Part shown: one piece after another, positions 1-64,000 of the stretch
Position numbering within the stretch: the first letter of the stretch is position 1
Layout of the letters: each line of letters opens with the position of its first letter
Origin: Candidatus Neomarinimicrobiota bacterium
GTDB taxonomy: Bacteria; Fidelibacterota; UBA2242; B5-G15
Direction of reading: 5' to 3'
Assembly: GCA_017656425.1 (NCBI GenBank)
Contig: JACDNV010000005.1
Location: forward strand, 122,546 to 186,545
DNA length: 64,000 nt
The notes under the pieces: generated by a model
What the model was told of the DNA's origin: nothing
Databases searched by the model: none
The model's input: only the letters and a program-made list of their open reading frames with translations
Translations under genes and position numbers: made by a program

Positions 1-45
1 AGAAAAGTAGAAAAAATAGGTTGGCTCGAAGGGAAAGTAGATAAG

Positions 46-339
46 CTATCCCAGATGAAAGATGATGGAAGATTTAAAATGGGGTAGCTTTATCTTAAGA
101 TTTTTTAATTTTTTTCTAAGCCAGATGTTTCCAACAAAACTTTTAAGATACATTTCTCTTTTAAAAGCAGAAGATCTGTTATGGTATGATTCGGTATAGA
201 TAATTTTAAATGGTCTATGAGGTTTAGTTGATCTGACTTTACCTTTATTATGTTCTTTTAATCTTTTTTCTAGGTTTGCGGTATGTCCAATATAATGATA
301 GTTATCTTTAAGACTTTTTAAGACATAAACTTTAAACAT
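46..339 (-). CDS. GIY-YIG domain protein (UPF0213/YhbQ-like), 97 aa
   Basis: Small single-domain GIY-YIG protein. The N-terminal core has VYVLKSL followed by YHYIGHT, then a helix with LEKRLKEHNKGK, an STKPHRP motif and a YESY..RSSAFKREMYLKS segment, which is the usual order in the YhbQ-like subfamily. The open frame continues upstream through the tRNA-Ser gene, but that extension is tRNA sequence, so I start at the ATG at 339, only three bases after the tRNA discriminator base. No Shine-Dalgarno sequence is visible there. Members are often annotated as nucleases, but their substrate is generally unknown. Function beyond the fold is not claimed. Confidence 0.8.
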   Translation of the reverse strand: MFKVYVLKSLKDNYHYIGHTANLEKRLKEHNKGKVRSTKPHRPFKIIYTESYHNRSSAFKREMYLKSFVGNIWLRKKLKNLKIKLPHFKSSIIFHLG

Positions 340-342
340 AAG

Positions 343-426
343 CGGAGGCGGAGGGACTCGAACCCCCAAGTCCTTACGGACGGCGGTTTTCAAGACCGCT
401 GCCTTACCAATTAGGTCTACGCCTCC
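343..426 (-). tRNA. tRNA-Ser(UGA)
   Basis: Read on the minus strand, the acceptor arm GGAGGCG pairs with CGCCTCC and the discriminator base is G, as in bacterial serine tRNAs. The anticodon stem GCGGT/ACCGC carries loop CTTGAAA with anticodon TGA. A long variable arm (CGTCCGTAAGGACT) and a T arm with TTCGAGT are present. CCA is not encoded. It is divergent from a second serine tRNA gene and lies immediately upstream of the GIY-YIG gene on the same strand. Confidence 0.95.
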
Positions 427-431
427 GTTTT

Positions 432-459
432 AAAATACCATCAAAATTTATATTTTCAA
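432..459 (-). promoter_or_regulatory. Candidate promoter for tRNA-Ser(UGA)
   Basis: On the minus strand TTGAAA (454-459) is separated by 16 bases from TATTTT (432-437), which is preceded by TGG as in an extended -10 element. It ends six bases before the tRNA 5' end. In AT-rich DNA such matches occur by chance, so this is tentative. Confidence 0.3.
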
Positions 460-672
460 TAGATTTACAAGATTCACTGACTTTCTTCGAAAGTCCACTA
501 CGAGATACTTGATGCTTAATTTATAACGTAAAAACTACTACTCCGGTTTCAAAATTGCGTGAAAATTTATTTAAAAAATATGATGCAAACAATATTGATT
601 CATTATTAATTGTATTTGCTTTTCAAAATAATTAATTTTGCGGTGCTTATTGGGATGTTTTGACTTATTGAT

Positions 673-764
673 GGAGAGGTGGCCGAGTTGGCTTAAGGCG
701 CTCGCCTGCTAAGCGAGTTTCCCGAGTAATGTCGGGAACCCGGGTTCGAATCCCGGCCTCTCCG
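673..764 (+). tRNA. tRNA-Ser(GCU)
   Basis: Acceptor arm GGAGAGG pairs with CCTCTCC, discriminator G. The anticodon stem CTCGC/GCGAG holds loop CTGCTAA with anticodon GCT. The variable arm is long and folds on itself (TTCCCGAG...GTCGGGAA), a class II tRNA feature, and the T loop is TTCGAAT. CCA is not encoded. It is divergent from tRNA-Ser(UGA). The 246 bases between the two tRNAs hold no gene I can support. Confidence 0.95.
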
Positions 765-869
765 CAAAAATTTTTATCCACATTGCTTAAATCTAAATAA
801 GAAAAATACTATTCTCAGATAAAATTTTTATAATGATAAAACGATAATCAGGTTGATTGCAGGAAGTAT

Positions 870-1340
870 TTAGCTATTCAAAATCATTATACTAAAATTC
901 AATATTGATGCAAAGGAAACCCACAATAAATACGGTAGGAGTAGATATGTTGTGATAGTGCTGATTTTGTTAAAAATTACTATTGTAGCTATTATTGCTA
1001 TCCAGAGAAGAACAATATCGATAAATGCTAACATCGGGTTTTTCAATATAAAGAAGAAAAAAGGCCAAAATAGATTTAGTATTAGTTGTATTGCATAAAT
1101 CAGTAGCGCAGGTTTGAATAGTATTTCGGTTTTGTTTTGCCAGATTAAAAAGAATGCAATTCCCATAAGGGTGTAAATAGTAGTCCAGGCGATTGGGAAT
1201 GCCCAGGAGGGAGGATTAAATGATGGTTTGTTCAATGTCGTATACCATTCTCCAAGTCCTTTTGAGGTAAAAATACTACCGACTATCATTATAATGAATG
1301 GGATTGCCACTGAAACTAAAAATTTTAAATAAACTTTCAT
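870..1340 (-). CDS. tspO: TspO/MBR family protein
   Basis: Integral membrane protein of the translocator-protein (peripheral benzodiazepine receptor) family, which binds tetrapyrroles and modulates their handling. The 156 residues match the usual family length. Visible family landmarks are WYTTLNKPSFNPPSW near residue 32, the WTTIYTLMGIAFFLIW stretch, ALLIYAIQLILNLFW, and PYLLWVSFASILN near the C terminus, spread over five hydrophobic helices. The start is supported by an upstream GAGGAAAAG. It is separated from the next genes by non-coding DNA, so it is probably a single transcription unit. Physiological role in this organism is not deducible. Confidence 0.92.
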   Translation of the reverse strand: MKVYLKFLVSVAIPFIIMIVGSIFTSKGLGEWYTTLNKPSFNPPSWAFPIAWTTIYTLMGIAFFLIWQNKTEILFKPALLIYAIQLILNLFWPFFFFILKNPMLAFIDIVLLWIAIIATIVIFNKISTITTYLLLPYLLWVSFASILNFSIMILNS

Positions 1341-1415
1341 CTTTTCCTCAACTGATTAATTGAATTTTAATAAGCCAGATATAATATATAAAAAATTTTG
1401 AAATATGTAATAAAC

Positions 1416-1640
1416 TTAATTCCAATTCCGATTTATATCCTTAATAGATTTTCTTAATTTTATAGGAATATCAGGGTCAAGACCAATTGTAGGTTCATCA
1501 AGAATAAGTAATTTTGGATCGTTCAGTAGCGACTTTTCAATAGGTAGTTTTTACTTATTTCTTATAGTGAGTTTATCAAAACGTGTATTGATATATTTCT
1601 CAAGCGGATATTTGATTTTCTTTCTGGTTTCATTATTATT
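1416..1640 (-). pseudogene. Remnant of an ABC transporter ATPase
   Basis: This fills most of a 443-base gap without an open gene. On the minus strand the sequence reads SLLNDPKLLILDEPTIGLDPDI followed by RKSIKDINRN, ending at a TAA at 1416. LLILDEP is a Walker B motif and TIGLDP the D-loop of an ABC ATPase, closest in style to the ABC-2/COG4586 group. Further upstream EKYINTRFDKL can still be read, but an in-frame TAA follows it and the signature LSxGQ and Walker A parts are absent. It is therefore a decayed fragment, not a functional gene. Confidence 0.7.
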
Positions 1641-1783
1641 TAATACGTATATCTATGAATAAAGTTTAAAAATTTTATAAACAGTTTCTTATAAGTTTTT
1701 AATAACCCTTTTTTAGGAACATTACTATCTTTAAATTCAGAATATTTTTTATATTAAAACTACATATTTAAATTACTAAAACT

Positions 1784-2386
1784 CTAAGCTATACCTGTAT
1801 TTCTTAATTTTTCTTCCCATGCGGAGAATTCTTCAGGAAATTTTTTATAATTATTATCAAACCAGGTTAATATCTCTTCATCGTAATATCCACCTTTATT
1901 GAATCTTTTATCAAAATCTTCAAAGTCAATACCCATTCTAATAGCCAGTATATAGAATCGTGCTCCTATATTGTCGGAGAGATTTGAATTCAAGAGTTTT
2001 CTAAAAATATCAAGAGCTTCATCCTTGTACTGATCTCCCCACAATATTATTGCTTTTGTAAGGATTGCTCTGATAATGTGTCTGTTTAGAAGGTTTGCCC
2101 AGCTTAAAATATCAGGCCAATTTCCATTTTTATCGGTTATCAGGTCAATAGCGGTTGTGTATGCCTTATCCAGTAGATTGTCGGCATCGTCAAAATTTCC
2201 CTCGTGCAGATATATCTCAAATAATAACAGGTATGGGTCAAGAAATTGAGGATCGAGTTTTATCATATTTTTCAAGCTATCTTTGACTTTGGATATTTCA
2301 AGGTTATCAATGTTGTCTAAGAGATTGTAGTACTCCTCCATTAATTGATGTGGTTTATCCACATATTCTCTCTTTGTTTTGGGCAT
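1784..2386 (-). CDS. TPR-type helical repeat protein, ST7-like
   Basis: A 200-residue soluble protein without a signal peptide. Residues about 15-75 look like tetratricopeptide helices (NMIKLDPQFLDPYLLLFEIYLHEG, then DDADNLLDKAY), and a later segment (EALDIFRKLLNSN, DNIGARFYILAIRMG) resembles the ST7-like variant of TPR proteins. The C terminus is acidic and aromatic (KKFPEEFSAWEEKL). An AGGAGG lies just upstream of the start. It is the last gene of the lepA run, 22 bases after the CPBP protease gene. Exact function is unknown. Confidence 0.7.
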   Translation of the reverse strand: MPKTKREYVDKPHQLMEEYYNLLDNIDNLEISKVKDSLKNMIKLDPQFLDPYLLLFEIYLHEGNFDDADNLLDKAYTTAIDLITDKNGNWPDILSWANLLNRHIIRAILTKAIILWGDQYKDEALDIFRKLLNSNLSDNIGARFYILAIRMGIDFEDFDKRFNKGGYYDEEILTWFDNNYKKFPEEFSAWEEKLRNTGIA

Positions 2387-2408
2387 ATTATCCTCCTTTT
2401 AATGTAAA

Positions 2409-3116
2409 TTAAATGAAAATTAAAATAATGTCATAAAAAGCATGTGAGTAGGCGGCTACAGAATATCCACGCGATATGTATAGAATTGAAAGGTACAGCC
2501 CCGAGAAAAATCGTAAAGCAAATGTTTTTAACTGGAACGTATCACCATGAAAGCCGATATAATGAAAGCAGGAAAAGATAAAAGACGATAGAATAATCGA
2601 AAGTATAAGACTTATATATCTTTGGAATCTCAAAATCTGGTTAAAAAAAAATACAAATCCAGTAATGAAAACTACTCTAAATAGGAATTCCTCGTACACT
2701 CCTGCGCCAGCTGCGAGTATTAGGTTTAACCTTTTATTCAAATTAAGTGATATATCGAATTGAGCAATTTTTGAGAAAATCAGGTATAAAAGGACAGCAT
2801 AAATTGCTGACTCTAATAAAACAAGCGGAAAGTAATAAAATCTAAAATTCAATCTGGTATTTTCTTTGGAGTAGAAATAGTAGCTTATAACTAAAATAAT
2901 TAGAATTAGAAGCCCTATTGAATAAAAACCGTATATGTTAAAAAGCGAAAATAACTGTTTAAAAATTACATCAGCTCCATTTCTTAAACCAGTAATATCT
3001 GAGTGATTTAAAAAAATAATTGAAATTTCATAAAAAATGATTAGTGGTGTAGCAGTGAGAAAACTAAAAAATGGAATTCTTGTGGCTTTATTATATTCCG
3101 TAATTTTTTCTAACAA
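2409..3116 (-). CDS. CPBP family intramembrane glutamic protease
   Basis: Membrane protein with about seven hydrophobic helices and the three conserved motifs of the CPBP (CAAX protease and bacteriocin-processing, Abi) family: EEFLFR at residues 142-147, an FSCFH with His185, and HAFYD with His225. These Glu and His residues form the presumed catalytic site in the membrane. The gene starts one base after lepA ends, which implies co-transcription. Substrates of bacterial CPBP proteins are mostly unknown, and some members act as scaffolds. The family call is firm, the target is not. Confidence 0.88.
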   Translation of the reverse strand: MLEKITEYNKATRIPFFSFLTATPLIIFYEISIIFLNHSDITGLRNGADVIFKQLFSLFNIYGFYSIGLLILIILVISYYFYSKENTRLNFRFYYFPLVLLESAIYAVLLYLIFSKIAQFDISLNLNKRLNLILAAGAGVYEEFLFRVVFITGFVFFFNQILRFQRYISLILSIILSSFIFSCFHYIGFHGDTFQLKTFALRFFSGLYLSILYISRGYSVAAYSHAFYDIILIFI

Positions 3117-3117
3117 C

Positions 3118-4908
<1,791 letters not shown>

Positions 4909-4915
4909 AAGATTT

Positions 4916-5500
4916 TTATCTATATAGTTTATTTTTTTTGATAAAATCGTAAACCTTTTCAGTTACAAGATATTTAATATCCAGACCTTTTTTAACCATT
5001 TCTCTTATCATTCGAGATGATATGTCTATCAGAGGAGTTTTTAAAAATATTGATTTTTCCCTATATTCCTTTTTTACCTGAGATAATTCAAATCCTGGGC
5101 GAGGGAAAACAACCACAGTCGACTTGTTTAATATCTCCATAGGTGACTTCCAAATATTAAACTCAACAATGCTGTCAGAACCGATGGCAAAAAAAAGTTC
5201 ATCTTTTTTTAATTTATATTTTTCTCTTATCTGGTTAATTGTATCTATAGAGTAGGAGACACCTTTTCTTTCTATTTCAATTAGTGAAACTTCAAATTTA
5301 GGATTGTCATCTATAGATAAATGAAGCATTTTTATTCTTTTTTCTGAATCGGTAATATTTCTATCCACCTTATGTGGTGGAATGTAAACTGGTATAAAAA
5401 GTACTTTTTCTATTGTTAATGAATTTATTAATGACTGAGCAAGAATAAGGTGACCTATGTGTGGGGGATCGAAAGTCCCTCCGAATATAGCAATCCTCAT
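4916..5500 (-). CDS. nadD: Nicotinate-nucleotide adenylyltransferase
   Basis: NaMN adenylyltransferase of NAD biosynthesis (NaMN + ATP to deamido-NAD). The nucleotidyltransferase signature GGTFDPPHIGHL sits at residues 7-18 and the second motif ISSRMIRE near residue 160 matches the family ISSTxIR. At 194 residues it has the standard size. Its ATG overlaps the stop codon of the bamD-like gene (ATGA), which implies translational coupling. Pairing of nadD with an envelope lipoprotein gene is unusual functionally, but the overlap itself is clear. Confidence 0.95.
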   Translation of the reverse strand: MRIAIFGGTFDPPHIGHLILAQSLINSLTIEKVLFIPVYIPPHKVDRNITDSEKRIKMLHLSIDDNPKFEVSLIEIERKGVSYSIDTINQIREKYKLKKDELFFAIGSDSIVEFNIWKSPMEILNKSTVVVFPRPGFELSQVKKEYREKSIFLKTPLIDISSRMIREMVKKGLDIKYLVTEKVYDFIKKNKLYR

Positions 5501-6285
5501 TTACCTTTTTTATTTTGCCTCTCTATTTTTTTCAATTCTTTGTCATAATTTCTTTTTAATATTGATATATAGTTTTTTAATTTCTCATTTTCGTTGTTAT
5601 TATATTTTGCTAATATTTCTTTGTACTTATCAAATTCTTTTAATTTTATATAACACAGAGCTCTCCCGAGCTCTGCGTCATCAGCCCAATCGGTATCATA
5701 GTATTTCTCAAGTAAATCATCAAAATAAATCAGTGCCGAGTTATACTCCTGAAATCTTATATAAAATTTCCCTGTTTCATACAGCTTACGAGCCAATTTA
5801 TTTCTTAATTTGTGAATGTATTTTTCTGCTTCTTTACATAATTCACTTTCGGGATATGTATCAATAAAATCCTGAAATGCGAATATTGCTTTCTTGGTGT
5901 ATTCCTGATCCAGCTGAAAATGTGGCGATAGTTTATAGTATGCATATCCTATTTTAAAACTTGCTTTTTCAATATATTCGCTATTAGGAAATCGTATGGT
6001 TAGCTCCTCATATTCATTTATTGCAAGAAGGAACTCTTTTTTATTTAAGTATGCTTCACCGCTATAAAATTTCGCATCATCAGCATATTCACTTCCTGGA
6101 TAATTCAGTAGAATAATATCGAAGGTGCTAATCGCTTTTTCCCATTTTTTATTTTTGAAGTATTTCATACCCTGGTCAAAATAATCCTTATCACTCTTAG
6201 CAATTAATTCTTTTTGTGAGGAACAGTCGGTAGCCAGAGCTGCTATTATAATTATTATCATCGGTAATAATATGTAATATTTCAT
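5497..6285 (-). CDS. bamD: BamD/YfiO-like outer membrane assembly lipoprotein
   Basis: Lipoprotein with a hydrophobic N terminus and a lipidation site at Cys21 (ALATDC). It then carries consecutive TPR units: QGMKYFKNKKWEKAISTFDIILLNYPGSEYADDA, then GEAYLNKKEFLLAINEYEELTIRFPNS, then a third and fourth pair. This repeat pattern and the 262-residue length match BamD, the essential lipoprotein partner of BamA in outer-membrane barrel assembly. It lies downstream of several predicted outer-membrane proteins and overlaps nadD by four bases. CpoB/YbgF-like proteins are the main alternative. Confidence 0.85.
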   Translation of the reverse strand: MKYYILLPMIIIIIAALATDCSSQKELIAKSDKDYFDQGMKYFKNKKWEKAISTFDIILLNYPGSEYADDAKFYSGEAYLNKKEFLLAINEYEELTIRFPNSEYIEKASFKIGYAYYKLSPHFQLDQEYTKKAIFAFQDFIDTYPESELCKEAEKYIHKLRNKLARKLYETGKFYIRFQEYNSALIYFDDLLEKYYDTDWADDAELGRALCYIKLKEFDKYKEILAKYNNNENEKLKNYISILKRNYDKELKKIERQNKKGK

Positions 6286-6301
6286 TTTTATTAGGCACCT
6301 T

Positions 6302-7201
6302 TTAAAAAGTAAAATATAACCTTATTCCCCTTATTGGGTTCCTGTAAGCGTAATTGGTAATGAGTGCAGCGTTTACTGAAACTTTTTTCCTTTCCTTTGC
6401 TTCAGCGTGTTTTGCCGTTATCAATGCATCAAATGCACTTATGATATGATTGAACATAACAACCGATACGATATTAGTTGCGGTTTGCAGTGTTTTGTTT
6501 GCATCCCACCTCATTGATAAATATTTATCTCTATTTGGACTGACGATAATGGTATCTGGCTGTTGATTGTAATCGCGAAAATCATCCCATCCCGAGGCAA
6601 ATTGGTCGTATTTACCGATATTTTCGTAATATTCATCAGTTTTAACAGGAGAGAATTTATCATCAACAATAAGTTGTTCCCATTCAGGTAGATATTTATC
6701 TAATGAATCATCTATAGCTATGTATTCCTTATTATTTTCTCTGTTCAGTATCCATATAAAATGAGATTCACTTTTTGTGTCCCTTAAACCTGTTAATTCA
6801 TTCTCAAGTCCCCATAGATACCATCGTTTCAAATCCCAGTGTTCATCAGCAAATTTTTTGTATTTTTTTATCAGGTTGTTACCTTTTTTTGTATAGGAGT
6901 AATACATAGCCCAGAGAGCAGCCTCAGTTCCTGCAAATATTACTGCTTTAATCTTAGAGCCAACATATAGCTCTCCAGCGCCAGGTAGAACTAAAGACAT
7001 CAAAAAAGCTCTCTGGACTTTTTTGGTGTAAAAGAAACTGGTGTCTTCTTCGTTCTCAACTTGACTATATTTCATAGTGGCAATTAATTTATCTTTCTCA
7101 ATAGAGGAAGAAAAAATAGAATTAGTCTGGGATAAGGCTATATTTGACAAGAATAATGTTAAAATGATTAAAAGACAAAGAATTTTAAATGTTTTATTCA
7201 T
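6302..7201 (-). CDS. Signal-peptide protein with DUF5683-like hydrophobic segment
   Basis: A 299-residue protein with a signal peptide ending near ALSQ (residue 25). Residues about 66-103 contain a hydrophobic, glycine-containing stretch (SLVLPGAGELYVGSKIKA, then AALWAMYY) like the DUF5683 family often found in Bacteroidetes-type genomes. The middle is hydrophilic, and NIVSVVMFNHIISAFDALITAKHA forms a second hydrophobic patch before a C-terminal IRGIRLYFTF. It is 11 bases downstream of the propeller/barrel gene and 16 bases upstream of bamD, so an envelope role is likely. The function is not known. Confidence 0.65.
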   Translation of the reverse strand: MNKTFKILCLLIILTLFLSNIALSQTNSIFSSSIEKDKLIATMKYSQVENEEDTSFFYTKKVQRAFLMSLVLPGAGELYVGSKIKAVIFAGTEAALWAMYYSYTKKGNNLIKKYKKFADEHWDLKRWYLWGLENELTGLRDTKSESHFIWILNRENNKEYIAIDDSLDKYLPEWEQLIVDDKFSPVKTDEYYENIGKYDQFASGWDDFRDYNQQPDTIIVSPNRDKYLSMRWDANKTLQTATNIVSVVMFNHIISAFDALITAKHAEAKERKKVSVNAALITNYAYRNPIRGIRLYFTF

Positions 7202-7212
7202 AGTTTCCTCCT

Positions 7213-10200
7213 TTAAATTCCAAAGTCAACAGTAAAGTAGAATCTTAGTTTTTTTCCATATTCTTGTTTTTTTGTTCCCTCTTGCCAAATAACTTTGTCA
7301 AAACCATAAGCAAAGTCAAAAGTTAAAGATAAAGGATATGAATAAAAAGAAAAACCACTAAGTATCAACTGTACACCAATATCCTTTTTGAAGCTATTTA
7401 GCCAGTTTGAAATAACTCCTTTAGCATTTGATATAAACTTTGAGAACGTCAAATTAGAGTACCCGGGCACACTGTTCCATGCATTCCCTGCTTCTGTATA
7501 TATTCCGAAAAACGCGTTGCTTATACAAAAGGATGGTATTTGTATACTTTTTTGTCTGAATATCGGGGTTTTGAAATAATAATGTATAGTGAAAAGATTT
7601 CTTCCCTCGATACTATAGTATGGATAACCTTTTAGACCTGGAATACTCCCTGCAAAAAAATAGAAAAATGAGTTAACGTCGTATTTAGATATCCATCCTG
7701 CCTGCCATCTAATAGTATTTGTTATTTTTTTCTTCTTGAATGGTTTAAAATATAATTTCCCCTCAGTAAATATCATCCAATAGTAATTTGGGGTGAATTC
7801 TTCTTTTAATGTTCCAAAATCCTCGTATATACCAAAACCATTAATAAAATGATCATAGTTGCGGGCTATATCGATTCTTAACTCCAGCCCTTCTTCTGGA
7901 TTAGTGGTAGAATTAACAACAGGAACTACCTTTCTATAAGTAGTTTCTAATTTGAAGTTTAATCCCCTATAATATCGGTACGAGAAAGGTCCGAGGTTCA
8001 GGTCTTCTTCAGGTACATATTCAAGAATTGATACTCTGTATACAGAATAAATCGTTTTCAAATCCATTCTTATAATGCGACTGAATGGCTTTGTTATTCC
8101 TATATTCAATTCACTCAAGTTGAACTTGTATTTTGAAATAACCCTATAAGAATTGTAAAGTTTTTCAGAGGATATTACATTTCGGGTCATATTATAAATT
8201 TCAATATACCAGGTAGGTTTCCATTTTCTGTATTCAAAGATAAATGCAAGATCCCTATCTTTCTTTTTATTCATTGCAAAGATTCCCATAACCGACATTT
8301 TTTCAAGAATTTCCGACGAGTAGAAGTAACTACCGGGTTTTAGTGTACCGTAATCGACAATTAATGTTGGAATAAAGAAAAAATTTGAAAACTGATGCTC
8401 GTATTTTCTATAGTTGTGACTTGAGCTGCTATTTATTACGTAAAGGGTAGGAATTTTTTCGAGGTAATTTGTATATGTTATTAGATTAGTATCGATTGAA
8501 TTTGGTATCCTCATATAACCTATTTTGAATTTAGAGTTTTCATAAAGAGAATATACAAGCTCCCCTTTTTCATTAACACTTGGCATGAATGCTCCGCCAG
8601 TAACATTTGTAATAACTTCTTCTTTATTATCAATAAGTGATTTGCGATATATATTAAAAATTCCAGTTTTATCACATGAGTAATAAAGCCATTTGCCATC
8701 ACGGCTAAAATATGGGTCACGTGTATCATATTTATGTGAATTAAAATTATATATTGTGCTGTCTATAAAACTATAAATTAGGATATCCCTACCATGTGTG
8801 GTTAGTATATCAAAAGCAATTTTTTCTTCATCAGGTGACCACGCAATATTAAAAAGCTGCTCCCCATTATTAAAGTTGGTTAATTGATGTTCTTTTTTAT
8901 TTTCCATATCTAATAGAACTATATTAGACGTTCCATCTTTCCCTGTTATAAAGGCAATTTTTTTCCCATCGGGTGAGACAGAAGGATTATATGCCCTTCT
9001 CCATTTTGTAATTTGCTTCTCTTTCTTTTTTTTGATATCGTAGGAATAAATATCGTAATAAATAGAACCGTATTTGTTTGGCTTACTTTTTTTTGTGTAA
9101 TACAAAACTTTACCATCCTTCGTAGCTGAAACTCTGGATGTTACATTGGGTAGAATTAATTTCTCTTTTTTATCTTTTAAATCATAAGAGTAGAGAGATG
9201 TAAGTGACATGTAATCTCTACCTTTATTTGAAAGGTAGTAAATAGTTGAATCGTTTATCCATTCAGGATATATCTGACATGTGCCAGTATTAATGATGAT
9301 CTCTCCCTTTTTTTCATTTTCTTTTATAACCTGTAAACGTTCATGATAATATCTATTTAAATAGTCTTTCCATTCTTCGTATATTTCTCCTCCTGTTTTC
9401 CCAGTGATTTTCTTAAATGCAGAATTAATGGATAGATGTTTTATACTTCTCATTTCTTTAAATACTTTTGCGGGAACATCATCCCCGTATTTATCAATTA
9501 TGTAGCTTGTCAGGGAAAAACCCTGATTATAGACACTTTCATTCCCTGTCCCTTCATATCCAAAATGATTCATATAATCGAAGGAGAGAAGATTATTATT
9601 TGTCACTCTATCACGTAGTATCATATCTCTATGGGAATCCCAAAAATCGTTCGGGCAATCCCTGTACATATATTGAGCTACTCCCTCTGCAAGCCACATA
9701 GGTATAATAACTCCGGGGAGTGGATATAAAGCCATTACGTATGGATATCCGTAAATAACATCTTCTCTTTTTTCATCTTCATATGAATATATCTGAAAAT
9801 ATGCACCTGGCACTTTTCTCGTAAATTTCATTGATGCCTGTAATGAAACTATATGTGTAAACTCATGGGTTACAACATCCCATAACCAGTTATGACTTCC
9901 ACGCAGGATAAAGTCAAGTGGTGTAGCCCAGATTAGAATTTTGTTGTCATAGTAGTATGCTGCACCATTTGAATAATCATCTGTATCTTTTATTATTATA
10001 TGGGTTTTACTATCTGGTTCATAGTTATAGAATTGGGTTACAGGAATATAAATCTTTTCCGCTATTTCTGCTACTCTATTAGCTGTCCATTCGGCTCCAT
10101 TATGATAATGTATAAGAAAATGCTCTGTTTCGATTGTGTACCATTTTAGCTCTGGATGATTAAACTCTTCCTGAGCTGATAGAAATTGCGTCAGGAAAAA

Positions 10201-10242
10201 AACCGATATCAGAATTATTGGAATACATGTTTTCAACTTCAT
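7213..10242 (-). CDS. Secreted gluzincin (peptidase MA-like), TolB-type propeller and outer-membrane barrel fusion
   Basis: A 1009-residue protein with a signal peptide (cleavage near LSAQ). Residues 100-200 form a zinc peptidase domain: HEFTH at 126-130 and a downstream WLAEG with Glu186 as likely third zinc ligand, so the site looks intact. Residues about 300-590 contain PD40/TolB propeller repeats (YNPSVSPDGKKIAFI, IAWSPDEEKIAF, DPYFSRDGKWLYY). From about 620 to the end, alternating aromatic beta strands resemble an Omp85/surface-antigen barrel and end in RFYFTVDFGI. It overlaps the upstream M6-like gene by four bases. Substrate unknown. Confidence 0.8.
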   Translation of the reverse strand: MKLKTCIPIILISVFFLTQFLSAQEEFNHPELKWYTIETEHFLIHYHNGAEWTANRVAEIAEKIYIPVTQFYNYEPDSKTHIIIKDTDDYSNGAAYYYDNKILIWATPLDFILRGSHNWLWDVVTHEFTHIVSLQASMKFTRKVPGAYFQIYSYEDEKREDVIYGYPYVMALYPLPGVIIPMWLAEGVAQYMYRDCPNDFWDSHRDMILRDRVTNNNLLSFDYMNHFGYEGTGNESVYNQGFSLTSYIIDKYGDDVPAKVFKEMRSIKHLSINSAFKKITGKTGGEIYEEWKDYLNRYYHERLQVIKENEKKGEIIINTGTCQIYPEWINDSTIYYLSNKGRDYMSLTSLYSYDLKDKKEKLILPNVTSRVSATKDGKVLYYTKKSKPNKYGSIYYDIYSYDIKKKKEKQITKWRRAYNPSVSPDGKKIAFITGKDGTSNIVLLDMENKKEHQLTNFNNGEQLFNIAWSPDEEKIAFDILTTHGRDILIYSFIDSTIYNFNSHKYDTRDPYFSRDGKWLYYSCDKTGIFNIYRKSLIDNKEEVITNVTGGAFMPSVNEKGELVYSLYENSKFKIGYMRIPNSIDTNLITYTNYLEKIPTLYVINSSSSHNYRKYEHQFSNFFFIPTLIVDYGTLKPGSYFYSSEILEKMSVMGIFAMNKKKDRDLAFIFEYRKWKPTWYIEIYNMTRNVISSEKLYNSYRVISKYKFNLSELNIGITKPFSRIIRMDLKTIYSVYRVSILEYVPEEDLNLGPFSYRYYRGLNFKLETTYRKVVPVVNSTTNPEEGLELRIDIARNYDHFINGFGIYEDFGTLKEEFTPNYYWMIFTEGKLYFKPFKKKKITNTIRWQAGWISKYDVNSFFYFFAGSIPGLKGYPYYSIEGRNLFTIHYYFKTPIFRQKSIQIPSFCISNAFFGIYTEAGNAWNSVPGYSNLTFSKFISNAKGVISNWLNSFKKDIGVQLILSGFSFYSYPLSLTFDFAYGFDKVIWQEGTKKQEYGKKLRFYFTVDFGI

Positions 10243-13200
10243 TTTGTTATCAGAATTTTAATAATCTTCGATTCTTCTCTTCCTGCCCCTGTTGCTTTTA
10301 CTACGGCAAAGTAAACACCATTTTGGATTCTTGATGTATCCCATTTTAGTTCATTATAATCATTCAGCAGTGGGATTTCGCATTTTAACTCATCTATTTT
10401 ATTACCGGCTAAATCAAAAACTTTTACACTAATCTTACAGGGTTGACTGTTTACAAAAAACCTTATATTTGTGCTATTACCTTTAACAGGATTGGGCCAG
10501 TTGTATACCTTATCCCAGTCTAATAGATTTTTGATACTTAGAATATGGAAGGTTGAAACATATTTCTGATGATAGTTTCTTTCGAAACTGCTCCCACTAC
10601 ATCTCCATTCGTATCCTGTCTCCTTTCCTTTACCAATCTCAATGCAATTGACTTTAGTTGAGTCACTTGAGACAGTTAAATAAAACCATTTTTCGTTGGA
10701 ATTGAAAATAGCATCCTTGGCATGAAAGCTGCTACCAATTGCGATTGGATGAAGATTAATAAGGTTTCCAGAGTGGCTATATCTAAATATTCCCACATCT
10801 TGCATTTTTACAATGATGTCCATGATGTTGTCATTATCAACATCAGCGGTAAGTATCTGTGGAGAAAAATTATAATTTGCATACAAACTTGATGGCTCTA
10901 TTGGAAAATTCCCCTCAACTATTAGTTTTTCATTATATGCATATATATTATTGTTTGAAAGCAAAATAATTTCGATAGAGGAATCGCCATCAACATCGGC
11001 AAGTGCTGTAGCATCTATTTCTTTATTTAGATTAATCGTACTGTATTTTGAATTTGTTGAATCTACATCCAGAATCAGTGTTAAATTTTCTCCATTTGAT
11101 AGTATGAGATCGATATTCTCATTTTTATTTATGAATCCTGAAAGTAGGCTTATACTATCTAGCGAATCGGTCATTTCTGGTAATTGCCGTATTAATTTGA
11201 TATTTGTGTCAATTTTTACAATATTACCGTTAACTGTAATACCATAAATACTGATATTACTATTTTTACTAAATCCAGTAATTTTAACTAATTTTTCTTC
11301 CGTAGAGATTTTATTCTCATTATTTGCATTAATATTAAAATAAATTAATGAATCTTCCGTTGCAAATGCAAGTCTGTTACCTATCAGTGTTACGTTTGAT
11401 GAAATATTTGTATTGGTAAGAGTGAATACCTTGTGATCAGTAAACATTACCGTCTCATTTGCATTAACCTGATATTTAAAAAGATGCCAAATGTTGGAGG
11501 ATTTTACTACTATTAATATTAGATTGTCTTTGACAATAATGGGTTTTATTTCGGATATACTTTTTGATACCAGTGATGTAAAAGGTGCAGACGTTATTCT
11601 TTTTCCATTAATATTATATAAGTATATAGAGTCCGAAAGAGCTATGACGTAGCTTCTGCCATATATTTTTATAATTGCCGGTTCACTGAGTAGTTTTTTA
11701 TTTATATTTATTAATGAAACTTTATTATCAAACATTATTCTGAATGTCATCACTTCGCCTGAATTTCCTATACTGTCTATACGTATTCCAGTGTAGGAAT
11801 ATGTATTACTCTTTGTTGATGGGTTGGTAAAATCGGCGAATCCGATGGTTTTTAAGGAATCCCTCGGATAGTCTGGATTTAGATGGAAAAATCCTTCATT
11901 TCCAGCAAACCATGGGTCAAAATACCATCCGATTGGTATGTCAGGGTTGTTTAGAGTTACATCAAAACTCAATAAATCTTCAAATCCAATTTGCTGGGCT
12001 CCATCTGCTTCTTCTAAATCGATCCCTCGCAAATCTCTATTGTTGTTTATACTTAATGTTTTATAATTTTCTTTTATAATTCCTTCGTCAATATGCCAGA
12101 TTAAAAGCCCTGATCCTGGTAATCCAACATCATATCTCGGTACGGATGTTAGTACACCACTTTTTTTTGAAAATTTTGCATCGATTGAGTCTTTTATATA
12201 GGGAAGAATCGATGGATATTCTTTCTTACCTGATTTAAGGTAATCTCTATACATCATGCTGTCAATAGTAATACCTTGTCTTGTTTGTGAGCATCTATTT
12301 TCGATAAGAAAATACTCTTTCTCATTAATTGGTACAAGCCAAACCGTGGTATCAGAGTATGATTCAGCATGCTTAAGGATAACAGATACATTGCTTGTTG
12401 CTATAGCTGGTTTTTCCCAACCAAGGAATATTCTTTCCCATGCCGATGGTATTGATGGTACCAGTCCATTTAAGTTTACAGAACCCTGGTCCATAAGAGC
12501 GAATTTTCCCACCCCGGATACACCGCTTTCGGTGTCATACAGCGCGGGTAATCCAATAGCATACCCGAACATTAGAGCGAAGATACCATTTAGTCCGATC
12601 TGGAACTCGCATAAATCACTATATCCAGCAAAAATTTCTTCAGCTTCTGGATATAGGATATGATTTTCTGTTTCTGGTAAAATTATTCCCTTATTTATTA
12701 AAAGAGTGCCGTTATCAACTGGTATTCCACTGTAGTAGGTTTCGTTGATATAGCTATTGAAATCTTCCGGTCTTAGGTAGACTGATGGTATATCATAAGG
12801 AGTAGGATCAAGAGTGATTGTGAAGTCCTGCCCAACTCCGGCATGGAATACCACAACCAAATCATAGTTTGAGAAATCTATATCTTCATCTGCTGCCTCA
12901 ACTGCATCTATAAAGAGTTCTGTCAATCTGATATCGATAGAGTCTTTTTTATCAAACGGGTGATAGTAGGACATTTTATGTTTTAATCTATATGCTTCAT
13001 TCTCCCCCTCTGGATATACGTGGGAATTGAGAGTATCTATATATAGTTTGCCACGAGAAACATGATAATAATAGTTTGATAGTGCTCTTATATGGTCAAG
13101 GAAATATTGTTTGTTATGTGGAGGAGGGTCTACGACAATTGGACATTCCATTTCACTATTAAATAAAAACCTGCCATTACCTGTTGTACTTGGATCATCA

Positions 13201-13370
13201 TCCTCTAAAAACTCTACACGTATTGCACATATTTTAATTGTTCCAATTGGATTTATTGTATTTTGTGTAAAATCTTTCACAGTTAACGGTGAAAAGGAAT
13301 TCAAATCAAGGGGGTAGATAATATTTAAGTGTAACGCTATTAAAATTATGCTCAAATAAAATTTCTTCAT
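10239..13370 (-). CDS. Secreted M6-peptidase-like protein without catalytic motif, with C-terminal sorting-type domain
   Basis: A 1043-residue secreted protein with a signal peptide. Residues about 40-330 follow the immune-inhibitor-A (M6) metalloprotease fold: IRVEFLED, the YYYHVSRGKL segment, YDLVVVFHAG and GLPALYDTESG. In M6 enzymes HExGH precedes GLPDLYD. Here the corresponding residues 266-270 read LMFGY, so both zinc histidines and the catalytic Glu are gone. The middle contains FG-GAP-like units (ALADVDGDSSIEI, TADVDNDNIMDI). Residues about 955-1043 form a FlgD/type-A sorting-like Ig domain (WPNPVKG, VFDLAGNKIDEL, NGVYFAVVK). It likely acts as a surface protein rather than a protease. 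Confidence 0.8.
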   Translation of the reverse strand: MKKFYLSIILIALHLNIIYPLDLNSFSPLTVKDFTQNTINPIGTIKICAIRVEFLEDDDPSTTGNGRFLFNSEMECPIVVDPPPHNKQYFLDHIRALSNYYYHVSRGKLYIDTLNSHVYPEGENEAYRLKHKMSYYHPFDKKDSIDIRLTELFIDAVEAADEDIDFSNYDLVVVFHAGVGQDFTITLDPTPYDIPSVYLRPEDFNSYINETYYSGIPVDNGTLLINKGIILPETENHILYPEAEEIFAGYSDLCEFQIGLNGIFALMFGYAIGLPALYDTESGVSGVGKFALMDQGSVNLNGLVPSIPSAWERIFLGWEKPAIATSNVSVILKHAESYSDTTVWLVPINEKEYFLIENRCSQTRQGITIDSMMYRDYLKSGKKEYPSILPYIKDSIDAKFSKKSGVLTSVPRYDVGLPGSGLLIWHIDEGIIKENYKTLSINNNRDLRGIDLEEADGAQQIGFEDLLSFDVTLNNPDIPIGWYFDPWFAGNEGFFHLNPDYPRDSLKTIGFADFTNPSTKSNTYSYTGIRIDSIGNSGEVMTFRIMFDNKVSLININKKLLSEPAIIKIYGRSYVIALSDSIYLYNINGKRITSAPFTSLVSKSISEIKPIIVKDNLILIVVKSSNIWHLFKYQVNANETVMFTDHKVFTLTNTNISSNVTLIGNRLAFATEDSLIYFNINANNENKISTEEKLVKITGFSKNSNISIYGITVNGNIVKIDTNIKLIRQLPEMTDSLDSISLLSGFINKNENIDLILSNGENLTLILDVDSTNSKYSTINLNKEIDATALADVDGDSSIEIILLSNNNIYAYNEKLIVEGNFPIEPSSLYANYNFSPQILTADVDNDNIMDIIVKMQDVGIFRYSHSGNLINLHPIAIGSSFHAKDAIFNSNEKWFYLTVSSDSTKVNCIEIGKGKETGYEWRCSGSSFERNYHQKYVSTFHILSIKNLLDWDKVYNWPNPVKGNSTNIRFFVNSQPCKISVKVFDLAGNKIDELKCEIPLLNDYNELKWDTSRIQNGVYFAVVKATGAGREESKIIKILITK

Positions 13371-13420
13371 ATATTGTCCAAATTTTAAATTGGGTTAGCA
13401 AGTATTTGTTTAATTGTCCA

Positions 13421-14650
13421 CTAAAATTTTATGTTTAAGGAAAATAACATAGTATTCTGTCTTGGATGTCCTGGGTCACCCCACGTATAACCAAAATCAA
13501 AGGACATCCCTGCATATTTTAAACCAACACCATATGTTGGAACGGGATATTTACCTTTCATGACAATTTTTCCAGCATAGTCATATAAGAACCCTGTACG
13601 AATGGCGAACATATCTGAATACCAATATTCAATTCCAAAGTTATATACTATGGATTCAAGTTCTTTTTTAAATGAGCCATCATTTGTATTGCCATCTTCG
13701 TCTTCTTCTCCTATTCCATCCGCTTCTGAATCGTAAACTAATAACCAGTCATCAATCCAGGAGGTAAAAAGTGCAATATACCATGGATCAGAATGTGCAG
13801 TTTCTCTTCGTCCATCTTTATTGTAGTCTCCACCTGGCCTCGGGCGGCCACTTTTATCGTAACCGCCAACTTTTCCATCGCCATCAATATCTCTATCAGG
13901 ATATGAGGCTACCAATAGTTTGTTGATATCAAATGCTATATTTATTTTATTATATTTGTTTCCGAGTGTATAGGCAAATCCTAATTTCAAATTTGTGGGC
14001 ATTGGATCAGCCTGATTCACATCGATAAAGGCAATTTTAGAACCTATGTTGGAAATAGAAAAACCAAAATTCAAATTATCTGTTAAAACATTTTTCTTTA
14101 AATAGCCGAAGTCAAATCCAATATTAGAGGAATATCCTTTGCCCTTTTCTCTCCCTGCTAATATATCAGTAAGGTGCTGATGTATGAGTTTGACACTCAG
14201 TCCGATAGAAGTGTATCTATTTATTTGGGAGCCATATGATAGTGTTACAGCGAAGACATATGATGCAAACGTACCGAGATATTTACCCCGTTCATCAGTT
14301 GCTATTTGCTTCCCAAGGTTCATCATTATTATATGTGCGCCGAAGGTGCCCCAGTATTTTTGGTGATAATATCCACCGACATAATCATAATAAATGTCTG
14401 AAGCAAGATTTGGTAGCCATTGTGTATGCATTAAGCCAATGGACTTCCCTCTGAGGAAGCCAAGACCGGCGGGATTGTAGTAGCTAGCGTATGCATCATT
14501 GGCTATTGCTACATTTGCTTCCCCCATGCCGTCTGCTCTCGCACCGGGGTTTATAAGTAGCCATATAGCTCCTGCCTGACTCTGGCTATAAGAAAAGTTG
14601 AAAAGTAAAATTAAACTTATCGCTACAAATAATATCTTCAAGTATTTCAT
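13421..14650 (-). CDS. PorV/PorQ family outer membrane protein
   Basis: A 409-residue barrel protein with a signal peptide (cleavage near SYSQ). The mature start has the PorV/PorQ hallmark INPGARADGMGEANVAIAND followed by YYNPAGLGFL. PorV is the outer-membrane shuttle of type IX secretion and binds C-terminal sorting domains, consistent with the sorting-type domain of the next gene. Around residue 250 an Asp-rich insertion (DRDIDGDGKVGGYD, DYNKDGRRE) and a second acidic loop (DGIGEEDEDGNTNDG) look like calcium-binding loops. It ends with strand FSLNIKF. It is 50 bases upstream of the M6-like gene. Confidence 0.82.
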   Translation of the reverse strand: MKYLKILFVAISLILLFNFSYSQSQAGAIWLLINPGARADGMGEANVAIANDAYASYYNPAGLGFLRGKSIGLMHTQWLPNLASDIYYDYVGGYYHQKYWGTFGAHIIMMNLGKQIATDERGKYLGTFASYVFAVTLSYGSQINRYTSIGLSVKLIHQHLTDILAGREKGKGYSSNIGFDFGYLKKNVLTDNLNFGFSISNIGSKIAFIDVNQADPMPTNLKLGFAYTLGNKYNKINIAFDINKLLVASYPDRDIDGDGKVGGYDKSGRPRPGGDYNKDGRRETAHSDPWYIALFTSWIDDWLLVYDSEADGIGEEDEDGNTNDGSFKKELESIVYNFGIEYWYSDMFAIRTGFLYDYAGKIVMKGKYPVPTYGVGLKYAGMSFDFGYTWGDPGHPRQNTMLFSLNIKF

Positions 14651-14663
14651 TTTATAACCTCGC

Positions 14664-14695
14664 TAAAAAAAACCGAATGCTCTCTTGACATTCGG
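14664..14695 (-). terminator. Intrinsic terminator downstream of the cobalamin adenosyltransferase gene
   Basis: On the minus strand a perfect 7-bp stem (CCGAATG/CATTCGG, arms 14689-14695 and 14673-14679) with a nine-base loop is followed by eight T residues. It lies about 180 bases after the cobO stop and just before the porV-like start, so it ends the upstream transcript and could also attenuate the downstream gene. Confidence 0.75.
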
Positions 14696-14875
14696 TGGGC
14701 TGTAGATTTTCTAGCTCAATTTAACAATAAATTAAACTCTTCCTCCAAAATTACAAGTCGAAATTATGAGATTTTTTTTCAACAATCAAGACTTTTAGAC
14801 TCTATTCAAATTGCAAGCAATTATAAAAACTAAATATATGTTATTATTGTTCCAGCTTGTACTTTTCAACATTTT

Positions 14876-15391
14876 TTAATATTCGAATCCTTTCCTCGCT
14901 CTTATTCCTCTTTTAAAATAATGTTTAATTTCTTTCATTTCTGTGACAAGGTCTGCCATTTCTATTAATTCTTGTGGAGCGTATCTACCAGTTAGCACTA
15001 TATCGGTATTTTCGTCTCTTGCCTTTAATAGATTAATTACTTCTTTTACATTGATCAATTTTAAATGCAGTGCCATATTAATCTCATCAAGTATGATAAG
15101 TTTGAATTCTCTGGATAAGATTTTTTCCCTAACATTTTCCAATCCCTTCCAGGCTCTTTCTATGTCTTTTTGTGATATTATTTTAGTTGTTATGAAATTT
15201 TTACCGCCAAATTGTTCAATTAAAATATTGTTGAACCTTTGGAGTGCTTTGATTTCACTGTATTTTCCAGTTTTTAAAAATTGAGCAATGTAAACCTTGA
15301 ATCCCGCCCCTGCAGCTCTAATTGCCATCCCTATTGCTGCTGTTGTTTTTCCCTTGCCTTCTCCAGTGTATATGTAAATATAACCAGCCAT
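14876..15391 (-). CDS. cobO: Cob(I)yrinic acid a,c-diamide adenosyltransferase (CobA/CobO/BtuR type)
   Basis: Corrinoid adenosyltransferase of 171 residues that transfers adenosine from ATP to cob(I)alamin. The P-loop GEGKGKTTAA is at residues 10-19. The family elements FLKTGKYSE and LIILDEINMAL (Walker B) follow, and LTGRYAPQELIEMADLVTEM is typical of the C-terminal part. No other cobalamin genes are in the window, so it may serve salvage. It is divergently oriented to the lipoprotein gene and ends upstream of an intrinsic terminator. Confidence 0.93.
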   Translation of the reverse strand: MAGYIYIYTGEGKGKTTAAIGMAIRAAGAGFKVYIAQFLKTGKYSEIKALQRFNNILIEQFGGKNFITTKIISQKDIERAWKGLENVREKILSREFKLIILDEINMALHLKLINVKEVINLLKARDENTDIVLTGRYAPQELIEMADLVTEMKEIKHYFKRGIRARKGFEY

Positions 15392-15473
15392 TATAAAAAC
15401 AATTTTATTTCATTGTAATTTACACCTAAAATTTTAATTTTAATATTGAGATATTTAAAACGATGTGCTTAAT

Positions 15474-16100
15474 ATGGTTAAAAAAATTATATCAACAATT
15501 GTCTTGACTAATTTAGTTATAATGCTAAGCCAATGCTCTACCCATGCCGTTATTACCACTGAGCCATTGGAAAAGGGCTCAGTGGTAAAAGGTATATCTT
15601 GGTCGATTGAAAATATTACTCCAGTCTTATTTTACAAGTATGGTCTAAGCGAAAAGAGTGACATTGGTATCAGGATAGGACTGCCAATCTATGGAACGGG
15701 AGTAGATTTTTCATATACGGTTTTTAATACTGAAAAGAGGAGAGAAATTATTAATTTTGCTTATTCAATTAATTCCAATTCAAATTTTGATTTTACATAT
15801 TATAGTATAAGAAAGATTAAAGCTTCTTTGATAAAATCTTTATACAGTGGATTTAGGTTGATGTACATTCCTTATGGTATAACTGGAGGTAGGAGTTTCA
15901 GATTTGGTTTCCTCGCTGGTGTAGTAATAAAAAAAGCTGGTTTTGAGTGCGGATATTTTCATGATTTTGAAAAAGGGCAACCAGCTGAAAAAATCTTTAA
16001 TATAAAACCAAGTATACCTTATGCTATTACTGATTTTGGATTTCCTACTGAATATTCAAGAATAGTGGGTATAAGTCTGATTATTTATTACATATTTTAG
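15474..16100 (+). CDS. Putative lipoprotein with barrel-like strands
   Basis: A protein of 208 residues with a hydrophobic N terminus and a lipobox LSQC with Cys21. The rest is rich in alternating aromatic and hydrophobic residues (GIRIGLPIYGTGVDFSYTV, FRFGFLAGVVIKKAGF), consistent with beta strands of a small envelope protein. A GTG three codons upstream (15465) is an alternative start, and I prefer the ATG because it gives a normal signal peptide. No recognised family. A perfect 13-bp hairpin lies within codons 27-39. It is upstream of htrA on the same strand. Confidence 0.6.
   Translation: MVKKIISTIVLTNLVIMLSQCSTHAVITTEPLEKGSVVKGISWSIENITPVLFYKYGLSEKSDIGIRIGLPIYGTGVDFSYTVFNTEKRREIINFAYSINSNSNFDFTYYSIRKIKASLIKSLYSGFRLMYIPYGITGGRSFRFGFLAGVVIKKAGFECGYFHDFEKGQPAEKIFNIKPSIPYAITDFGFPTEYSRIVGISLIIYYIF
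15553..15588 (+). promoter_or_regulatory. Perfect hairpin inside the lipoprotein coding region
   Basis: Arms TTACCACTGAGCC (15553-15565) and GGCTCAGTGGTAA (15576-15588) are perfectly complementary over 13 bp with a ten-base loop. It sits right after the signal-peptide codons. There is no T run after it, so it is not a standard terminator. A role in RNA stability or translation is inference. Confidence 0.55.
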
Positions 16101-16131
16101 ATGTCCAGTTTTTAACATGTTAATTGCAGAA

Positions 16132-16158
16132 TTGTCAAAGCTATTGTTCTGGTATAAT
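16132..16158 (+). promoter_or_regulatory. Candidate promoter of the HtrA gene
   Basis: TATAAT at 16153-16158 is preceded by TGG, an extended -10 arrangement, and TTGTCA lies at 16132-16137 with a 15-base spacer, slightly short. It is 66 bases upstream of the ATG. This is the best sigma-70-like match in the intergenic region. Confidence 0.5.
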
Positions 16159-16224
16159 TTTTGTCATCGGAACCATTGTGTTTTTTAATGGTTGAAATTT
16201 AGTTGAAATGTGGAGGAAAATACA

Positions 16225-17748
16225 ATGAAGAGAATATTTTTACTTTCCTTAATATTAATTATACTAGTTGGTATAGGTTTCTATACAGGCACAATTTATG
16301 GCAAGAAAAATTCAGATCCTATTGTGATTTATGAGAATTCATCGGTCCCCTCAGCAAGTTTTGTAAATGCCAGTATGGATATGTCAACTACTCAAAGTGA
16401 AGAAGCTATTGCTCAGAGTATTAACAATATATTTACTCGAGTATCCCAAAGGGCAATACCAGCGGTTGTTACAATTATCACAGAAAAAGTTATAAGGAGA
16501 AAAGTTGTAAATCCCTTTTTCCCTGAGTTCGATGAGGAGTGGTTCTGGAGATTTTTCGGTCCAATGCCTGAAACCGAAATGAAAGGTACTATTCTTGGCT
16601 CTGGGGTAATAGTAAATGAGAAGGGATATATTCTGACTAATAACCACGTAGTAGAGAAAGGGGAAAAAATACATGTTAGATTAATAAATAATAAAGAATA
16701 CGAAGCTGAGGTAGTTGGGACGGACCCCCCAACAGACCTAGCTGTCTTGAAAATTGATGCAAGGGGCTTGAAGTTTCTACCGTTTGGTAATTCGGATTCT
16801 CTGAAGACTGGTGAGTGGGTCCTTGCTATTGGATGCCCTTTATCTGAAAATCTTGCTCATACTGTAACAGCTGGGATTGTCAGTGCGAAAGGACGAAGCA
16901 ATATAATTAATCCAAGAAATTATGAATATTTTATTCAAACTGATGCAGCAATAAATCCCGGTAACAGTGGTGGAGCCCTTGTTAATTTAAGAGGCGAACT
17001 GGTAGGAATTAATACGGCTATTGCTACGAGTGGTGGTAATCCAGGAAACATCGGAATTGGCTTTGCTATCCCAATAAATCTGGCAAGAAAGGTGATGAAA
17101 GATCTGATCGAAAAGGGGAAGGTAGCTAGGGCATGGCTTGGTGTGTGGATTCAGGATGTGGATGATAAAATTGCAAGGTCAATGAAACTTAACGTCCCGA
17201 AAGGAGCACTTATAAGTAAAGTTGAGAAAGGTAGTCCTGCAGATAAAGCGGGTTTGGAAGTAGGTGATATCATTATAGAATTTGATGGGAAAAAGGTAAA
17301 GAATTCGTCGCAGCTAAGAACTCTGGTGGCAAATTCCGAGCCTGGTAGTGAAAAGAAGTTGGTAATTATTAGAAATGGAAAAGAAAGAGAGCTAAAAGTA
17401 AAACTTGCGGAGTTGCCAGAAGAAAAGTTATTAACATCGGGAGAGGAAAGGAGCGAAACAAAACTTGGATTTACCGTCTCAAATATTACTGAGGAATTAG
17501 CTAAAAAATATGATATTGATCCTGATGAAGAAGGGGTAATCATCACTTCTATAGAAAGTAGAAGTCAGGCGGCAAAAGTTTTAAGACCAGGAGATATTAT
17601 CAAAAGAGTTGGCAATAAAGTAATAGATAATGTGAAGGAATTTAATGAGGCGGTTGAGAGCGCAGATACAGAAGTTTTACTTTTTCTCGCCAAAAGAAGT
17701 GAGAATACATTTTTCGTAACAATAGATAATCCGTATAAGAAGAAATAA
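16225..17748 (+). CDS. degP: HtrA/DegP family periplasmic serine protease with two PDZ domains
   Basis: Serine protease and chaperone of envelope quality control. An N-terminal hydrophobic segment (residues 4-25) exports or anchors it. The trypsin-like domain carries His141 in TNNHVV, Asp171 in PPTDLAVLKI and Ser248 in NPGNSGGAL, a complete triad. Two PDZ domains follow (from about 285 with WLGVWIQDV, and from about 405 with LGFTVSNIT). I start at ATG 16225 because TGGAGGAAAA precedes it at good spacing, whereas the frame opens earlier at a GTG that overlaps this site. A rho-independent terminator follows. Confidence 0.95.
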   Translation: MKRIFLLSLILIILVGIGFYTGTIYGKKNSDPIVIYENSSVPSASFVNASMDMSTTQSEEAIAQSINNIFTRVSQRAIPAVVTIITEKVIRRKVVNPFFPEFDEEWFWRFFGPMPETEMKGTILGSGVIVNEKGYILTNNHVVEKGEKIHVRLINNKEYEAEVVGTDPPTDLAVLKIDARGLKFLPFGNSDSLKTGEWVLAIGCPLSENLAHTVTAGIVSAKGRSNIINPRNYEYFIQTDAAINPGNSGGALVNLRGELVGINTAIATSGGNPGNIGIGFAIPINLARKVMKDLIEKGKVARAWLGVWIQDVDDKIARSMKLNVPKGALISKVEKGSPADKAGLEVGDIIIEFDGKKVKNSSQLRTLVANSEPGSEKKLVIIRNGKERELKVKLAELPEEKLLTSGEERSETKLGFTVSNITEELAKKYDIDPDEEGVIITSIESRSQAAKVLRPGDIIKRVGNKVIDNVKEFNEAVESADTEVLLFLAKRSENTFFVTIDNPYKKK

Positions 17749-17773
17749 GATAAAAAATTAAGGTTGTAATTAT

Positions 17774-17800
17774 GAGGCTCCAGTGGAGAGCCTCTTTTTA
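17774..17800 (+). terminator. Intrinsic terminator after the HtrA gene
   Basis: GAGGCTC (17774-17780) pairs perfectly with GAGCCTC (17788-17794) over 7 bp with a seven-base loop, followed by TTTTTA. It lies 25 bases after the htrA stop codon. Confidence 0.85.
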
Positions 17801-17908
17801 TGTTTGTCATGTAAACACTTGTAATATTTAATTAAAAATTACTTAAATTTAATGGCTATATTGTATATTTTCATTTTTTGATTTTTAATCATTTAGTAGG
17901 AGTATAAA

Positions 17909-18763
17909 ATGAAAAAGTTAGCGATAATAGGCGGAACAGGATTTTACGAATTTGAAGGTTTAATAATAAAGGATAGTATCAGGGTTGATACTCCCTTTGG
18001 TGAACCTTCCAGCGATTTTATACTTGGAGAGGTAAATGGTAAGGAGGTTTTGTTTTTACCTCGTCATGGTAGAGGTCATAGAATATTACCATCTAAGATA
18101 AATTATAGAGCAAATATTTACGGATTGAAAAAACTTGGTGTAACTCACGTTGTGTCAATTTCTGCTGTTGGAAGTTTTAAAGAGGAAATTAAGCCAGGTT
18201 CGATTGTGATTGTGGATCAGTTTTTTGATAGAACAAAAAGCTCCATCAATAATACATTTTTTGATGAAGGAATTGCAGTTCATGTAGCTTTTTCTGATCC
18301 TGTATGTCCTGTGTTATTTAAAACTCTTGGGGATATAGCCAGAAGAATTGGAATTGATTATCATCTTGGTGGGACGTATTTAAATATGGAAGGTCCCGCT
18401 TTTTCAACGAGAGCTGAATCGCGGGTATATAAATCATGGGGTATGGATGTTATCGGGATGACAAATATATATGAGGCAAGACTTTGCAGGGAAGCAGAAC
18501 TGCATTTTGCAACTGTTGCACAGGTAACAGATTATGATAGTTGGAGGGAGGAGTTTGTGGATGTGCCAACTGTCCTAGAAAATCTAAAAAGGTCTGCATC
18601 AATTTCGAAGAGACTTTTAGAAATGTTTATAAGAGAGTTTCCTCCTGATGGTGAATGTGAATGTGAAAATTCTCTTAAAAATGCGATAGTTACAGATTTA
18701 ACTTTGCTTGATGAAAATCAAAAATCCAAATATGAGCTATTATTAAAAAAATATTTTAATTGA
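17909..18763 (+). CDS. mtnP: S-methyl-5'-thioadenosine phosphorylase
   Basis: Purine nucleoside phosphorylase-family enzyme cleaving methylthioadenosine to adenine and methylthioribose-1-phosphate. The N terminus LAIIGGTGFYEFEGL and PRHGRGHRILPSKINYRANIYGLK are characteristic of MtnP, as are SAVGSFKEEIKPGSIVIVDQFFDRT and the substrate segment NMEGPAFSTRAES followed by IGMTN. Length 284 residues is normal. A TAGGAG precedes the ATG. With metK and ahcY about 9 kb downstream it covers SAM by-product recycling. No mtnA-type gene is in view. Confidence 0.94.
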   Translation: MKKLAIIGGTGFYEFEGLIIKDSIRVDTPFGEPSSDFILGEVNGKEVLFLPRHGRGHRILPSKINYRANIYGLKKLGVTHVVSISAVGSFKEEIKPGSIVIVDQFFDRTKSSINNTFFDEGIAVHVAFSDPVCPVLFKTLGDIARRIGIDYHLGGTYLNMEGPAFSTRAESRVYKSWGMDVIGMTNIYEARLCREAELHFATVAQVTDYDSWREEFVDVPTVLENLKRSASISKRLLEMFIREFPPDGECECENSLKNAIVTDLTLLDENQKSKYELLLKKYFN

Positions 18764-18767
18764 TAAA

Positions 18768-18992
18768 ATGTTGCAAGAAATGGGGAAAATAATTATAACC
18801 TTTGGTATTATTTTAATTTTAATCGGTTTATTTTTGTCTATAGGGGGCAAGATTCCATTTATAAACAAGCTGGGTCATCTTCCCGGCGATATATTCATAA
18901 AGAGGGATAACTTTGTTTTCTATTTTCCAATTACGACTTGTGTATTGATTAGTTTGGTTTTATTCATATTGTTTAACATATTTAGGAGATAG
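18768..18992 (+). CDS. DUF2905 family small membrane protein
   Basis: A protein of 74 residues with two transmembrane helices separated by the motif GGKIPFINKLGHLPGDIFIKRDNFVFYFP, which defines DUF2905 (the LGxLPGDI and YFPI residues are the conserved part). An internal ATG at 18780 is an alternative start that would fit the family length of about 70. It is packed between mtnP (4 bases) and ileS (12 bases) and is probably co-transcribed. No function is known for the family. Confidence 0.85.
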   Translation: MLQEMGKIIITFGIILILIGLFLSIGGKIPFINKLGHLPGDIFIKRDNFVFYFPITTCVLISLVLFILFNIFRR

Positions 18993-19004
18993 TGGAGGGA
19001 AGTA

Positions 19005-22000
19005 GTGATAAAGAAGGTTCCATCTTCAGTCAATTTTATTAAACAGGAACATGAAATACTTGATTTCTGGGATAAGAATAAAATATTTGAAAAGCTTCGA
19101 AAGAAGAATGAAAACGGTCCTAAGTGGAGATTTGTTGATGGACCAATTACCGCTAATAATCCCATGGGTGTTCATCATGCATGGGGCAGGACCTATAAGG
19201 ATATTTTCCATCGATATAAAGCGATGAACGGTTATCATATGAGATATCAGAATGGTTTTGATTGCCAGGGATTATGGGTTGAGGTAGAGGTTGAAAAAGA
19301 ACTTGGATTCAAATCAAAAACTGATATAGAGGCATATGGTATTGAAAATTTTGTAAATAAATGTAAAGAGCGAGTATATAAATATTCAAAGATACAGACA
19401 ATGCAATCCATCCGTCTTGGTTATTGGATGGACTGGGATAATTCTTATTACACAATGTCGGATGAAAATAATTATACAATATGGTTATTTTTAAAAAAAT
19501 GCCATGAAAAAGGATTGATATATAAAGGTCACGATGTTATGCCCTGGTGCACAAGATGTGGATCTGCTTTATCTGAACATGAGATTGCGACAGAAGGATA
19601 TAGAGAACTAACGCACATAAGTGTCTATGTTAAGTTTAGACTAAAAAATAGAGAAAATGAGAATCTACTTGTATGGACGACAACCCCATGGACACTCACT
19701 GCAAACACAGCTGCAGCTGTCCATCCTGATAAAGAATACCTTAGAATTCGTTTCCGGAATGAAGTATATTATGTAATCAAAAATCGGGAGTCTATTTTTG
19801 GAAACGATTATAATATAGAAAGCTCCATTTCTGGTAAAGATATGGTGGGCTGGGAATATTTTGGACCTTTTGATGAACTGCCCGTACAAAATGGTGTAGT
19901 TCATAAAGTAATACCCTGGGATGAGGTTACGGAGGAGGAAGGTACAGGGATTGTTCATATTGCTCCTGGCTGTGGACAGGAGGATTTTGCCTTAGGGAAA
20001 GAGTTTGATTTAGCCGTTATAGCACCCCTTGATGAATTTGGTAATTATGTGGATGGTTTTGATTGGTTATCCGGGATGAATGTAAGTGAGGTTGCTATAC
20101 CAATTTTGAAAAACCTTGAAGAGAAAGGTATAAAATTTTCTGAAGAAAAGTATACTCATAGATATCCTGTTTGTTGGAGGCATGGTACGGAGCTCGTCTT
20201 CCGATTAGTAGATGAATGGTTTATTTCGATGGATAGTATACGGTATGACATGATGGAAATTACAAAAAAAATCAAGTGGATTCCTGAATATGGGATGGAA
20301 AGAGAACTCGATTGGTTACGTAATATGGGTGATTGGATGATCTCAAAGAAGAGATATTGGGGTTTGGCTTTGCCTATATGGGAATGTAATAGTTGTGGAC
20401 ATTTTACTGTGATTGGTGGCAAGGAAGAGTTGAAAGTTAAAGCAATAAAAGGTTGGGATAAATTTGAGGGACATTCTCCCCATAGGCCATGGATTGATGA
20501 GGTTAAAATAAAATGTGAAAAATGTGGGGAGTTAGCCAGTCGCATTCCCGATGTGGGCAATCCATGGTTGGATGCTGGAATTGTACCATATTCTACAATC
20601 AAATATACAAATGATAGAAAATATTGGGAGAGCTGGTTTCCTGCTGATTTTATATGTGAATCACTACCAGGACAGTTTAGGAACTGGTTTTATTCTCTTA
20701 TTGCTATGAGTACAGTTCTTGAAAATAGAGAACCATTTAAAACAGTACTTGGGTATGCCCTTGTGAAAGATGAAAAAGGTCAGGACATGCATAAGAGTGC
20801 TGGAAATGCGATATGGTTTGATGATGCGGCGGAAAATATGGGAGTTGATGTAATGAGATGGCTATACGCCTCTCATAATCCCTTTACCAATTTACTTTTT
20901 GGCTATAATATTGCTAATGATATCAGAAAGAAATTGATAACTTTGTGGAATTCATACTCATTTTTTACAACTTACGCCGAGATTGATAATTTTAACTTGA
21001 AGGATTTTGAAGTTAAGTATGAAGAGTTATCAGAACTGGATAAATGGTTGCTTGCTAGGTTACATATGCTATATAAGCATGCTAAAGAGAGCTATGATGA
21101 ATATATTATACATAAATTCATGGTACAGGTTGAAAGTTTTCTTGATGATTTATCCAATTGGTATATAAGAAGAAGTAGAAGGCGTTTCTGGAAGTCTGAG
21201 GATGATAAAGATAAAAAATGTGCTTATTTTACATTGTATCATGCACTAAAGGGACTAATAACTGTTTTGGCTCCGATAGTTCCGTTTGTCACAGAGGCTA
21301 TTTACCAGAATCTTGTTAGAGGTATTGAAGAAGACGCACCTGAAAGTGTCCATCTGTGTCCCTGGCCATTACCTAGTGAAAGATATATAAAAGAAGACTT
21401 AATACATAAAATTGATGCGGTTATTAAGATTGTAAGTCTCGGTAGGGCAGCACGAAACAAAGCTAACATTAAGGTTCGTCAGCCTTTAAGGAAAATCTAT
21501 GTCAAACTCCCTAGCAGTTTAAAAAGAGAAGAAATTTCAAAAATATCGGTGCAGATACTGGAAGAATTAAACATTAAGGATATAGAATTTATTGACGATG
21601 AGATGGAATTTGTTGATTATGATGTGAAACTAAATTATAGTGTACTTGGTCCTCGTTATGGTAAAGATTTGAGCAAAATTAATAAGGTAATTTCTACCTT
21701 TGATAAATCTCTTATTTATAAAAAAATAAATTCTGGTGGTAGTATAGAACTAAATCTCGGAGATAAAAAAATATTTTTGACAGGTGATGATTTAATAGTT
21801 GAAAAAAAAGATAAAGACAAGTTTGCATCTGCAGAAGATAATGGTTATTTTGTGGCTATAAGTACGGAACTTGATGATGATTTAATCAGAGAAGGGCAGG
21901 TCAGAGATTTGATAAGGCATGTTCAGATGATAAGAAAAGAAGCCAATCTTGAAGTTGACGATAGAATTGAAGTTAGTATTCAACTGCCAGATGATCTGGA

Positions 22001-22160
22001 ATTATCATTGAAAAATTTTAAAGATTACTTTATGACGGAAACATTATGCGAAAAGTTGAATTTTAAGTATAATGATGAGGGTGAATATTCAAAGACTTTC
22101 AAGATGGGTAAAAGAGAAATAAAAGTAAGTATAAAAAGATTAGCATTAAATGAGAGGTGA
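19005..22160 (+). CDS. ileS: Isoleucine--tRNA ligase
   Basis: Class Ia aminoacyl-tRNA synthetase of 1051 residues with a GTG start behind GGAGGGA. The catalytic HIGH element is the variant HHAW (residues 57-60, within NPMGVHHAWGRT) and the KMSKS loop is DMHKS (594-598). The editing domain includes VWTTTPWTLTANTA and GTGIVHIAPGCGQEDF. Cys pairs PWCTRCG and CNSCG..CEKCG suggest zinc sites. The tRNA-binding domain includes LSNWYIRRSRRRFW. The variant HIGH and KMSKS motifs put it in an atypical IleS subgroup. It follows DUF2905 by 12 bases. Confidence 0.92.
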   Translation: MIKKVPSSVNFIKQEHEILDFWDKNKIFEKLRKKNENGPKWRFVDGPITANNPMGVHHAWGRTYKDIFHRYKAMNGYHMRYQNGFDCQGLWVEVEVEKELGFKSKTDIEAYGIENFVNKCKERVYKYSKIQTMQSIRLGYWMDWDNSYYTMSDENNYTIWLFLKKCHEKGLIYKGHDVMPWCTRCGSALSEHEIATEGYRELTHISVYVKFRLKNRENENLLVWTTTPWTLTANTAAAVHPDKEYLRIRFRNEVYYVIKNRESIFGNDYNIESSISGKDMVGWEYFGPFDELPVQNGVVHKVIPWDEVTEEEGTGIVHIAPGCGQEDFALGKEFDLAVIAPLDEFGNYVDGFDWLSGMNVSEVAIPILKNLEEKGIKFSEEKYTHRYPVCWRHGTELVFRLVDEWFISMDSIRYDMMEITKKIKWIPEYGMERELDWLRNMGDWMISKKRYWGLALPIWECNSCGHFTVIGGKEELKVKAIKGWDKFEGHSPHRPWIDEVKIKCEKCGELASRIPDVGNPWLDAGIVPYSTIKYTNDRKYWESWFPADFICESLPGQFRNWFYSLIAMSTVLENREPFKTVLGYALVKDEKGQDMHKSAGNAIWFDDAAENMGVDVMRWLYASHNPFTNLLFGYNIANDIRKKLITLWNSYSFFTTYAEIDNFNLKDFEVKYEELSELDKWLLARLHMLYKHAKESYDEYIIHKFMVQVESFLDDLSNWYIRRSRRRFWKSEDDKDKKCAYFTLYHALKGLITVLAPIVPFVTEAIYQNLVRGIEEDAPESVHLCPWPLPSERYIKEDLIHKIDAVIKIVSLGRAARNKANIKVRQPLRKIYVKLPSSLKREEISKISVQILEELNIKDIEFIDDEMEFVDYDVKLNYSVLGPRYGKDLSKINKVISTFDKSLIYKKINSGGSIELNLGDKKIFLTGDDLIVEKKDKDKFASAEDNGYFVAISTELDDDLIREGQVRDLIRHVQMIRKEANLEVDDRIEVSIQLPDDLELSLKNFKDYFMTETLCEKLNFKYNDEGEYSKTFKMGKREIKVSIKRLALNER

Positions 22161-22163
22161 AAT

Positions 22164-22550
22164 ATGGCGAGAAAGAAAAGGCTAAGTGATGAGGAACTTC
22201 AATACTACAAAAATATCTTGCTAAAAAAAAGGGAAGAAGTAATTGAGAATATTAGAAAATTAGAAGAGATAACTATAAATGATCAGTCAAAGCAAGAAGG
22301 TACTTATTTTGATTCAACTTATGCGTATCATATGGCAGACGTGGGCACAGATGCTCAGGAGAGAGAAAAAGCATTCCTGTGGTTATCTCGAGAAAATAAG
22401 TTTTTAAAACATATTGATGCAGCACTGCAAAGAATTGAAACGGGAGAATACGGTTTTTGTATAGAATGTGGAGACAAAATACCGAAGGAAAGGTTGGAAG
22501 AGGTTCCACATACCCAGCACTGTGTGAAGTGCAAAAATAAGCCCAAATAA
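22164..22550 (+). CDS. TraR/DksA family zinc-finger protein
   Basis: A 128-residue protein with an N-terminal coiled coil (YYKNILLKKREEVIENIRKLEEI) and a C-terminal four-cysteine zinc finger: FCIECGDKIPKERL followed by HCVKCK. This is the DksA/TraR layout, in which the coiled coil reaches into the RNA polymerase secondary channel. The coiled-coil tip of true DksA has two Asp residues, and I see no clear DxxDxA motif here, so a general stress or YteA-type role is possible. It starts three bases after ileS. Confidence 0.85.
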   Translation: MARKKRLSDEELQYYKNILLKKREEVIENIRKLEEITINDQSKQEGTYFDSTYAYHMADVGTDAQEREKAFLWLSRENKFLKHIDAALQRIETGEYGFCIECGDKIPKERLEEVPHTQHCVKCKNKPK

Positions 22551-22590
22551 CCTGGAATTAATATTATTAAATTTTTTACCCACATTTTTA

Positions 22591-23568
22591 ATGTGTAAAT
22601 CATATAGAGAGAGTTTCAATATAATTGTTGATAATGAGGTAACATCTAGATTAGATAAGTATATTTCATCGAAAATTGATATTTCAAGGAGTAAAATATC
22701 TAAACTCATTAAGGACGGAGACATTCTGGTGAATAATCATATTGTACGGCCAAATTACAGAGTTCGTACAGGTGACGTAGTGTTGATAAATTTGCCCGAA
22801 CCAGAAGAGATAGAAATTACACCAGCAAATATACCACTGGATATTATCTACGAGGATGAATTTTATATAGCAATCAATAAAAAACCAGGGATTGTGGTAC
22901 ATCCAGGCGCTGGGAATTTTCACAATACATTGGTAAGTGGACTATTGAATTATACACGTAATTTAAGCAAGGTTGGTGGTGAATTTAGACCTGGAATAGT
23001 TCATAGACTCGATAAGGATACGTCGGGAGTCTTAATAGTTGCAAAATCAGACGAAGCACACTGGAAACTGTCGGAAATGTTTGCTAATAGGCAAGTACAC
23101 AAAGAATATTTAGCATATATATGGGGCACAATTAGAGATGATCATGGAGTTATATGTAAACCGATTGATAGGAGTAAGAAAAATAGAAAAAAATTTGTAG
23201 TATCTGAGGGTGGGAAAGAAGCAATTACCGAGTTCAATGTAATAAAGAAGTACAATTGCATAACGTATGTGTCTTTAATATTAAAGACGGGTAGGACTCA
23301 TCAGGCAAGAGTTCATATGAAGTATATTGGACATCCAATTGTGGGTGATAGAGAATACGGATGTTACAGTTTTGGCGGTATTCGTGTAAATAGAAGAGAT
23401 AGAGAGTGTATAAATAAGATTAGAAATGTAGTCGATAGACACCTATTACATGCCTATCGACTAAAGTTTTTTCATCCTTTTTTTGAAAAGGATGTTTCTC
23501 TGGTCGCTCCGATCCCAGAAGATTTTGAAATGATTGAAAAAATTCTAAAAGAATGTTATAATACTTAG
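22591..23568 (+). CDS. rluD: RluA/RluD family 23S rRNA pseudouridine synthase
   Basis: Pseudouridine synthase of 325 residues. An S4 RNA-binding domain (SRLDKYISSKIDISRSKISKLIKDG) at residues 15-75 is followed by the catalytic domain with GIVHRLDKDTSGVLIVAK, where the Asp in HRLD is the nucleophile, and by LKTGRTHQARVHMKYIGHPIVGD. This arrangement is that of RluD, which modifies helix 69 of 23S rRNA, although RluC-like specificity cannot be excluded. It is followed by the xer gene after two bases. The lspA gene often found next to rluD is not here. Confidence 0.9.
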   Translation: MCKSYRESFNIIVDNEVTSRLDKYISSKIDISRSKISKLIKDGDILVNNHIVRPNYRVRTGDVVLINLPEPEEIEITPANIPLDIIYEDEFYIAINKKPGIVVHPGAGNFHNTLVSGLLNYTRNLSKVGGEFRPGIVHRLDKDTSGVLIVAKSDEAHWKLSEMFANRQVHKEYLAYIWGTIRDDHGVICKPIDRSKKNRKKFVVSEGGKEAITEFNVIKKYNCITYVSLILKTGRTHQARVHMKYIGHPIVGDREYGCYSFGGIRVNRRDRECINKIRNVVDRHLLHAYRLKFFHPFFEKDVSLVAPIPEDFEMIEKILKECYNT

Positions 23569-23570
23569 TA

Positions 23571-24482
23571 ATGAAGAACATCGATCAATACCTCAGTTTG
23601 TTTAAAGACTTTCTTAATATTGAGCGTGGATATTCCAGTAACACTATTGAGTCTTATGAAAGAGATATTTTGCAATTTCTAAGATATATAGAATCTGAAT
23701 ACTTCTCTGGAGGGGAAATAGACCTTAAAAAGCTGGATAGAAGTCATATCAGGGAGTATCTGGGTGTACTCGATAGTATTGGCCTTGAGAAATCTTCAAT
23801 CTCAAGGAAACTGTCATCACTTAAATCCTTTTATAAATTTTTAGTAACACATGGTTATGTTACGAATAATCCAGCAATTAGAATAAGGTCACCAAAGCTT
23901 GCAAAGAAATTACCTACAGTGTTGAGTGAAAAAGAAGTCTTTGACGTTCTTGATAATATCACCCCATATGATTTTATAACAAGCCGGAATAAATCAATAA
24001 TAGAATTATTATATGGGACAGGTATAAGATTAGGTGAGTTGGTTTGGTTAAATTGTATTGATCTTGATAAAAGGAACTATTTGATCAGAGTATTTGGCAA
24101 AGGGAAAAAGGAAAGAATGGTGCCAGTTGGAGAGAAAATAATAAAATCGATTGATGAATATTTTAAATATAGAAAAATTGACTTTGGAATGCCACATTTT
24201 GATAGTCCCTTATTCATAAGTAAAAGAGGGAGAAGATTATCTCGCCAAATGATTCAAGTGATTGTTAAGAAATATTTGGAAGAGGTTTCGGAGAAGGAAC
24301 ATTTAAGTCCACATGTATTAAGGCATACCTTTGCAACGCATATGTTAGATAGGGGAGCTGATATAAATTCCGTTAGAGAGCTATTAGGACATAGTAAATT
24401 ATCTACCACGCAAATTTATACCCATTTAAGTATTGGGAGATTAAAAGAGATATATAAAAATGCACATCCTCATGCAAAATAG
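23571..24482 (+). CDS. xerD: Tyrosine recombinase XerC/XerD
   Basis: Site-specific recombinase of 303 residues, the typical Xer size. The N-terminal SAM-like DNA-binding domain covers residues 3-90. The catalytic domain has Arg153 in YGTGIRLGEL, a lysine in FGKGKKERMVPV, HVLRH (His248, Arg251), LLGHSKLSTTQIYTH (His274) and the nucleophile Tyr283. It lies within a housekeeping run and no phage genes are near, so chromosome dimer resolution is the likely role. XerC versus XerD cannot be decided, and a single-recombinase (XerA/XerH style) system is possible. Confidence 0.9.
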   Translation: MKNIDQYLSLFKDFLNIERGYSSNTIESYERDILQFLRYIESEYFSGGEIDLKKLDRSHIREYLGVLDSIGLEKSSISRKLSSLKSFYKFLVTHGYVTNNPAIRIRSPKLAKKLPTVLSEKEVFDVLDNITPYDFITSRNKSIIELLYGTGIRLGELVWLNCIDLDKRNYLIRVFGKGKKERMVPVGEKIIKSIDEYFKYRKIDFGMPHFDSPLFISKRGRRLSRQMIQVIVKKYLEEVSEKEHLSPHVLRHTFATHMLDRGADINSVRELLGHSKLSTTQIYTHLSIGRLKEIYKNAHPHAK

Positions 24483-24501
24483 AAAAAAGAAAGGAGAAGC
24501 T

Positions 24502-24789
24502 ATGCAGATTGAAATTACATCGAGACATGCAGAAATTTCAGATCGAGTAAAAGAATATTTGAAAGAAAAGGTTGAAAAACTGTCGAGATATTATCCAAAT
24601 ATTGTAAATTGTCAAGTTGTGCTTGATAGGCAAAAAGAAGGTGAAATGGTTGAGGTCAATTTGCATATTTCCGGAAAAAATTTTATAACAAAAGTAACAA
24701 CTGATAATCTTATAAAATCTATCGATACTGCTATCGATAAGATAGAGGTTCAATTAAAAAAATTTAAAGAAAAAAGGTATGAAAAATGA
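24502..24789 (+). CDS. hpf: Ribosome hibernation promoting factor (HPF/RaiA, short form)
   Basis: A 95-residue protein binding the 30S subunit during stationary phase. MQIEITSRHAEISDRVKEYLKEKVEKLSRY and the strand ADRQ-like VVLDRQKEGEMVEVNLHISG, ending in DTAIDKIEVQLKKFKEK, match the short HPF/YfiA family. I chose ATG 24502, behind AAGGAGAAG, rather than the earlier in-frame ATG inside xerD. The stop overlaps the hprK start by four bases. The hpf-hprK order is seen in other bacteria, often near rpoN, which is not present here. Confidence 0.92.
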   Translation: MQIEITSRHAEISDRVKEYLKEKVEKLSRYYPNIVNCQVVLDRQKEGEMVEVNLHISGKNFITKVTTDNLIKSIDTAIDKIEVQLKKFKEKRYEK

Positions 24790-25772
24790 TTCAGGAACCA
24801 TTAACTGTAGGTCGATTATATAAAGATAATAAAAAAAAATTAAGGTTAAGACAGTTAAATTGTGAAATTGGCAGGGACAGACTTTTAAAATCCTATCAAT
24901 TAAATCGTCCTGGATTGGAACTTGCCGGTCACTGGGAATATTTTGATGAGAAAAGAATTCAGGTTTTCGGTTTGAAGGAAAAAAAATATTTTGACAGGCT
25001 TAATGAAGAAGAAATAGGGGAAATTTTTAAAAAGTTAGTTTCATACAATATTCCTGCAATTATTTTTGCCCACAGTACAAAGCCACCAATTCCAGAAATT
25101 CTGGATATGGCAACAAAAAGAAATATTGGGGTATTTGCAACTTCGATTACAACAAGTGATATTATTGCATTTTTAATGGATTATCTTGATTGGAATCTTG
25201 CTCCATCTTCAGTATTGCATGGGTCACTTGTTGATGTTTATGGAGTTGGTATATTGTTGACTGGAAGAAGTGGCATCGGGAAAAGTGAGATTACCCTGGA
25301 CCTCGTTGAGAGGGGACATCGGCTTGTCGCTGATGATCTTGTGAAAGTTATAAGAAGAGCTGATAATGTTTTGATTGGGATGGGGTTAGATTTTTACGAA
25401 CATCAGATTGAGATACGTGGTGTTGGGATAGTGGATGTGAGCAGTATGTTTGGCATAAGGGCAATAAGAAAGCAGAAAAGAGTTGAAGTTCAGGTAGAGC
25501 TTGAGGATTGGAGTAAGCTTGATAATTATGAACGAATAGGGACGTCAGAAACACGAATTAAGATACTTGATGTTGAAATTCCCCTTGTGAAGCTGCCAAT
25601 ATACCCGGGGAAAAATATTACAGTGATAATTGAAGTTATTGCTATGAATCACCTGCTTAAAACTTATGGTAAATACATGGCAAGGGATTTTGAGAAAAAG
25701 TTATTTAAGAAATTGCAACAAAAAGCACGTGATAAGGAGTTAAAGCAATATTTCAAAAAGGATTTTGAATAG
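24786..25772 (+). CDS. hprK: HPr kinase/phosphorylase
   Basis: Bifunctional kinase and phosphorylase acting on Ser46 of HPr. The HPrK C-terminal domain has VLHGSLVDVYGVGILLTG with His145, the Walker A GRSGIGKS at residues 160-167, VERGHRLVADD, and the HPrK signature EIRGVGIVDVSSMFG. The N-terminal domain is present, giving a normal 328 residues. Its partner HPr, with both His15 and Ser46, is encoded at 50.5 kb in this window. It overlaps hpf by four bases and the nucleotidyltransferase reading frame begins near its end. Confidence 0.95.
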   Translation: MIQEPLTVGRLYKDNKKKLRLRQLNCEIGRDRLLKSYQLNRPGLELAGHWEYFDEKRIQVFGLKEKKYFDRLNEEEIGEIFKKLVSYNIPAIIFAHSTKPPIPEILDMATKRNIGVFATSITTSDIIAFLMDYLDWNLAPSSVLHGSLVDVYGVGILLTGRSGIGKSEITLDLVERGHRLVADDLVKVIRRADNVLIGMGLDFYEHQIEIRGVGIVDVSSMFGIRAIRKQKRVEVQVELEDWSKLDNYERIGTSETRIKILDVEIPLVKLPIYPGKNITVIIEVIAMNHLLKTYGKYMARDFEKKLFKKLQQKARDKELKQYFKKDFE

Positions 25773-25788
25773 TAATGGGGTAATGGGT

Positions 25789-26769
25789 ATGATTGATGTA
25801 ATAATTCCTGCAGCAGGATTAGGTAAAAGATTAAGACCAATTACGTTATCGATACCCAAAGTCTTGTTACCGGTAGCAGATAAGCCGATTCTTGGACACA
25901 TTCTTGACCGACTAAAAAATCTGGAGATCCAAGAGATAACAATAGTAATAGGTTATCTTGGGAACCAGGTAGTAGAGTATGTGATGGAAAATTATAAGGG
26001 CAGAAAGTTTAGATTCGTTGAACAGAAGGATTTACTGGGTCTTGGACATGCGGTAAGATTGGCTTTAAAAAAGAAAAGAACGCCTGTGCTTATTGTTCTA
26101 GGTGATACGATTATTGATGTTGATTATAAAAAAATTATAAATAAAGGGGAAAATACAATTGGCGTTATGGAAGTTGAAAATCCAAGGCGGTTTGGAGTAG
26201 TGGAGGTTAACGGGAGAAAAATTGTTGATTTAGTTGAAAAGTCGGAAAATCCACCGAGCAATCTTGCTATTGCTGGTGTCTATTATTTTAAGGATCAGTC
26301 ATTATTAAAAAAAGGTATTGATGAAATAATGAAAAAAGGGGTAAAAACAAAAGGTGAATACCAGCTTACCGATGCAATGAGAATGCTCATAGAAAAGGGT
26401 GTTGATTTGTGGATAGAACCCATAGATGCTTGCTATGACTGTGGTACTCGAGAAGCATTGCTTGAGTCAAATAGAGTTTTATTGAATAAGTTTAAAACAG
26501 CTATTTATTCCTTTAAAGATTCTATAATAATACCGCCTGTATATATTCATCCCGATGCGGATGTAAGAAAATCCATAATAGGACCATATGTGAGTATAGG
26601 TGCTAATACTATTATAGAGTATTCAATAATCAAGGATTCAATAATCGATAAGAATTCCACCGCTAGGGAAGCAATAATTAAGGAAAGTCTCATTGGAAAT
26701 AATTCTCATATTAGGGGGTCTTCGGTTATTCTTGAAGTTGGTGGTTATCCTTCGATGGATTTAGCTTGA
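25789..26769 (+). CDS. Sugar-nucleotide nucleotidyltransferase with left-handed beta-helix tail
   Basis: NDP-sugar pyrophosphorylase of about 326 residues. The signature AGLGKRLRPITLSIPKVLLPVADKPILGHIL opens the catalytic domain, and YQLTDAMRMLIEKG and the FGVVEV region match glucose-1-phosphate thymidylyl/uridylyl transferases. The C-terminal part has hexapeptide-repeat character (IGPYVSIGANTIIEYSIIKDSIID). I start at ATG 25789, where GGGGT gives ribosome-binding spacing, although ATG 25783 and an upstream TTG are possible. Exact nucleotide and sugar are not resolved. Confidence 0.85.
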   Translation: MIDVIIPAAGLGKRLRPITLSIPKVLLPVADKPILGHILDRLKNLEIQEITIVIGYLGNQVVEYVMENYKGRKFRFVEQKDLLGLGHAVRLALKKKRTPVLIVLGDTIIDVDYKKIINKGENTIGVMEVENPRRFGVVEVNGRKIVDLVEKSENPPSNLAIAGVYYFKDQSLLKKGIDEIMKKGVKTKGEYQLTDAMRMLIEKGVDLWIEPIDACYDCGTREALLESNRVLLNKFKTAIYSFKDSIIIPPVYIHPDADVRKSIIGPYVSIGANTIIEYSIIKDSIIDKNSTAREAIIKESLIGNNSHIRGSSVILEVGGYPSMDLA

Positions 26770-26831
26770 TTTTACAAAAAAGTATGAATAGTTTTGTCTG
26801 ATTTATTTTTAGAATAGGAGGAAATGATAAT

Positions 26832-27992
26832 ATGAAAAAGTTTAGATTTACTTCAGAATCGGTTACTGAGGGGCATCCGGATAAAATATGTGATCAAATT
26901 TCTGATGCCATTCTTGATGAGATAATAGCCAAGGACCCTGATGCAAGGGTGGCATGTGAAGCATTAACCACGACCGGAATGGTCCTTGTCGTTGGTGAGA
27001 TTAGTACAACCTGCTATGTTGATATTCCACAGGTAGTAAGGAATACTCTTGATTACATAGGATATAATAATCCAGATTTTGGTATTGATGCAAAGACATG
27101 TGCTGTTATAACATCTATTCATGAACAAAGTGAGAATATAGCAATAGGAGTAACAGAGACAAACGATAAAGAGCAGGGAGCCGGCGATCAGGGGATGATG
27201 TTTGGTTTTGCTATTGATGAAACTCCAGAGTTGATGCCACTTCCTATTTCACTTGCACACCGGTTGACAAGGCGACTAGCAGAGGTCAGGAAGAAAGGTA
27301 TTTTAAACTGGGTCAGGCCGGACGGTAAAGCACAGGTCACAGTTGAATACGAAGATGGAGAGCCGAAATGGGTACCGAGCGTAGTAATTGCAGTTCATCA
27401 CAATCCTGAGGTTTCTCATAAGCAGATTGTTGATGATATTAAAAATTATGTAATATATCCAGTGCTTGGTGAATATGTATCCAAGGAAACAAAGTTTTAT
27501 ATAAATGCAACTGGTATTTTTACAATTGGTGGACCTCAGGCAGACTCTGGAGTTACAGGCAGGAAAATAATTGTTGATACCTACGGTGGTATGGGTCGTC
27601 ATGGAGGCGGAGCTTTTTCTGGTAAGGACCCATCCAAAGTTGATAGATCAGCTTCATATATGGCAAGACATATAGCAAAGAACATAGTAGCAAGTGGATT
27701 GGCAAAGAAGTGCGAAGTTCAACTTGCCTATTCAATTGGTATTGCCAATCCAGTCTCTGTATTCGTAGATACTTTTGGTACTGGAGAGGTTGATGAACAA
27801 AAATTAGCTAAGGCTGTTATGGAAATTTTTCCATTAAAACCAGCGCAGATAATTAAATATCTAAATCTTAAGAGACCAATTTATCTTAAAACTGCAGCAT
27901 ATGGACATTTTGGAAGAGAGAACGATGAGGATTTTACTTGGGAAAAGCGTAATATGGTTGAAAAATTAAAAGATTATTTTGGGGTGAATTAA
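26832..27992 (+). CDS. metK: S-adenosylmethionine synthetase
   Basis: Methionine adenosyltransferase of 386 residues forming SAM from methionine and ATP. Visible signatures are [20 protein letters not shown], the hexapeptide [31 protein letters not shown] and [18 protein letters not shown] strong TAGGAGG precedes the start. The stop codon and the ahcY start overlap by one base (TAATG), so the two are translationally coupled. No SAM riboswitch is evident in the 60-base upstream gap. Confidence 0.98.
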
Positions 27993-29245
27993 TGGAAGGT
28001 AAAGTAAAAGATGTAGGATTAGCGGATTTAGGGCGCCTGAAAATAGAATGGGCAGAAGCGCATATGCCTGTCTTAATGGCTCTGAGAAAAAAGTATGAGA
28101 AGGATAAGCCTTTGAAAGGTATGCGTATAAGCGGGTGTCTCCATGTGACGAAGGAAACAGCTGTTTTAATAAGAACTCTTGTGGCTGCTGGTGCTGAAGT
28201 TGCGTGGAGTGGATGTAATCCTTTAAGCACTCAGGATGATGTTGCTGCAGCTTTGTATGCCGATGGGATTCCTATCTGGGCATGGAGAGGCTTATCCGTT
28301 GATGAATTTTACTGGTGTATCAGACAGGTGATAAAGCAAAAGCCAACACTTACCCTTGATGACGGTGCTGACCTGATTTTTACATTGCATAGAGAATATA
28401 AAGATATTGCAAAGCAGGTTGTTGGAGGATCTGAGGAGACAACGACAGGGATTACTCGTCTGCGAGCGATGGCTGATGATGGAGCTCTACTTTATCCTGT
28501 AGTAGCGGTAAACGACGCAGAAACAAAGTGGGATTTTGATAACGTATATGGTACTGGACAGTCAACTATTGATGGTATATTAAGATCAACAAATATTTTA
28601 TTTGCAGGAAAACAGGTGGTAGTATCTGGATATGGGCACTGTGGAAAAGGTGTTGCAATAAGAGCAAAAGGAATGGGTGCTAATGTTATAGTAACAGAAG
28701 TCAAACCAACAGCTGCTTTGAAGGCTACCCTTGATGGATTTAGAGTAATGCCCATGGATGAAGCCTGCACTATTGGCGATGTATTCATAACGGCTACAGG
28801 AATGAAAGATGTAATCGTTGGTAGACATTTTGAAAAAATGAAGGATGGTGCTATTGTTTGTAATACAGGGCATTATAACTGTGAGTTGAATCTTGATGAT
28901 CTGGAAAAAATGACGGTTGAGAAGAAAGAAATGAGATCAAATTGTGTATTGCGTGTATTAAAAAATGGTAAAAAAGTCTTTGTATTGGGTGAAGGAAGGC
29001 TCATAAATCTGGTAGGAGCGGAAGGACATCCATCAGAGGTTATGGATATGTCCTTTGCAAATCAGTTTTTATCAATGATTTACCTTTCGAAAAATGGAGA
29101 CAAACTTGAAAACAAAGTTTATCGTGTCCCTGATGAGCAGGATCAGGAAATAGCAAGGTTGAAACTTGAGACAATGGGAATTAAAATAGATAGCCTGACA
29201 GAAGAGCAAATGAAGTACAAGACCAATTATCAGGAAGGGACATAG
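27992..29245 (+). CDS. ahcY: Adenosylhomocysteinase (SAH hydrolase)
   Basis: NAD-dependent hydrolase splitting S-adenosylhomocysteine into adenosine and homocysteine. Landmarks are SGCLHVTKETAVLIRTL, SGCNPLSTQDDVAAAL, GGSEETTTGITRL, the NAD site VVSGYGHCGKGVA, NTGHYNCELN and the C-terminal DEQDQEIARLKLETMGI. At 417 residues it lacks the long insert of the eukaryote and proteobacterial type and resembles the archaeal/thermophile short form. It is coupled to metK, giving the methyl-cycle pair, while mtnP is upstream. Confidence 0.96.
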   Translation: MEGKVKDVGLADLGRLKIEWAEAHMPVLMALRKKYEKDKPLKGMRISGCLHVTKETAVLIRTLVAAGAEVAWSGCNPLSTQDDVAAALYADGIPIWAWRGLSVDEFYWCIRQVIKQKPTLTLDDGADLIFTLHREYKDIAKQVVGGSEETTTGITRLRAMADDGALLYPVVAVNDAETKWDFDNVYGTGQSTIDGILRSTNILFAGKQVVVSGYGHCGKGVAIRAKGMGANVIVTEVKPTAALKATLDGFRVMPMDEACTIGDVFITATGMKDVIVGRHFEKMKDGAIVCNTGHYNCELNLDDLEKMTVEKKEMRSNCVLRVLKNGKKVFVLGEGRLINLVGAEGHPSEVMDMSFANQFLSMIYLSKNGDKLENKVYRVPDEQDQEIARLKLETMGIKIDSLTEEQMKYKTNYQEGT

Positions 29246-29261
29246 CAAAATATAAAAGTTT

Positions 29262-30821
29262 GTGAAAAAATTTTTTACCAAAAATATAATAATCTTCATT
29301 TTGTTCATTTGTGTCACTCTTTATTATTGCGAATTTAAACTGCCACCTGAACCATCTTTGCCGTCATCATGGGAAATAAGGGCACTTTTCCCCTTTTATG
29401 AAAATTCATATAACCTTAAAGAATTACTTAAAGATGATGACATAATTGCTGATACATCCGGGATATTACACTATAGTAAAATCATTCCAGCGACTGTAAG
29501 CGACTTCCCCGATAGCTTCTGGATAATGAATACATATGGAATAAATGAGGGATTTTCTACTGATCAGGCAGTTCAAATTGAAGATGGTAGCTATGTTATA
29601 ATGCGCCGTATACCAATATATTTTGATACATCAAAGGTTTTTATCAAAGAAGGGATACTATCCAATAATAGCGATTTTAATCATATAATGATACATTTTA
29701 CTAGTTCTAATCCTGCACCAGAAACGTTATTCATAGCTGTATTTTCGTCTAACATTCATAACGTTGATCGAAATGAAACCTTAGCAAATATGGCTATACC
29801 ACCCGGGACGACAGAAGATAGCATGTTTGTCGATTTAAGAAATGATACAGTTTTTAATGTTGTCGACGCTGATACAGTGAATTCGCTCTTACTTGAGATT
29901 GTATTAAATTTTAGAAGTGTGGAATTAATTAATAATTCTTATAATTTCAGTTTGTCTATTCAACCTTTACCCTTAGAGTTCAATCAGTTGACGGGAAGAG
30001 TGATCTCAAGTACGGAAGTGTCAAGTATTTCATTTGTAAATAATCCAGAAACATCGGATACAATTGACTTTAGTGATTGTATTCTGGCACTTCATTTATC
30101 AGGTAATTTTAACCAGTTTGATTTGATGAGGTTAAACCTGTTTACAGTTGAGCACGGAGAGAGAAATCATTTTTATACAAAACTTTTCACTCCATCAAGT
30201 GTTATTACTCTTGATTCGTTAGGTGTTATAAATACATTTCCAGATAGTATTGTAATGGAGTTGTTGTGTTATAGTAAGCTGAATACATACTATAGTACAA
30301 GTTCTTTAATAACACCTAATATTAATGCGGAACTAGTTATTGATATTCCTTTTAAGATTTTACTAACTGATACAATAAGAATTAATGGTGGGAAAGCAAC
30401 TGAGTTCTATATAGAAGATTCAACCACAAAAAGAAAATTGCAAAAATGTCAAAAGGGTGCAAGTCTTGAAGCAGATGTTTTTAATAATACTCCATTGGAA
30501 GGTATTGTTGGATTTATTCACACTAATTATAATTTTACCGTTTATGATAGTATAAACTTTGATAGTTTATTAGCTATTGACTCTATTTTTATTGATACCG
30601 TTGGTAGTATTATGTTTGACTCAAGTGGGGGAAAGCAGTCTGACTATTATATTAATTATGAAAAAACATCCAGATTACTATCAGATGGTGAACATTTTCT
30701 TATACCTTTTTTCGAATTTTATCCGGGTGGGGATTCCATTTTAACATTAAAGCAAGATCAGAATATTATAATAAAATCCTATATTAGATTTTATTTCGAT
30801 CCGGACAGCCTAGTAGAGTGA
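29262..30821 (+). CDS. Large predicted lipoprotein, module 1
   Basis: A 519-residue protein starting at GTG, with a hydrophobic signal and a lipidation candidate Cys23 (LYYC). The mature end has a Pro-rich linker (KLPPEPSLPSSW) and then the segment FPFYENSYNLKELLKDDDII. The remaining sequence is beta-rich and full of Asp and Ser. The same start pattern (PLPEPEVPEFNTKINIPLLEVDYKFTEL) occurs in the 728-residue lipoprotein at 32.2 kb. It is paired with the outer-membrane protein gene 13 bases downstream. No known domain recognised, and I infer a surface or periplasmic assembly role from context. Confidence 0.65.
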   Translation: MKKFFTKNIIIFILFICVTLYYCEFKLPPEPSLPSSWEIRALFPFYENSYNLKELLKDDDIIADTSGILHYSKIIPATVSDFPDSFWIMNTYGINEGFSTDQAVQIEDGSYVIMRRIPIYFDTSKVFIKEGILSNNSDFNHIMIHFTSSNPAPETLFIAVFSSNIHNVDRNETLANMAIPPGTTEDSMFVDLRNDTVFNVVDADTVNSLLLEIVLNFRSVELINNSYNFSLSIQPLPLEFNQLTGRVISSTEVSSISFVNNPETSDTIDFSDCILALHLSGNFNQFDLMRLNLFTVEHGERNHFYTKLFTPSSVITLDSLGVINTFPDSIVMELLCYSKLNTYYSTSSLITPNINAELVIDIPFKILLTDTIRINGGKATEFYIEDSTTKRKLQKCQKGASLEADVFNNTPLEGIVGFIHTNYNFTVYDSINFDSLLAIDSIFIDTVGSIMFDSSGGKQSDYYINYEKTSRLLSDGEHFLIPFFEFYPGGDSILTLKQDQNIIIKSYIRFYFDPDSLVE

Positions 30822-30834
30822 GGGAATTAAAATT

Positions 30835-32187
30835 ATGGCATTAAGATCTGTAATAGTTACATTTTTGCTCGCTATTGATCTCCTCGGTTTTTATTTACCA
30901 AATCCTGTTGCCCTTTCTATGGGAGAAGCAATGACGGCATATGCTCATGGTATAAATTGTCTTGGTTATAATCCTGCTAATCTTGCTTTAAATGAGCAGG
31001 GACACATTAATATTTTATTAGCCTCGAGTGTAAATTTTTCTTTATCAAATAATGCCTTTTCACTTGAAGATTATTCTGCTTTCGCCGGGGAAAATGCTGG
31101 AGTTACGGGGAAAAATAATCAAGGATTGATTGCTGAGCTTGTTTCTGATGAATGCTGGGAATCTTTTTCCATAATGAATATCCCTCTTTTCAAGATATCA
31201 TTTGGTAATAAAGCCATATCATCAGAGTATTTTTATTTAACGGAATATGGTTTATCGAAAGATTTTATAGAAGTTTTATTCGGTGAGATGGAAAAGGGCA
31301 GAGATTATAAATATGAAATTTCAGGGAATGAATTTATTGGGTTAAAAAATGGATTATCAATTGGGTTCCCTGTGGGAAATATTTGTCTAGGGGTATCAGT
31401 GTATTATATCCAGGGATTGGCAGGTATAAAAATAGATCCAGATAAATCTAATGGGTATATTAAAATTGATACTTCAAAATTTGTAATTAGCGGTAGCGGT
31501 AGTTTTGTACTGGATCAATATATAGGGGCTGAAGGGTTCTCATCGGACATAGGGTTGTTATTCCCGAATTTTTTTGGATGGCGGATTGGTTTAAGCATCA
31601 TAAATGTTGGTGGAATTTTGAAATTAAATGTACCAACATTTATATCAATGCGATATGGGGAGATTGCTTTAAAAAAATTAGGTGATAGTTTTAATAGAAG
31701 AAATAATGTATCTGATCTTGATTTCGATGGTTCGACATACAGTTATGAATTTATAGTTAGAGAAGTGAACGGGCAGAAAATTATTGATTCCGATAGTTCT
31801 ATTTCGGATTTTTTTGTAAGTAAAAGGGAGGTTAAAAAAAATAATACAACTCCATTAGAAAGAATACCACTAGTATTGCGATTTGGAGTATCCAATAAAT
31901 GGGAAAGATTGATCTTAAATATTGATTTAATATCTACCTTTGGGGATGGTTACTTATACAAGCAGGGGTGGCAGTTAGCATGTGGAGCGGAATTTAATAA
32001 GGTTTTGGGATTCCCCATAAGAACAGGATTAAATATTGGCGGCTATAAAGGAGTGGCATTATCGGTTGGTTCAATTGTTAAAATCGGTTTTATAAATATA
32101 GATTGGGCAATAGCATTTCACAGGGGTTTGTTTATCCATAAGATAAAAGGAATTGATTTTGGACTTAGTATTTCAATTAATAAATAG
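30835..32187 (+). CDS. DUF5723-like outer membrane beta-barrel protein, module 1
   Basis: A 450-residue barrel protein with a short signal peptide. It opens with MGEAMTAYAHGINCLGYNPANLAL, a motif shared with PorV-like and FadL-like barrels, and runs through repeated amphipathic strands to INIDWAIAFHRGLF and a final FGLSISINK. It is a clear paralogue of the protein at 34.4 kb, sharing GYNPANLA, the YIQGLAGIKIDPDKSNGYI block, RIGLSIINVGG and the NIDWAI ending. The gene sits between the two lipoprotein genes, with only 6 bases to the next one. Function unknown. Confidence 0.72.
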   Translation: MALRSVIVTFLLAIDLLGFYLPNPVALSMGEAMTAYAHGINCLGYNPANLALNEQGHINILLASSVNFSLSNNAFSLEDYSAFAGENAGVTGKNNQGLIAELVSDECWESFSIMNIPLFKISFGNKAISSEYFYLTEYGLSKDFIEVLFGEMEKGRDYKYEISGNEFIGLKNGLSIGFPVGNICLGVSVYYIQGLAGIKIDPDKSNGYIKIDTSKFVISGSGSFVLDQYIGAEGFSSDIGLLFPNFFGWRIGLSIINVGGILKLNVPTFISMRYGEIALKKLGDSFNRRNNVSDLDFDGSTYSYEFIVREVNGQKIIDSDSSISDFFVSKREVKKNNTTPLERIPLVLRFGVSNKWERLILNIDLISTFGDGYLYKQGWQLACGAEFNKVLGFPIRTGLNIGGYKGVALSVGSIVKIGFINIDWAIAFHRGLFIHKIKGIDFGLSISINK

Positions 32188-32193
32188 TACAGT

Positions 32194-34380
32194 ATGTTGA
32201 AATTGTTTAGATATCATCTTTTAATAATTGTATTAATTACTATTGCTGTTATAAAGTGTACATATGAACCGTTACCGGAGCCAGAAGTGCCTGAATTCAA
32301 TACTAAGATAAATATACCTCTTCTTGAAGTTGATTATAAGTTTACTGAACTGGTAGATCCAGAGAACAATATTCTATCAAATGTTGATAGCGATTATATA
32401 TATTTTAGATTTCAAGGCGATATCGATACCACAACTCTGACAAGAGATATATTTGTTCTTCCTGTAAATATGAGTTTTGAAATAACTCAATCATTTGAAG
32501 AGATTGACCAGAGCTACTTTAATTTAAATATATCACACACAGAGAGGTTTAGATTATCTGAAGTACTTAATGAACATCTGCCATCAGATTATAACATTGT
32601 TGTAGACTCCATTCCCAGAATGACAATGTTTGATAGTCGACAAGGGTTCAGAGTATTCGATAAATATGGGATACCTTTTTTTAAAAGGGTCGATTATGTA
32701 ACGATAGGAGATGGCGATTTATTTGTAACAATTGATAATCGACTTGGTTTAGATATTTCACCTGTTATAATACAGATTGTTGATACTCGAGGAAATGTTA
32801 TTTATAATGCCAGTCATGATATAATAGAGTCAGGAACTACAATTGAAGACGGTGAATATGGTAATCTTGCAGGAGTTAGTATTGCTGATTCTATTTATTT
32901 TATAATAGCAGCTGAGATACCAGGTACTGATGGACAACCTCATACAATCCCTGCAGGAACAGACCCGTATGCAAGTCTTTCGGTAAGTTTAAATGTAAGG
33001 GAGGTAGAGAGTGTTACTGGAATTCCAAAGCCTATAAGTTTTGATATAAGGCGGAAATTACCTAAATCAAAGAATACAGTTATTAATGCTGTACTGGCAA
33101 TGACTCAAACTAACCCACAAGATACAAATTTTTTAAAGATAACATATAACAATAATACAGATCTGAACTTATTGAATAAAGTGACTTTATTGAATTTCTA
33201 CGATGAGGATGGGGTGGTAGCTCTGGAGAATACTATTTCCGGTGGTACACAGATAATAAGTAAAAAGAGACTGGATGGTGATACATTGAGGAATCCAGAT
33301 GGTGTTTCTGTTGTCGATTCTATATTTATTAAAGCTGAATTTGATTTTTTACCAAATGCCGAGGATACATTGGTTACTATAAGAATCGGAAAAGGAGCTG
33401 GTGGATTAGGTATTAATCTTTATATATCAAATATGTTGTTAAGTGAAATTACGGGATTTTTCAATTTATATTTTGATATTCCTCCGATGACTATAAGAAA
33501 TATACCCGAAGGTCTGGATTTCGTAAAGTTTAAATATGCTTATCTATTGATTACAATATATAACCAGATTCAGACATCAACCTACCTCAATCTTGATCTG
33601 AATGGATATAAGAATGGTAATGTTGCCAAGACAATAACAGTAGAAGACACAATAACAAAGGCTACTGACGCAATCCCTGTTTCTGAGTCTATTATAAAAG
33701 TTAATGTTGCCCCGTTATTTAACTTATTGCCGGACTCGATAGAAGTAACAGGTGTTGCCTATATTCCATCAAACGATACATCAAGGCTACAAGTGGGTAA
33801 ATCTTTCTGGGGCAGTTATGAGGTAAATGTTCCATTTGTAATGAAAACAAAACCTGTTACTTTTATTCCCGTAAAATCGACCGTTCTGGAGCCTGTTGAT
33901 GAAGACACAAGACAGAGGATAAAAACTGGGCTAGTCTCAGCGGAGGTAATGTATAATGTTGAAAATGGATGTCCTTTGGCGGGGACTTTACAACTATTAT
34001 TCTCTAATTTTGATTATTTTCCTCTTGATAGTAGTGAAGAAAATCTTGACTCCGGGTATGTCTGGATTAATGATTCTCTTTTTGCAGATACTGATACTGG
34101 CTTAGTATATATATCAATCGATACACTATTTGGAGTACGACTGCCTAAAGCTGAAATTGATCAGGTAGATGGTTCGGTTAAAAATCCAGGTTTTATTTCT
34201 GAGTCGTCGGTACTTGATACAGTCAAACTATTTAGGATAATCGAAGATAAAGTTCATTACATAAGACCACGTATATTTTTAGATAGTACTTCAACATATG
34301 TTAGAGTATCTGATAGAAATATGGTCAAGATTTCATCATTACTTTCTATTACGATCAGCTCAGAAGGATTGTTAAAATAG
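32194..34380 (+). CDS. Large predicted lipoprotein, module 2
   Basis: A 728-residue protein with a hydrophobic N terminus and lipobox cysteine Cys22 (AVIKC). The following Pro-rich stretch PLPEPEVPEFNTKINIPLL matches the layout of the 519-residue lipoprotein of module 1, and the body is again beta-rich with many Asp/Ser/Thr residues, with recurring SVVDSIFIKAEF and GVAYIPSNDTS-like strands. It is seven bases after the first barrel gene and eight bases before the second, so all four genes form one transcription unit. No family assigned. Confidence 0.65.
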   Translation: MLKLFRYHLLIIVLITIAVIKCTYEPLPEPEVPEFNTKINIPLLEVDYKFTELVDPENNILSNVDSDYIYFRFQGDIDTTTLTRDIFVLPVNMSFEITQSFEEIDQSYFNLNISHTERFRLSEVLNEHLPSDYNIVVDSIPRMTMFDSRQGFRVFDKYGIPFFKRVDYVTIGDGDLFVTIDNRLGLDISPVIIQIVDTRGNVIYNASHDIIESGTTIEDGEYGNLAGVSIADSIYFIIAAEIPGTDGQPHTIPAGTDPYASLSVSLNVREVESVTGIPKPISFDIRRKLPKSKNTVINAVLAMTQTNPQDTNFLKITYNNNTDLNLLNKVTLLNFYDEDGVVALENTISGGTQIISKKRLDGDTLRNPDGVSVVDSIFIKAEFDFLPNAEDTLVTIRIGKGAGGLGINLYISNMLLSEITGFFNLYFDIPPMTIRNIPEGLDFVKFKYAYLLITIYNQIQTSTYLNLDLNGYKNGNVAKTITVEDTITKATDAIPVSESIIKVNVAPLFNLLPDSIEVTGVAYIPSNDTSRLQVGKSFWGSYEVNVPFVMKTKPVTFIPVKSTVLEPVDEDTRQRIKTGLVSAEVMYNVENGCPLAGTLQLLFSNFDYFPLDSSEENLDSGYVWINDSLFADTDTGLVYISIDTLFGVRLPKAEIDQVDGSVKNPGFISESSVLDTVKLFRIIEDKVHYIRPRIFLDSTSTYVRVSDRNMVKISSLLSITISSEGLLK

Positions 34381-34388
34381 CGAATATT

Positions 34389-35705
34389 ATGAAATACAAA
34401 CTGCTAATTCTTATCCTCTTTATAACACTTTCTATTTTATATTCCCAGACTCGCACAGATCCGAGGGAGATGGCATTATGTGGTGCCTATGCAGTTGAAT
34501 CCCGTGGGCTATTTTCCGTAGGGTATAATCCTGCTAACCTTGCAATAAGACAAGAGAAAGACAGGATTAGAATCATTGGTGGATTTGCTCTAAATATTAA
34601 TAATAATTTTTTAACAATATATCGCTATAGAAAATATAACGGGCAGGATTTTGAAGCTAATAATGGGGCATTAAAAAAGAGTTTCCTTGCTTCTTTACCA
34701 TCATCTGGATGGCGTATTTTTGCTGGATTTCACCTACCGATACCGCTTGTAAACTATTCTTCTGGTAATAAAGCTTTTACCTATGATTTGTTGTTTATAA
34801 CGGATATTGGCATTGCAAAAGATTTAATAAGAGTGTTAATTGATAGTAATCCAATAAATGAGAAACTTGATCTTACGTTAAAGGAAGAGGCAATAGGTAT
34901 TGGTCAATGGGCATTTTCCTTTGGTATCCCATTTGAAAATTTCAATATCGGGTTTTCTTTTAAATATCTTCAGGGGTTAATTTATATGGGGTTTAATCCT
35001 GATTCATCGTATGGATATTTAATTACCTATTTTACGGACGAAAAGAATTATATAGAGGGGGAAGGTTATTATCTTTTCCAGCAGACAATTGGAGGAATGG
35101 GATATAGCTTTGACTTTGGAGTTACCACTAAGCTTATAAATGGATACAGGTTTGGATTATCTATTATCAACCTGTTTGGGAGGATATACTGGAACAAAAG
35201 GGTACTCCTGAATAGCTTACTTGATACTGATGAGATACTATTAATGGATGGTAATTATTATAAGTATGAGTTTAAAATAAATGAGGCACGCTTCGGGAGA
35301 TTTTTTAGAGGTGTATCTTATGATGAGGTATTTAGTGGGAGAGGGACAGAGTTCAAAGATACTACAAAATTCGTTATGAGATACCCAGGTTTATTCAGGA
35401 TAGGATTTAGTAAGAGATTTAATGATGTTGTGATATGCTCTGATATTATAGCTGGTTTCGAGGATCGGCTTTATAGCTTTGGAAAATGGAAATGGGCTAT
35501 AGGATTTGAAATATTGAGAGCTGTTAATCGACCTGTTAGAATTGGCTTTGGTATTGGTGGAAAAGAGATGAGGGAAGTGGCAATAGGTAGTGGTTTTTAT
35601 GGTGGTCTTGTAAATATTGATTGGGCTATAGGGTTCTGCAATAGTATTGTAATAAGAAAAATGCAAGGGATAAAATTTTCTATAATGGTATATACACGAC
35701 GATAA
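34389..35705 (+). CDS. DUF5723-like outer membrane beta-barrel protein, module 2
   Basis: A 438-residue barrel with a signal peptide (ILYSQ cleavage). It starts TRTDPREMALCGAYAVESRG and has VGYNPANLAI, YLQGLIYMGFNPDSSYGYL, FRFGLSIINLFG-like and NIDWAIGFC segments matching its paralogue in module 1, consistent with duplication of a lipoprotein-barrel pair. The stop codon TAA (35703-35705) overlaps the first bases of the 201-bp repeat array, so the array abuts the gene without spacer. It is the last gene of the four-gene unit. Confidence 0.72.
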   Translation: MKYKLLILILFITLSILYSQTRTDPREMALCGAYAVESRGLFSVGYNPANLAIRQEKDRIRIIGGFALNINNNFLTIYRYRKYNGQDFEANNGALKKSFLASLPSSGWRIFAGFHLPIPLVNYSSGNKAFTYDLLFITDIGIAKDLIRVLIDSNPINEKLDLTLKEEAIGIGQWAFSFGIPFENFNIGFSFKYLQGLIYMGFNPDSSYGYLITYFTDEKNYIEGEGYYLFQQTIGGMGYSFDFGVTTKLINGYRFGLSIINLFGRIYWNKRVLLNSLLDTDEILLMDGNYYKYEFKINEARFGRFFRGVSYDEVFSGRGTEFKDTTKFVMRYPGLFRIGFSKRFNDVVICSDIIAGFEDRLYSFGKWKWAIGFEILRAVNRPVRIGFGIGGKEMREVAIGSGFYGGLVNIDWAIGFCNSIVIRKMQGIKFSIMVYTRR

Positions 35706-36897
35706 GCGCAATGTCTCAATGCAGAATGCAGAATGCAAATTGAAAAATGCAAAATCGCCTTTTGTCAGATTTGGCTTTTGTATTCAAAATGTAGACAGAA
35801 ATAAATTTGACTTTTGCACTTTGCAATCTTCATTTTGCAATTGCCGTAAGGCTATCTTGCCCTTCGGGAAATCGCCATCGGCGACTTCGTGAATACAAGA
35901 CGTTAAGCGCAAAGGCTCAATGCAGAATGCAGAATGCAAATTGAAAAATGCAAAATCGTCTTTTGTCAGATTTGGCTTTTGTATTCAGAATGTAGACAGA
36001 AATAAATTTGACTTTTGCATTTTGCAATCTTCATTTTGCAATTGCCGTAAGGCTATCTTACACTTCGGGAAATCGCATTCGGCGACTTCGTTAATACAAG
36101 ACGTTAAGCGCAATGTCTCAATGCAGAATGCAGAATGCAAATTGAAAAATGCAAAATCGTCTTTTGTCAGATTTGGCTTTTGTACTCAAAATGTATACAG
36201 AAATAAATTTGACCTTTGCACATTGCAATCTTCATTTTACAATTGCCGTAAGGCTATCTTGCCCTTTGAGAAATCGCATTCGGCGACTTCGTGAATACAA
36301 GACGTTAAGCGCAAAGGCTCAATGCAGAATGCAGAATGCAAATTGAAAAATGCAAAATCGTCTTTTGTCAGATTTGGCTTTTGTACTCAAAATGTAGACA
36401 GAAATAAATTTGACTTTTGCACTTTGCAATCTTCATTTTGCAATTGCCGTAAGGCTATCTTGCCCTTTGAGAAATCGCATTCGGCGACTTCGTGAATACA
36501 AGACGTTAAGCGCAATGTCTCAATGCAGAATGCAGAATGCAAATTGAAAAATGCAAAATCGTCTTTTGTCAGATTTGGCTTTTGTACTCAAAATGTATAC
36601 AGAAATAAATTTGACCTTTGCACATTGCAATCTTCATTTTGCAATTGCCGTAAGGCTATCTTGCCCTTCGGCGACTTCGTTAATACAAGACGATAATCGC
36701 AATGTCTCAATGCAGAATGCAGAATGCAAATTGAAAAATGCAAAATCGTCTTTTGTCAGATTTGGCTTTTGTACTCAAAATGTAGACAGAAATAAATTTG
36801 ACTTTTGCATTTTGCAATCTTCATTTTGCAATTGCCGTAAGGCTATCTTGCCCTTCGGGAAATCGCCTTCGGCGACTTCGTGAATAAAATACGATAA
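35704..36897. repeat. Six-copy 201-bp tandem repeat array with internal inverted arms
   Basis: Copies start at 35704, 35905, 36106, 36307, 36508 and 36695. Five are 201 bp, and the fifth is 187 bp because of a 14-bp deletion between two TTCGG repeats. Each copy has a left arm TGCAAATTGAAAAATGCAAAAT and, about 60 bases later, an imperfect inverse of it (18 of 22 positions), then a short perfect hairpin TCGCC-TTC-GGCGA in the copies that keep it. ACGATAA occurs at both outer ends (35699-35705, 36891-36897). The array fills the whole space between two convergent stop codons. No unique spacers, so not CRISPR. The open frames inside are by-products of the 201 = 3 x 67 period. Confidence 0.95.
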
Positions 36898-36903
36898 ATT
36901 TAT

Positions 36904-37995
36904 TTATTGTCTTATTTTGTAAAACATATAACCCCCTGCAAATAAGTAAATCAGATTAGCGATCCAGACAGATAAAAAAGGGGATAGTACCTTGTGATAG
37001 CCAAGGGATTGCCCGAATTTTACTAATCCGTAGTATATAAAAATTGCAAGCAGGCTAAATCCGGCGCCAAAGGCAATGTCTTTCCTTGGTCTATAAACTG
37101 ATATTGGGATCCCGATGAGTATAACTAGGAAGCATGTCAGTGGGAATGCGTATTTATAATGGAGGTTAACTTCCCACCTAGTTGTGTCATTACCACTTGA
37201 TTTTATCTTTTTTATAAACCTTCTGAGTTCATTGATTTTCATCCCTTCAGGGTCTAATGTCATATATTTTACATCTGCTGGCTTTATACTTAGTTTTATC
37301 AGGCTATCGGTTCCTGTCTTTGCTACTATAGGTTGACCCTCAGAGTCGAGCTCCCGATATACATAATTCTTTATTCGCCAATTTTGCCTTTCGTTGTCCC
37401 AGTGAAGTAATTTTGAGTCAATTCTTTTTAAAAGTCTATTTTCTTCAAAATACTGGATTGAGATTTCTTTCCCGTAACATGCTTCGACGTTGTACCATTT
37501 TATAAATATATTGCAATTTTCAGAGTCCTGGAAGGATAGATCAGTCAGTATATTTTTTTTTCTATATTTTGAACGTTTTAATTCATTTCTTTCAATTTCA
37601 ATTCTTTTTCTATTGGCGGGGATTACTACGTGGTCCTCAAATAAAAAGGAAAAAATTGTGAACATCAACCCAAGAATTAGTATTGGTAGAGAGACTCTGT
37701 ACATACTGATTCCGGCTGATTTTATAGCTGACAGTTCATTATTTTTCTTCATGAAACTTATTGAGAATACTGTTGCAATTAATAGCGACATTGGTAATGC
37801 TATGCTGATGAAAAATGGTAACTGATAAGTATAGTAAAATAATACCATTTTCACAGTTAACTGGTTCTTAATATATATGTCAATTTTTTCAATTAAATCG
37901 ACAATTATAAATATGAATATAAATGTCAATATGACCAAAATAAATAGTTGGAGAAAAGATTTTAGTACAAATTTGTCCAGAACTTTCATTTTCAA
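36904..37995 (-). CDS. lptG: LptF/LptG family permease of the LPS export system
   Basis: A 363-residue YjgP/YjgQ family inner-membrane protein. It has three helices near the N terminus (SFLQLFILVILTFIFIFIIVDL, then the YQLPFFISIALPMSLLIATVFSI pair), a periplasmic beta-jellyroll region of about 150 residues (from FEDHVVIPANRKR to TLDPEGM), and three C-terminal helices including IGIPISVYRPRKDIAFGAGFSLLAIFIYYG. That order is diagnostic of LptF and LptG, which link LptB2 ATPase to LPS transport. A single copy is seen here, with no second permease adjacent. LptF versus LptG is uncertain. Its stop lies beside the repeat array. Confidence 0.88.
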   Translation of the reverse strand: MKMKVLDKFVLKSFLQLFILVILTFIFIFIIVDLIEKIDIYIKNQLTVKMVLFYYTYQLPFFISIALPMSLLIATVFSISFMKKNNELSAIKSAGISMYRVSLPILILGLMFTIFSFLFEDHVVIPANRKRIEIERNELKRSKYRKKNILTDLSFQDSENCNIFIKWYNVEACYGKEISIQYFEENRLLKRIDSKLLHWDNERQNWRIKNYVYRELDSEGQPIVAKTGTDSLIKLSIKPADVKYMTLDPEGMKINELRRFIKKIKSSGNDTTRWEVNLHYKYAFPLTCFLVILIGIPISVYRPRKDIAFGAGFSLLAIFIYYGLVKFGQSLGYHKVLSPFLSVWIANLIYLFAGGYMFYKIRQ

Positions 37996-38092
37996 AATCT
38001 TATTAATTGGTAAAAATCAGTTAAAATTATCAATTACTTGGTTGATTTAAAATTCATTTCTTTTAATTTATTCGATTAATTTTTTGAGCATT

Positions 38093-39958
38093 ATGATTAA
38101 AAATTTATTTAAACTAATTCTTGTCACAATGTCATTATCATCAGCTATCAGTCCAAGATGGAGTGATGAGTTTCATATAAATTTCCCAAAAATCGTGTTG
38201 AGGAATATCCCATTTAAAGTTGAATTTGAAGTTCCAGATCAATATATACATGAAAGTTTGGTTTATAGAGTTGAGAAGAATATTGATACAGTATTAGTAA
38301 AAAATAAATTTTTTAGTGTAGAAAATTTGATTTTTTCTAAGACTGGAAAGAATATACTTGAAATAACAGCAAAGGATTTCTATAAGAGATATTCTATTCG
38401 CGTTATCCCTGGGTTTATAGCCATTGTCCTTCCGCTGGTTGCGATATTGTTTGCACTTTTGGTAAGGGAGATGATTGTAGCACTATTTACAGGCATTTTT
38501 ATCGGTGTGACAATCATTTATGATTACAATGTTTTTAAAGGATTCCTGTACACTTTGAGTGAATATTTAGTAGAAACGGTGACGAATCAGGAACATGCGA
38601 CAATAATATTGTTTACGCTCTTATTTGGTGGGATGATTGGCGTTATTTCTAAAAATGGTGGTATGAATGGCATTGCTATGTCTGTATCTAAATATGCAAA
38701 TAGTCGTCGTAAAGCTCAGTTAGCAACGCTATTGTTAGGACTATTTATATTTTTTGATGATTACTCGAATACACTGATTGTAGGCAATACAATGAGACCT
38801 TTTACTGATAAAATGAAAATCTCAAGGGAGAAACTTGCATATATCGTAGATTCTACTGCTGCACCAGTTGCATGTTTAGCGTTTATTAGCACATGGTCGG
38901 TTTTCCAGATGAGTCTTCTTGAAATACCTTTTGAAATTTATGGTATTAACAGAAGTCCTTATATAGTTTTTCTAAAATCAATTCCATTTAATTTGTATTG
39001 TTTGTTTGCTATATATGTTGTATTTCTGTTGATCATTTCAAAAAGGGACTTTGGTCCGATGTATGATGCGGAGGTAAGAGCTTATAAAGAGAATAAATTG
39101 TTAAGGGATGATGCCCAACCTTTGATGGATGACTCAAAATTTTATGCTAATAAAATAAAGAGAAAAGAAGGCAAATGGATTGATGGTGCGATACCTATTC
39201 TCGTGGTTATAATTGCAACTGTTATAAGTTTATATTTTACAGGGCTTTCGAATCTGAATGGTAAGTTAAAGAATATCATTAATATAATTGGAAGTTCAGA
39301 TGCTTATTCGAGCCTGTTATGGGCATCGACTGTTGGTGGTATAACGGCGATAATTTTATCTCTTTTTAGAAAACTTTTAACATTGAGGGTGGCTATTGAA
39401 GGATGGTTATTGGGCTTGCGATCTATGTTGCTAGGAGTTATAATACTCGTATTAGCATGGACAATAGGACGGGTTTGTCTTGACCTAAAAACAGCTGATT
39501 ATATAATAAATATAACAAAAAATATTATGAAACCCTGGCTCTTACCTTTTGTTACCTTTACTTCGGCTGCACTTGTGAGTTTTTCCACTGGCACTTCTTG
39601 GGGAACAATGTCGATTCTTGTCCCCCTTATATCACCATTAGCTCTTAGATACACAGATGGTAATCCGGATTCTATAATTTTCCTTTCCAGTTTCGCAGCT
39701 ATATTATCAGGTGCTACATTTGGAGATCATTGCTCGCCCATTTCTGATACGACAATTTTATCCTCAGTGGCTTCGAGTTCAGACCATATTGATCATGTTA
39801 GAACTCAATTACCATATGCGATAACAGTTGCCATTTTTTCTGGTATTCTGGGTTATACTCTATTGGGTTTAGGATTGAATTATTTCATAATAATTTTTAT
39901 TATATCAATGATACTGATTTTAGCTGTTTTTTTAATTGGTAAAGAAATAGATAATTAG
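38093..39958 (+). CDS. NhaC family Na+/H+ antiporter with N-terminal extracytoplasmic domain
   Basis: A membrane protein of 621 residues. After a signal-like segment, about 90 residues (SDEFHINFPKIVLRNIPFKV to YKRYSIRVIPG) form a hydrophilic beta-rich domain, then the antiporter part begins. NhaC features are LFIFFDDYSNTLIVGNTMRPFTD, DSTAAPVACLAFISTW, STGTSWGTMSILVPL and SGATFGDHCSPISDTTILSS. I start at ATG 38093, with a TTG three codons earlier as alternative. The substrate could be a Na+/H+ exchange or an amino-acid/H+ exchange. The CARF gene follows 24 bases later on the same strand. Confidence 0.88.
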   Translation: MIKNLFKLILVTMSLSSAISPRWSDEFHINFPKIVLRNIPFKVEFEVPDQYIHESLVYRVEKNIDTVLVKNKFFSVENLIFSKTGKNILEITAKDFYKRYSIRVIPGFIAIVLPLVAILFALLVREMIVALFTGIFIGVTIIYDYNVFKGFLYTLSEYLVETVTNQEHATIILFTLLFGGMIGVISKNGGMNGIAMSVSKYANSRRKAQLATLLLGLFIFFDDYSNTLIVGNTMRPFTDKMKISREKLAYIVDSTAAPVACLAFISTWSVFQMSLLEIPFEIYGINRSPYIVFLKSIPFNLYCLFAIYVVFLLIISKRDFGPMYDAEVRAYKENKLLRDDAQPLMDDSKFYANKIKRKEGKWIDGAIPILVVIIATVISLYFTGLSNLNGKLKNIINIIGSSDAYSSLLWASTVGGITAIILSLFRKLLTLRVAIEGWLLGLRSMLLGVIILVLAWTIGRVCLDLKTADYIINITKNIMKPWLLPFVTFTSAALVSFSTGTSWGTMSILVPLISPLALRYTDGNPDSIIFLSSFAAILSGATFGDHCSPISDTTILSSVASSSDHIDHVRTQLPYAITVAIFSGILGYTLLGLGLNYFIIIFIISMILILAVFLIGKEIDN

Positions 39959-39982
39959 TATTTTTTCAAATGGGAGATTAAT

Positions 39983-41065
39983 ATGCCTTTGTTAGAAGTT
40001 TGTATTGTAAATGATAGTCCAGTAGCGAATTATATAGGAAACCTATTAAAAAAACCTGATGCGGTGGTCTGGATTAAGATGCCGGGGCAAAAAAATAAGA
40101 TATCTAATTTGGAGAGTGTTCTAAGCACTCAGATAAAAGCAGAATTTGAGACCCGAGAGGTTCAGCCAGGAGATATCCATGATTTTATAAAAGTATGCGA
40201 GCAGATTATAAAGGACTACCCACAGTACGATATAATATTGAATGCTTCCGGTGGTGACAGGATTCAGGCGATACTTGCCTACGATATTTTTATGAATGCA
40301 GGGAAAGAAGTTATATTGGTAGATACGGATCATTCCAGAATAGTTGATTTGAAATCCAAGGAAGTTAAATCTTTTCATGCAGCACTTACTGTGAATGAAT
40401 ATGCTGCACTATACGGTGTGAAAGTTTTATCAGGTACACGCTTTGATCCAGAGATTGGGAAGAGAAGTAGTTTGACATATTTTTTGGGAAATAATATAGA
40501 GAAGATTGTTCTTTTCATAGATAAGGTAAGAGCAGAGTGGAATGAACTGGGAGAAGAAAAACCTTCCAGACAGTGGAAACTGAATGATCGTTTCATAAAA
40601 TTTACTATTAATTATGATGCTGAAAAAAAGGCGATGAAATTTAGGTATGGTCAGCAAGACAACGTTAAAACCTGTGAGATAGGAGGAAATGCCTATTCAT
40701 ATATTTTCAATGGTGGATGGTTGAGGGAGCTGGTTTTTCTCAGAGTGCATAGGTCTCAATATGATGATATAAGACTTGATGTTAAGCTTGACAGAAGCTC
40801 TCACTCACTTAGTCCAAAGGCAGAAGCAATTATTGATATCGCAATGCTAAGAGGGTGTAAATTTTATATATTTCAATGTTTTTCCTATCCTATAACAAGG
40901 GAATCTTTTATAGCCTTGAGATCTATTATTCATACAATAAATTTATTTAATGCTCAAGGTTATATATTCGTATCACATCAGCCAAATAGAAGTTTTATAG
41001 AAAATGCACGTGACAATGGTCTTCACGTAATTTCGGGAAAGTACATTGCAAACTTTAATATTTAA
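39983..41065 (+). CDS. CARF-domain protein resembling Card1/DUF1887 with a degenerate nuclease domain
   Basis: A 360-residue soluble protein. The N-terminal half (1-150) looks like a CARF ligand-binding domain: YDIILNASGGDR at 82-93, followed by IQAILAYDIFMNAGKEV, lines up with the NxTGGTKxM loop of Card1/Can2-type proteins as I recall them. The C-terminal half starts with GGWLRELVF (244-252), has D285 in EAIIDIAML, and then FQCF (297-300) where the PD-(D/E)xK nuclease motif should read ECK. So E and K are replaced by Q298 and F300. The tail NARDNGLHVISG also matches. No CRISPR array or cas gene is in the window. It may bind a cyclic nucleotide without cutting. Confidence 0.7.
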   Translation: MPLLEVCIVNDSPVANYIGNLLKKPDAVVWIKMPGQKNKISNLESVLSTQIKAEFETREVQPGDIHDFIKVCEQIIKDYPQYDIILNASGGDRIQAILAYDIFMNAGKEVILVDTDHSRIVDLKSKEVKSFHAALTVNEYAALYGVKVLSGTRFDPEIGKRSSLTYFLGNNIEKIVLFIDKVRAEWNELGEEKPSRQWKLNDRFIKFTINYDAEKKAMKFRYGQQDNVKTCEIGGNAYSYIFNGGWLRELVFLRVHRSQYDDIRLDVKLDRSSHSLSPKAEAIIDIAMLRGCKFYIFQCFSYPITRESFIALRSIIHTINLFNAQGYIFVSHQPNRSFIENARDNGLHVISGKYIANFNI

Positions 41066-41925
41066 AAAAGTGTAATAAGCAATCCACCAGTTAATATAAT
41101 TATACCACCAATTAATCTTTCTTTTATATTCTTTTCATTAAAAAATATCCAGCCAAACAGGATGGCAAAAAGAAGTGAGAAGCGTTTTAAAGAAATCATG
41201 TATGCAACCTGAATTTTTGAAATAGCTATAAAGTGAGTGATAGCCATTATCGCCATAAAAATTCCAATCATAATGTAGCTTTTGCTTCTTTTTAATATTT
41301 TTATATTCTTTTTTTTCGCCTCCATTATCGCAATTGGGGTAAAGAATATAGCAAGTAATGTAAAATAAAATGTCGACATAATAATAGCGTTGGAGTGTTG
41401 AATAGCTAGTTTCCCCAAGGTACCGGTAATTGAATATATTATTGCTACTAAAAACATTAGGAGTGAACCTTTATTCTTAAATATCGCTTTAAATGGTTCT
41501 AAAAAGCCATATCTAGCTCTATCAAGCTGGAGTATGTAAGTCCCCAGTGATACAAGAATCACACCGATGATCCCGTTGACAGAAAGAGTTTCGCCAAGAA
41601 TTATTCTGGGTAGAAATAGTAAAAATATAGGTGTTAGTCCGAGATAGGGGACCGTAAGAGACAGAGGTGCCACTTTTATAGCATACATATACATATATGT
41701 TGATAGTAAATCCATGGCTACGCACAGAATAATAGCGATCCAGAAGGTTAGATCGAGTGATGGTATTTTGGTAAAGAAGAGTGTAGGGAGTAAAAAGGGT
41801 AAAGCAAATGCCTCACGTACCCATGCTATGATCAATGGTGATGAGAATTGAGATTCTTTCTTTGATACTGTGTCGGCAGCAGCAAAAAATAAACCTGATG
41901 TGATTGATAATATGTACCAGATCAT
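41062..41925 (-). CDS. EamA/DMT family transporter
   Basis: A 287-residue inner-membrane protein with about ten hydrophobic helices arranged as two EamA repeats, from the N terminus (ILSITSGLFFAAADTVSKK) to VILVSLGTYIL and from LGKLAIQHSNAI to IIILTGGLLITLF. It belongs to the drug/metabolite transporter superfamily. The helix VAYMISLKRFSLLFAILFGWIFFNEK is the usual end of the second repeat. It is convergent with the CARF gene and the two stop codons overlap by four bases. Substrate unknown. Confidence 0.85.
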   Translation of the reverse strand: MIWYILSITSGLFFAAADTVSKKESQFSSPLIIAWVREAFALPFLLPTLFFTKIPSLDLTFWIAIILCVAMDLLSTYMYMYAIKVAPLSLTVPYLGLTPIFLLFLPRIILGETLSVNGIIGVILVSLGTYILQLDRARYGFLEPFKAIFKNKGSLLMFLVAIIYSITGTLGKLAIQHSNAIIMSTFYFTLLAIFFTPIAIMEAKKKNIKILKRSKSYIMIGIFMAIMAITHFIAISKIQVAYMISLKRFSLLFAILFGWIFFNEKNIKERLIGGIIILTGGLLITLF

Positions 41926-41988
41926 AACTATACCATAAAACAGAGATGAAAAATAAGTTTTAAACGTTATAAATCAAAATAAAAAAGA

Positions 41989-42025
41989 AAAGGGAAGCCT
42001 TATTATTGGGCTTGGGCTTCCCTTT
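41989..42025 (-). terminator. Intrinsic terminator after the DUF5916 gene
   Basis: On the minus strand, AAAGGGAAGCC (arm 42014-42025) pairs with GGCTTCCCTTT (41989-41999) over about 11 bp, followed by TTCTTTTTTATTTT. It lies directly after the DUF5916 gene end. A T run on the other strand is weak, so it mainly serves the minus-strand transcript. Confidence 0.85.
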
Positions 42026-42044
42026 CTCGGGGTGGGGGTAGAAG

Positions 42045-44687
42045 CTAAAAATTTATCAGGTAACTTAGTTTTAGCATTATAGTATTAAATGGTGCTGCTT
42101 TTCTCAAAGATTTTAATTCTCTATCAAAATCAAATATCCCGAAACTATCGTAAGAATCAATATTCTGAGACCAAACTATGTAAAGAAGCGAGCCAGGTGA
42201 GTATTCCCATCGTATTACAAAGTTTGATCTATATTGCCTATAGTTAAAATTGGGATTATCAAAAGATATATCGGTATTACCATCTGTATCAATATCAATA
42301 TTATAAACCTCATTTTCCTCATCGTAGTTTATTTGCGAAGGTGAGTAGGTGTAAAATCTTTTATCAAACTTATCAGCTCTTGGGTTGTTTACCTCTTTAA
42401 ATTCTGAGTATTTTCCAGTAGCTATGAATGGTTCACAGTAAAATTGAAGAGAAAGATTTGGAGTGAGGGTATAATCCAATCGCATTTGGCATGAGATAAC
42501 TTTTTGTTCTATTTTAGAAAATACGTAGTGATTTTTATTATCTACTTCAAAGCAATCTACCCACATCCAATTATTAACAGCGATTCTATAGGATGGTTCA
42601 ATGGAAATTCTCATGTTTTGATGCGGACGAAGTGTCAAGTGAGGATTTATCCACCTGCTATAGGAATTATCTTTACTCTTTGATTGCCCGAGGAAAACGT
42701 TCCCTGCTATATTTTTTCTGTAATCAGATTTAATACCAAACCAGAAGTTATGACTTCTTGGATATTTAATAGAAGGACCTCCTCTTAATGCATTTGTTGA
42801 AATACCACTTAATTCAATGTTATAACCTGTGTGTAGTTCCCAGTAGTTTTTGAACTCAATATGAAAATTGACATTGCCTCCATTACCAAGATTAATTTTT
42901 TCAAAATTGAAAGCTGACCATTGGTTGAAATTAATCTGGTATTCTCTATAGAAATATTTTGGATTTGTTTGAACAAATGCCACCCATGTAAAATGGATAA
43001 TTTGGTCAACCTGTTGCATATATCCGAGGTCATTTATCTCAAAACCTGGACTGGAGGTGACAAGACCTGAGGCAAATCTAAAATGTCCTCCTGCTATTTT
43101 ACCAAAAGCTATTTTATTAGCATATCCTGTAAGGAATGTTCTATTGGAATCAAGATTTACATGTTTTGCATCCGGTCTTTGAAAGTACCTTGCCGAACTT
43201 TGCTGGGTCTCTATCATAGCTTCATTTGAGCCATGGACATATGAATATGCCAGTGCAAAGTCAATCATGTAATTTCTATTCCAGAATAAGTTGGTGAAAT
43301 CAAATCCCATAGTTAGAGCTCTGTCTCGTAAAAAATTAAGTGCAGGATCATCAATCTTTCGGTATGTATAAGTTAAAATTCCCCCGAGAGTTGTATTTCC
43401 ATTTCTAAAGTCCTTTTGAAGTCTTGCAACTGTATAATTCGTCATCGGTTCAACAACCTCTTTCTCTTTTCTACCTGATTTATATCTTATATACGCGTAT
43501 TCACGGTCAGTTTGTGCATTGAGTATTCCAATTGATATTCCATTATTTGTTTTACCGGTGACTTTACTTGCGAAAAGAATTGTTGTCCAGTCGGGTTGAT
43601 TACAGTAGACAGTATCAGAGCTTATGTCGGATTCTACATCTCGCTGAGGAGCTCGTCCTATTCTCCTTGAATAGAATAGGGAGTTTCGAGATAGATCTCC
43701 GTCGCCAATGCCAAGTGAGAAATTAAAAATATTTCTGCCTTCTATAAAAAATGGTCTTTTTTCAGGATAGAACGTTTCAAACGCCGTTAAGTTTAAAACA
43801 CCTGGATCAGCCTCTACCTGACCAAAGTCAGGATTAACAGTCATATCCATAGTTAGATTATTTGTAATACCAATTTTTGCGTCTAATCCAAAGTTTCTTA
43901 AAATATCGTAATTGTTTTTATGTACTTCTGTCCTTAAAAGATTGGATAAGTTAATACCGCCAAGAGTATATGGGTATAGGTAAATTCTTTTTTGCCTTGG
44001 TATATCTGTGATTCCAATTAGGTTTCCATAGTGACTAACCCATCCAGTTTCATTTTTTGACCAATAAGTCCAATACTGTCTCTCATTCTTCCTGGCAATT
44101 TGTCTATAAACCTGTATACCCCACTGTCCTGTGTTATTATTAGAAAATCTCAACTCTTTCATAGGAATCTTGAATTCTACAAACCATCCGTTAGTATCAA
44201 TTCTTGTATCACAAAACCATATAGGGTCCCAGCTCCGATCACTATTATTATCATCGAATCTAATCATATCCATTTTAACACCTATAGGATTTATCCGGAA
44301 TTCGAAAGCTGTCCTGTTGTCATTGTAGCTGTCGATTGATACTGCGACCCAATCCGATGAAGAGTAAGAATCTCTTCGGGTAAGATATGCCTTTATTTTG
44401 TCTGGTTTCGAATCATAACAATAAACAAAGACATATAAAAATTTATTATCATAAGCTACCTGAAAATAAGTTGGTTCAGAACCAGGTTTCCCCTCCTCAG
44501 GTTCCCTTTGAATAAAACCTCCTGCTTTCTGTGCTCTTTGCCAGACAGGATCATCAGGTTTACCGTCAATTATTATTACTTCCCCAGGCATAAGCTTTTC
44601 TGCCTTTATTGTCTTTTCCGAGGGGAAAAGCTCAGAATAAACTATTGTTAAAAAAAGTAACCAGATAATTTCAAGTTTTCTTATCAT
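42045..44687 (-). CDS. DUF5916 outer membrane protein with N-terminal CBM9-like domain
   Basis: An 880-residue protein with a signal peptide. Residues about 25-220 resemble a family 9 carbohydrate-binding domain (IDGKPDDPVWQRAQK, VAYDNKFLYVFVYCYDS, TRRDSYSSSDWVAVSIDSYNDNRTAFEF, WFVEFKIPMKELRF), which is the start of the DUF5916 family. The remainder has many aromatic beta strands and the DUF5916 landmarks GLDAKIGITNNLTMDMTVNPDFGQVEADPGVLNLTAFETFYPEKRPFFIEG. A barrel end is seen at MLKLSYLINF. It is transcribed away from the GH1 gene. Possible polysaccharide binding or import is inference. Confidence 0.85.
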   Translation of the reverse strand: MIRKLEIIWLLFLTIVYSELFPSEKTIKAEKLMPGEVIIIDGKPDDPVWQRAQKAGGFIQREPEEGKPGSEPTYFQVAYDNKFLYVFVYCYDSKPDKIKAYLTRRDSYSSSDWVAVSIDSYNDNRTAFEFRINPIGVKMDMIRFDDNNSDRSWDPIWFCDTRIDTNGWFVEFKIPMKELRFSNNNTGQWGIQVYRQIARKNERQYWTYWSKNETGWVSHYGNLIGITDIPRQKRIYLYPYTLGGINLSNLLRTEVHKNNYDILRNFGLDAKIGITNNLTMDMTVNPDFGQVEADPGVLNLTAFETFYPEKRPFFIEGRNIFNFSLGIGDGDLSRNSLFYSRRIGRAPQRDVESDISSDTVYCNQPDWTTILFASKVTGKTNNGISIGILNAQTDREYAYIRYKSGRKEKEVVEPMTNYTVARLQKDFRNGNTTLGGILTYTYRKIDDPALNFLRDRALTMGFDFTNLFWNRNYMIDFALAYSYVHGSNEAMIETQQSSARYFQRPDAKHVNLDSNRTFLTGYANKIAFGKIAGGHFRFASGLVTSSPGFEINDLGYMQQVDQIIHFTWVAFVQTNPKYFYREYQINFNQWSAFNFEKINLGNGGNVNFHIEFKNYWELHTGYNIELSGISTNALRGGPSIKYPRSHNFWFGIKSDYRKNIAGNVFLGQSKSKDNSYSRWINPHLTLRPHQNMRISIEPSYRIAVNNWMWVDCFEVDNKNHYVFSKIEQKVISCQMRLDYTLTPNLSLQFYCEPFIATGKYSEFKEVNNPRADKFDKRFYTYSPSQINYDEENEVYNIDIDTDGNTDISFDNPNFNYRQYRSNFVIRWEYSPGSLLYIVWSQNIDSYDSFGIFDFDRELKSLRKAAPFNTIMLKLSYLINF

Positions 44688-44850
44688 TATATATAACCTC
44701 TTTTGTTTTCAATTTTCGTAAATGGGACTAAATAAAGTGGTCAAAAGTTGCCCGTGTAATTTAATAAATAATTTCTTTCTATTTCTTTTTCTTGTGATTT
44801 AATATTAACTGTTATATTTTAAAAGTTATTTTATTGAAAAAAGTGATTTT

Positions 44851-46275
44851 ATGCTATTGATTATATATCTAATCCTTTTAATAATACTAATTTCAATATA
44901 TTTAAACTTAAAATATCCAGCCATTTCATGGGATTTAAAAAATATTGATAAGAGAGATTTAATTTTCCCTAATGATTTCCTGTGGGGTGTTGCAACATCT
45001 GCACATCAGGTAGAAGGTAATTGTACGAGCAATGATTGGTTTCTATGGGAAAATAGTATTGATGAGGAAGGTTGTCCAAGAGTAAGATTTGGACATAGAT
45101 CAGGTTTATCATGCGATCACTGGAATAGATATAAGGAAGATATAAAGCTTATAAAAGAGCTTGGTTGTAATTCCTATAGATTTTCAATAGAATGGAGTAA
45201 GGTAGAACCAGAAAGAGGAATATGGTCTCGGGAGGCTTTGGATCATTATAAAGCTCTTTGTGAAGGACTTAGGGATTCAGAAATTAAACCTTTTGTGACA
45301 TTACATCATTTTACAAATCCGATCTGGATCTGGGAGATAGGTGGTTTTGAGAATAGAGATACGGTGGATTACTTTATAGATTATGTTGCGAAGGTTGTGG
45401 ATGAACTGAAAGAATATGTTGATTTCTGGATGACTTTTAATGAACCACTAGTTTATGTAATTATGGGCTGGATATATGGTAAATTTCCACCAGGGAAAAA
45501 GGATTTAATACTATCAGTCGAGGTATTAATGAATATTTTAGAGGCTCATTGTCTTGCATACAGGACTATTCACGAGCTGGATAATGTTGATAGTGATGGT
45601 GATGGAATAAACTGTAGCGTCGGTATAGCCAAAAGTGCTCAGATATTTGATCCATATCGTAGATGGTATTTACCCGATTGGATTGTGTTTTATTACTTGG
45701 ATAATTTCTTTAATGAATCTTTTATCGAGTCATTATTAACGGGTGAATATAGATTACATATTCCATTTAAAGTAAATCTTAAGAAAAGTATTCCAGGTTT
45801 GAAATATTCATATGATTGGATAGGAATTAATTACTACACACGAATATTGTGCGGTTTTTCATTAAAGAGACAGTGGGGATTGTTGCTGGAAAATACAAAG
45901 AGTCTACCGATATCGGATATGAACTGGACAGTATATCCTCAGGGATTATATCGGACTCTTATAAAATATCGGAAACTCGGGGTACCTATTTTTATTACTG
46001 AAAATGGTATAGCAACGGAGAATAAAAATCTAAGGAGAGATTTTATTTTATATCATGTTGACGCTATGCATGAAGCACTTCTTGATGGAGTTGATATTAG
46101 AGGTTATTTTTATTGGTCATTGATGGATAATTTTGAATGGGCTGAGGGTTTTACTAAAAGATTTGGATTGTATCATGTGGATTTTAAAACTTTGAAGCGC
46201 AGGCTCAAAGAGGGTAGTAATATTTATAAAGAAATTATTCAATTAAATAGGCAAAAGGAGTTTTGTGAAAAGTAA
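44851..46275 (+). CDS. Glycoside hydrolase family 1 (beta-glucosidase-like), membrane anchored
   Basis: A 474-residue GH1 protein. Residues 1-21 form a hydrophobic anchor, which most bacterial GH1 enzymes lack. Then FPNDFLWGVATSAHQVEG opens the catalytic domain, with the acid/base Glu in WMTFNEPLVY, NYYTR, and the nucleophile Glu in IFITENGIAT. The C-terminal GYFYWSLMDNFEWAEGFTKRFGLYHVDF is typical. Candidate substrates are beta-glucosides or galactosides. It starts 163 bases from the divergent DUF5916 gene, which also looks carbohydrate-related. Confidence 0.92.
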   Translation: MLLIIYLILLIILISIYLNLKYPAISWDLKNIDKRDLIFPNDFLWGVATSAHQVEGNCTSNDWFLWENSIDEEGCPRVRFGHRSGLSCDHWNRYKEDIKLIKELGCNSYRFSIEWSKVEPERGIWSREALDHYKALCEGLRDSEIKPFVTLHHFTNPIWIWEIGGFENRDTVDYFIDYVAKVVDELKEYVDFWMTFNEPLVYVIMGWIYGKFPPGKKDLILSVEVLMNILEAHCLAYRTIHELDNVDSDGDGINCSVGIAKSAQIFDPYRRWYLPDWIVFYYLDNFFNESFIESLLTGEYRLHIPFKVNLKKSIPGLKYSYDWIGINYYTRILCGFSLKRQWGLLLENTKSLPISDMNWTVYPQGLYRTLIKYRKLGVPIFITENGIATENKNLRRDFILYHVDAMHEALLDGVDIRGYFYWSLMDNFEWAEGFTKRFGLYHVDFKTLKRRLKEGSNIYKEIIQLNRQKEFCEK

Positions 46276-46515
46276 TACTCTGATTATCTTATTGTTAGAT
46301 TTTTACCAAGTTGAATTTACTTACTAATTATAGGCGAGTGTTATACTTGGTTGATTTGATAAGTCGAAGATGCATTATCGTTGCTGATCTAATCCCTGAT
46401 GGTTGTGCAATAGTGCTTAATATGAATATGGCCTATAATGAGAGAAACAGTCTTTACTCTGACGTGTAGATTCTGGTAATAAAAATTATTTAGCTGGCTA
46501 AAGGAGTATATAGGG
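46276..46515 (+). other. Intergenic stretch with a possible peptidase fragment
   Basis: No complete gene. In the frame 46347-46469 a 41-codon segment reads LISRRCIIVADLIPDGCAIVL and ends in a stop. This resembles the N-terminal RRxxLxxxxPDGxAIVL motif of Xaa-Pro aminopeptidases, so it could be a remnant. Support is weak. The region ends where the repeat element begins. Confidence 0.25.
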
Positions 46516-46555
46516 TGTTAAGCGCAATGGCTCAATACAGAATGCAAAATGCAGA

Positions 46556-46930
46556 ATGCAAATTGAAAAATGCCAAAATAGAAGCGATTTATCAGAACGG
46601 CTATTAGAGTTCGCAGCAAGTAGCATTAAATTGACAGTTAGACTTAAAAGGACTGCTGTGGGACGGTACATAGCAAATCAGCTAATGCGAGCTGCTTCGT
46701 CTTCTGGGGCAAATTATGAAGAGGCATGTGGAGCAGAAAGTAGAGCCGATTTTATAGATAAGATGCAACTCGTCTTGAAGGAATTACGAGAGTCTTTATA
46801 TTGGCTGAAACTGGTGGAGAGAAGCGACTTAATTTCTGGCAATGAGCTACAACCATTATTGGCTGAATCAAACGAATTGATCAAAATTGTTGCAAAATCG
46901 GTAATCACTGCGAAAGGAGGGGGAAAATGA
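46556..46930 (+). CDS. Four-helix-bundle protein (S23/IVS family, TIGR02436)
   Basis: A 124-residue protein of the four-helix-bundle family first seen as the 23S rRNA intervening-sequence protein and related to the Avd accessory protein of diversity-generating retroelements. Helical family features are LSERLLEFAASSIKL, VGRYIANQLMRAASSSGANYEEACGAESRADFIDKM and ELRESLYWLKLVERS. Its start codon and first six codons lie in repeat sequence (MQIEKC), and there is no visible ribosome-binding site. No reverse transcriptase is nearby, so no retroelement is claimed. It likely belongs to the surrounding element. Confidence 0.85.
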   Translation: MQIEKCQNRSDLSERLLEFAASSIKLTVRLKRTAVGRYIANQLMRAASSSGANYEEACGAESRADFIDKMQLVLKELRESLYWLKLVERSDLISGNELQPLLAESNELIKIVAKSVITAKGGGK

Positions 46931-47028
46931 CTTTGCAATTTGCACATTGCAATCTTCATTTTGCAATGTTGTATTCACGAAGGAAGGCCACAGCGTCGTA
47001 TAGCTGGTATCGCTCATTGCAAAAATCA

Positions 47029-47200
47029 GAATGCAAATTGAAAAATGCAAAATCGTCTTTTGTCAGATTTGGCTTTTGTACTCAAAATGTATACGGAAAT
47101 AAATTTGACTTTTGCACTTTGCGATCTTCATTTTGCAATTGCCATAAGGCTATCTTGCCCTTCGGGGAATCGCCTTCGGCGACTTCGTGAATACAAGACG
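47029..47200 (+). repeat. Solo copy of the 201-bp repeat unit
   Basis: This stretch repeats the array unit at high identity: left arm ATGCAAATTGAAAAATGC, centre with TTTTGTCAGATTTGG and GTATACGGAAATAAATTTG, right arm with the CTTCATTTTGCAATTGC motif, then the TCGCC-TTC-GGCGA hairpin and the GAATACAAGACG end. The first ~30 bases of the unit differ from the array copies. It lies 22 bases upstream of murQ. Confidence 0.85.
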
Positions 47201-47222
47201 GTAGCTTTTCCCAATTGATAAG

Positions 47223-48138
47223 ATGTATAAAAGAAGTTATATATTGACGGAGAAAGAAAATCCAAAGAGTTCAAAGATTGATCTTATGAGTACAGAAGAA
47301 ATTGTAAAATTGATGAATGAAGAGGATGGAACTGTTCATAAAGCAGTTAGAAGAGCTATTCCCGAGATTGTAAAAGCTGTTGATACTGTGTATAATACAT
47401 TAAAGGCTGGTGGTTGGCTGTATTATGTGGGTGCGGGAACAAGTGGAAGGTTAGGAGTACTTGATGCGAGTGAATGTCCCCCCTACATTTTCTGTCTCCC
47501 GTGATATGGTCCAGGGAATTATTGTTGGTGGGTACAAAGCATTACGTATGTCAGTTGAGGGTGCTGAGGATAATCCCGAAGATGGTAAACGTGATTGCGT
47601 GAGAAAGGGGATCAATAAAAATGATGTTGTTATAGGTATTGCTACAGGGGAAACAACACCTTATGTGCATGGTGCTTTGGAGTATGCAAAATCAATAGGT
47701 TGTAAAACTATATTTCTTACAAGTACTCTAAGCAGAGATATAGAAATAAATGCAGATATCGTGATAGAGGTGCTTACATGTCCTGAGATCATTGCGGGTT
47801 CCACCAGATTAAAAGCGGGTACTGCAATAAAAATGGTTTTGAATATGATTAGTACAGCTACTAAAATAAAGCTTGGAAAGGTATACGGGAATTTGATGGT
47901 GGGCCTAAAGGCAGTTAATGAAAATCTGATTGATAGAGGTTGCAGGATTATATCAAAGGTAATAGGTTTATCCTATGAGGAAAGTAAAAAGTATTTATTT
48001 AAGGTTAATAAAAATGTTAAAGTCGCCCTCGTGATGATTAAAAGAGGAATTACAAAGAGACAGGCAATAAAATTGTTAGATAAATATAATGGATTTGTTA
48101 GATTTATATTAGATAATAATGAAGGGGAGGTGTTATGA
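47223..48138 (+). pseudogene. murQ: N-acetylmuramic acid 6-phosphate etherase, frameshifted
   Basis: MurQ converts MurNAc-6-phosphate to GlcNAc-6-phosphate and D-lactate. The N-terminal frame runs from 47223 to GAGTSGRLGVLDASECPP, then reading shifts. The C-terminal frame resumes with TFSVSRDMVQGIIVGGYKALR and continues through IATGETTPYVHGAL to 48138. At the junction (47478-47483) six C residues occur where five would keep the usual ECPPTF reading. The catalytic Glu of ASECPP and the second Glu of GETTPY are on opposite sides of the shift. It may be an authentic lesion, ribosomal slippage, or a sequencing or assembly error. The next gene overlaps its end by four bases. Confidence 0.85.
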
Positions 48139-49496
48139 ACCCTTATATTTTCAGGGAATATGACATAAGAGGTGTTGTAGAAAAAGATTTTACCGATGAG
48201 GTGGTAGTAAACCTTGGAAAAGCTTTTGGGAGTTATGTAATTGAGAAAGGGGGAAGTAGAATTGTCATCAGTGGAGATGTTAGAATATCAACTCCCAGGT
48301 TAAAAGAACTTTTTACCGAAGGGTTACTCTCAACAGGTGTTAACGTGATAGATGTGGGGATAGTACCGACACCTGTGAATTATTACAGCATGTTTGTACT
48401 GCAAGTCGATGGAGCTGTGCAGATTACTGGTAGTCATAATCCATCGGATATGAATGGATTTAAAATGTCTTATGATAAAAAAGCAGTTTATGGGAAAGAT
48501 ATTCAGTACTTGAGAGAGTTGATTGAAAAAGGTTCATTCAGAACAGGTAAGGGTAGCTTTCAAAAAAAGGAAATTCTACAGGATTATATAAATTATATAG
48601 TTTCCAAGGTAAAGTTGGAAAGGAAATTGAAGGTTGCAATGGACTGCGGGAACGGTACTGCTGGTCTTGCTGCCCCTGAAATTTTTAAGAAAATTGGTTG
48701 CGGTTTGAAAGAACTTTTCTGTGAGATCGATGGTACTTTTCCGAACCATCATCCTGATCCAACTGTTTTAAGCAACCTGAAATGGTTGATTGATGAGATA
48801 AAAAAATGTGATTATGACTTTGGTGTTGCCTATGATGGTGATGCAGATAGAATTGGGGTTGTGGATGATAAAGGAAATATCATCTTTGCTGACTATATAA
48901 TGATTTTATTCCTGGATGAGGTTATAAAAAAGAGTGGAGAGACTATCGTTTTTGATGTTAAGTGTTCTCAGGTGCTGGAAGACCAAATAAAGAGACTTGG
49001 TGGGAAACCATTTATGTGGAAGACAGGACATTCTCTGATAAAGGAAAAGATGAGGGAATTGCGGGTTCCTTTTGCTGGGGAGATGAGTGGGCATATTTTC
49101 TTTGCAGATGATTATTTTGGTTATGATGATGCGATCTACGTATCAGCGAGATTTGCACAAAAAGTTTCGAGGCTTGATAAAAAACTATCGGAGAAGTTAA
49201 AAGAGTATCCTCATTATTATTCAACGCCAGAGATGAGGCTTGAATGTCCTGATGATAAAACAAAATTTGAAATTGCAAAAAAGGCTCATGACTATTTTAT
49301 GAAAAATTATGATTGTATAGATGTCGATGGTGTAAGGATAAAATTTAAGGATGGATGGGGACTTGTTAGAGCTTCTAATACTCAACCTGTTATCGTAACA
49401 AGGTTTGAAGCCATCAGTGAGGGAAGGTTGAACGAGATCAAGGAGTTAGTATTAAATAAGCTTAAAGAATTTGGTGAAATTAAAATCTCGGAGTAA
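48135..49496 (+). CDS. manB: Phosphomannomutase/phosphoglucomutase
   Basis: Alpha-D-phosphohexomutase of 453 residues. Motifs are IFREYDIRG at the N terminus, the phosphoserine loop TGSHNPSDMNGFKM, the metal loop AYDGDADRIGVVD, the sugar loop GEMSGHIFF and the phosphate-binding loop RASNTQPVIVTRFEA. It acts between glucose or mannose 1-phosphate and 6-phosphate, linking to the PGI/PMI gene 3 kb downstream and the nucleotidyltransferase at 25.8 kb. It overlaps the murQ stop by four bases. AlgC-type dual specificity is likely. Confidence 0.93.
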   Translation: MNPYIFREYDIRGVVEKDFTDEVVVNLGKAFGSYVIEKGGSRIVISGDVRISTPRLKELFTEGLLSTGVNVIDVGIVPTPVNYYSMFVLQVDGAVQITGSHNPSDMNGFKMSYDKKAVYGKDIQYLRELIEKGSFRTGKGSFQKKEILQDYINYIVSKVKLERKLKVAMDCGNGTAGLAAPEIFKKIGCGLKELFCEIDGTFPNHHPDPTVLSNLKWLIDEIKKCDYDFGVAYDGDADRIGVVDDKGNIIFADYIMILFLDEVIKKSGETIVFDVKCSQVLEDQIKRLGGKPFMWKTGHSLIKEKMRELRVPFAGEMSGHIFFADDYFGYDDAIYVSARFAQKVSRLDKKLSEKLKEYPHYYSTPEMRLECPDDKTKFEIAKKAHDYFMKNYDCIDVDGVRIKFKDGWGLVRASNTQPVIVTRFEAISEGRLNEIKELVLNKLKEFGEIKISE

Positions 49497-49499
49497 CCT

Positions 49500-50468
49500 T
49501 TGAAAGATTTTGAGGCAAAAATTTTAAATTTAAGGGAATTTATAGATAATCAGATGGATTCTATAGCAGGGAATCTGGTTTTTGATGCAATAAGTGATCT
49601 GGTCTACTATTCCCTATCTTCAAAGGGTAAAAGACTCCGACCTATCCTATTAATACTTGTTGGTTCCGGTTTTGGGGCTGAATTAACTGATCTTATTCAT
49701 CCAGCGCTTGCAATTGAAATTCTTCACACATTTACTCTTATCCATGATGATATAATGGATAGTGATTACTATAGGAGGGGAAGGGAGACCGTCCATAAAA
49801 AATTTGGAATTAACTCTGCTATACTTGCTGGTGATGCTTTGATGTCGTTAGCATTTAGGGAACTTGCAAAAGCTCCAAGGAATGTCTCTGGTTTGCTTGT
49901 TGAGGAGTTAAGTAATGCGATGCTAGAGATATGCGATGGTCAGCAAATGGATATGGATTTTGAAAAAAGATATGATATTTCTAAAAGTGAATATTTGAGA
50001 ATGATTGAAAAAAAGACTGGTAGGTTAATTGCCACTGCCTGTAAATTTGGGGGTATTTTGGCAGTACAGAACGCTGAAATACTACAGAAGCTTGAAGAGT
50101 TCGGAAGACTCGTTGGTGTTGCATTTCAGATACAGGATGATTTACTTGAGGTAATTTCTACAGAAGAAAAAATGGGGAAAAGTTTAAAAAGTGATCTTGA
50201 AAGTGGGAAAAAGACATTTTTAGTTGTCGATTATATGGAAAAGCTGAGCGAATCAGAAAGGGTTAATTTTTGTGAATATTTGATTACTAATTCTGATAAC
50301 AAAACAGTTATTATTGATCTATTTTCAGACTCTGGTACTATTCAAAACGCTGTAAACTTAATACGTGAATATTTAGAAAAGGCTAAATTGGCTATCGGAA
50401 ACTTTCCCATAAATCTTAAAAGTGACTTGATAGCATTTATTGATTATTTATCAAACCGTCAAAACTGA
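49500..50468 (+). CDS. Polyprenyl diphosphate synthase (all-trans type)
   Basis: A 322-residue trans-isoprenyl diphosphate synthase with a TTG start behind CGGAG. The first Asp-rich motif is TLIHDDIMDSDYYRRG, the second QIQDDLLEV, with LAGDALMSLAF and GKRLRPILLIL as further family features. It elongates isopentenyl diphosphate units for quinone tails or carrier lipids, and the chain length cannot be told from sequence. Its stop codon is directly followed by the ptsH start, so it is in the PTS operon. Confidence 0.93.
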   Translation: MKDFEAKILNLREFIDNQMDSIAGNLVFDAISDLVYYSLSSKGKRLRPILLILVGSGFGAELTDLIHPALAIEILHTFTLIHDDIMDSDYYRRGRETVHKKFGINSAILAGDALMSLAFRELAKAPRNVSGLLVEELSNAMLEICDGQQMDMDFEKRYDISKSEYLRMIEKKTGRLIATACKFGGILAVQNAEILQKLEEFGRLVGVAFQIQDDLLEVISTEEKMGKSLKSDLESGKKTFLVVDYMEKLSESERVNFCEYLITNSDNKTVIIDLFSDSGTIQNAVNLIREYLEKAKLAIGNFPINLKSDLIAFIDYLSNRQN

Positions 50469-50735
50469 ATGATAAGAAAGAAAGTAAAGATTTTGAACAA
50501 ATACGGACTACATACAAGACCTGCTACTGCTCTTGTAAATGAAGCGAGCAAATATGATTCCGAGATATATATTATATATAATGGTGTTCGAACAAATGCA
50601 AAGAGTATTCTCGGAATATTGATACTGGCAATTGAACCTGGTGCTGAGGTAGTAATAGAAGCCGATGGTCCTGACGAGAAAGAAGCAATGGAGGGTATAA
50701 TAAGATTAATTGGCAATAAATTTAATATGGAATAA
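50469..50735 (+). CDS. ptsH: Phosphocarrier protein HPr
   Basis: An 88-residue HPr. The EI-dependent phosphorylation site His15 is in NKYGLHTRPAT and the HprK-regulated Ser46 is in NAKSILGILIL, both at the exact canonical positions. This means catalytic and regulatory functions are both preserved. HprK is encoded at 24.8 kb and EI is three bases downstream. No sugar-specific EII gene lies in the window, so a mainly regulatory PTS is possible but not shown. Confidence 0.97.
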   Translation: MIRKKVKILNKYGLHTRPATALVNEASKYDSEIYIIYNGVRTNAKSILGILILAIEPGAEVVIEADGPDEKEAMEGIIRLIGNKFNME

Positions 50736-50738
50736 GAG

Positions 50739-52460
50739 ATGAAAAAGCTGAAAGGGCACAAAATATCTCCAGGGGTATCTATAGGTCCTGTTTATTATGT
50801 TGAAAGGACAAATTATCTTGTCCCAAGAACGTATATAAAAAATGATGAAATACCTCTGGAAATTTTAAAGTTTAGAAAAGCTATAGGTAAAGCTATAACT
50901 GAATTGACGGAGTTAAAGTCTCTGTTGAAGGGTAAACTAAGAGATGATCAGTTACAATTGATAGATTCTCAGCTAGTAGCTATGGCTGATGAGGAAATGA
51001 TAAAGGAGGTTTTTAGGAGAATAAGAAAATCAAAAAAAAATATTGCTTGGGTTTATCATGAGATAATGACAGAATATGAAAACATGTTAAAGAATACCGG
51101 ATCTTTGTATCAAAGTGAAAGAGTGATAGATATTAACGATATAAAAAGAAGAGTTCTACACCATTTAATATTTAATGAAAAGTATAATTTACCTAAGATA
51201 CAAACTCCCTCTATTGTTATTTGTGAGAGGATGAGTCCCTCTGATTTAATACATTTGCATGATCAGGATATATTAGGGGTGATAACACGATATGGTGGAT
51301 TTGATTCCCATACCGGGATTCTGGCGAGGGCATTAAATATACCTTATATTTCTGGGGTAGATATCGACAAAATAAACGAAAATAGTAATGTAATTCTTGA
51401 TGCGGACAATGAACAGGTTATAATAGATCCTGACCCTATTTTGGAACACGAATATCAAGAACGGAGAAAAAAATTTATAACTAAGATAAAATATTTTAGA
51501 GTTGAAGGAGAGGAACATAAAACAAAAGATGGGAAACAGATAGATATTTATGTTAATGCAGGTTTTTTTGAGGAAGTAAAATTAATAAACATATCATCGG
51601 TCAAAGGAATAGGATTATTTAGGACTGAGTATATCTGCTTTGAGAAAAATGCAATACCTGATGAAGATGAGCAATTTGAGTTATACACAAAGGTTTTATT
51701 ACATATGAAAGGGAAACCAGTGGCCTTCAGAGTATTCGATTTTGGAAGAGATAAAATACTTGATATTCTTGATATAACAGCTCTGAAAGGAATGGAAGTT
51801 TTGGAAGATGTTGGTGGTGTTCGTTTTATGCTTGAAAATCCTTCACTACTTGTAACGCAATTCCGAAGTTTTATAAGGGCATCAAAAAATGGAGAGATTA
51901 GGATACTCCTGCCTCTGGTTTCAAAGGTAGATGAAATAGATGCTTCAATAAAATTGTTTAGAAAAGTTATGAATGAGACTGATTGTAAGAGTCTTGGTTG
52001 TCGTACAGATATTCCTATTGGTGCTATGGTAGAGACAAAAACAGCTATTGAAAATTTGGAAGAAATTGCCAAAAGAGTTGATTTCATGAGTATAGGGACG
52101 AATGATCTTGCCGTATATTTGCTTGGGAAAGGAAGAGACGAGTATATGATAAAGAATCATTATCATCCCGAAATGTTTAGAGCCATAAAGAAAGTGGTAG
52201 AAGTAGGTAAAACTCATAAAAAACCTGTCTATGTCTGTGGTGAGATGGCTGCTGATCCAATTTCACTAATTGGGTTAATTGCTATTGGTATCGATTCAAT
52301 TAGTATAAATTTAAGTGCTTTCAAAACAGTGGTAGACTTAATTTCCAGAATCAGCTTTAAGGAAGTAAGAAAGATGGAAAAATTAATTCTTTCTGAGACA
52401 AATATTCTATCTCTTTATAAAATATTAAAGGCTAAGTATGATGAAATAATGAGTAACTGA
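50739..52460 (+). CDS. ptsI: PTS enzyme I (phosphoenolpyruvate--protein phosphotransferase)
   Basis: A 573-residue enzyme I. The phosphohistidine domain has GGFDSHTGILARALNIPY with active His191. The PEP-binding barrel has RVFDFGRDK (a variant of the usual DxGGDK), GGVRFMLENPSLLVTQFR, LPLVSKVDEI, MVETKTAI, FMSIGTNDLAVYLLGKGR and the catalytic VCGEMAADP. It follows ptsH directly. The replacement of the usual DIGGDK by DFGRDK is a small oddity. It transfers phosphate from PEP to HPr. Confidence 0.95.
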   Translation: MKKLKGHKISPGVSIGPVYYVERTNYLVPRTYIKNDEIPLEILKFRKAIGKAITELTELKSLLKGKLRDDQLQLIDSQLVAMADEEMIKEVFRRIRKSKKNIAWVYHEIMTEYENMLKNTGSLYQSERVIDINDIKRRVLHHLIFNEKYNLPKIQTPSIVICERMSPSDLIHLHDQDILGVITRYGGFDSHTGILARALNIPYISGVDIDKINENSNVILDADNEQVIIDPDPILEHEYQERRKKFITKIKYFRVEGEEHKTKDGKQIDIYVNAGFFEEVKLINISSVKGIGLFRTEYICFEKNAIPDEDEQFELYTKVLLHMKGKPVAFRVFDFGRDKILDILDITALKGMEVLEDVGGVRFMLENPSLLVTQFRSFIRASKNGEIRILLPLVSKVDEIDASIKLFRKVMNETDCKSLGCRTDIPIGAMVETKTAIENLEEIAKRVDFMSIGTNDLAVYLLGKGRDEYMIKNHYHPEMFRAIKKVVEVGKTHKKPVYVCGEMAADPISLIGLIAIGIDSISINLSAFKTVVDLISRISFKEVRKMEKLILSETNILSLYKILKAKYDEIMSN

Positions 52461-52480
52461 AAGGTGAAAGGGAGGTTGAT

Positions 52481-53548
52481 ATGAGTTTAAATCTAAGTGT
52501 TGATTTAGAAAACATGTATAGTATCCTTCAAAATTTCCCACAACAAATACGAGAAGCCATAGAAATAGGGAAAAGGCTACAACTTAATAAAAAGATTGAT
52601 ATTAATAATATTGTTTATTGTGGAATGGGGGGTTCCGCCATAAGCGGGGATTTCGTTAAAAATTATTTGCGAGGAGATTTGAAAATACCTATTGAAGTTG
52701 TGAGAAATTACACCTTGCCCGGTTATGTTGATGAGTATTCACTGGTAATTTTAGTTAGCTATTCAGGTAACACTGAAGAGACAATTTCCTGCTTTAATGA
52801 AGCGGTTGAGAAAAAGGCACGTGTTGTTTGCGTTTCAAGTGATGGAAAGATAAAAGATATGTATGATCAGCTAATAAGTCGAGAAGAGAGGATAGCTTTT
52901 ATCGAAGTGCCGAAAGGATATCCACCAAGGACAGCCTTTGGTTACTTATTTGTGCCATTAGTATTTCTTTTAAATAAAATGGGTTATATTCCTGACAATT
53001 ATACAAAAGAAATTGAGGACTCGATTGATTTTCTTGACGAATGTGCGGAAAGGTTTGATCTTGAAAATAGCCCAAATTACCCATATGAATTAGCTCTATC
53101 TCTGATGAATAGAATACCTATTATCTATGGAGTAGCTGATTCAACCGATGTAATAGCACGCAGATGGACAACCCAGTTTTCTGAAAATAGCAAGATACTT
53201 GCATATTATAATTCGCTCCCTGAAATGAATCACAATGAAATAGTCGGCTGGGAGAACCTTAAGGAACTATTAAAAAATTTCAATATAGTTTTCCTGAAGG
53301 ATTCTGGAGATCATGATAGAATAAAATTAAGGCAAAATATCACAAAGAAGCTCCTTGTGGATAAAAATGATGAGTTATTACCGAATAAAGTAATTGAAGT
53401 GAATTCCAAAGGGAATACATTGCTTGAAAGATGGCTATATCTTGTTTATCTCGGAGATTTTATCTCATGGTATATTGCTATAATGTTTGAAACTGATCCA
53501 ACACCTGTGCAAAAGATAGATATTTTGAAAAAATCTTTATCTCAATAA
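52481..53548 (+). CDS. Bifunctional phosphoglucose/phosphomannose isomerase
   Basis: A 355-residue SIS-domain isomerase interconverting glucose-6-P, mannose-6-P and fructose-6-P. Motifs are GMGGSAISGDFVKNYL, VSYSGNTEETISCFNEAVEK, the PGI/PMI-specific PKGYPPRTAFGYLFVPL and PEMNHNEIVGWE. This type is common in archaea and in some bacteria that lack a standard Pgi. It sits in the sugar-phosphate cluster next to manB. A GGGAGG precedes the start. Confidence 0.93.
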   Translation: MSLNLSVDLENMYSILQNFPQQIREAIEIGKRLQLNKKIDINNIVYCGMGGSAISGDFVKNYLRGDLKIPIEVVRNYTLPGYVDEYSLVILVSYSGNTEETISCFNEAVEKKARVVCVSSDGKIKDMYDQLISREERIAFIEVPKGYPPRTAFGYLFVPLVFLLNKMGYIPDNYTKEIEDSIDFLDECAERFDLENSPNYPYELALSLMNRIPIIYGVADSTDVIARRWTTQFSENSKILAYYNSLPEMNHNEIVGWENLKELLKNFNIVFLKDSGDHDRIKLRQNITKKLLVDKNDELLPNKVIEVNSKGNTLLERWLYLVYLGDFISWYIAIMFETDPTPVQKIDILKKSLSQ

Positions 53549-53557
53549 AATTAATAC

Positions 53558-53586
53558 TTGACTGAAGCTGTCACATATTATATATT
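53558..53586 (+). promoter_or_regulatory. Candidate promoter with short leader for the bifunctional-nuclease gene
   Basis: TTGACT (53558-53563), a 17-base spacer and TATATT (53581-53586) make a near-consensus sigma-70 promoter. The ATG at 53601 is only 14 bases beyond the -10 box, so the leader would be very short or absent, and no ribosome-binding site is visible. Confidence 0.45.
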
Positions 53587-53600
53587 GCATATTGGTTGAT

Positions 53601-54185
53601 ATGGTTAGAGTAAGGATAGATAAGATAGTATTTTACCCTCCGAGTAAAGGATATGCAATTATCCTGAGGGAGATTTCCGGATTTAGACAATTACCTATAA
53701 TTGTAGGGGTTTTCGAAGCACAGGCAATAGCTCTTTCTTTAGAAAAGGTTACAATGCCGAGACCTCTTAGTCATGATCTTTTCATCAACATTTTGAAATC
53801 TCTTGATGCGGAAATAAAAGAGGTGATTGTTACTGATCTGATCGAAGGGACATTTTATGCTAAGGTAATAATAGAAAGAATGTATGATGGAGCTATTTTT
53901 GAAATTGATTCGCGACCAAGCGATTCTATAGCTTTAGCGTTGAGAGCAAATGCTCCGATTTACGTTGAAGAAAAGGTAATGAGAGAGGCTGGACAGCTGG
54001 TAAGAAGGAAAAAATATGAGGATAACATACAAAATATGGAAGAGATTGAATCAGATGACAAATTGAGTAAAATATTTGAATTGCAGTTGAAGTTGCAAAA
54101 GGCGATAGATGAGGAAAATTATGAACTTGCTGCAAAAATCCGTGATGAAATAAATAAGCTGGAAAAGGAGTCGGAGAAAAATTAA
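53601..54185 (+). CDS. DUF151 bifunctional-nuclease family protein with UVR motif
   Basis: A 194-residue protein. Residues about 1-130 form the DUF151/BFN domain (LPIIVGVFEAQAIALSLEKV, PLSHDLFINILKSLDAEIKEV, SRPSDSIALALRANAPIYV), and residues about 155-190 carry a UvrB/UvrC interaction motif (KLQKAIDEENYELAAKIRDEINKLE). Known BFN proteins show DNase/RNase activity in plants, but bacterial roles are unclear. A TTG at 53592 is an alternative start. It is convergent with rnc, with a four-base stop overlap. Confidence 0.88.
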   Translation: MVRVRIDKIVFYPPSKGYAIILREISGFRQLPIIVGVFEAQAIALSLEKVTMPRPLSHDLFINILKSLDAEIKEVIVTDLIEGTFYAKVIIERMYDGAIFEIDSRPSDSIALALRANAPIYVEEKVMREAGQLVRRKKYEDNIQNMEEIESDDKLSKIFELQLKLQKAIDEENYELAAKIRDEINKLEKESEKN

Positions 54186-54886
54186 TCACTTAATTTTTTT
54201 ATTTCTTTAAAAGCCATTTTTGCTGCATTTTCCTCAGCAAATTTCTTTGTCTTACCAGTTCCAGTTCCAATTTCCTTATTGTTAATATAGACCACAGATT
54301 TGAATGTCTTATCATGATCAGGACCTTTTGAGATGGTGCGAAATTTTACCTTTTTTATTCCTCTTTGGTGACATATTTCTATTAGCTTTCCCTTTATATT
54401 AAAGGAGTCTAATATATCATCCAGATCGATATTCTGGATAATTTTTTTGTTTATGAATTCTCTTACTTTTTTAAAACCACCATCAATATAAATTGCTCCA
54501 ATTATTGCCTCTAATAAACTGTTGGAGAGATTGACAAGTGTGGACTCTTTTTCTAAATCAACATTGTGGTTTACCATCAGATAATTTATAAGGCTTAATT
54601 TTTTACAAATTATATAAAGATTGTATTTATTAACAATTGCAGATCTATACTTTGTTAATTCTCCCTCGGTTTTTGTCGGGAACCTTTTATAAATAAATTC
54701 TGTGATTATGAGTTGTAATACCGAATCACCAAGAAATTCTAATCTTTCGTATGATTCGTCTCTTCTGGAAGCAGCTGATTTATGGGTAATAGCCAATTTA
54801 AGAAGTTTTTTATTTTTAAAAACGTACCCCAGTTTTGCTTCTATTTCAAAACTGGGGTTTTTAAATATGTTTTTTAATATAGTCAA
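54182..54886 (-). CDS. rnc: Ribonuclease III
   Basis: A 234-residue RNase III. The catalytic signature ERLEFLGDSVLQL, with the metal-binding Glu and Asp, and a C-terminal double-stranded RNA-binding domain (KGKLIEICHQRGIKKVKFR, GTGKTKKFAEENAAKMAF) are present. A second acidic motif is in NSLLEAIIGAIYID. It starts three bases after fabF, as in many bacteria where rnc follows the fab operon. A perfect 11-bp hairpin overlaps codons 10-20. Convergent with the DUF151 gene. Confidence 0.95.
   Translation of the reverse strand: MTILKNIFKNPSFEIEAKLGYVFKNKKLLKLAITHKSAASRRDESYERLEFLGDSVLQLIITEFIYKRFPTKTEGELTKYRSAIVNKYNLYIICKKLSLINYLMVNHNVDLEKESTLVNLSNSLLEAIIGAIYIDGGFKKVREFINKKIIQNIDLDDILDSFNIKGKLIEICHQRGIKKVKFRTISKGPDHDKTFKSVVYINNKEIGTGTGKTKKFAEENAAKMAFKEIKKLSD
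54827..54857. promoter_or_regulatory. Perfect hairpin in the first codons of rnc, terminator-like
   Basis: CCCCAGTTTTG (54827-54837) and CAAAACTGGGG (54847-54857) form an 11-bp perfect stem with a nine-base loop. On the + strand five T follow (54858-54862). On the minus strand (the rnc sense) TACGTTTTTAAAAA follows, so it could pause transcription either way. It lies just after fabF. An autoregulatory RNase III target is a possibility, not shown. Confidence 0.6.
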
Positions 54887-54889
54887 CTT

Positions 54890-56128
54890 TTATTGGAATT
54901 TTTTTATAACTATTGAAGCATTATGACCACCGAAACCAAAGGAATTACTCAAACCAGCTTTTATTTCTCGTTCAACAAAATTATTAGGGGTATAATTTAA
55001 ATCACATTCTGGATCGGGTTCTTCGTAGTTTATTGTAGGTGGTATTTTACCATATTTAATAACCAGTGTAAGAGTTATGGCTTCCACAGCACCAGCAGCA
55101 CCTAGAAGATGACCAGTCATCGACTTTGTTGAGCTAATATTAATTTCTTTTGCCTGCTCTCCAAATAATTCTTTTATTGCTTTGGTTTCAATCTTATCAT
55201 TCAGCTGAGTCGAGGTACCATGAGCATTGATGTACTGTATATCTGCTTTACTTACTCCACTGGATTCTATTGCCATTTCCATTGCTTCTTTCATACCTTT
55301 CCCTTCGGGATCTGGTGCTGTAATATGGTGGGCATCGGCAGTAAATCCAAAGCCTGATAGTTCTGCATATATTTTTGCGTTCCTAGCTACAGCATGATCC
55401 AGATCTTCAAGTATTAAAATTCCTGCTCCCTCACTCATAACGAAGCCATCACGATTCTTATCAAATGGTCGACTTGCTTTCTGCGGCTCATTGTTTCTAG
55501 TTGATAAAGCCTTCATATTGCAGAAACCGGAAAATGATAGAGGCGTTATGCTTGACTCCGCACCGCCTGTTACAATAACAGTGGCGTCACCATTTTTTAT
55601 ATGCTGATATGAAATCCCTATGGCATGGGCAGAAGAAGCGCAGGCGGAAGAAACGGAGTAATTTGGTCCCCTTAAACCATATCGTATAGAAATATAGCCA
55701 GGTAGCATATCTGGAATCATAGCCGGGATTAGAAATGGACTAACGAATCGTTTCCCCTTTTTTAGCATTATTTGATGTTGGGCTTCAAGTGTTCCGATAC
55801 CACCGATCCCAGAGCCAGTTACGACACCAATTTTATAAGCTGGAATATCTTTAAAATCTATTTCTGCATCTTTGATAGCCTGGACTGCTGCAGCGAATCC
55901 GAACTGGGTGAATTTGTCAAGCTTTCTGGCTTCCTTTGGTTCGATGTACTCATCTGGATTAAAGTTTTTAACTTCGCCCGCTATTTTTGTAGGAATATCT
56001 ATAGGATCAAAGGCTTTAACATAATCAATACCACTTTTCCCACTTAATAAGCTATTCCAGAATTCCTCAACACTATTCCCGACTGGAGTTATTACTCCGA
56101 TTCCTGTTATAACAACTCTTTTACCCAT
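54890..56128 (-). CDS. fabF: 3-oxoacyl-ACP synthase II (FabF)
   Basis: Condensing enzyme of fatty acid elongation, 412 residues. The nucleophilic Cys is in VSSACASSAHAIG, and the two catalytic His are in NAHGTSTQLNDKIETKAI and STKSMTGHLLGAAGAVEAI. The opening KRVVITGIGVITPVGNS and the ending NSFGFGGHNASIVIKKF are classical. FabF rather than FabB is preferred from the operon position between acpP and rnc. It is 14 bases downstream of acpP. Confidence 0.97.
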   Translation of the reverse strand: MGKRVVITGIGVITPVGNSVEEFWNSLLSGKSGIDYVKAFDPIDIPTKIAGEVKNFNPDEYIEPKEARKLDKFTQFGFAAAVQAIKDAEIDFKDIPAYKIGVVTGSGIGGIGTLEAQHQIMLKKGKRFVSPFLIPAMIPDMLPGYISIRYGLRGPNYSVSSACASSAHAIGISYQHIKNGDATVIVTGGAESSITPLSFSGFCNMKALSTRNNEPQKASRPFDKNRDGFVMSEGAGILILEDLDHAVARNAKIYAELSGFGFTADAHHITAPDPEGKGMKEAMEMAIESSGVSKADIQYINAHGTSTQLNDKIETKAIKELFGEQAKEINISSTKSMTGHLLGAAGAVEAITLTLVIKYGKIPPTINYEEPDPECDLNYTPNNFVEREIKAGLSNSFGFGGHNASIVIKKFQ

Positions 56129-56142
56129 AGTATTTTTTTCTT

Positions 56143-56379
56143 TTACTGCCCTACTTTTGTTTTTAGATATTCGATGACATCACCAACAGTTCTTAATTTT
56201 TCAGCTTCTTCATCCGGTATTTCAATTCCAAATTCTTCTTCCATTTTCATTATTAATTCAACCGTATCCAATGAATCTGCACCAAGATCATCGATGAAAG
56301 AAGCTTCAGGTGTAATTTTTTCTTTTTCTACACCGAGTTTTTCTGCTACAATGTCTTTAATTTTTTCTAAGTAATCCAT
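56143..56379 (-). CDS. acpP: Acyl carrier protein
   Basis: A 78-residue acidic protein. The phosphopantetheine site Ser36 is in [15 protein letters not shown]. The remainder follows the standard ACP sequence, with [13 protein letters not shown] before it and [25 protein letters not shown] after it. It lies between fabG (14 bases) and fabF (14 bases) in the usual order. Confidence 0.98.
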
Positions 56380-56393
56380 TTTTACCTCCTTTT

Positions 56394-57143
56394 TTACATT
56401 ACCATGCCACCATCAATATTAAGTACCTGTCCTGTAATGTATTCAGCTAGGGGACTTGCAAAGAATAGAACTGCATCGGCAACATTTTCAGGCTTACCTG
56501 CCTTTTTTAAAGGAATCTTATTTAAGTAATCATGCTTTATATTATCTGGTAATCCCGCTGTCATTTCGGTTTCTATAAATCCAGGAGCAATTACATTGAC
56601 AGTGATATTTCTTGAAGCCAATTCTTTCGCAATGGATTTTGAAAATCCAATTACACCAGCTTTGCTCGCAGAATAGTTACATTGCCCAGCATTACCTGTG
56701 ATACCTACTACAGAGCTAATATTAATGATCCTTCCAAATTTTTGCTTCACCATTATTTTACTTACAGCTTGTGTCACCAGAAAAGTTCCTTTCAAATTAG
56801 TATTTAGAACCTGATCCCACTGTTCTTCATTCATTCGAATGATCAAAGTATCCCGTGTGATACCAGCATTGTTGACAAGGATGTCTATCTTACCAAATTT
56901 TTCTAAAATTTTATCAACCATACTATTTACCTGATCAGGTTTTGTAACGTCGCAAGAGATTGAGATAAAATCGAATCCAAGTTTTTTAAATTCAGCAGAG
57001 GCGTTTTCCAAACTTTTTTCATCATAGTCTGATAGTACAACTTTTGAGCCGTGCTCAGCCAGCTTTCTTGCAGTTGTATAACCAATTCCCCTGCCTGAGC
57101 CTGTGATAAGACTTACGTAATCGTTTAGGTCTATTCTTCCCAT
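56394..57143 (-). CDS. fabG: 3-oxoacyl-ACP reductase
   Basis: Short-chain dehydrogenase of 249 residues, NADPH-dependent. Cofactor motif [12 protein letters not shown], catalytic Ser in INISSVVG, Tyr and Lys in YSASKAG, and the C-terminal [21 protein letters not shown] are classical FabG. I start at ATG 57143, preceded by GGAG with eight bases spacing. The longer frame starting at 57167 would add a non-conserved extension. It overlaps the end of fabD by 13 bases. Confidence 0.95.
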
Positions 57144-58060
57144 TTGAAATTCTCCAGCTCCTCCCATGTCCCAACTCCTTTTACAATGACTTTTGGATTT
57201 ATTCTTTTTACTAGTCCCTGAAGAACTTTACCTGGACCCACTTCAAGAAATCTTTTCGCACCATTTTCTACCATATTCTCAATGATAGTCGTCCATAGTA
57301 CAGGTGATGTAAGTTGTTCTTTTAGCCTTTGTTTTATTTCATTCACATCTTGTGTTGGTAATCCAGTGGCATTCATATATATTGGAACTTCTGGTTTTTT
57401 AAATTCAATAGAATCTATTGTTTCTGATATTTTTTTGAAAGCGGGTTCCATCAAAGGGGAATGGAAAGCTCCTCCAACAGATAACTCTATAACCCTTTTT
57501 GCTCCGGCATTTTTAAGTGCAAGCATTGCATTCTGGATAGCTTTTTTATCACCTGAAATGACAAGTTGTACTGGTGAATTATAATTTGCAATGGTGCAGA
57601 CGCCAGATAGTTTTGTCCCTGAAAGTACACTTTTTATCTTATTATAGGAAAGTCCTACGACAGCCGCCATTGTACCAGGTGTCTTTTCTGATGCAATTTG
57701 CATTTGCTCGGATCTAATTTTAACAAGTTCTAAACCTTCTTCAAAAGAGATACATCCAGCGGCAACTATTGCAGAATATTCCCCAAGGCTGTGGCCTGCA
57801 ACCATATCTGGAACAATATTGCGATATTTTAATTCTTGAAATATTGCGACTGATAATACGAAAATAGCGGGCTGGGTTACCCTTGTTTCGGTTAGCTCTC
57901 GAAGTGAACCGTAGAAAGATATCTCTTTTAGAGAAAAATTAAATTTTTCTTCTGCACAGTCGTATAGTTTTTTTACAATTTTACTCTTATTATAAAAATC
58001 TATTCCCATTCCGACATATTGTGATGCCTGGCCTGGAAATATGAAGGCAATTTTACTCAT
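57131..58060 (-). CDS. fabD: Malonyl-CoA:ACP transacylase
   Basis: A 309-residue acyltransferase loading malonyl groups on ACP. The start IAFIFPGQASQYVGMG, the nucleophile Ser in AGHSLGEYSA and His in GGAFHSPLM, and the ending FLEVGPGKVLQGLVKRI are standard. It is directly adjacent to fabH (one base between the annotated ends) and overlaps fabG, so the genes are co-translated. Confidence 0.96.
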   Translation of the reverse strand: MSKIAFIFPGQASQYVGMGIDFYNKSKIVKKLYDCAEEKFNFSLKEISFYGSLRELTETRVTQPAIFVLSVAIFQELKYRNIVPDMVAGHSLGEYSAIVAAGCISFEEGLELVKIRSEQMQIASEKTPGTMAAVVGLSYNKIKSVLSGTKLSGVCTIANYNSPVQLVISGDKKAIQNAMLALKNAGAKRVIELSVGGAFHSPLMEPAFKKISETIDSIEFKKPEVPIYMNATGLPTQDVNEIKQRLKEQLTSPVLWTTIIENMVENGAKRFLEVGPGKVLQGLVKRINPKVIVKGVGTWEELENFKWEE

Positions 58061-59059
58061 TTATATTCCCCATTTTAATAACATACTTCCCCATGTAAAT
58101 CCTCCACCGAAAGCCGATAACAGTACTAAATTACCCTTTTTCAATCTACCCTGTTCAAAAGCGTCTACAAGACCAATTGGAATGGTTGCAGCTGAGGTGT
58201 TAGCATATTCGTGTATATTTATAAGAACCTGCTCTTTTTTTAGTTTCAGCTTATTAGCACATGCATCTATTATTCTTTTGTTTGCCTGATGTGGTATGAA
58301 AAGAGCAATGTCCTCTCCTGATAGGGAATTTCTCTCTAAGATTTCCTGAGATACATCAGCCATACGACTGACAGCAAATTTAAATACTGTTTTACCATCT
58401 TGGTAAATGTAGTGCATTCTTTTTTTGATAGTCTCATTTGAAGCAGGATGTTTGCTCCCACCAGCTAAAATATGGAGGTAGTCCTTTCCGTTTCCATCCA
58501 TTTTAAGTATGGAATCAATTACCCCAGTATCTTCATTATTTTCAGTAGGTTCAACTAAAACCACAGCGGCTCCATCTCCAAAAAGTACGCAGGTATTTCT
58601 GTCTTGATAATCGGTTATCCTACTAAGGGTTTCTGCCGCCGCTACAAGTATTTTTTTATGGGTTCCATTTTCGATAAACTGACGGGCAATTTCCATTGCA
58701 TAGAGAAATCCTGAACATGCAGCAGATATATCAAATCCCCAGGCATTGGTTGCACCTATTTTATTCTGTGTGAGTGCTGCTGTAGATGGGAAAAACATAT
58801 CAGGGGTAATTGTTGCTACTATAATTAATTCTATTTCTTCAGGATTAATTTTGAAGTTTTTTTTCATGTTCTCAAAAGCATAAGCAATCATATCACTTGT
58901 TGCTTTGTCATCTTCTAGAATATGCCTTTTTTCAATACCTGTTCTAGTTTTTATCCATTCGTCAGATGTATCAACCATTTTTTCAAGTTCGGCGTTTGTA
59001 AGTATTTTTTCAGGTATAAATTTTCCTAATGCAGTTATTTTTGCCCTCCGCTTATTCAT
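58061..59059 (-). CDS. fabH: 3-oxoacyl-ACP synthase III
   Basis: Initiating condensing enzyme of 332 residues using acyl-CoA and malonyl-ACP. The catalytic triad Cys is in DISAACSGFLYAM, His in FIPHQANKRIID and Asn in HEYANTSAATIPIG. The family start KITALGKFIPEKILTN and TRTGIEKRHI are present. It lies 64 bases after rpmF, where plsX is normally found, and immediately before fabD. Confidence 0.97.
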   Translation of the reverse strand: MNKRRAKITALGKFIPEKILTNAELEKMVDTSDEWIKTRTGIEKRHILEDDKATSDMIAYAFENMKKNFKINPEEIELIIVATITPDMFFPSTAALTQNKIGATNAWGFDISAACSGFLYAMEIARQFIENGTHKKILVAAAETLSRITDYQDRNTCVLFGDGAAVVLVEPTENNEDTGVIDSILKMDGNGKDYLHILAGGSKHPASNETIKKRMHYIYQDGKTVFKFAVSRMADVSQEILERNSLSGEDIALFIPHQANKRIIDACANKLKLKKEQVLINIHEYANTSAATIPIGLVDAFEQGRLKKGNLVLLSAFGGGFTWGSMLLKWGI

Positions 59060-59123
59060 CTGATTCCATCCCCGTTAGTTGGTTTTATAAAGTTTTAATA
59101 ATAAACTTACCCTTTATTTAGTT

Positions 59124-59306
59124 TTATTTCTCTTTGACGGTTAAAATAGGTTTTCCATTATAGTATCCACAGTTTGGACAGACTCTGTGTGGTAGCTTTG
59201 GTTCCTTACAGTTTGGACAAGCCACTGTTGTAACAGGTTCAGCTTTCCAATGGGTTCTTCTTTTATCTCTTCTTGATTTTGATGTTTTTCTTTTTGGTTG
59301 TGCCAA
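59124..59306 (-). CDS. rpmF: 50S ribosomal protein L32
   Basis: A 60-residue basic protein. PKRKTSKSRRDKRRTHWKAE at the N terminus is the L32 signature, and two CxxC pairs (CPNCKEPKLPHRVCPNCGYYNGK) form a zinc site. It is 10 bases downstream of the DUF177 gene, the usual yceD-rpmF pair. Confidence 0.97.
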   Translation of the reverse strand: MAQPKRKTSKSRRDKRRTHWKAEPVTTVACPNCKEPKLPHRVCPNCGYYNGKPILTVKEK

Positions 59307-59316
59307 TTTTACCTCC

Positions 59317-59817
59317 TTACTGTTTGGAAAATAACTTGCTCAATACATCCCATCTTGGGTCAATTGGACTTTCGATGCATTTGCATTCTTCATAATTTAA
59401 ATTCACAAAACAACCAGGGCATATACCTTTACAATCAGGATGACACAGTTTTTTCATTGGGATACTAAGTAAAAGAGAGTCTTTTATATCCTGTGTTATA
59501 TCGAGATTGTTTTCAAAAGGTGAAATTATTTTAATCTCATCTGCCATATCATACTTTTTATTGGGTGATATTTTAAATATTACAATGAATTCCGGATCAA
59601 TTTTATATTTGAAATGTTCTAAACATCTATCACATACAAGATCAAGTTCTGTATGTAATGTGCCATGTATATTTATCTGGGACTTGAATTTTTCAATTTT
59701 TAAAGTGATGCTTACAGGATAAATAAATTCCTCTTCAATAATATCAATTTCAGATATATTAACGGGCATTGTTATTTCTTGGTATCCCTCTTTTAATGAG
59801 TTAAGTCTAATTATCAT
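59317..59817 (-). CDS. DUF177/YceD family protein
   Basis: A 166-residue protein of the YceD (DUF177) family, thought to take part in 23S rRNA accumulation in bacteria and chloroplasts. The conserved parts are LVCDRCLEHFKYKIDPEFIV in the centre and the Cys-rich C terminus CHPDCKGICPGCFVNLNYEECKC, and it ends at PRWDVLSKLF. The yceD-rpmF-fabH order is widely conserved. It forms the head of the fab operon here. Confidence 0.9.
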   Translation of the reverse strand: MIIRLNSLKEGYQEITMPVNISEIDIIEEEFIYPVSITLKIEKFKSQINIHGTLHTELDLVCDRCLEHFKYKIDPEFIVIFKISPNKKYDMADEIKIISPFENNLDITQDIKDSLLLSIPMKKLCHPDCKGICPGCFVNLNYEECKCIESPIDPRWDVLSKLFSKQ

Positions 59818-59881
59818 AACCTATTACCAAAAAGTCATACTAATTTAGATTTACACATTGGTATAATCAAGTAAATTTCAT

Positions 59882-59910
59882 AAGAAAAGGCACCTGTTAA
59901 TTAAGGTGCC
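59882..59910 (-). terminator. Intrinsic terminator downstream of the membrane protein gene
   Basis: On the minus strand GGCACCT (59904-59910) pairs with AGGTGCC (59889-59895) around an eight-base loop, followed by TTTTCTTATG. It separates the membrane protein gene from the fab operon, so the latter probably has its own promoter in the 59820-59880 stretch. Confidence 0.8.
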
Positions 59911-59953
59911 CAATTTCAAACATATTTTATTTATAATTTTGGATTAATGTCAA

Positions 59954-61162
59954 CTATCTTTCGGAATTCCGACTATCGGATTTTCCTTCTTCGGATTCTT
60001 CCGTTTCTTTGATTTCTTCTTTTTCTTCTTTCTTTTCTTCCTCTATTCCCTCTTCTTCTTCTTCTTCTATCTCATCTTCGTCTTTTCTTTCAATCAGATT
60101 CTCATCATCTTTTTTCTTTCTTAATATTATATAAATCAATGTTTGTCCTACCGTAAAATTCGTAAATAGATAGGATATGACTGTGCCAGCTATTATCAGA
60201 AGGAATATTGCTACTATAGTTGTAGTTATAGCTTCAGTTGTACTTAGTACCGGAGATGAAGAAAAACCTAAGGAAGAAGGTGTATATACATTGAAGAATT
60301 TTGAGATACTGGGTGTTAAAGGTGAATGAGTACCATATATGTAGGAAGTTGCTGTTTCAATTATTCTACTTAGCTTACCACCCATCAACCAGCTTTGTCC
60401 AAAAACAAAATTTATTAATCTATAACCCAGTATTAATGCCCATCCATATACAAAAGTAGCAACGGCCGATAATGCCCCCACAATTGCTTCATAAATAACT
60501 AGTCTCCATGGTTGAGACCATAAGGTGGAATAACTCTGGAATACAGTTTCCATAGTATCTTCTTCAGCAGTAGCCACAACTGAAGGTGATATAAGCATGG
60601 AAACAATAAAAACCACTGCTGTATAGACAACAAATACCGAAACAATAAAATATAAGAGGTATGGTATTCCAAAGAAAATAATATCAAGCACTGGCCATTT
60701 TGCTATCCATGCCGCAATTATTGCGAGAACAATGAAAAACGCAATTATTAAAATTATTGAAACAGGTCCCATAATTGGGGCTATCCAGTGTTTTTTAACG
60801 AATTTGAAACTGTCTCCGGAGGAATAGAATTCATCTCCTTTAAGTTGCTTGTAAGTGATTCTTGATACTGCTGTCTGTGCAAGTAAAAAGATTAACCCCC
60901 AGATGATGATGCCTATGATGTAAATAACCCAAGAATACCATGTTATTGTCATAGAGCTGTTAAATAAACATGGGAATAGGTAATGAGTAGTCCAGATTTC
61001 AGATAAAGGTTGTCCGCTTAATAATAAAGCCAGGTAAGAGGAAATAAAATATACAATGTAACCAATGAATAACCCAAGAAGGTTAACCCAGATCTTTTTA
61101 CCACTTAGCGCTAATCTTGGAGTTCTGAAAACATCTCTAACATCAAAGTATAACTTAATCAT
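59954..61162 (-). CDS. Multi-pass membrane protein with acidic C-terminal tail
   Basis: A 402-residue protein with about seven hydrophobic segments, for example VNLLGLFIGYIVYFISSYLAL, WVIYIIGIIIWGLIFLLA and ILIIAFFIVLAIIAAWIA. Residues about 355-402 are almost all Glu, Lys and Asp (a run of EEEEEE is visible), a highly charged cytoplasmic tail. The N terminus has FRTPRLALSGKKIWV. It is 12 bases after the SPOR lipoprotein gene, suggesting an envelope pair. I do not recognise a named family. Function unknown. Confidence 0.7.
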   Translation of the reverse strand: MIKLYFDVRDVFRTPRLALSGKKIWVNLLGLFIGYIVYFISSYLALLLSGQPLSEIWTTHYLFPCLFNSSMTITWYSWVIYIIGIIIWGLIFLLAQTAVSRITYKQLKGDEFYSSGDSFKFVKKHWIAPIMGPVSIILIIAFFIVLAIIAAWIAKWPVLDIIFFGIPYLLYFIVSVFVVYTAVVFIVSMLISPSVVATAEEDTMETVFQSYSTLWSQPWRLVIYEAIVGALSAVATFVYGWALILGYRLINFVFGQSWLMGGKLSRIIETATSYIYGTHSPLTPSISKFFNVYTPSSLGFSSSPVLSTTEAITTTIVAIFLLIIAGTVISYLFTNFTVGQTLIYIILRKKKDDENLIERKDEDEIEEEEEEGIEEEKKEEKEEIKETEESEEGKSDSRNSER

Positions 61163-61174
61163 TTTACACCTCCA

Positions 61175-61960
61175 TTATTCACTGTAATCCTTTCTCATAA
61201 AGTCTATCCATAGATCTTTACAACCTAAAAGATTCTGCAGTTGTTTTAGTGATTGTTTTGCTTCGCTATATGTGCTAAAAGAGCCTGTTCTGACTCTATA
61301 CCATATTCCACCAAGTTCTGGAATATATGCCTTCTGAATGTAAGCATCAATACCATTTTTCTTTACTTCGTCAAGAGCCTTCTTAGCACCGTTGTATGTT
61401 TTCCATGAGGATAACTGTATTGTGTATTTTCCAGAGACAATGGGAATTCCCTTTGCAACAATTCTTTCTTTTTTTTCTGGTGCTGGCTTTTCTTCGTATA
61501 TTACTTTTGCAGCTGGAGCTTCTTCAACTTCTTCCTCTACCATTGGTAATTCTTCTTCTGGTATAGCAGGTTCAGCAGTAACTGTTTCCGGTGCTTCCTC
61601 GGTTGGTGTCGCTTCAATTACCTGACAGATGAAAGTATCTTTCTTTTTTTCTTTCCCTGTTGGATCGTAAATAATATTTTCAACGACATATTCACCTGGA
61701 GCGTCAGGGACAAAGTAAATATTGAAATTTCTGCTTGTCGGTTGAAAAGATAAGACATCAAGGTTGCTATCTTCTGGCTTTGATACAAACGACCATTTAA
61801 AGGTACATCCTACTGTATCTGAAGGAGAACTAATCTTTGCAGCGAGGTGAATTGGTTCACCAACATATCCTGGTATTACCTCTTTTTTAGCACAGCTAAT
61901 GATTAACAAAAAACTTACAATTAAAAAAATGATCGTCATTAAGCCAATTAATTTTTTCAT
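61175..61960 (-). CDS. SPOR-domain lipoprotein
   Basis: A 261-residue lipoprotein with a lipobox LLIISC (Cys23). An Ig-like segment follows (about 30-120, with PGYVGEPIHLAAKISSPSDTVG and APGEYVVENIIYDPTG). A Pro/Glu-rich linker (TPTEEAPETVTAEPAIPEEELP) leads to a C-terminal SPOR domain from about 180 (GKYTIQLSSWKTYNGAKKAL, WYRVRTGSFSTYSEAKQSL), which binds denuded peptidoglycan at division sites. I start at ATG 61960, behind GGGGGAAAT, not the longer frame at 61996 that overlaps ndk. Confidence 0.85.
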   Translation of the reverse strand: MKKLIGLMTIIFLIVSFLLIISCAKKEVIPGYVGEPIHLAAKISSPSDTVGCTFKWSFVSKPEDSNLDVLSFQPTSRNFNIYFVPDAPGEYVVENIIYDPTGKEKKKDTFICQVIEATPTEEAPETVTAEPAIPEEELPMVEEEVEEAPAAKVIYEEKPAPEKKERIVAKGIPIVSGKYTIQLSSWKTYNGAKKALDEVKKNGIDAYIQKAYIPELGGIWYRVRTGSFSTYSEAKQSLKQLQNLLGCKDLWIDFMRKDYSE

Positions 61961-61979
61961 ATTTCCCCCTGAATATTTT

Positions 61980-62396
61980 TCATACCATAATTTCAATCAG
62001 GGGAAAGAAAAAAGCAATCTCTTTATTTGCATTTTCTACTGAATCTGACCCATGAGCAAAATTTTTTCTTACATCCAGACCATATTTTTTTCTTAAGGTG
62101 CCCTCTTCAGCCTCATTAGGATCAGTAGCTCCAATTATTTTTCTAAATTCTTCAACGGCATTTTCTTTTTTTAGGACCATTACGATTACAGGTCCAGAAG
62201 TCATATATCTTATCAAATCTGGGAAGAAAGATTTTCCTTTATGAACTGAATAAAAATCTTCTGCTTGCTGTTTAGTTAATTTAACCATCTTTATTGCTTT
62301 TATTTCAAATCCTTTTTTTAAGATAAAGTCAATAGCTTCACCTGTAAGTTTTCTCTCTATGCAATCAGGTTTTAAAATCGATAAAGTGTAATTCAT
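61980..62396 (-). CDS. ndk: Nucleoside diphosphate kinase
   Basis: A 138-residue NDK balancing NTP pools. LSILKPDCIERKL at the N terminus has the conserved Lys. The phosphohistidine is in NFAHGSDSVENANKEIAFFF, where the family normally has NxVHGSDS, so one conservative change is present. It lies 19 bases upstream of the SPOR lipoprotein gene start. The length is normal. Confidence 0.96.
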   Translation of the reverse strand: MNYTLSILKPDCIERKLTGEAIDFILKKGFEIKAIKMVKLTKQQAEDFYSVHKGKSFFPDLIRYMTSGPVIVMVLKKENAVEEFRKIIGATDPNEAEEGTLRKKYGLDVRKNFAHGSDSVENANKEIAFFFPLIEIMV

Positions 62397-62453
62397 AAAG
62401 AACTCCTTTATTTAAATATAGTATAAGCTGATTTATCTTACAAAAATCTTTTT

Positions 62454-63776
62454 TTACTTTTTATTTAAGAAATCTTTTATAACCGTTTTTAAATCTGGAT
62501 ATCCAATTTCTTGTATATCATAATATACCCTTACCATGGGTTTATTTATTTTGATAATTTTTGAGAGATCTATCGGTGTTCCGGTAATTACTAATTCCGC
62601 AGGTATCTGATTGATTGTCTTCTCTAAATCCTCGATTTGCTTCCCGCTGTAGCCCATAGCTGGGATAATATTACCAGTATTTGGATATTTTTGAAATGTC
62701 TCTTTTATTTTCCCAGATAACCATGGTCTGGGGTCAATAATCTCTTTTGCACCATATTTTTCGGCAGCTATTTTTCCAGCACCATAACTCATTTCTCCAT
62801 GGGTTAGAGTTGGTCCATCTTCAACAACAATGACGTTTTTTCCTTTTATCTTCTTATATTCATTTACTATTATAGGTGAAGCAGCTTCTATAACAATCGC
62901 GTCTGGATTATATTTGCTAATATTGTCCCTCACAACTTGAATATCCATAGGATTAGCAGTATCTATTTTGTTTATGATTATGACATCAGAAGCAATAAAG
63001 TTTATTTCACCTGGAAAATATTTTACTTCATGATTTGCCCTGTGAGGATCTACGATGGTTATGTAGAGATCAGGTTTATAAAATGGGATATCATTATTTC
63101 CCCCATCCCAGAGTATAATATCTGTTTCTCTTTCAGCTTCCCTTAGGATCAGTTCATAATCTACCCCAGCATATACAGTATTGCCGTTTAAAATATGGTG
63201 TTCATACTCTTCTATTTCTTCGATAGTGCAATTGTATTTTTTAAAATCCTCTACTGAGTTAAATTTTTGTAATATTTGCTTCTTTAAATCTCCATATGGC
63301 ATTGGATGACGAATTATTGCTATTTTGTACCCCATTTCTTTAAGTATTGAGGCAACTTTTCTAGTAGTTTGACTTTTCCCGCAACCTGTTCTAACAGCGC
63401 ATATTGCAATTACCGGTTTTGATGATTTCAGCATTGTTGAATTGGAACCAAGTAATTTGAAGTTCGCACCAGCTTTTATTACAAGAGATGCCTTGTGCAT
63501 TATATACTCGTGTGAAACATCGCTGTAGGAAAAGACAACTTCATCTATATTGTATTTACTTATCAAAAATTCAAGGTTTTTTTCACCATAGATTGGAATA
63601 CCATCTTGATACAGATTACCTGCTAATTCTTTTGGGTATTTTCTACCAGCTATATTAGGTATCTGGGTAGCAGTAAATGCTACCACATTATAATTGGGAT
63701 TATTTCTAAAGCATACGTTAAAATTATGAAAATCTCTCCCTGCAGCTCCCATTATTAGTATGTTTTTCCTCCTCAT
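62454..63776 (-). CDS. cpgS: Cyclic 2,3-diphosphoglycerate synthetase family protein
   Basis: A 440-residue P-loop protein. The N-terminal part (ILIMGAAGRDFHNFNVCFRNNPNYNVVAFTATQIPNIAGR) and the nucleotide site AVRTGCGKSQTTRK near residue 130 match the family of cyclic 2,3-diphosphoglycerate synthetases, known from hyperthermophilic methanogens such as Methanothermus. ILWDGGNND and NKIDTANP are further motifs. Bacterial members exist and their product is often untested. The first 57 bases upstream of ndk separate them. The end of the window (63777-64000) shows no gene. Confidence 0.85.
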   Translation of the reverse strand: MRRKNILIMGAAGRDFHNFNVCFRNNPNYNVVAFTATQIPNIAGRKYPKELAGNLYQDGIPIYGEKNLEFLISKYNIDEVVFSYSDVSHEYIMHKASLVIKAGANFKLLGSNSTMLKSSKPVIAICAVRTGCGKSQTTRKVASILKEMGYKIAIIRHPMPYGDLKKQILQKFNSVEDFKKYNCTIEEIEEYEHHILNGNTVYAGVDYELILREAERETDIILWDGGNNDIPFYKPDLYITIVDPHRANHEVKYFPGEINFIASDVIIINKIDTANPMDIQVVRDNISKYNPDAIVIEAASPIIVNEYKKIKGKNVIVVEDGPTLTHGEMSYGAGKIAAEKYGAKEIIDPRPWLSGKIKETFQKYPNTGNIIPAMGYSGKQIEDLEKTINQIPAELVITGTPIDLSKIIKINKPMVRVYYDIQEIGYPDLKTVIKDFLNKK

Positions 63777-64000
63777 TTTTTCACCTACTTTTATATAATT
63801 TTAAATCAGATGGTTAGTTACAAGATTACTGATCCACCTGCCGGACAAGTACATTAGTTAAATCTTAGATTAATTAAATTTTTCCAATCAAAATACTAAA
63901 TAATTTAATTAAATATTTTGTGTAATTCAATGATAGGTTCGTATGAATTTGTCTGATTCAGGGACATGGTATACACTTTGAGAAGGCATTTTGCAATAAT

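Follow-up and report, generated by a model that had tools for sequence, protein, structure and literature searches.

Most of what is known about CARF proteins concerns their role as effectors of CRISPR signalling, and the described proteins closest to the one considered here are Can2 and Card1. In Can2, residues Ser19, Thr42, Lys99 and Tyr118 contact the activator cA4 and the catalytic site includes the E276-x-D278 motif (PMC7969007). The remaining Can2 residues used for comparison, E291 and K293, were located by counting on the Can2 sequence. Equivalents of all four catalytic residues have been described in Can1, and a second Can1 domain (domain 2, 6sce) is a nuclease-like one that is missing the canonical active-site residues and contributes to DNA binding (PMC6981274). 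VC1899, which carries Asp9 and Arg96 in its CARF pocket, is an orphan CARF protein that is not regulated by cA4 and retains a weak residual RNase activity (PMC7969007).

Domain architecture and homology

The window, meaning the whole 64,000-nucleotide stretch of DNA that was analysed, contains an intact ORF with an ATG start that encodes a 360-residue protein with a CARF domain and a nuclease-like domain. This protein belongs to an order-wide family of orthologues, referred to as the QCF family after the residues that occupy its former active site. The features of the gene are as follows.

39983 to 41065, plus strand: CARF and nuclease-like protein (QCF family), 360 aa
39983 to 40384, plus strand: CARF (Rossmann) domain, residues ~1-134, matched by PF23400; conservation far below that of the nuclease-like part
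40439 to 40468, plus strand: RFDPEIGKRS motif of the linker, residues 153-162, almost invariant within the family and specific to it; modelled with low confidence
40688 to 41044, plus strand: PD-(D/E)xK-like domain, residues ~236-354, assigned from PF09002 in orthologues and from structure matches; old active site replaced
40712 to 40729, plus strand: GGWLRE motif, residues 244-249, with invariant R248 instead of the helix Glu
40823 to 40837, plus strand: E281 to D285; D285 is the only catalytic-site acid kept and the Glu position of E-x-D is I283
40874 to 40882, plus strand: Q298-C299-F300 in place of E-C-K (codons CAA TGT TTT)

The original prediction, made from the sequence alone, had assigned this protein a Card1-type layout in which a CARF domain is followed by a C-terminal nuclease-like domain. 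The motifs on which it relied were all found (YDIILNASGGDR at residues 82-93, GGWLRELVF at 244-252, D285 and Q298-C299-F300), and the layout is backed by Pfam, PADLOC, a PDB sequence search and AlphaFold/Foldseek. The Pfam CARF_Card1 domain (PF23400) scored 30.4 bits in the window protein, above its cut-off of 24.6, and matched 19 of the 20 orthologues. The Card1_endonuc domain (PF09002) reached 19.7 bits in the window protein, under its cut-off of 26.4, and passed the cut-off in five orthologues (G206, G207, G208, G211 and G218). The PADLOC CARF4-PDDEXK profile gave 112.8 bits for the window protein, and the PDB sequence search returned Can2 (7bdv, 5.5e-18) followed by Card1 (6wxw, 3e-4).

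The AlphaFold model, built from the 20-sequence alignment, has a mean pLDDT of 81, with values of about 90 or more in the CARF domain and low confidence at residues 255-263 and 278-282, in the region of the former active site. Foldseek matched the model to Can2, VC1899 and Cdn1 across both domains with E-values down to 1e-20, and VIA structural alignment to the same three proteins gave Z-scores of approximately 26-27 over 313-342 residues. The nuclease-like domain modelled in isolation had a pLDDT of 67 and no significant structure match. The RFDPEIGKRS linker motif is absent from the comparison homologues, so that among these sequences only the family has it. Descent of the window protein from the Can2/Card1 (DUF1887) CARF nucleases is supported by these results.

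Former nuclease active site

Where active Card1-type proteins have E-C-K, the protein had been noted to carry Q298-C299-F300, with the Glu and Lys of E-x-K lost. Conservation mapping bears this out, as both Q298 and F300 are invariant in the 20 aligned orthologues. A sequencing error at this site was rejected because the entire Q298-C299-F300 triplet is invariant in all 20. The replacement is also wider than had been noted, with two more acids of the catalytic site gone and their loss fixed across the order. R248 is invariant (20/20) where the Glu of the 'WLE' helix is expected, a Glu that follows G-x-W-F/L in Can2, Card1 and VC1899, and the Glu position of E-x-D is hydrophobic in every orthologue (I, M or L at 283, 20/20). 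D285 is invariant in all 20, and the active-site register is fixed by its spacing of 13 residues to Q298, which equals that between D278 and E291 of Can2. The catalytic E-x-D...E-x-K set is therefore absent from the family, three of its four canonical residues and the helix Glu having been replaced (R248, I/M/L283, Q298 and F300).

All comparison homologues used have a Glu at the position of R248 and an E-x-D upstream of the E-x-K position. Two CRISPR-linked relatives are altered at E-x-K itself (T-S-C-T in genome G201 and I-S-C-S in Nostoc) and keep both E-x-D and the helix Glu. An altered E-x-K by itself therefore occurs outside the QCF family as well; the full replacement of the site was confined to the QCF family among the sequences compared. 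The altered G201 protein is a CRISPR-linked CARF PD-(D/E)xK protein (L065:5666-6934), and the same genome also encodes a QCF protein.

These substitutions bear on whether the protein is an ordinary ancillary CRISPR nuclease of the Can2/Card1 kind. Its domain order and fold are the same and its best matches are Can2 and Card1, but every orthologue has its catalytic residues replaced, cas genes are missing from the neighbourhood and the gene is distributed across the order as a core gene, which makes such a role very improbable. An unlikely but more serious alternative is that the protein remains a nuclease whose site has been rearranged, so that D285, Q298, E249 or E281 would act together with a basic residue in a new place, R248 or R254 for example. 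In D-QxK enzymes a Gln occupies the corresponding catalytic position. E249, E281, D285, Q298, R248 and R254 are all invariant, as is a further basic residue of the nuclease-like domain, R264; constraint is strongest around the old active site, and the G201 and Nostoc relatives are precedents for CRISPR-linked proteins with an altered E-x-K. Against a rearranged site, an invariant Phe stands where the Lys would be, the helix Glu has become Arg and the E-x-D Glu is hydrophobic, so that the usual metal ligands have been removed.

Constraint and selection

The nuclease-like half of the protein is under strong purifying selection, and it is held more tightly than the CARF half. Among the 20 orthologues, mean pairwise identity is 62% in the nuclease-like domain vs 45% in the CARF domain, and 22 of 125 positions are invariant in the nuclease-like part vs 3 of 134 in the CARF part. 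For most close pairs, the dN/dS of the nuclease-like domain falls at approximately 0.03-0.09; the pair L012/L013, which is among the closest and has few changes, gave 0.24. ORFs are intact at all full-length loci. Loss of the canonical catalytic residues might suggest a functionless, decaying relic of a CRISPR nuclease, but a protein whose nuclease-like domain is more conserved than its CARF domain, with low dN/dS, is not decaying. The intact ORFs and the invariant positions likewise speak for purifying selection, which refutes this reading and leaves it with almost no probability.

CARF pocket

Alignment with Can2 places the cA4-contact positions of the window protein at N10, D11, S12, M33, R93, L112 and T115. 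Position 10, corresponding to Ser19 of Can2, is Asp or Asn in all orthologues, and position 33 is Thr in nine of the 20. Position 93, corresponding to Lys99, is Arg in 13, Gln in four and Lys in three, and position 112 is Tyr in nine and Phe in six, with other residues in the remainder. The cA4-contact residues of Can2 are not conserved as a set in the QCF family, a pattern still compatible with binding of a cyclic oligoadenylate (cOA). Judged by these residues, the QCF-family pocket looks more like that of VC1899 than that of Can2. The original prediction had suggested that the protein may be a cyclic-oligonucleotide receptor, a role that these residues leave as a possibility only.

Distribution and inheritance

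The QCF protein is encoded once per genome in 21 of the 23 genomes of one order of Candidatus Neomarinimicrobiota, the copy in G208 being split across two contigs. The two genomes of the order without the gene also lack a close homologue of its EamA-family neighbour, and this joint absence likely reflects assembly gaps in both. Profile A1, searched against the rest of the phylum, 392 relatives and about 150 further genomes, found no full-length orthologue outside the order. The only clear match there was a CRISPR-linked protein in G241 with E-C-K intact, accompanied by two marginal partial matches. The gene was also considered as a horizontally spreading defence gene and rejected as such, the window protein having no match in plasmids, phages or viral contigs. 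The best reading is of a gene that is near-universal and vertically inherited in an order of marine-type bacteria. No such family was described in the literature searched, a search outside which the CARF classification paper PMC7498327 fell.

In conjugative enterobacterial plasmids (L077:978-13023 and L079:1-6447), the gene of a DUF1887 CARF protein with E-C-K intact clusters with genes for AAA ATPase, PP2C phosphatase and kinase, joined in L077 by a VWA gene. Here an active-type CARF nuclease is encoded outside a CRISPR context.

Relationship to CRISPR systems

The original prediction stated that no CRISPR system was in view. This holds for the portion of the window that was examined, as no cas gene was found among the ORFs around the gene and no CRISPR-like array among tandem repeats over the whole window; it does not hold for the organism, whose genome carries both a type I-B and a type III-B system. 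The I-B locus (L028:6212-19988, on contig C10 of genome G000) encodes Cas8b, Cas7, Cas5b, Cas3 and Cas1; after it comes a CRISPR array, approximately 77 repeats of which lie in the stretch read (GTTTTAAGCCTACCTATGAGGAATTGAAAC). Upstream of this locus, at L028:3168-3541, are three repeat copies containing CGTTGCGAGCGTAAGCGAAGCAATCTGC, spaced 158 bp apart.

The III-B genes cmr1 and cmr4-6 lie at contig ends. At the end of contig C10 (L059:5782-7468), cmr1 matches the MntA antitoxin family in its C-terminal part (366-431; 41.4 bits, under the cut-off of 60 bits), and the short space between it and the contig end holds a 141-aa ORF of HEPN/HepT-like appearance by eye. PF22335 gave no Cas10 match in this genome, and a candidate at L063:1780-4353 was rejected, showing a weak CorA match. 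Because the III-B module is cut by contig ends, Cas10 may nevertheless exist there, and the Cas10 and Cmr3 genes probably lie in the gap between contigs C10 and C12.

Across the order, RAMP genes occur in nine of the 23 genomes vs 21 of 23 for the QCF gene, and the Cas10 palm domain exceeds its cut-off in four of the 23. Among the 12 good-quality genomes, the QCF gene is present in ten and RAMPs in three, and seven have the QCF gene with no RAMP or Cas10 match. No cas genes were found near the gene at any of the 20 loci. This distribution agrees with the earlier suggestion that the gene is not linked to CRISPR.

A cOA receptor working with type III CRISPR could nevertheless act as a decoy, sponge or modulator, binding Cas10-made cOA and damping or redirecting the response without cutting. 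The CARF fold is kept, the own genome has a III-B module and RAMP genes are found in nine genomes of the order; in the window's own species, the protein may have a CRISPR link through this module. For the family as a whole such a role is improbable, given a gene that far outnumbers type III systems and is nowhere beside cas genes, a Lys99 position that varies between Arg, Gln and Lys, a Ser19 position that is Asp or Asn throughout, and conservation that is equal in genomes without Cas10.

Gene neighbourhood

Two genes flank the CARF gene in the window.

38084 to 39958, plus strand: Na+/H+ antiporter-family gene (PF03553), 24 bp upstream of the CARF gene
41062 to 41925, minus strand: EamA transporter gene, convergent with the CARF gene

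The upstream gene had been called an NhaC antiporter. Its assignment to the antiporter family stands (PF03553, 179 bits), but the NhaC equivalog scored 39.6 vs a cut-off of 370, and the label 'NhaC' is approximate. The antiporter gene adjoins the CARF gene only in the window's own family of the order, with a fragment upstream in G200 only. The original prediction had proposed a search for a conserved neighbourhood of orthologues; this is found on the downstream side, where EamA is convergent at 17 of 20 loci, and not on the upstream side, where genes vary between families. No other conserved partner gene was found at the 20 loci.

In family f4, the CARF gene lies 3' of the alpha operon (rpsM-rpsK-rpsD-rpoA-rplQ) at nine of 13 loci, and the contigs of the other four end short of the operon. 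RpoA, S4 and L17 were confirmed by Pfam and the remainder of the operon was read from the sequence. Between operon and CARF gene are GHL10, lysine aminomutase, GNAT, ATP-grasp and HlyIII genes in varying combination. The synteny is conserved while the upstream gene changes, which speaks for vertical inheritance and against an operon partner. Because upstream genes differ between families, a functional operon with the antiporter was rejected and little can be read into the NhaC-like neighbour. Scans for promoters and terminators gave matches at chance level only. Within the window there is also a tandem array at 35692-36897 (period of approximately 201 bp, 6.1 copies, 92% identity); the short predicted ORFs within it (family F19, also found near 46927) look spurious.

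Proposed function

The non-CRISPR role raised in the original prediction is supported by the residue replacement, the distribution without type III and the lack of cas neighbours, and the QCF protein probably now serves some purpose other than CRISPR nucleic-acid cutting. The explanation that is somewhat favoured is a CRISPR-independent, ancient offshoot of Can2/Card1 that has lost its CRISPR coupling and metal-dependent cutting site and has been kept as a core, non-cutting regulator. Such a protein would form a dimer through its CARF domain, like Can2. Its CARF pocket might sense a nucleotide-type ligand other than, or besides, cA4, or might only hold the dimer together. The old nucleic-acid cleft, its metal site gone, could bind DNA, RNA or a protein partner, and the protein would then act as a regulator rather than a cutter, with or without control by a CARF ligand.

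More tentatively, a single recruitment into the core physiology of the order can be suggested, in which the cleft, rebuilt with R248, D285, Q298 and F300, would serve a non-cutting sensor-regulator. A tie to translation or RNA control is possible because the gene follows the alpha operon of ribosomal-protein genes in one family. If the non-cutting reading is true, the family would illustrate the passage of a defence effector into housekeeping regulation, its nuclease site having been rebuilt and not simply lost to decay. The QCF family provides a defined residue set and a host range in which to seek a non-CRISPR CARF ligand.

Comparison with known systems

The QCF protein shares its domain order and full-length fold with Can2 (Sulfobacillus, 7bdv; Dysgonamonadaceae, 8bao; Z 27). 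Sulfobacillus Can2 also shares the LTV-x-x-Y motif after the CARF domain and the G-G-W motif, and Can2 has the Asp before the E-x-K strand in common with it. Sulfobacillus Can2 is activated by cA4 and has E276-x-D278 and E291-C-K293, whereas the QCF protein has I283, D285, Q298, F300 and R248, and no type III linkage. VC1899 of Vibrio cholerae (1xmx) is likewise without a type III link, matches the full-length fold with a Z-score of 27.1, and has an Asp/Asn at the Ser19 position and an Arg at the Lys99 position; unlike the QCF family, it keeps NELD...ECK and the helix Glu. Card1 (6wxw, 6xl1) and Cdn1 (9u49) have the CARF4-type CARF domain and the PD-(D/E)xK fold in common with the QCF protein, but differ in having an active metal site and in being found with type III systems, and the RFDPEIG-x-RS motif in the QCF-family linker is distinct from both. 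Domain 2 of Can1 provides a precedent within the same lineage for a nuclease-like domain without the canonical residues; the Can1 chain carries an active nuclease domain as well, whereas the QCF protein has only the one nuclease-like domain.
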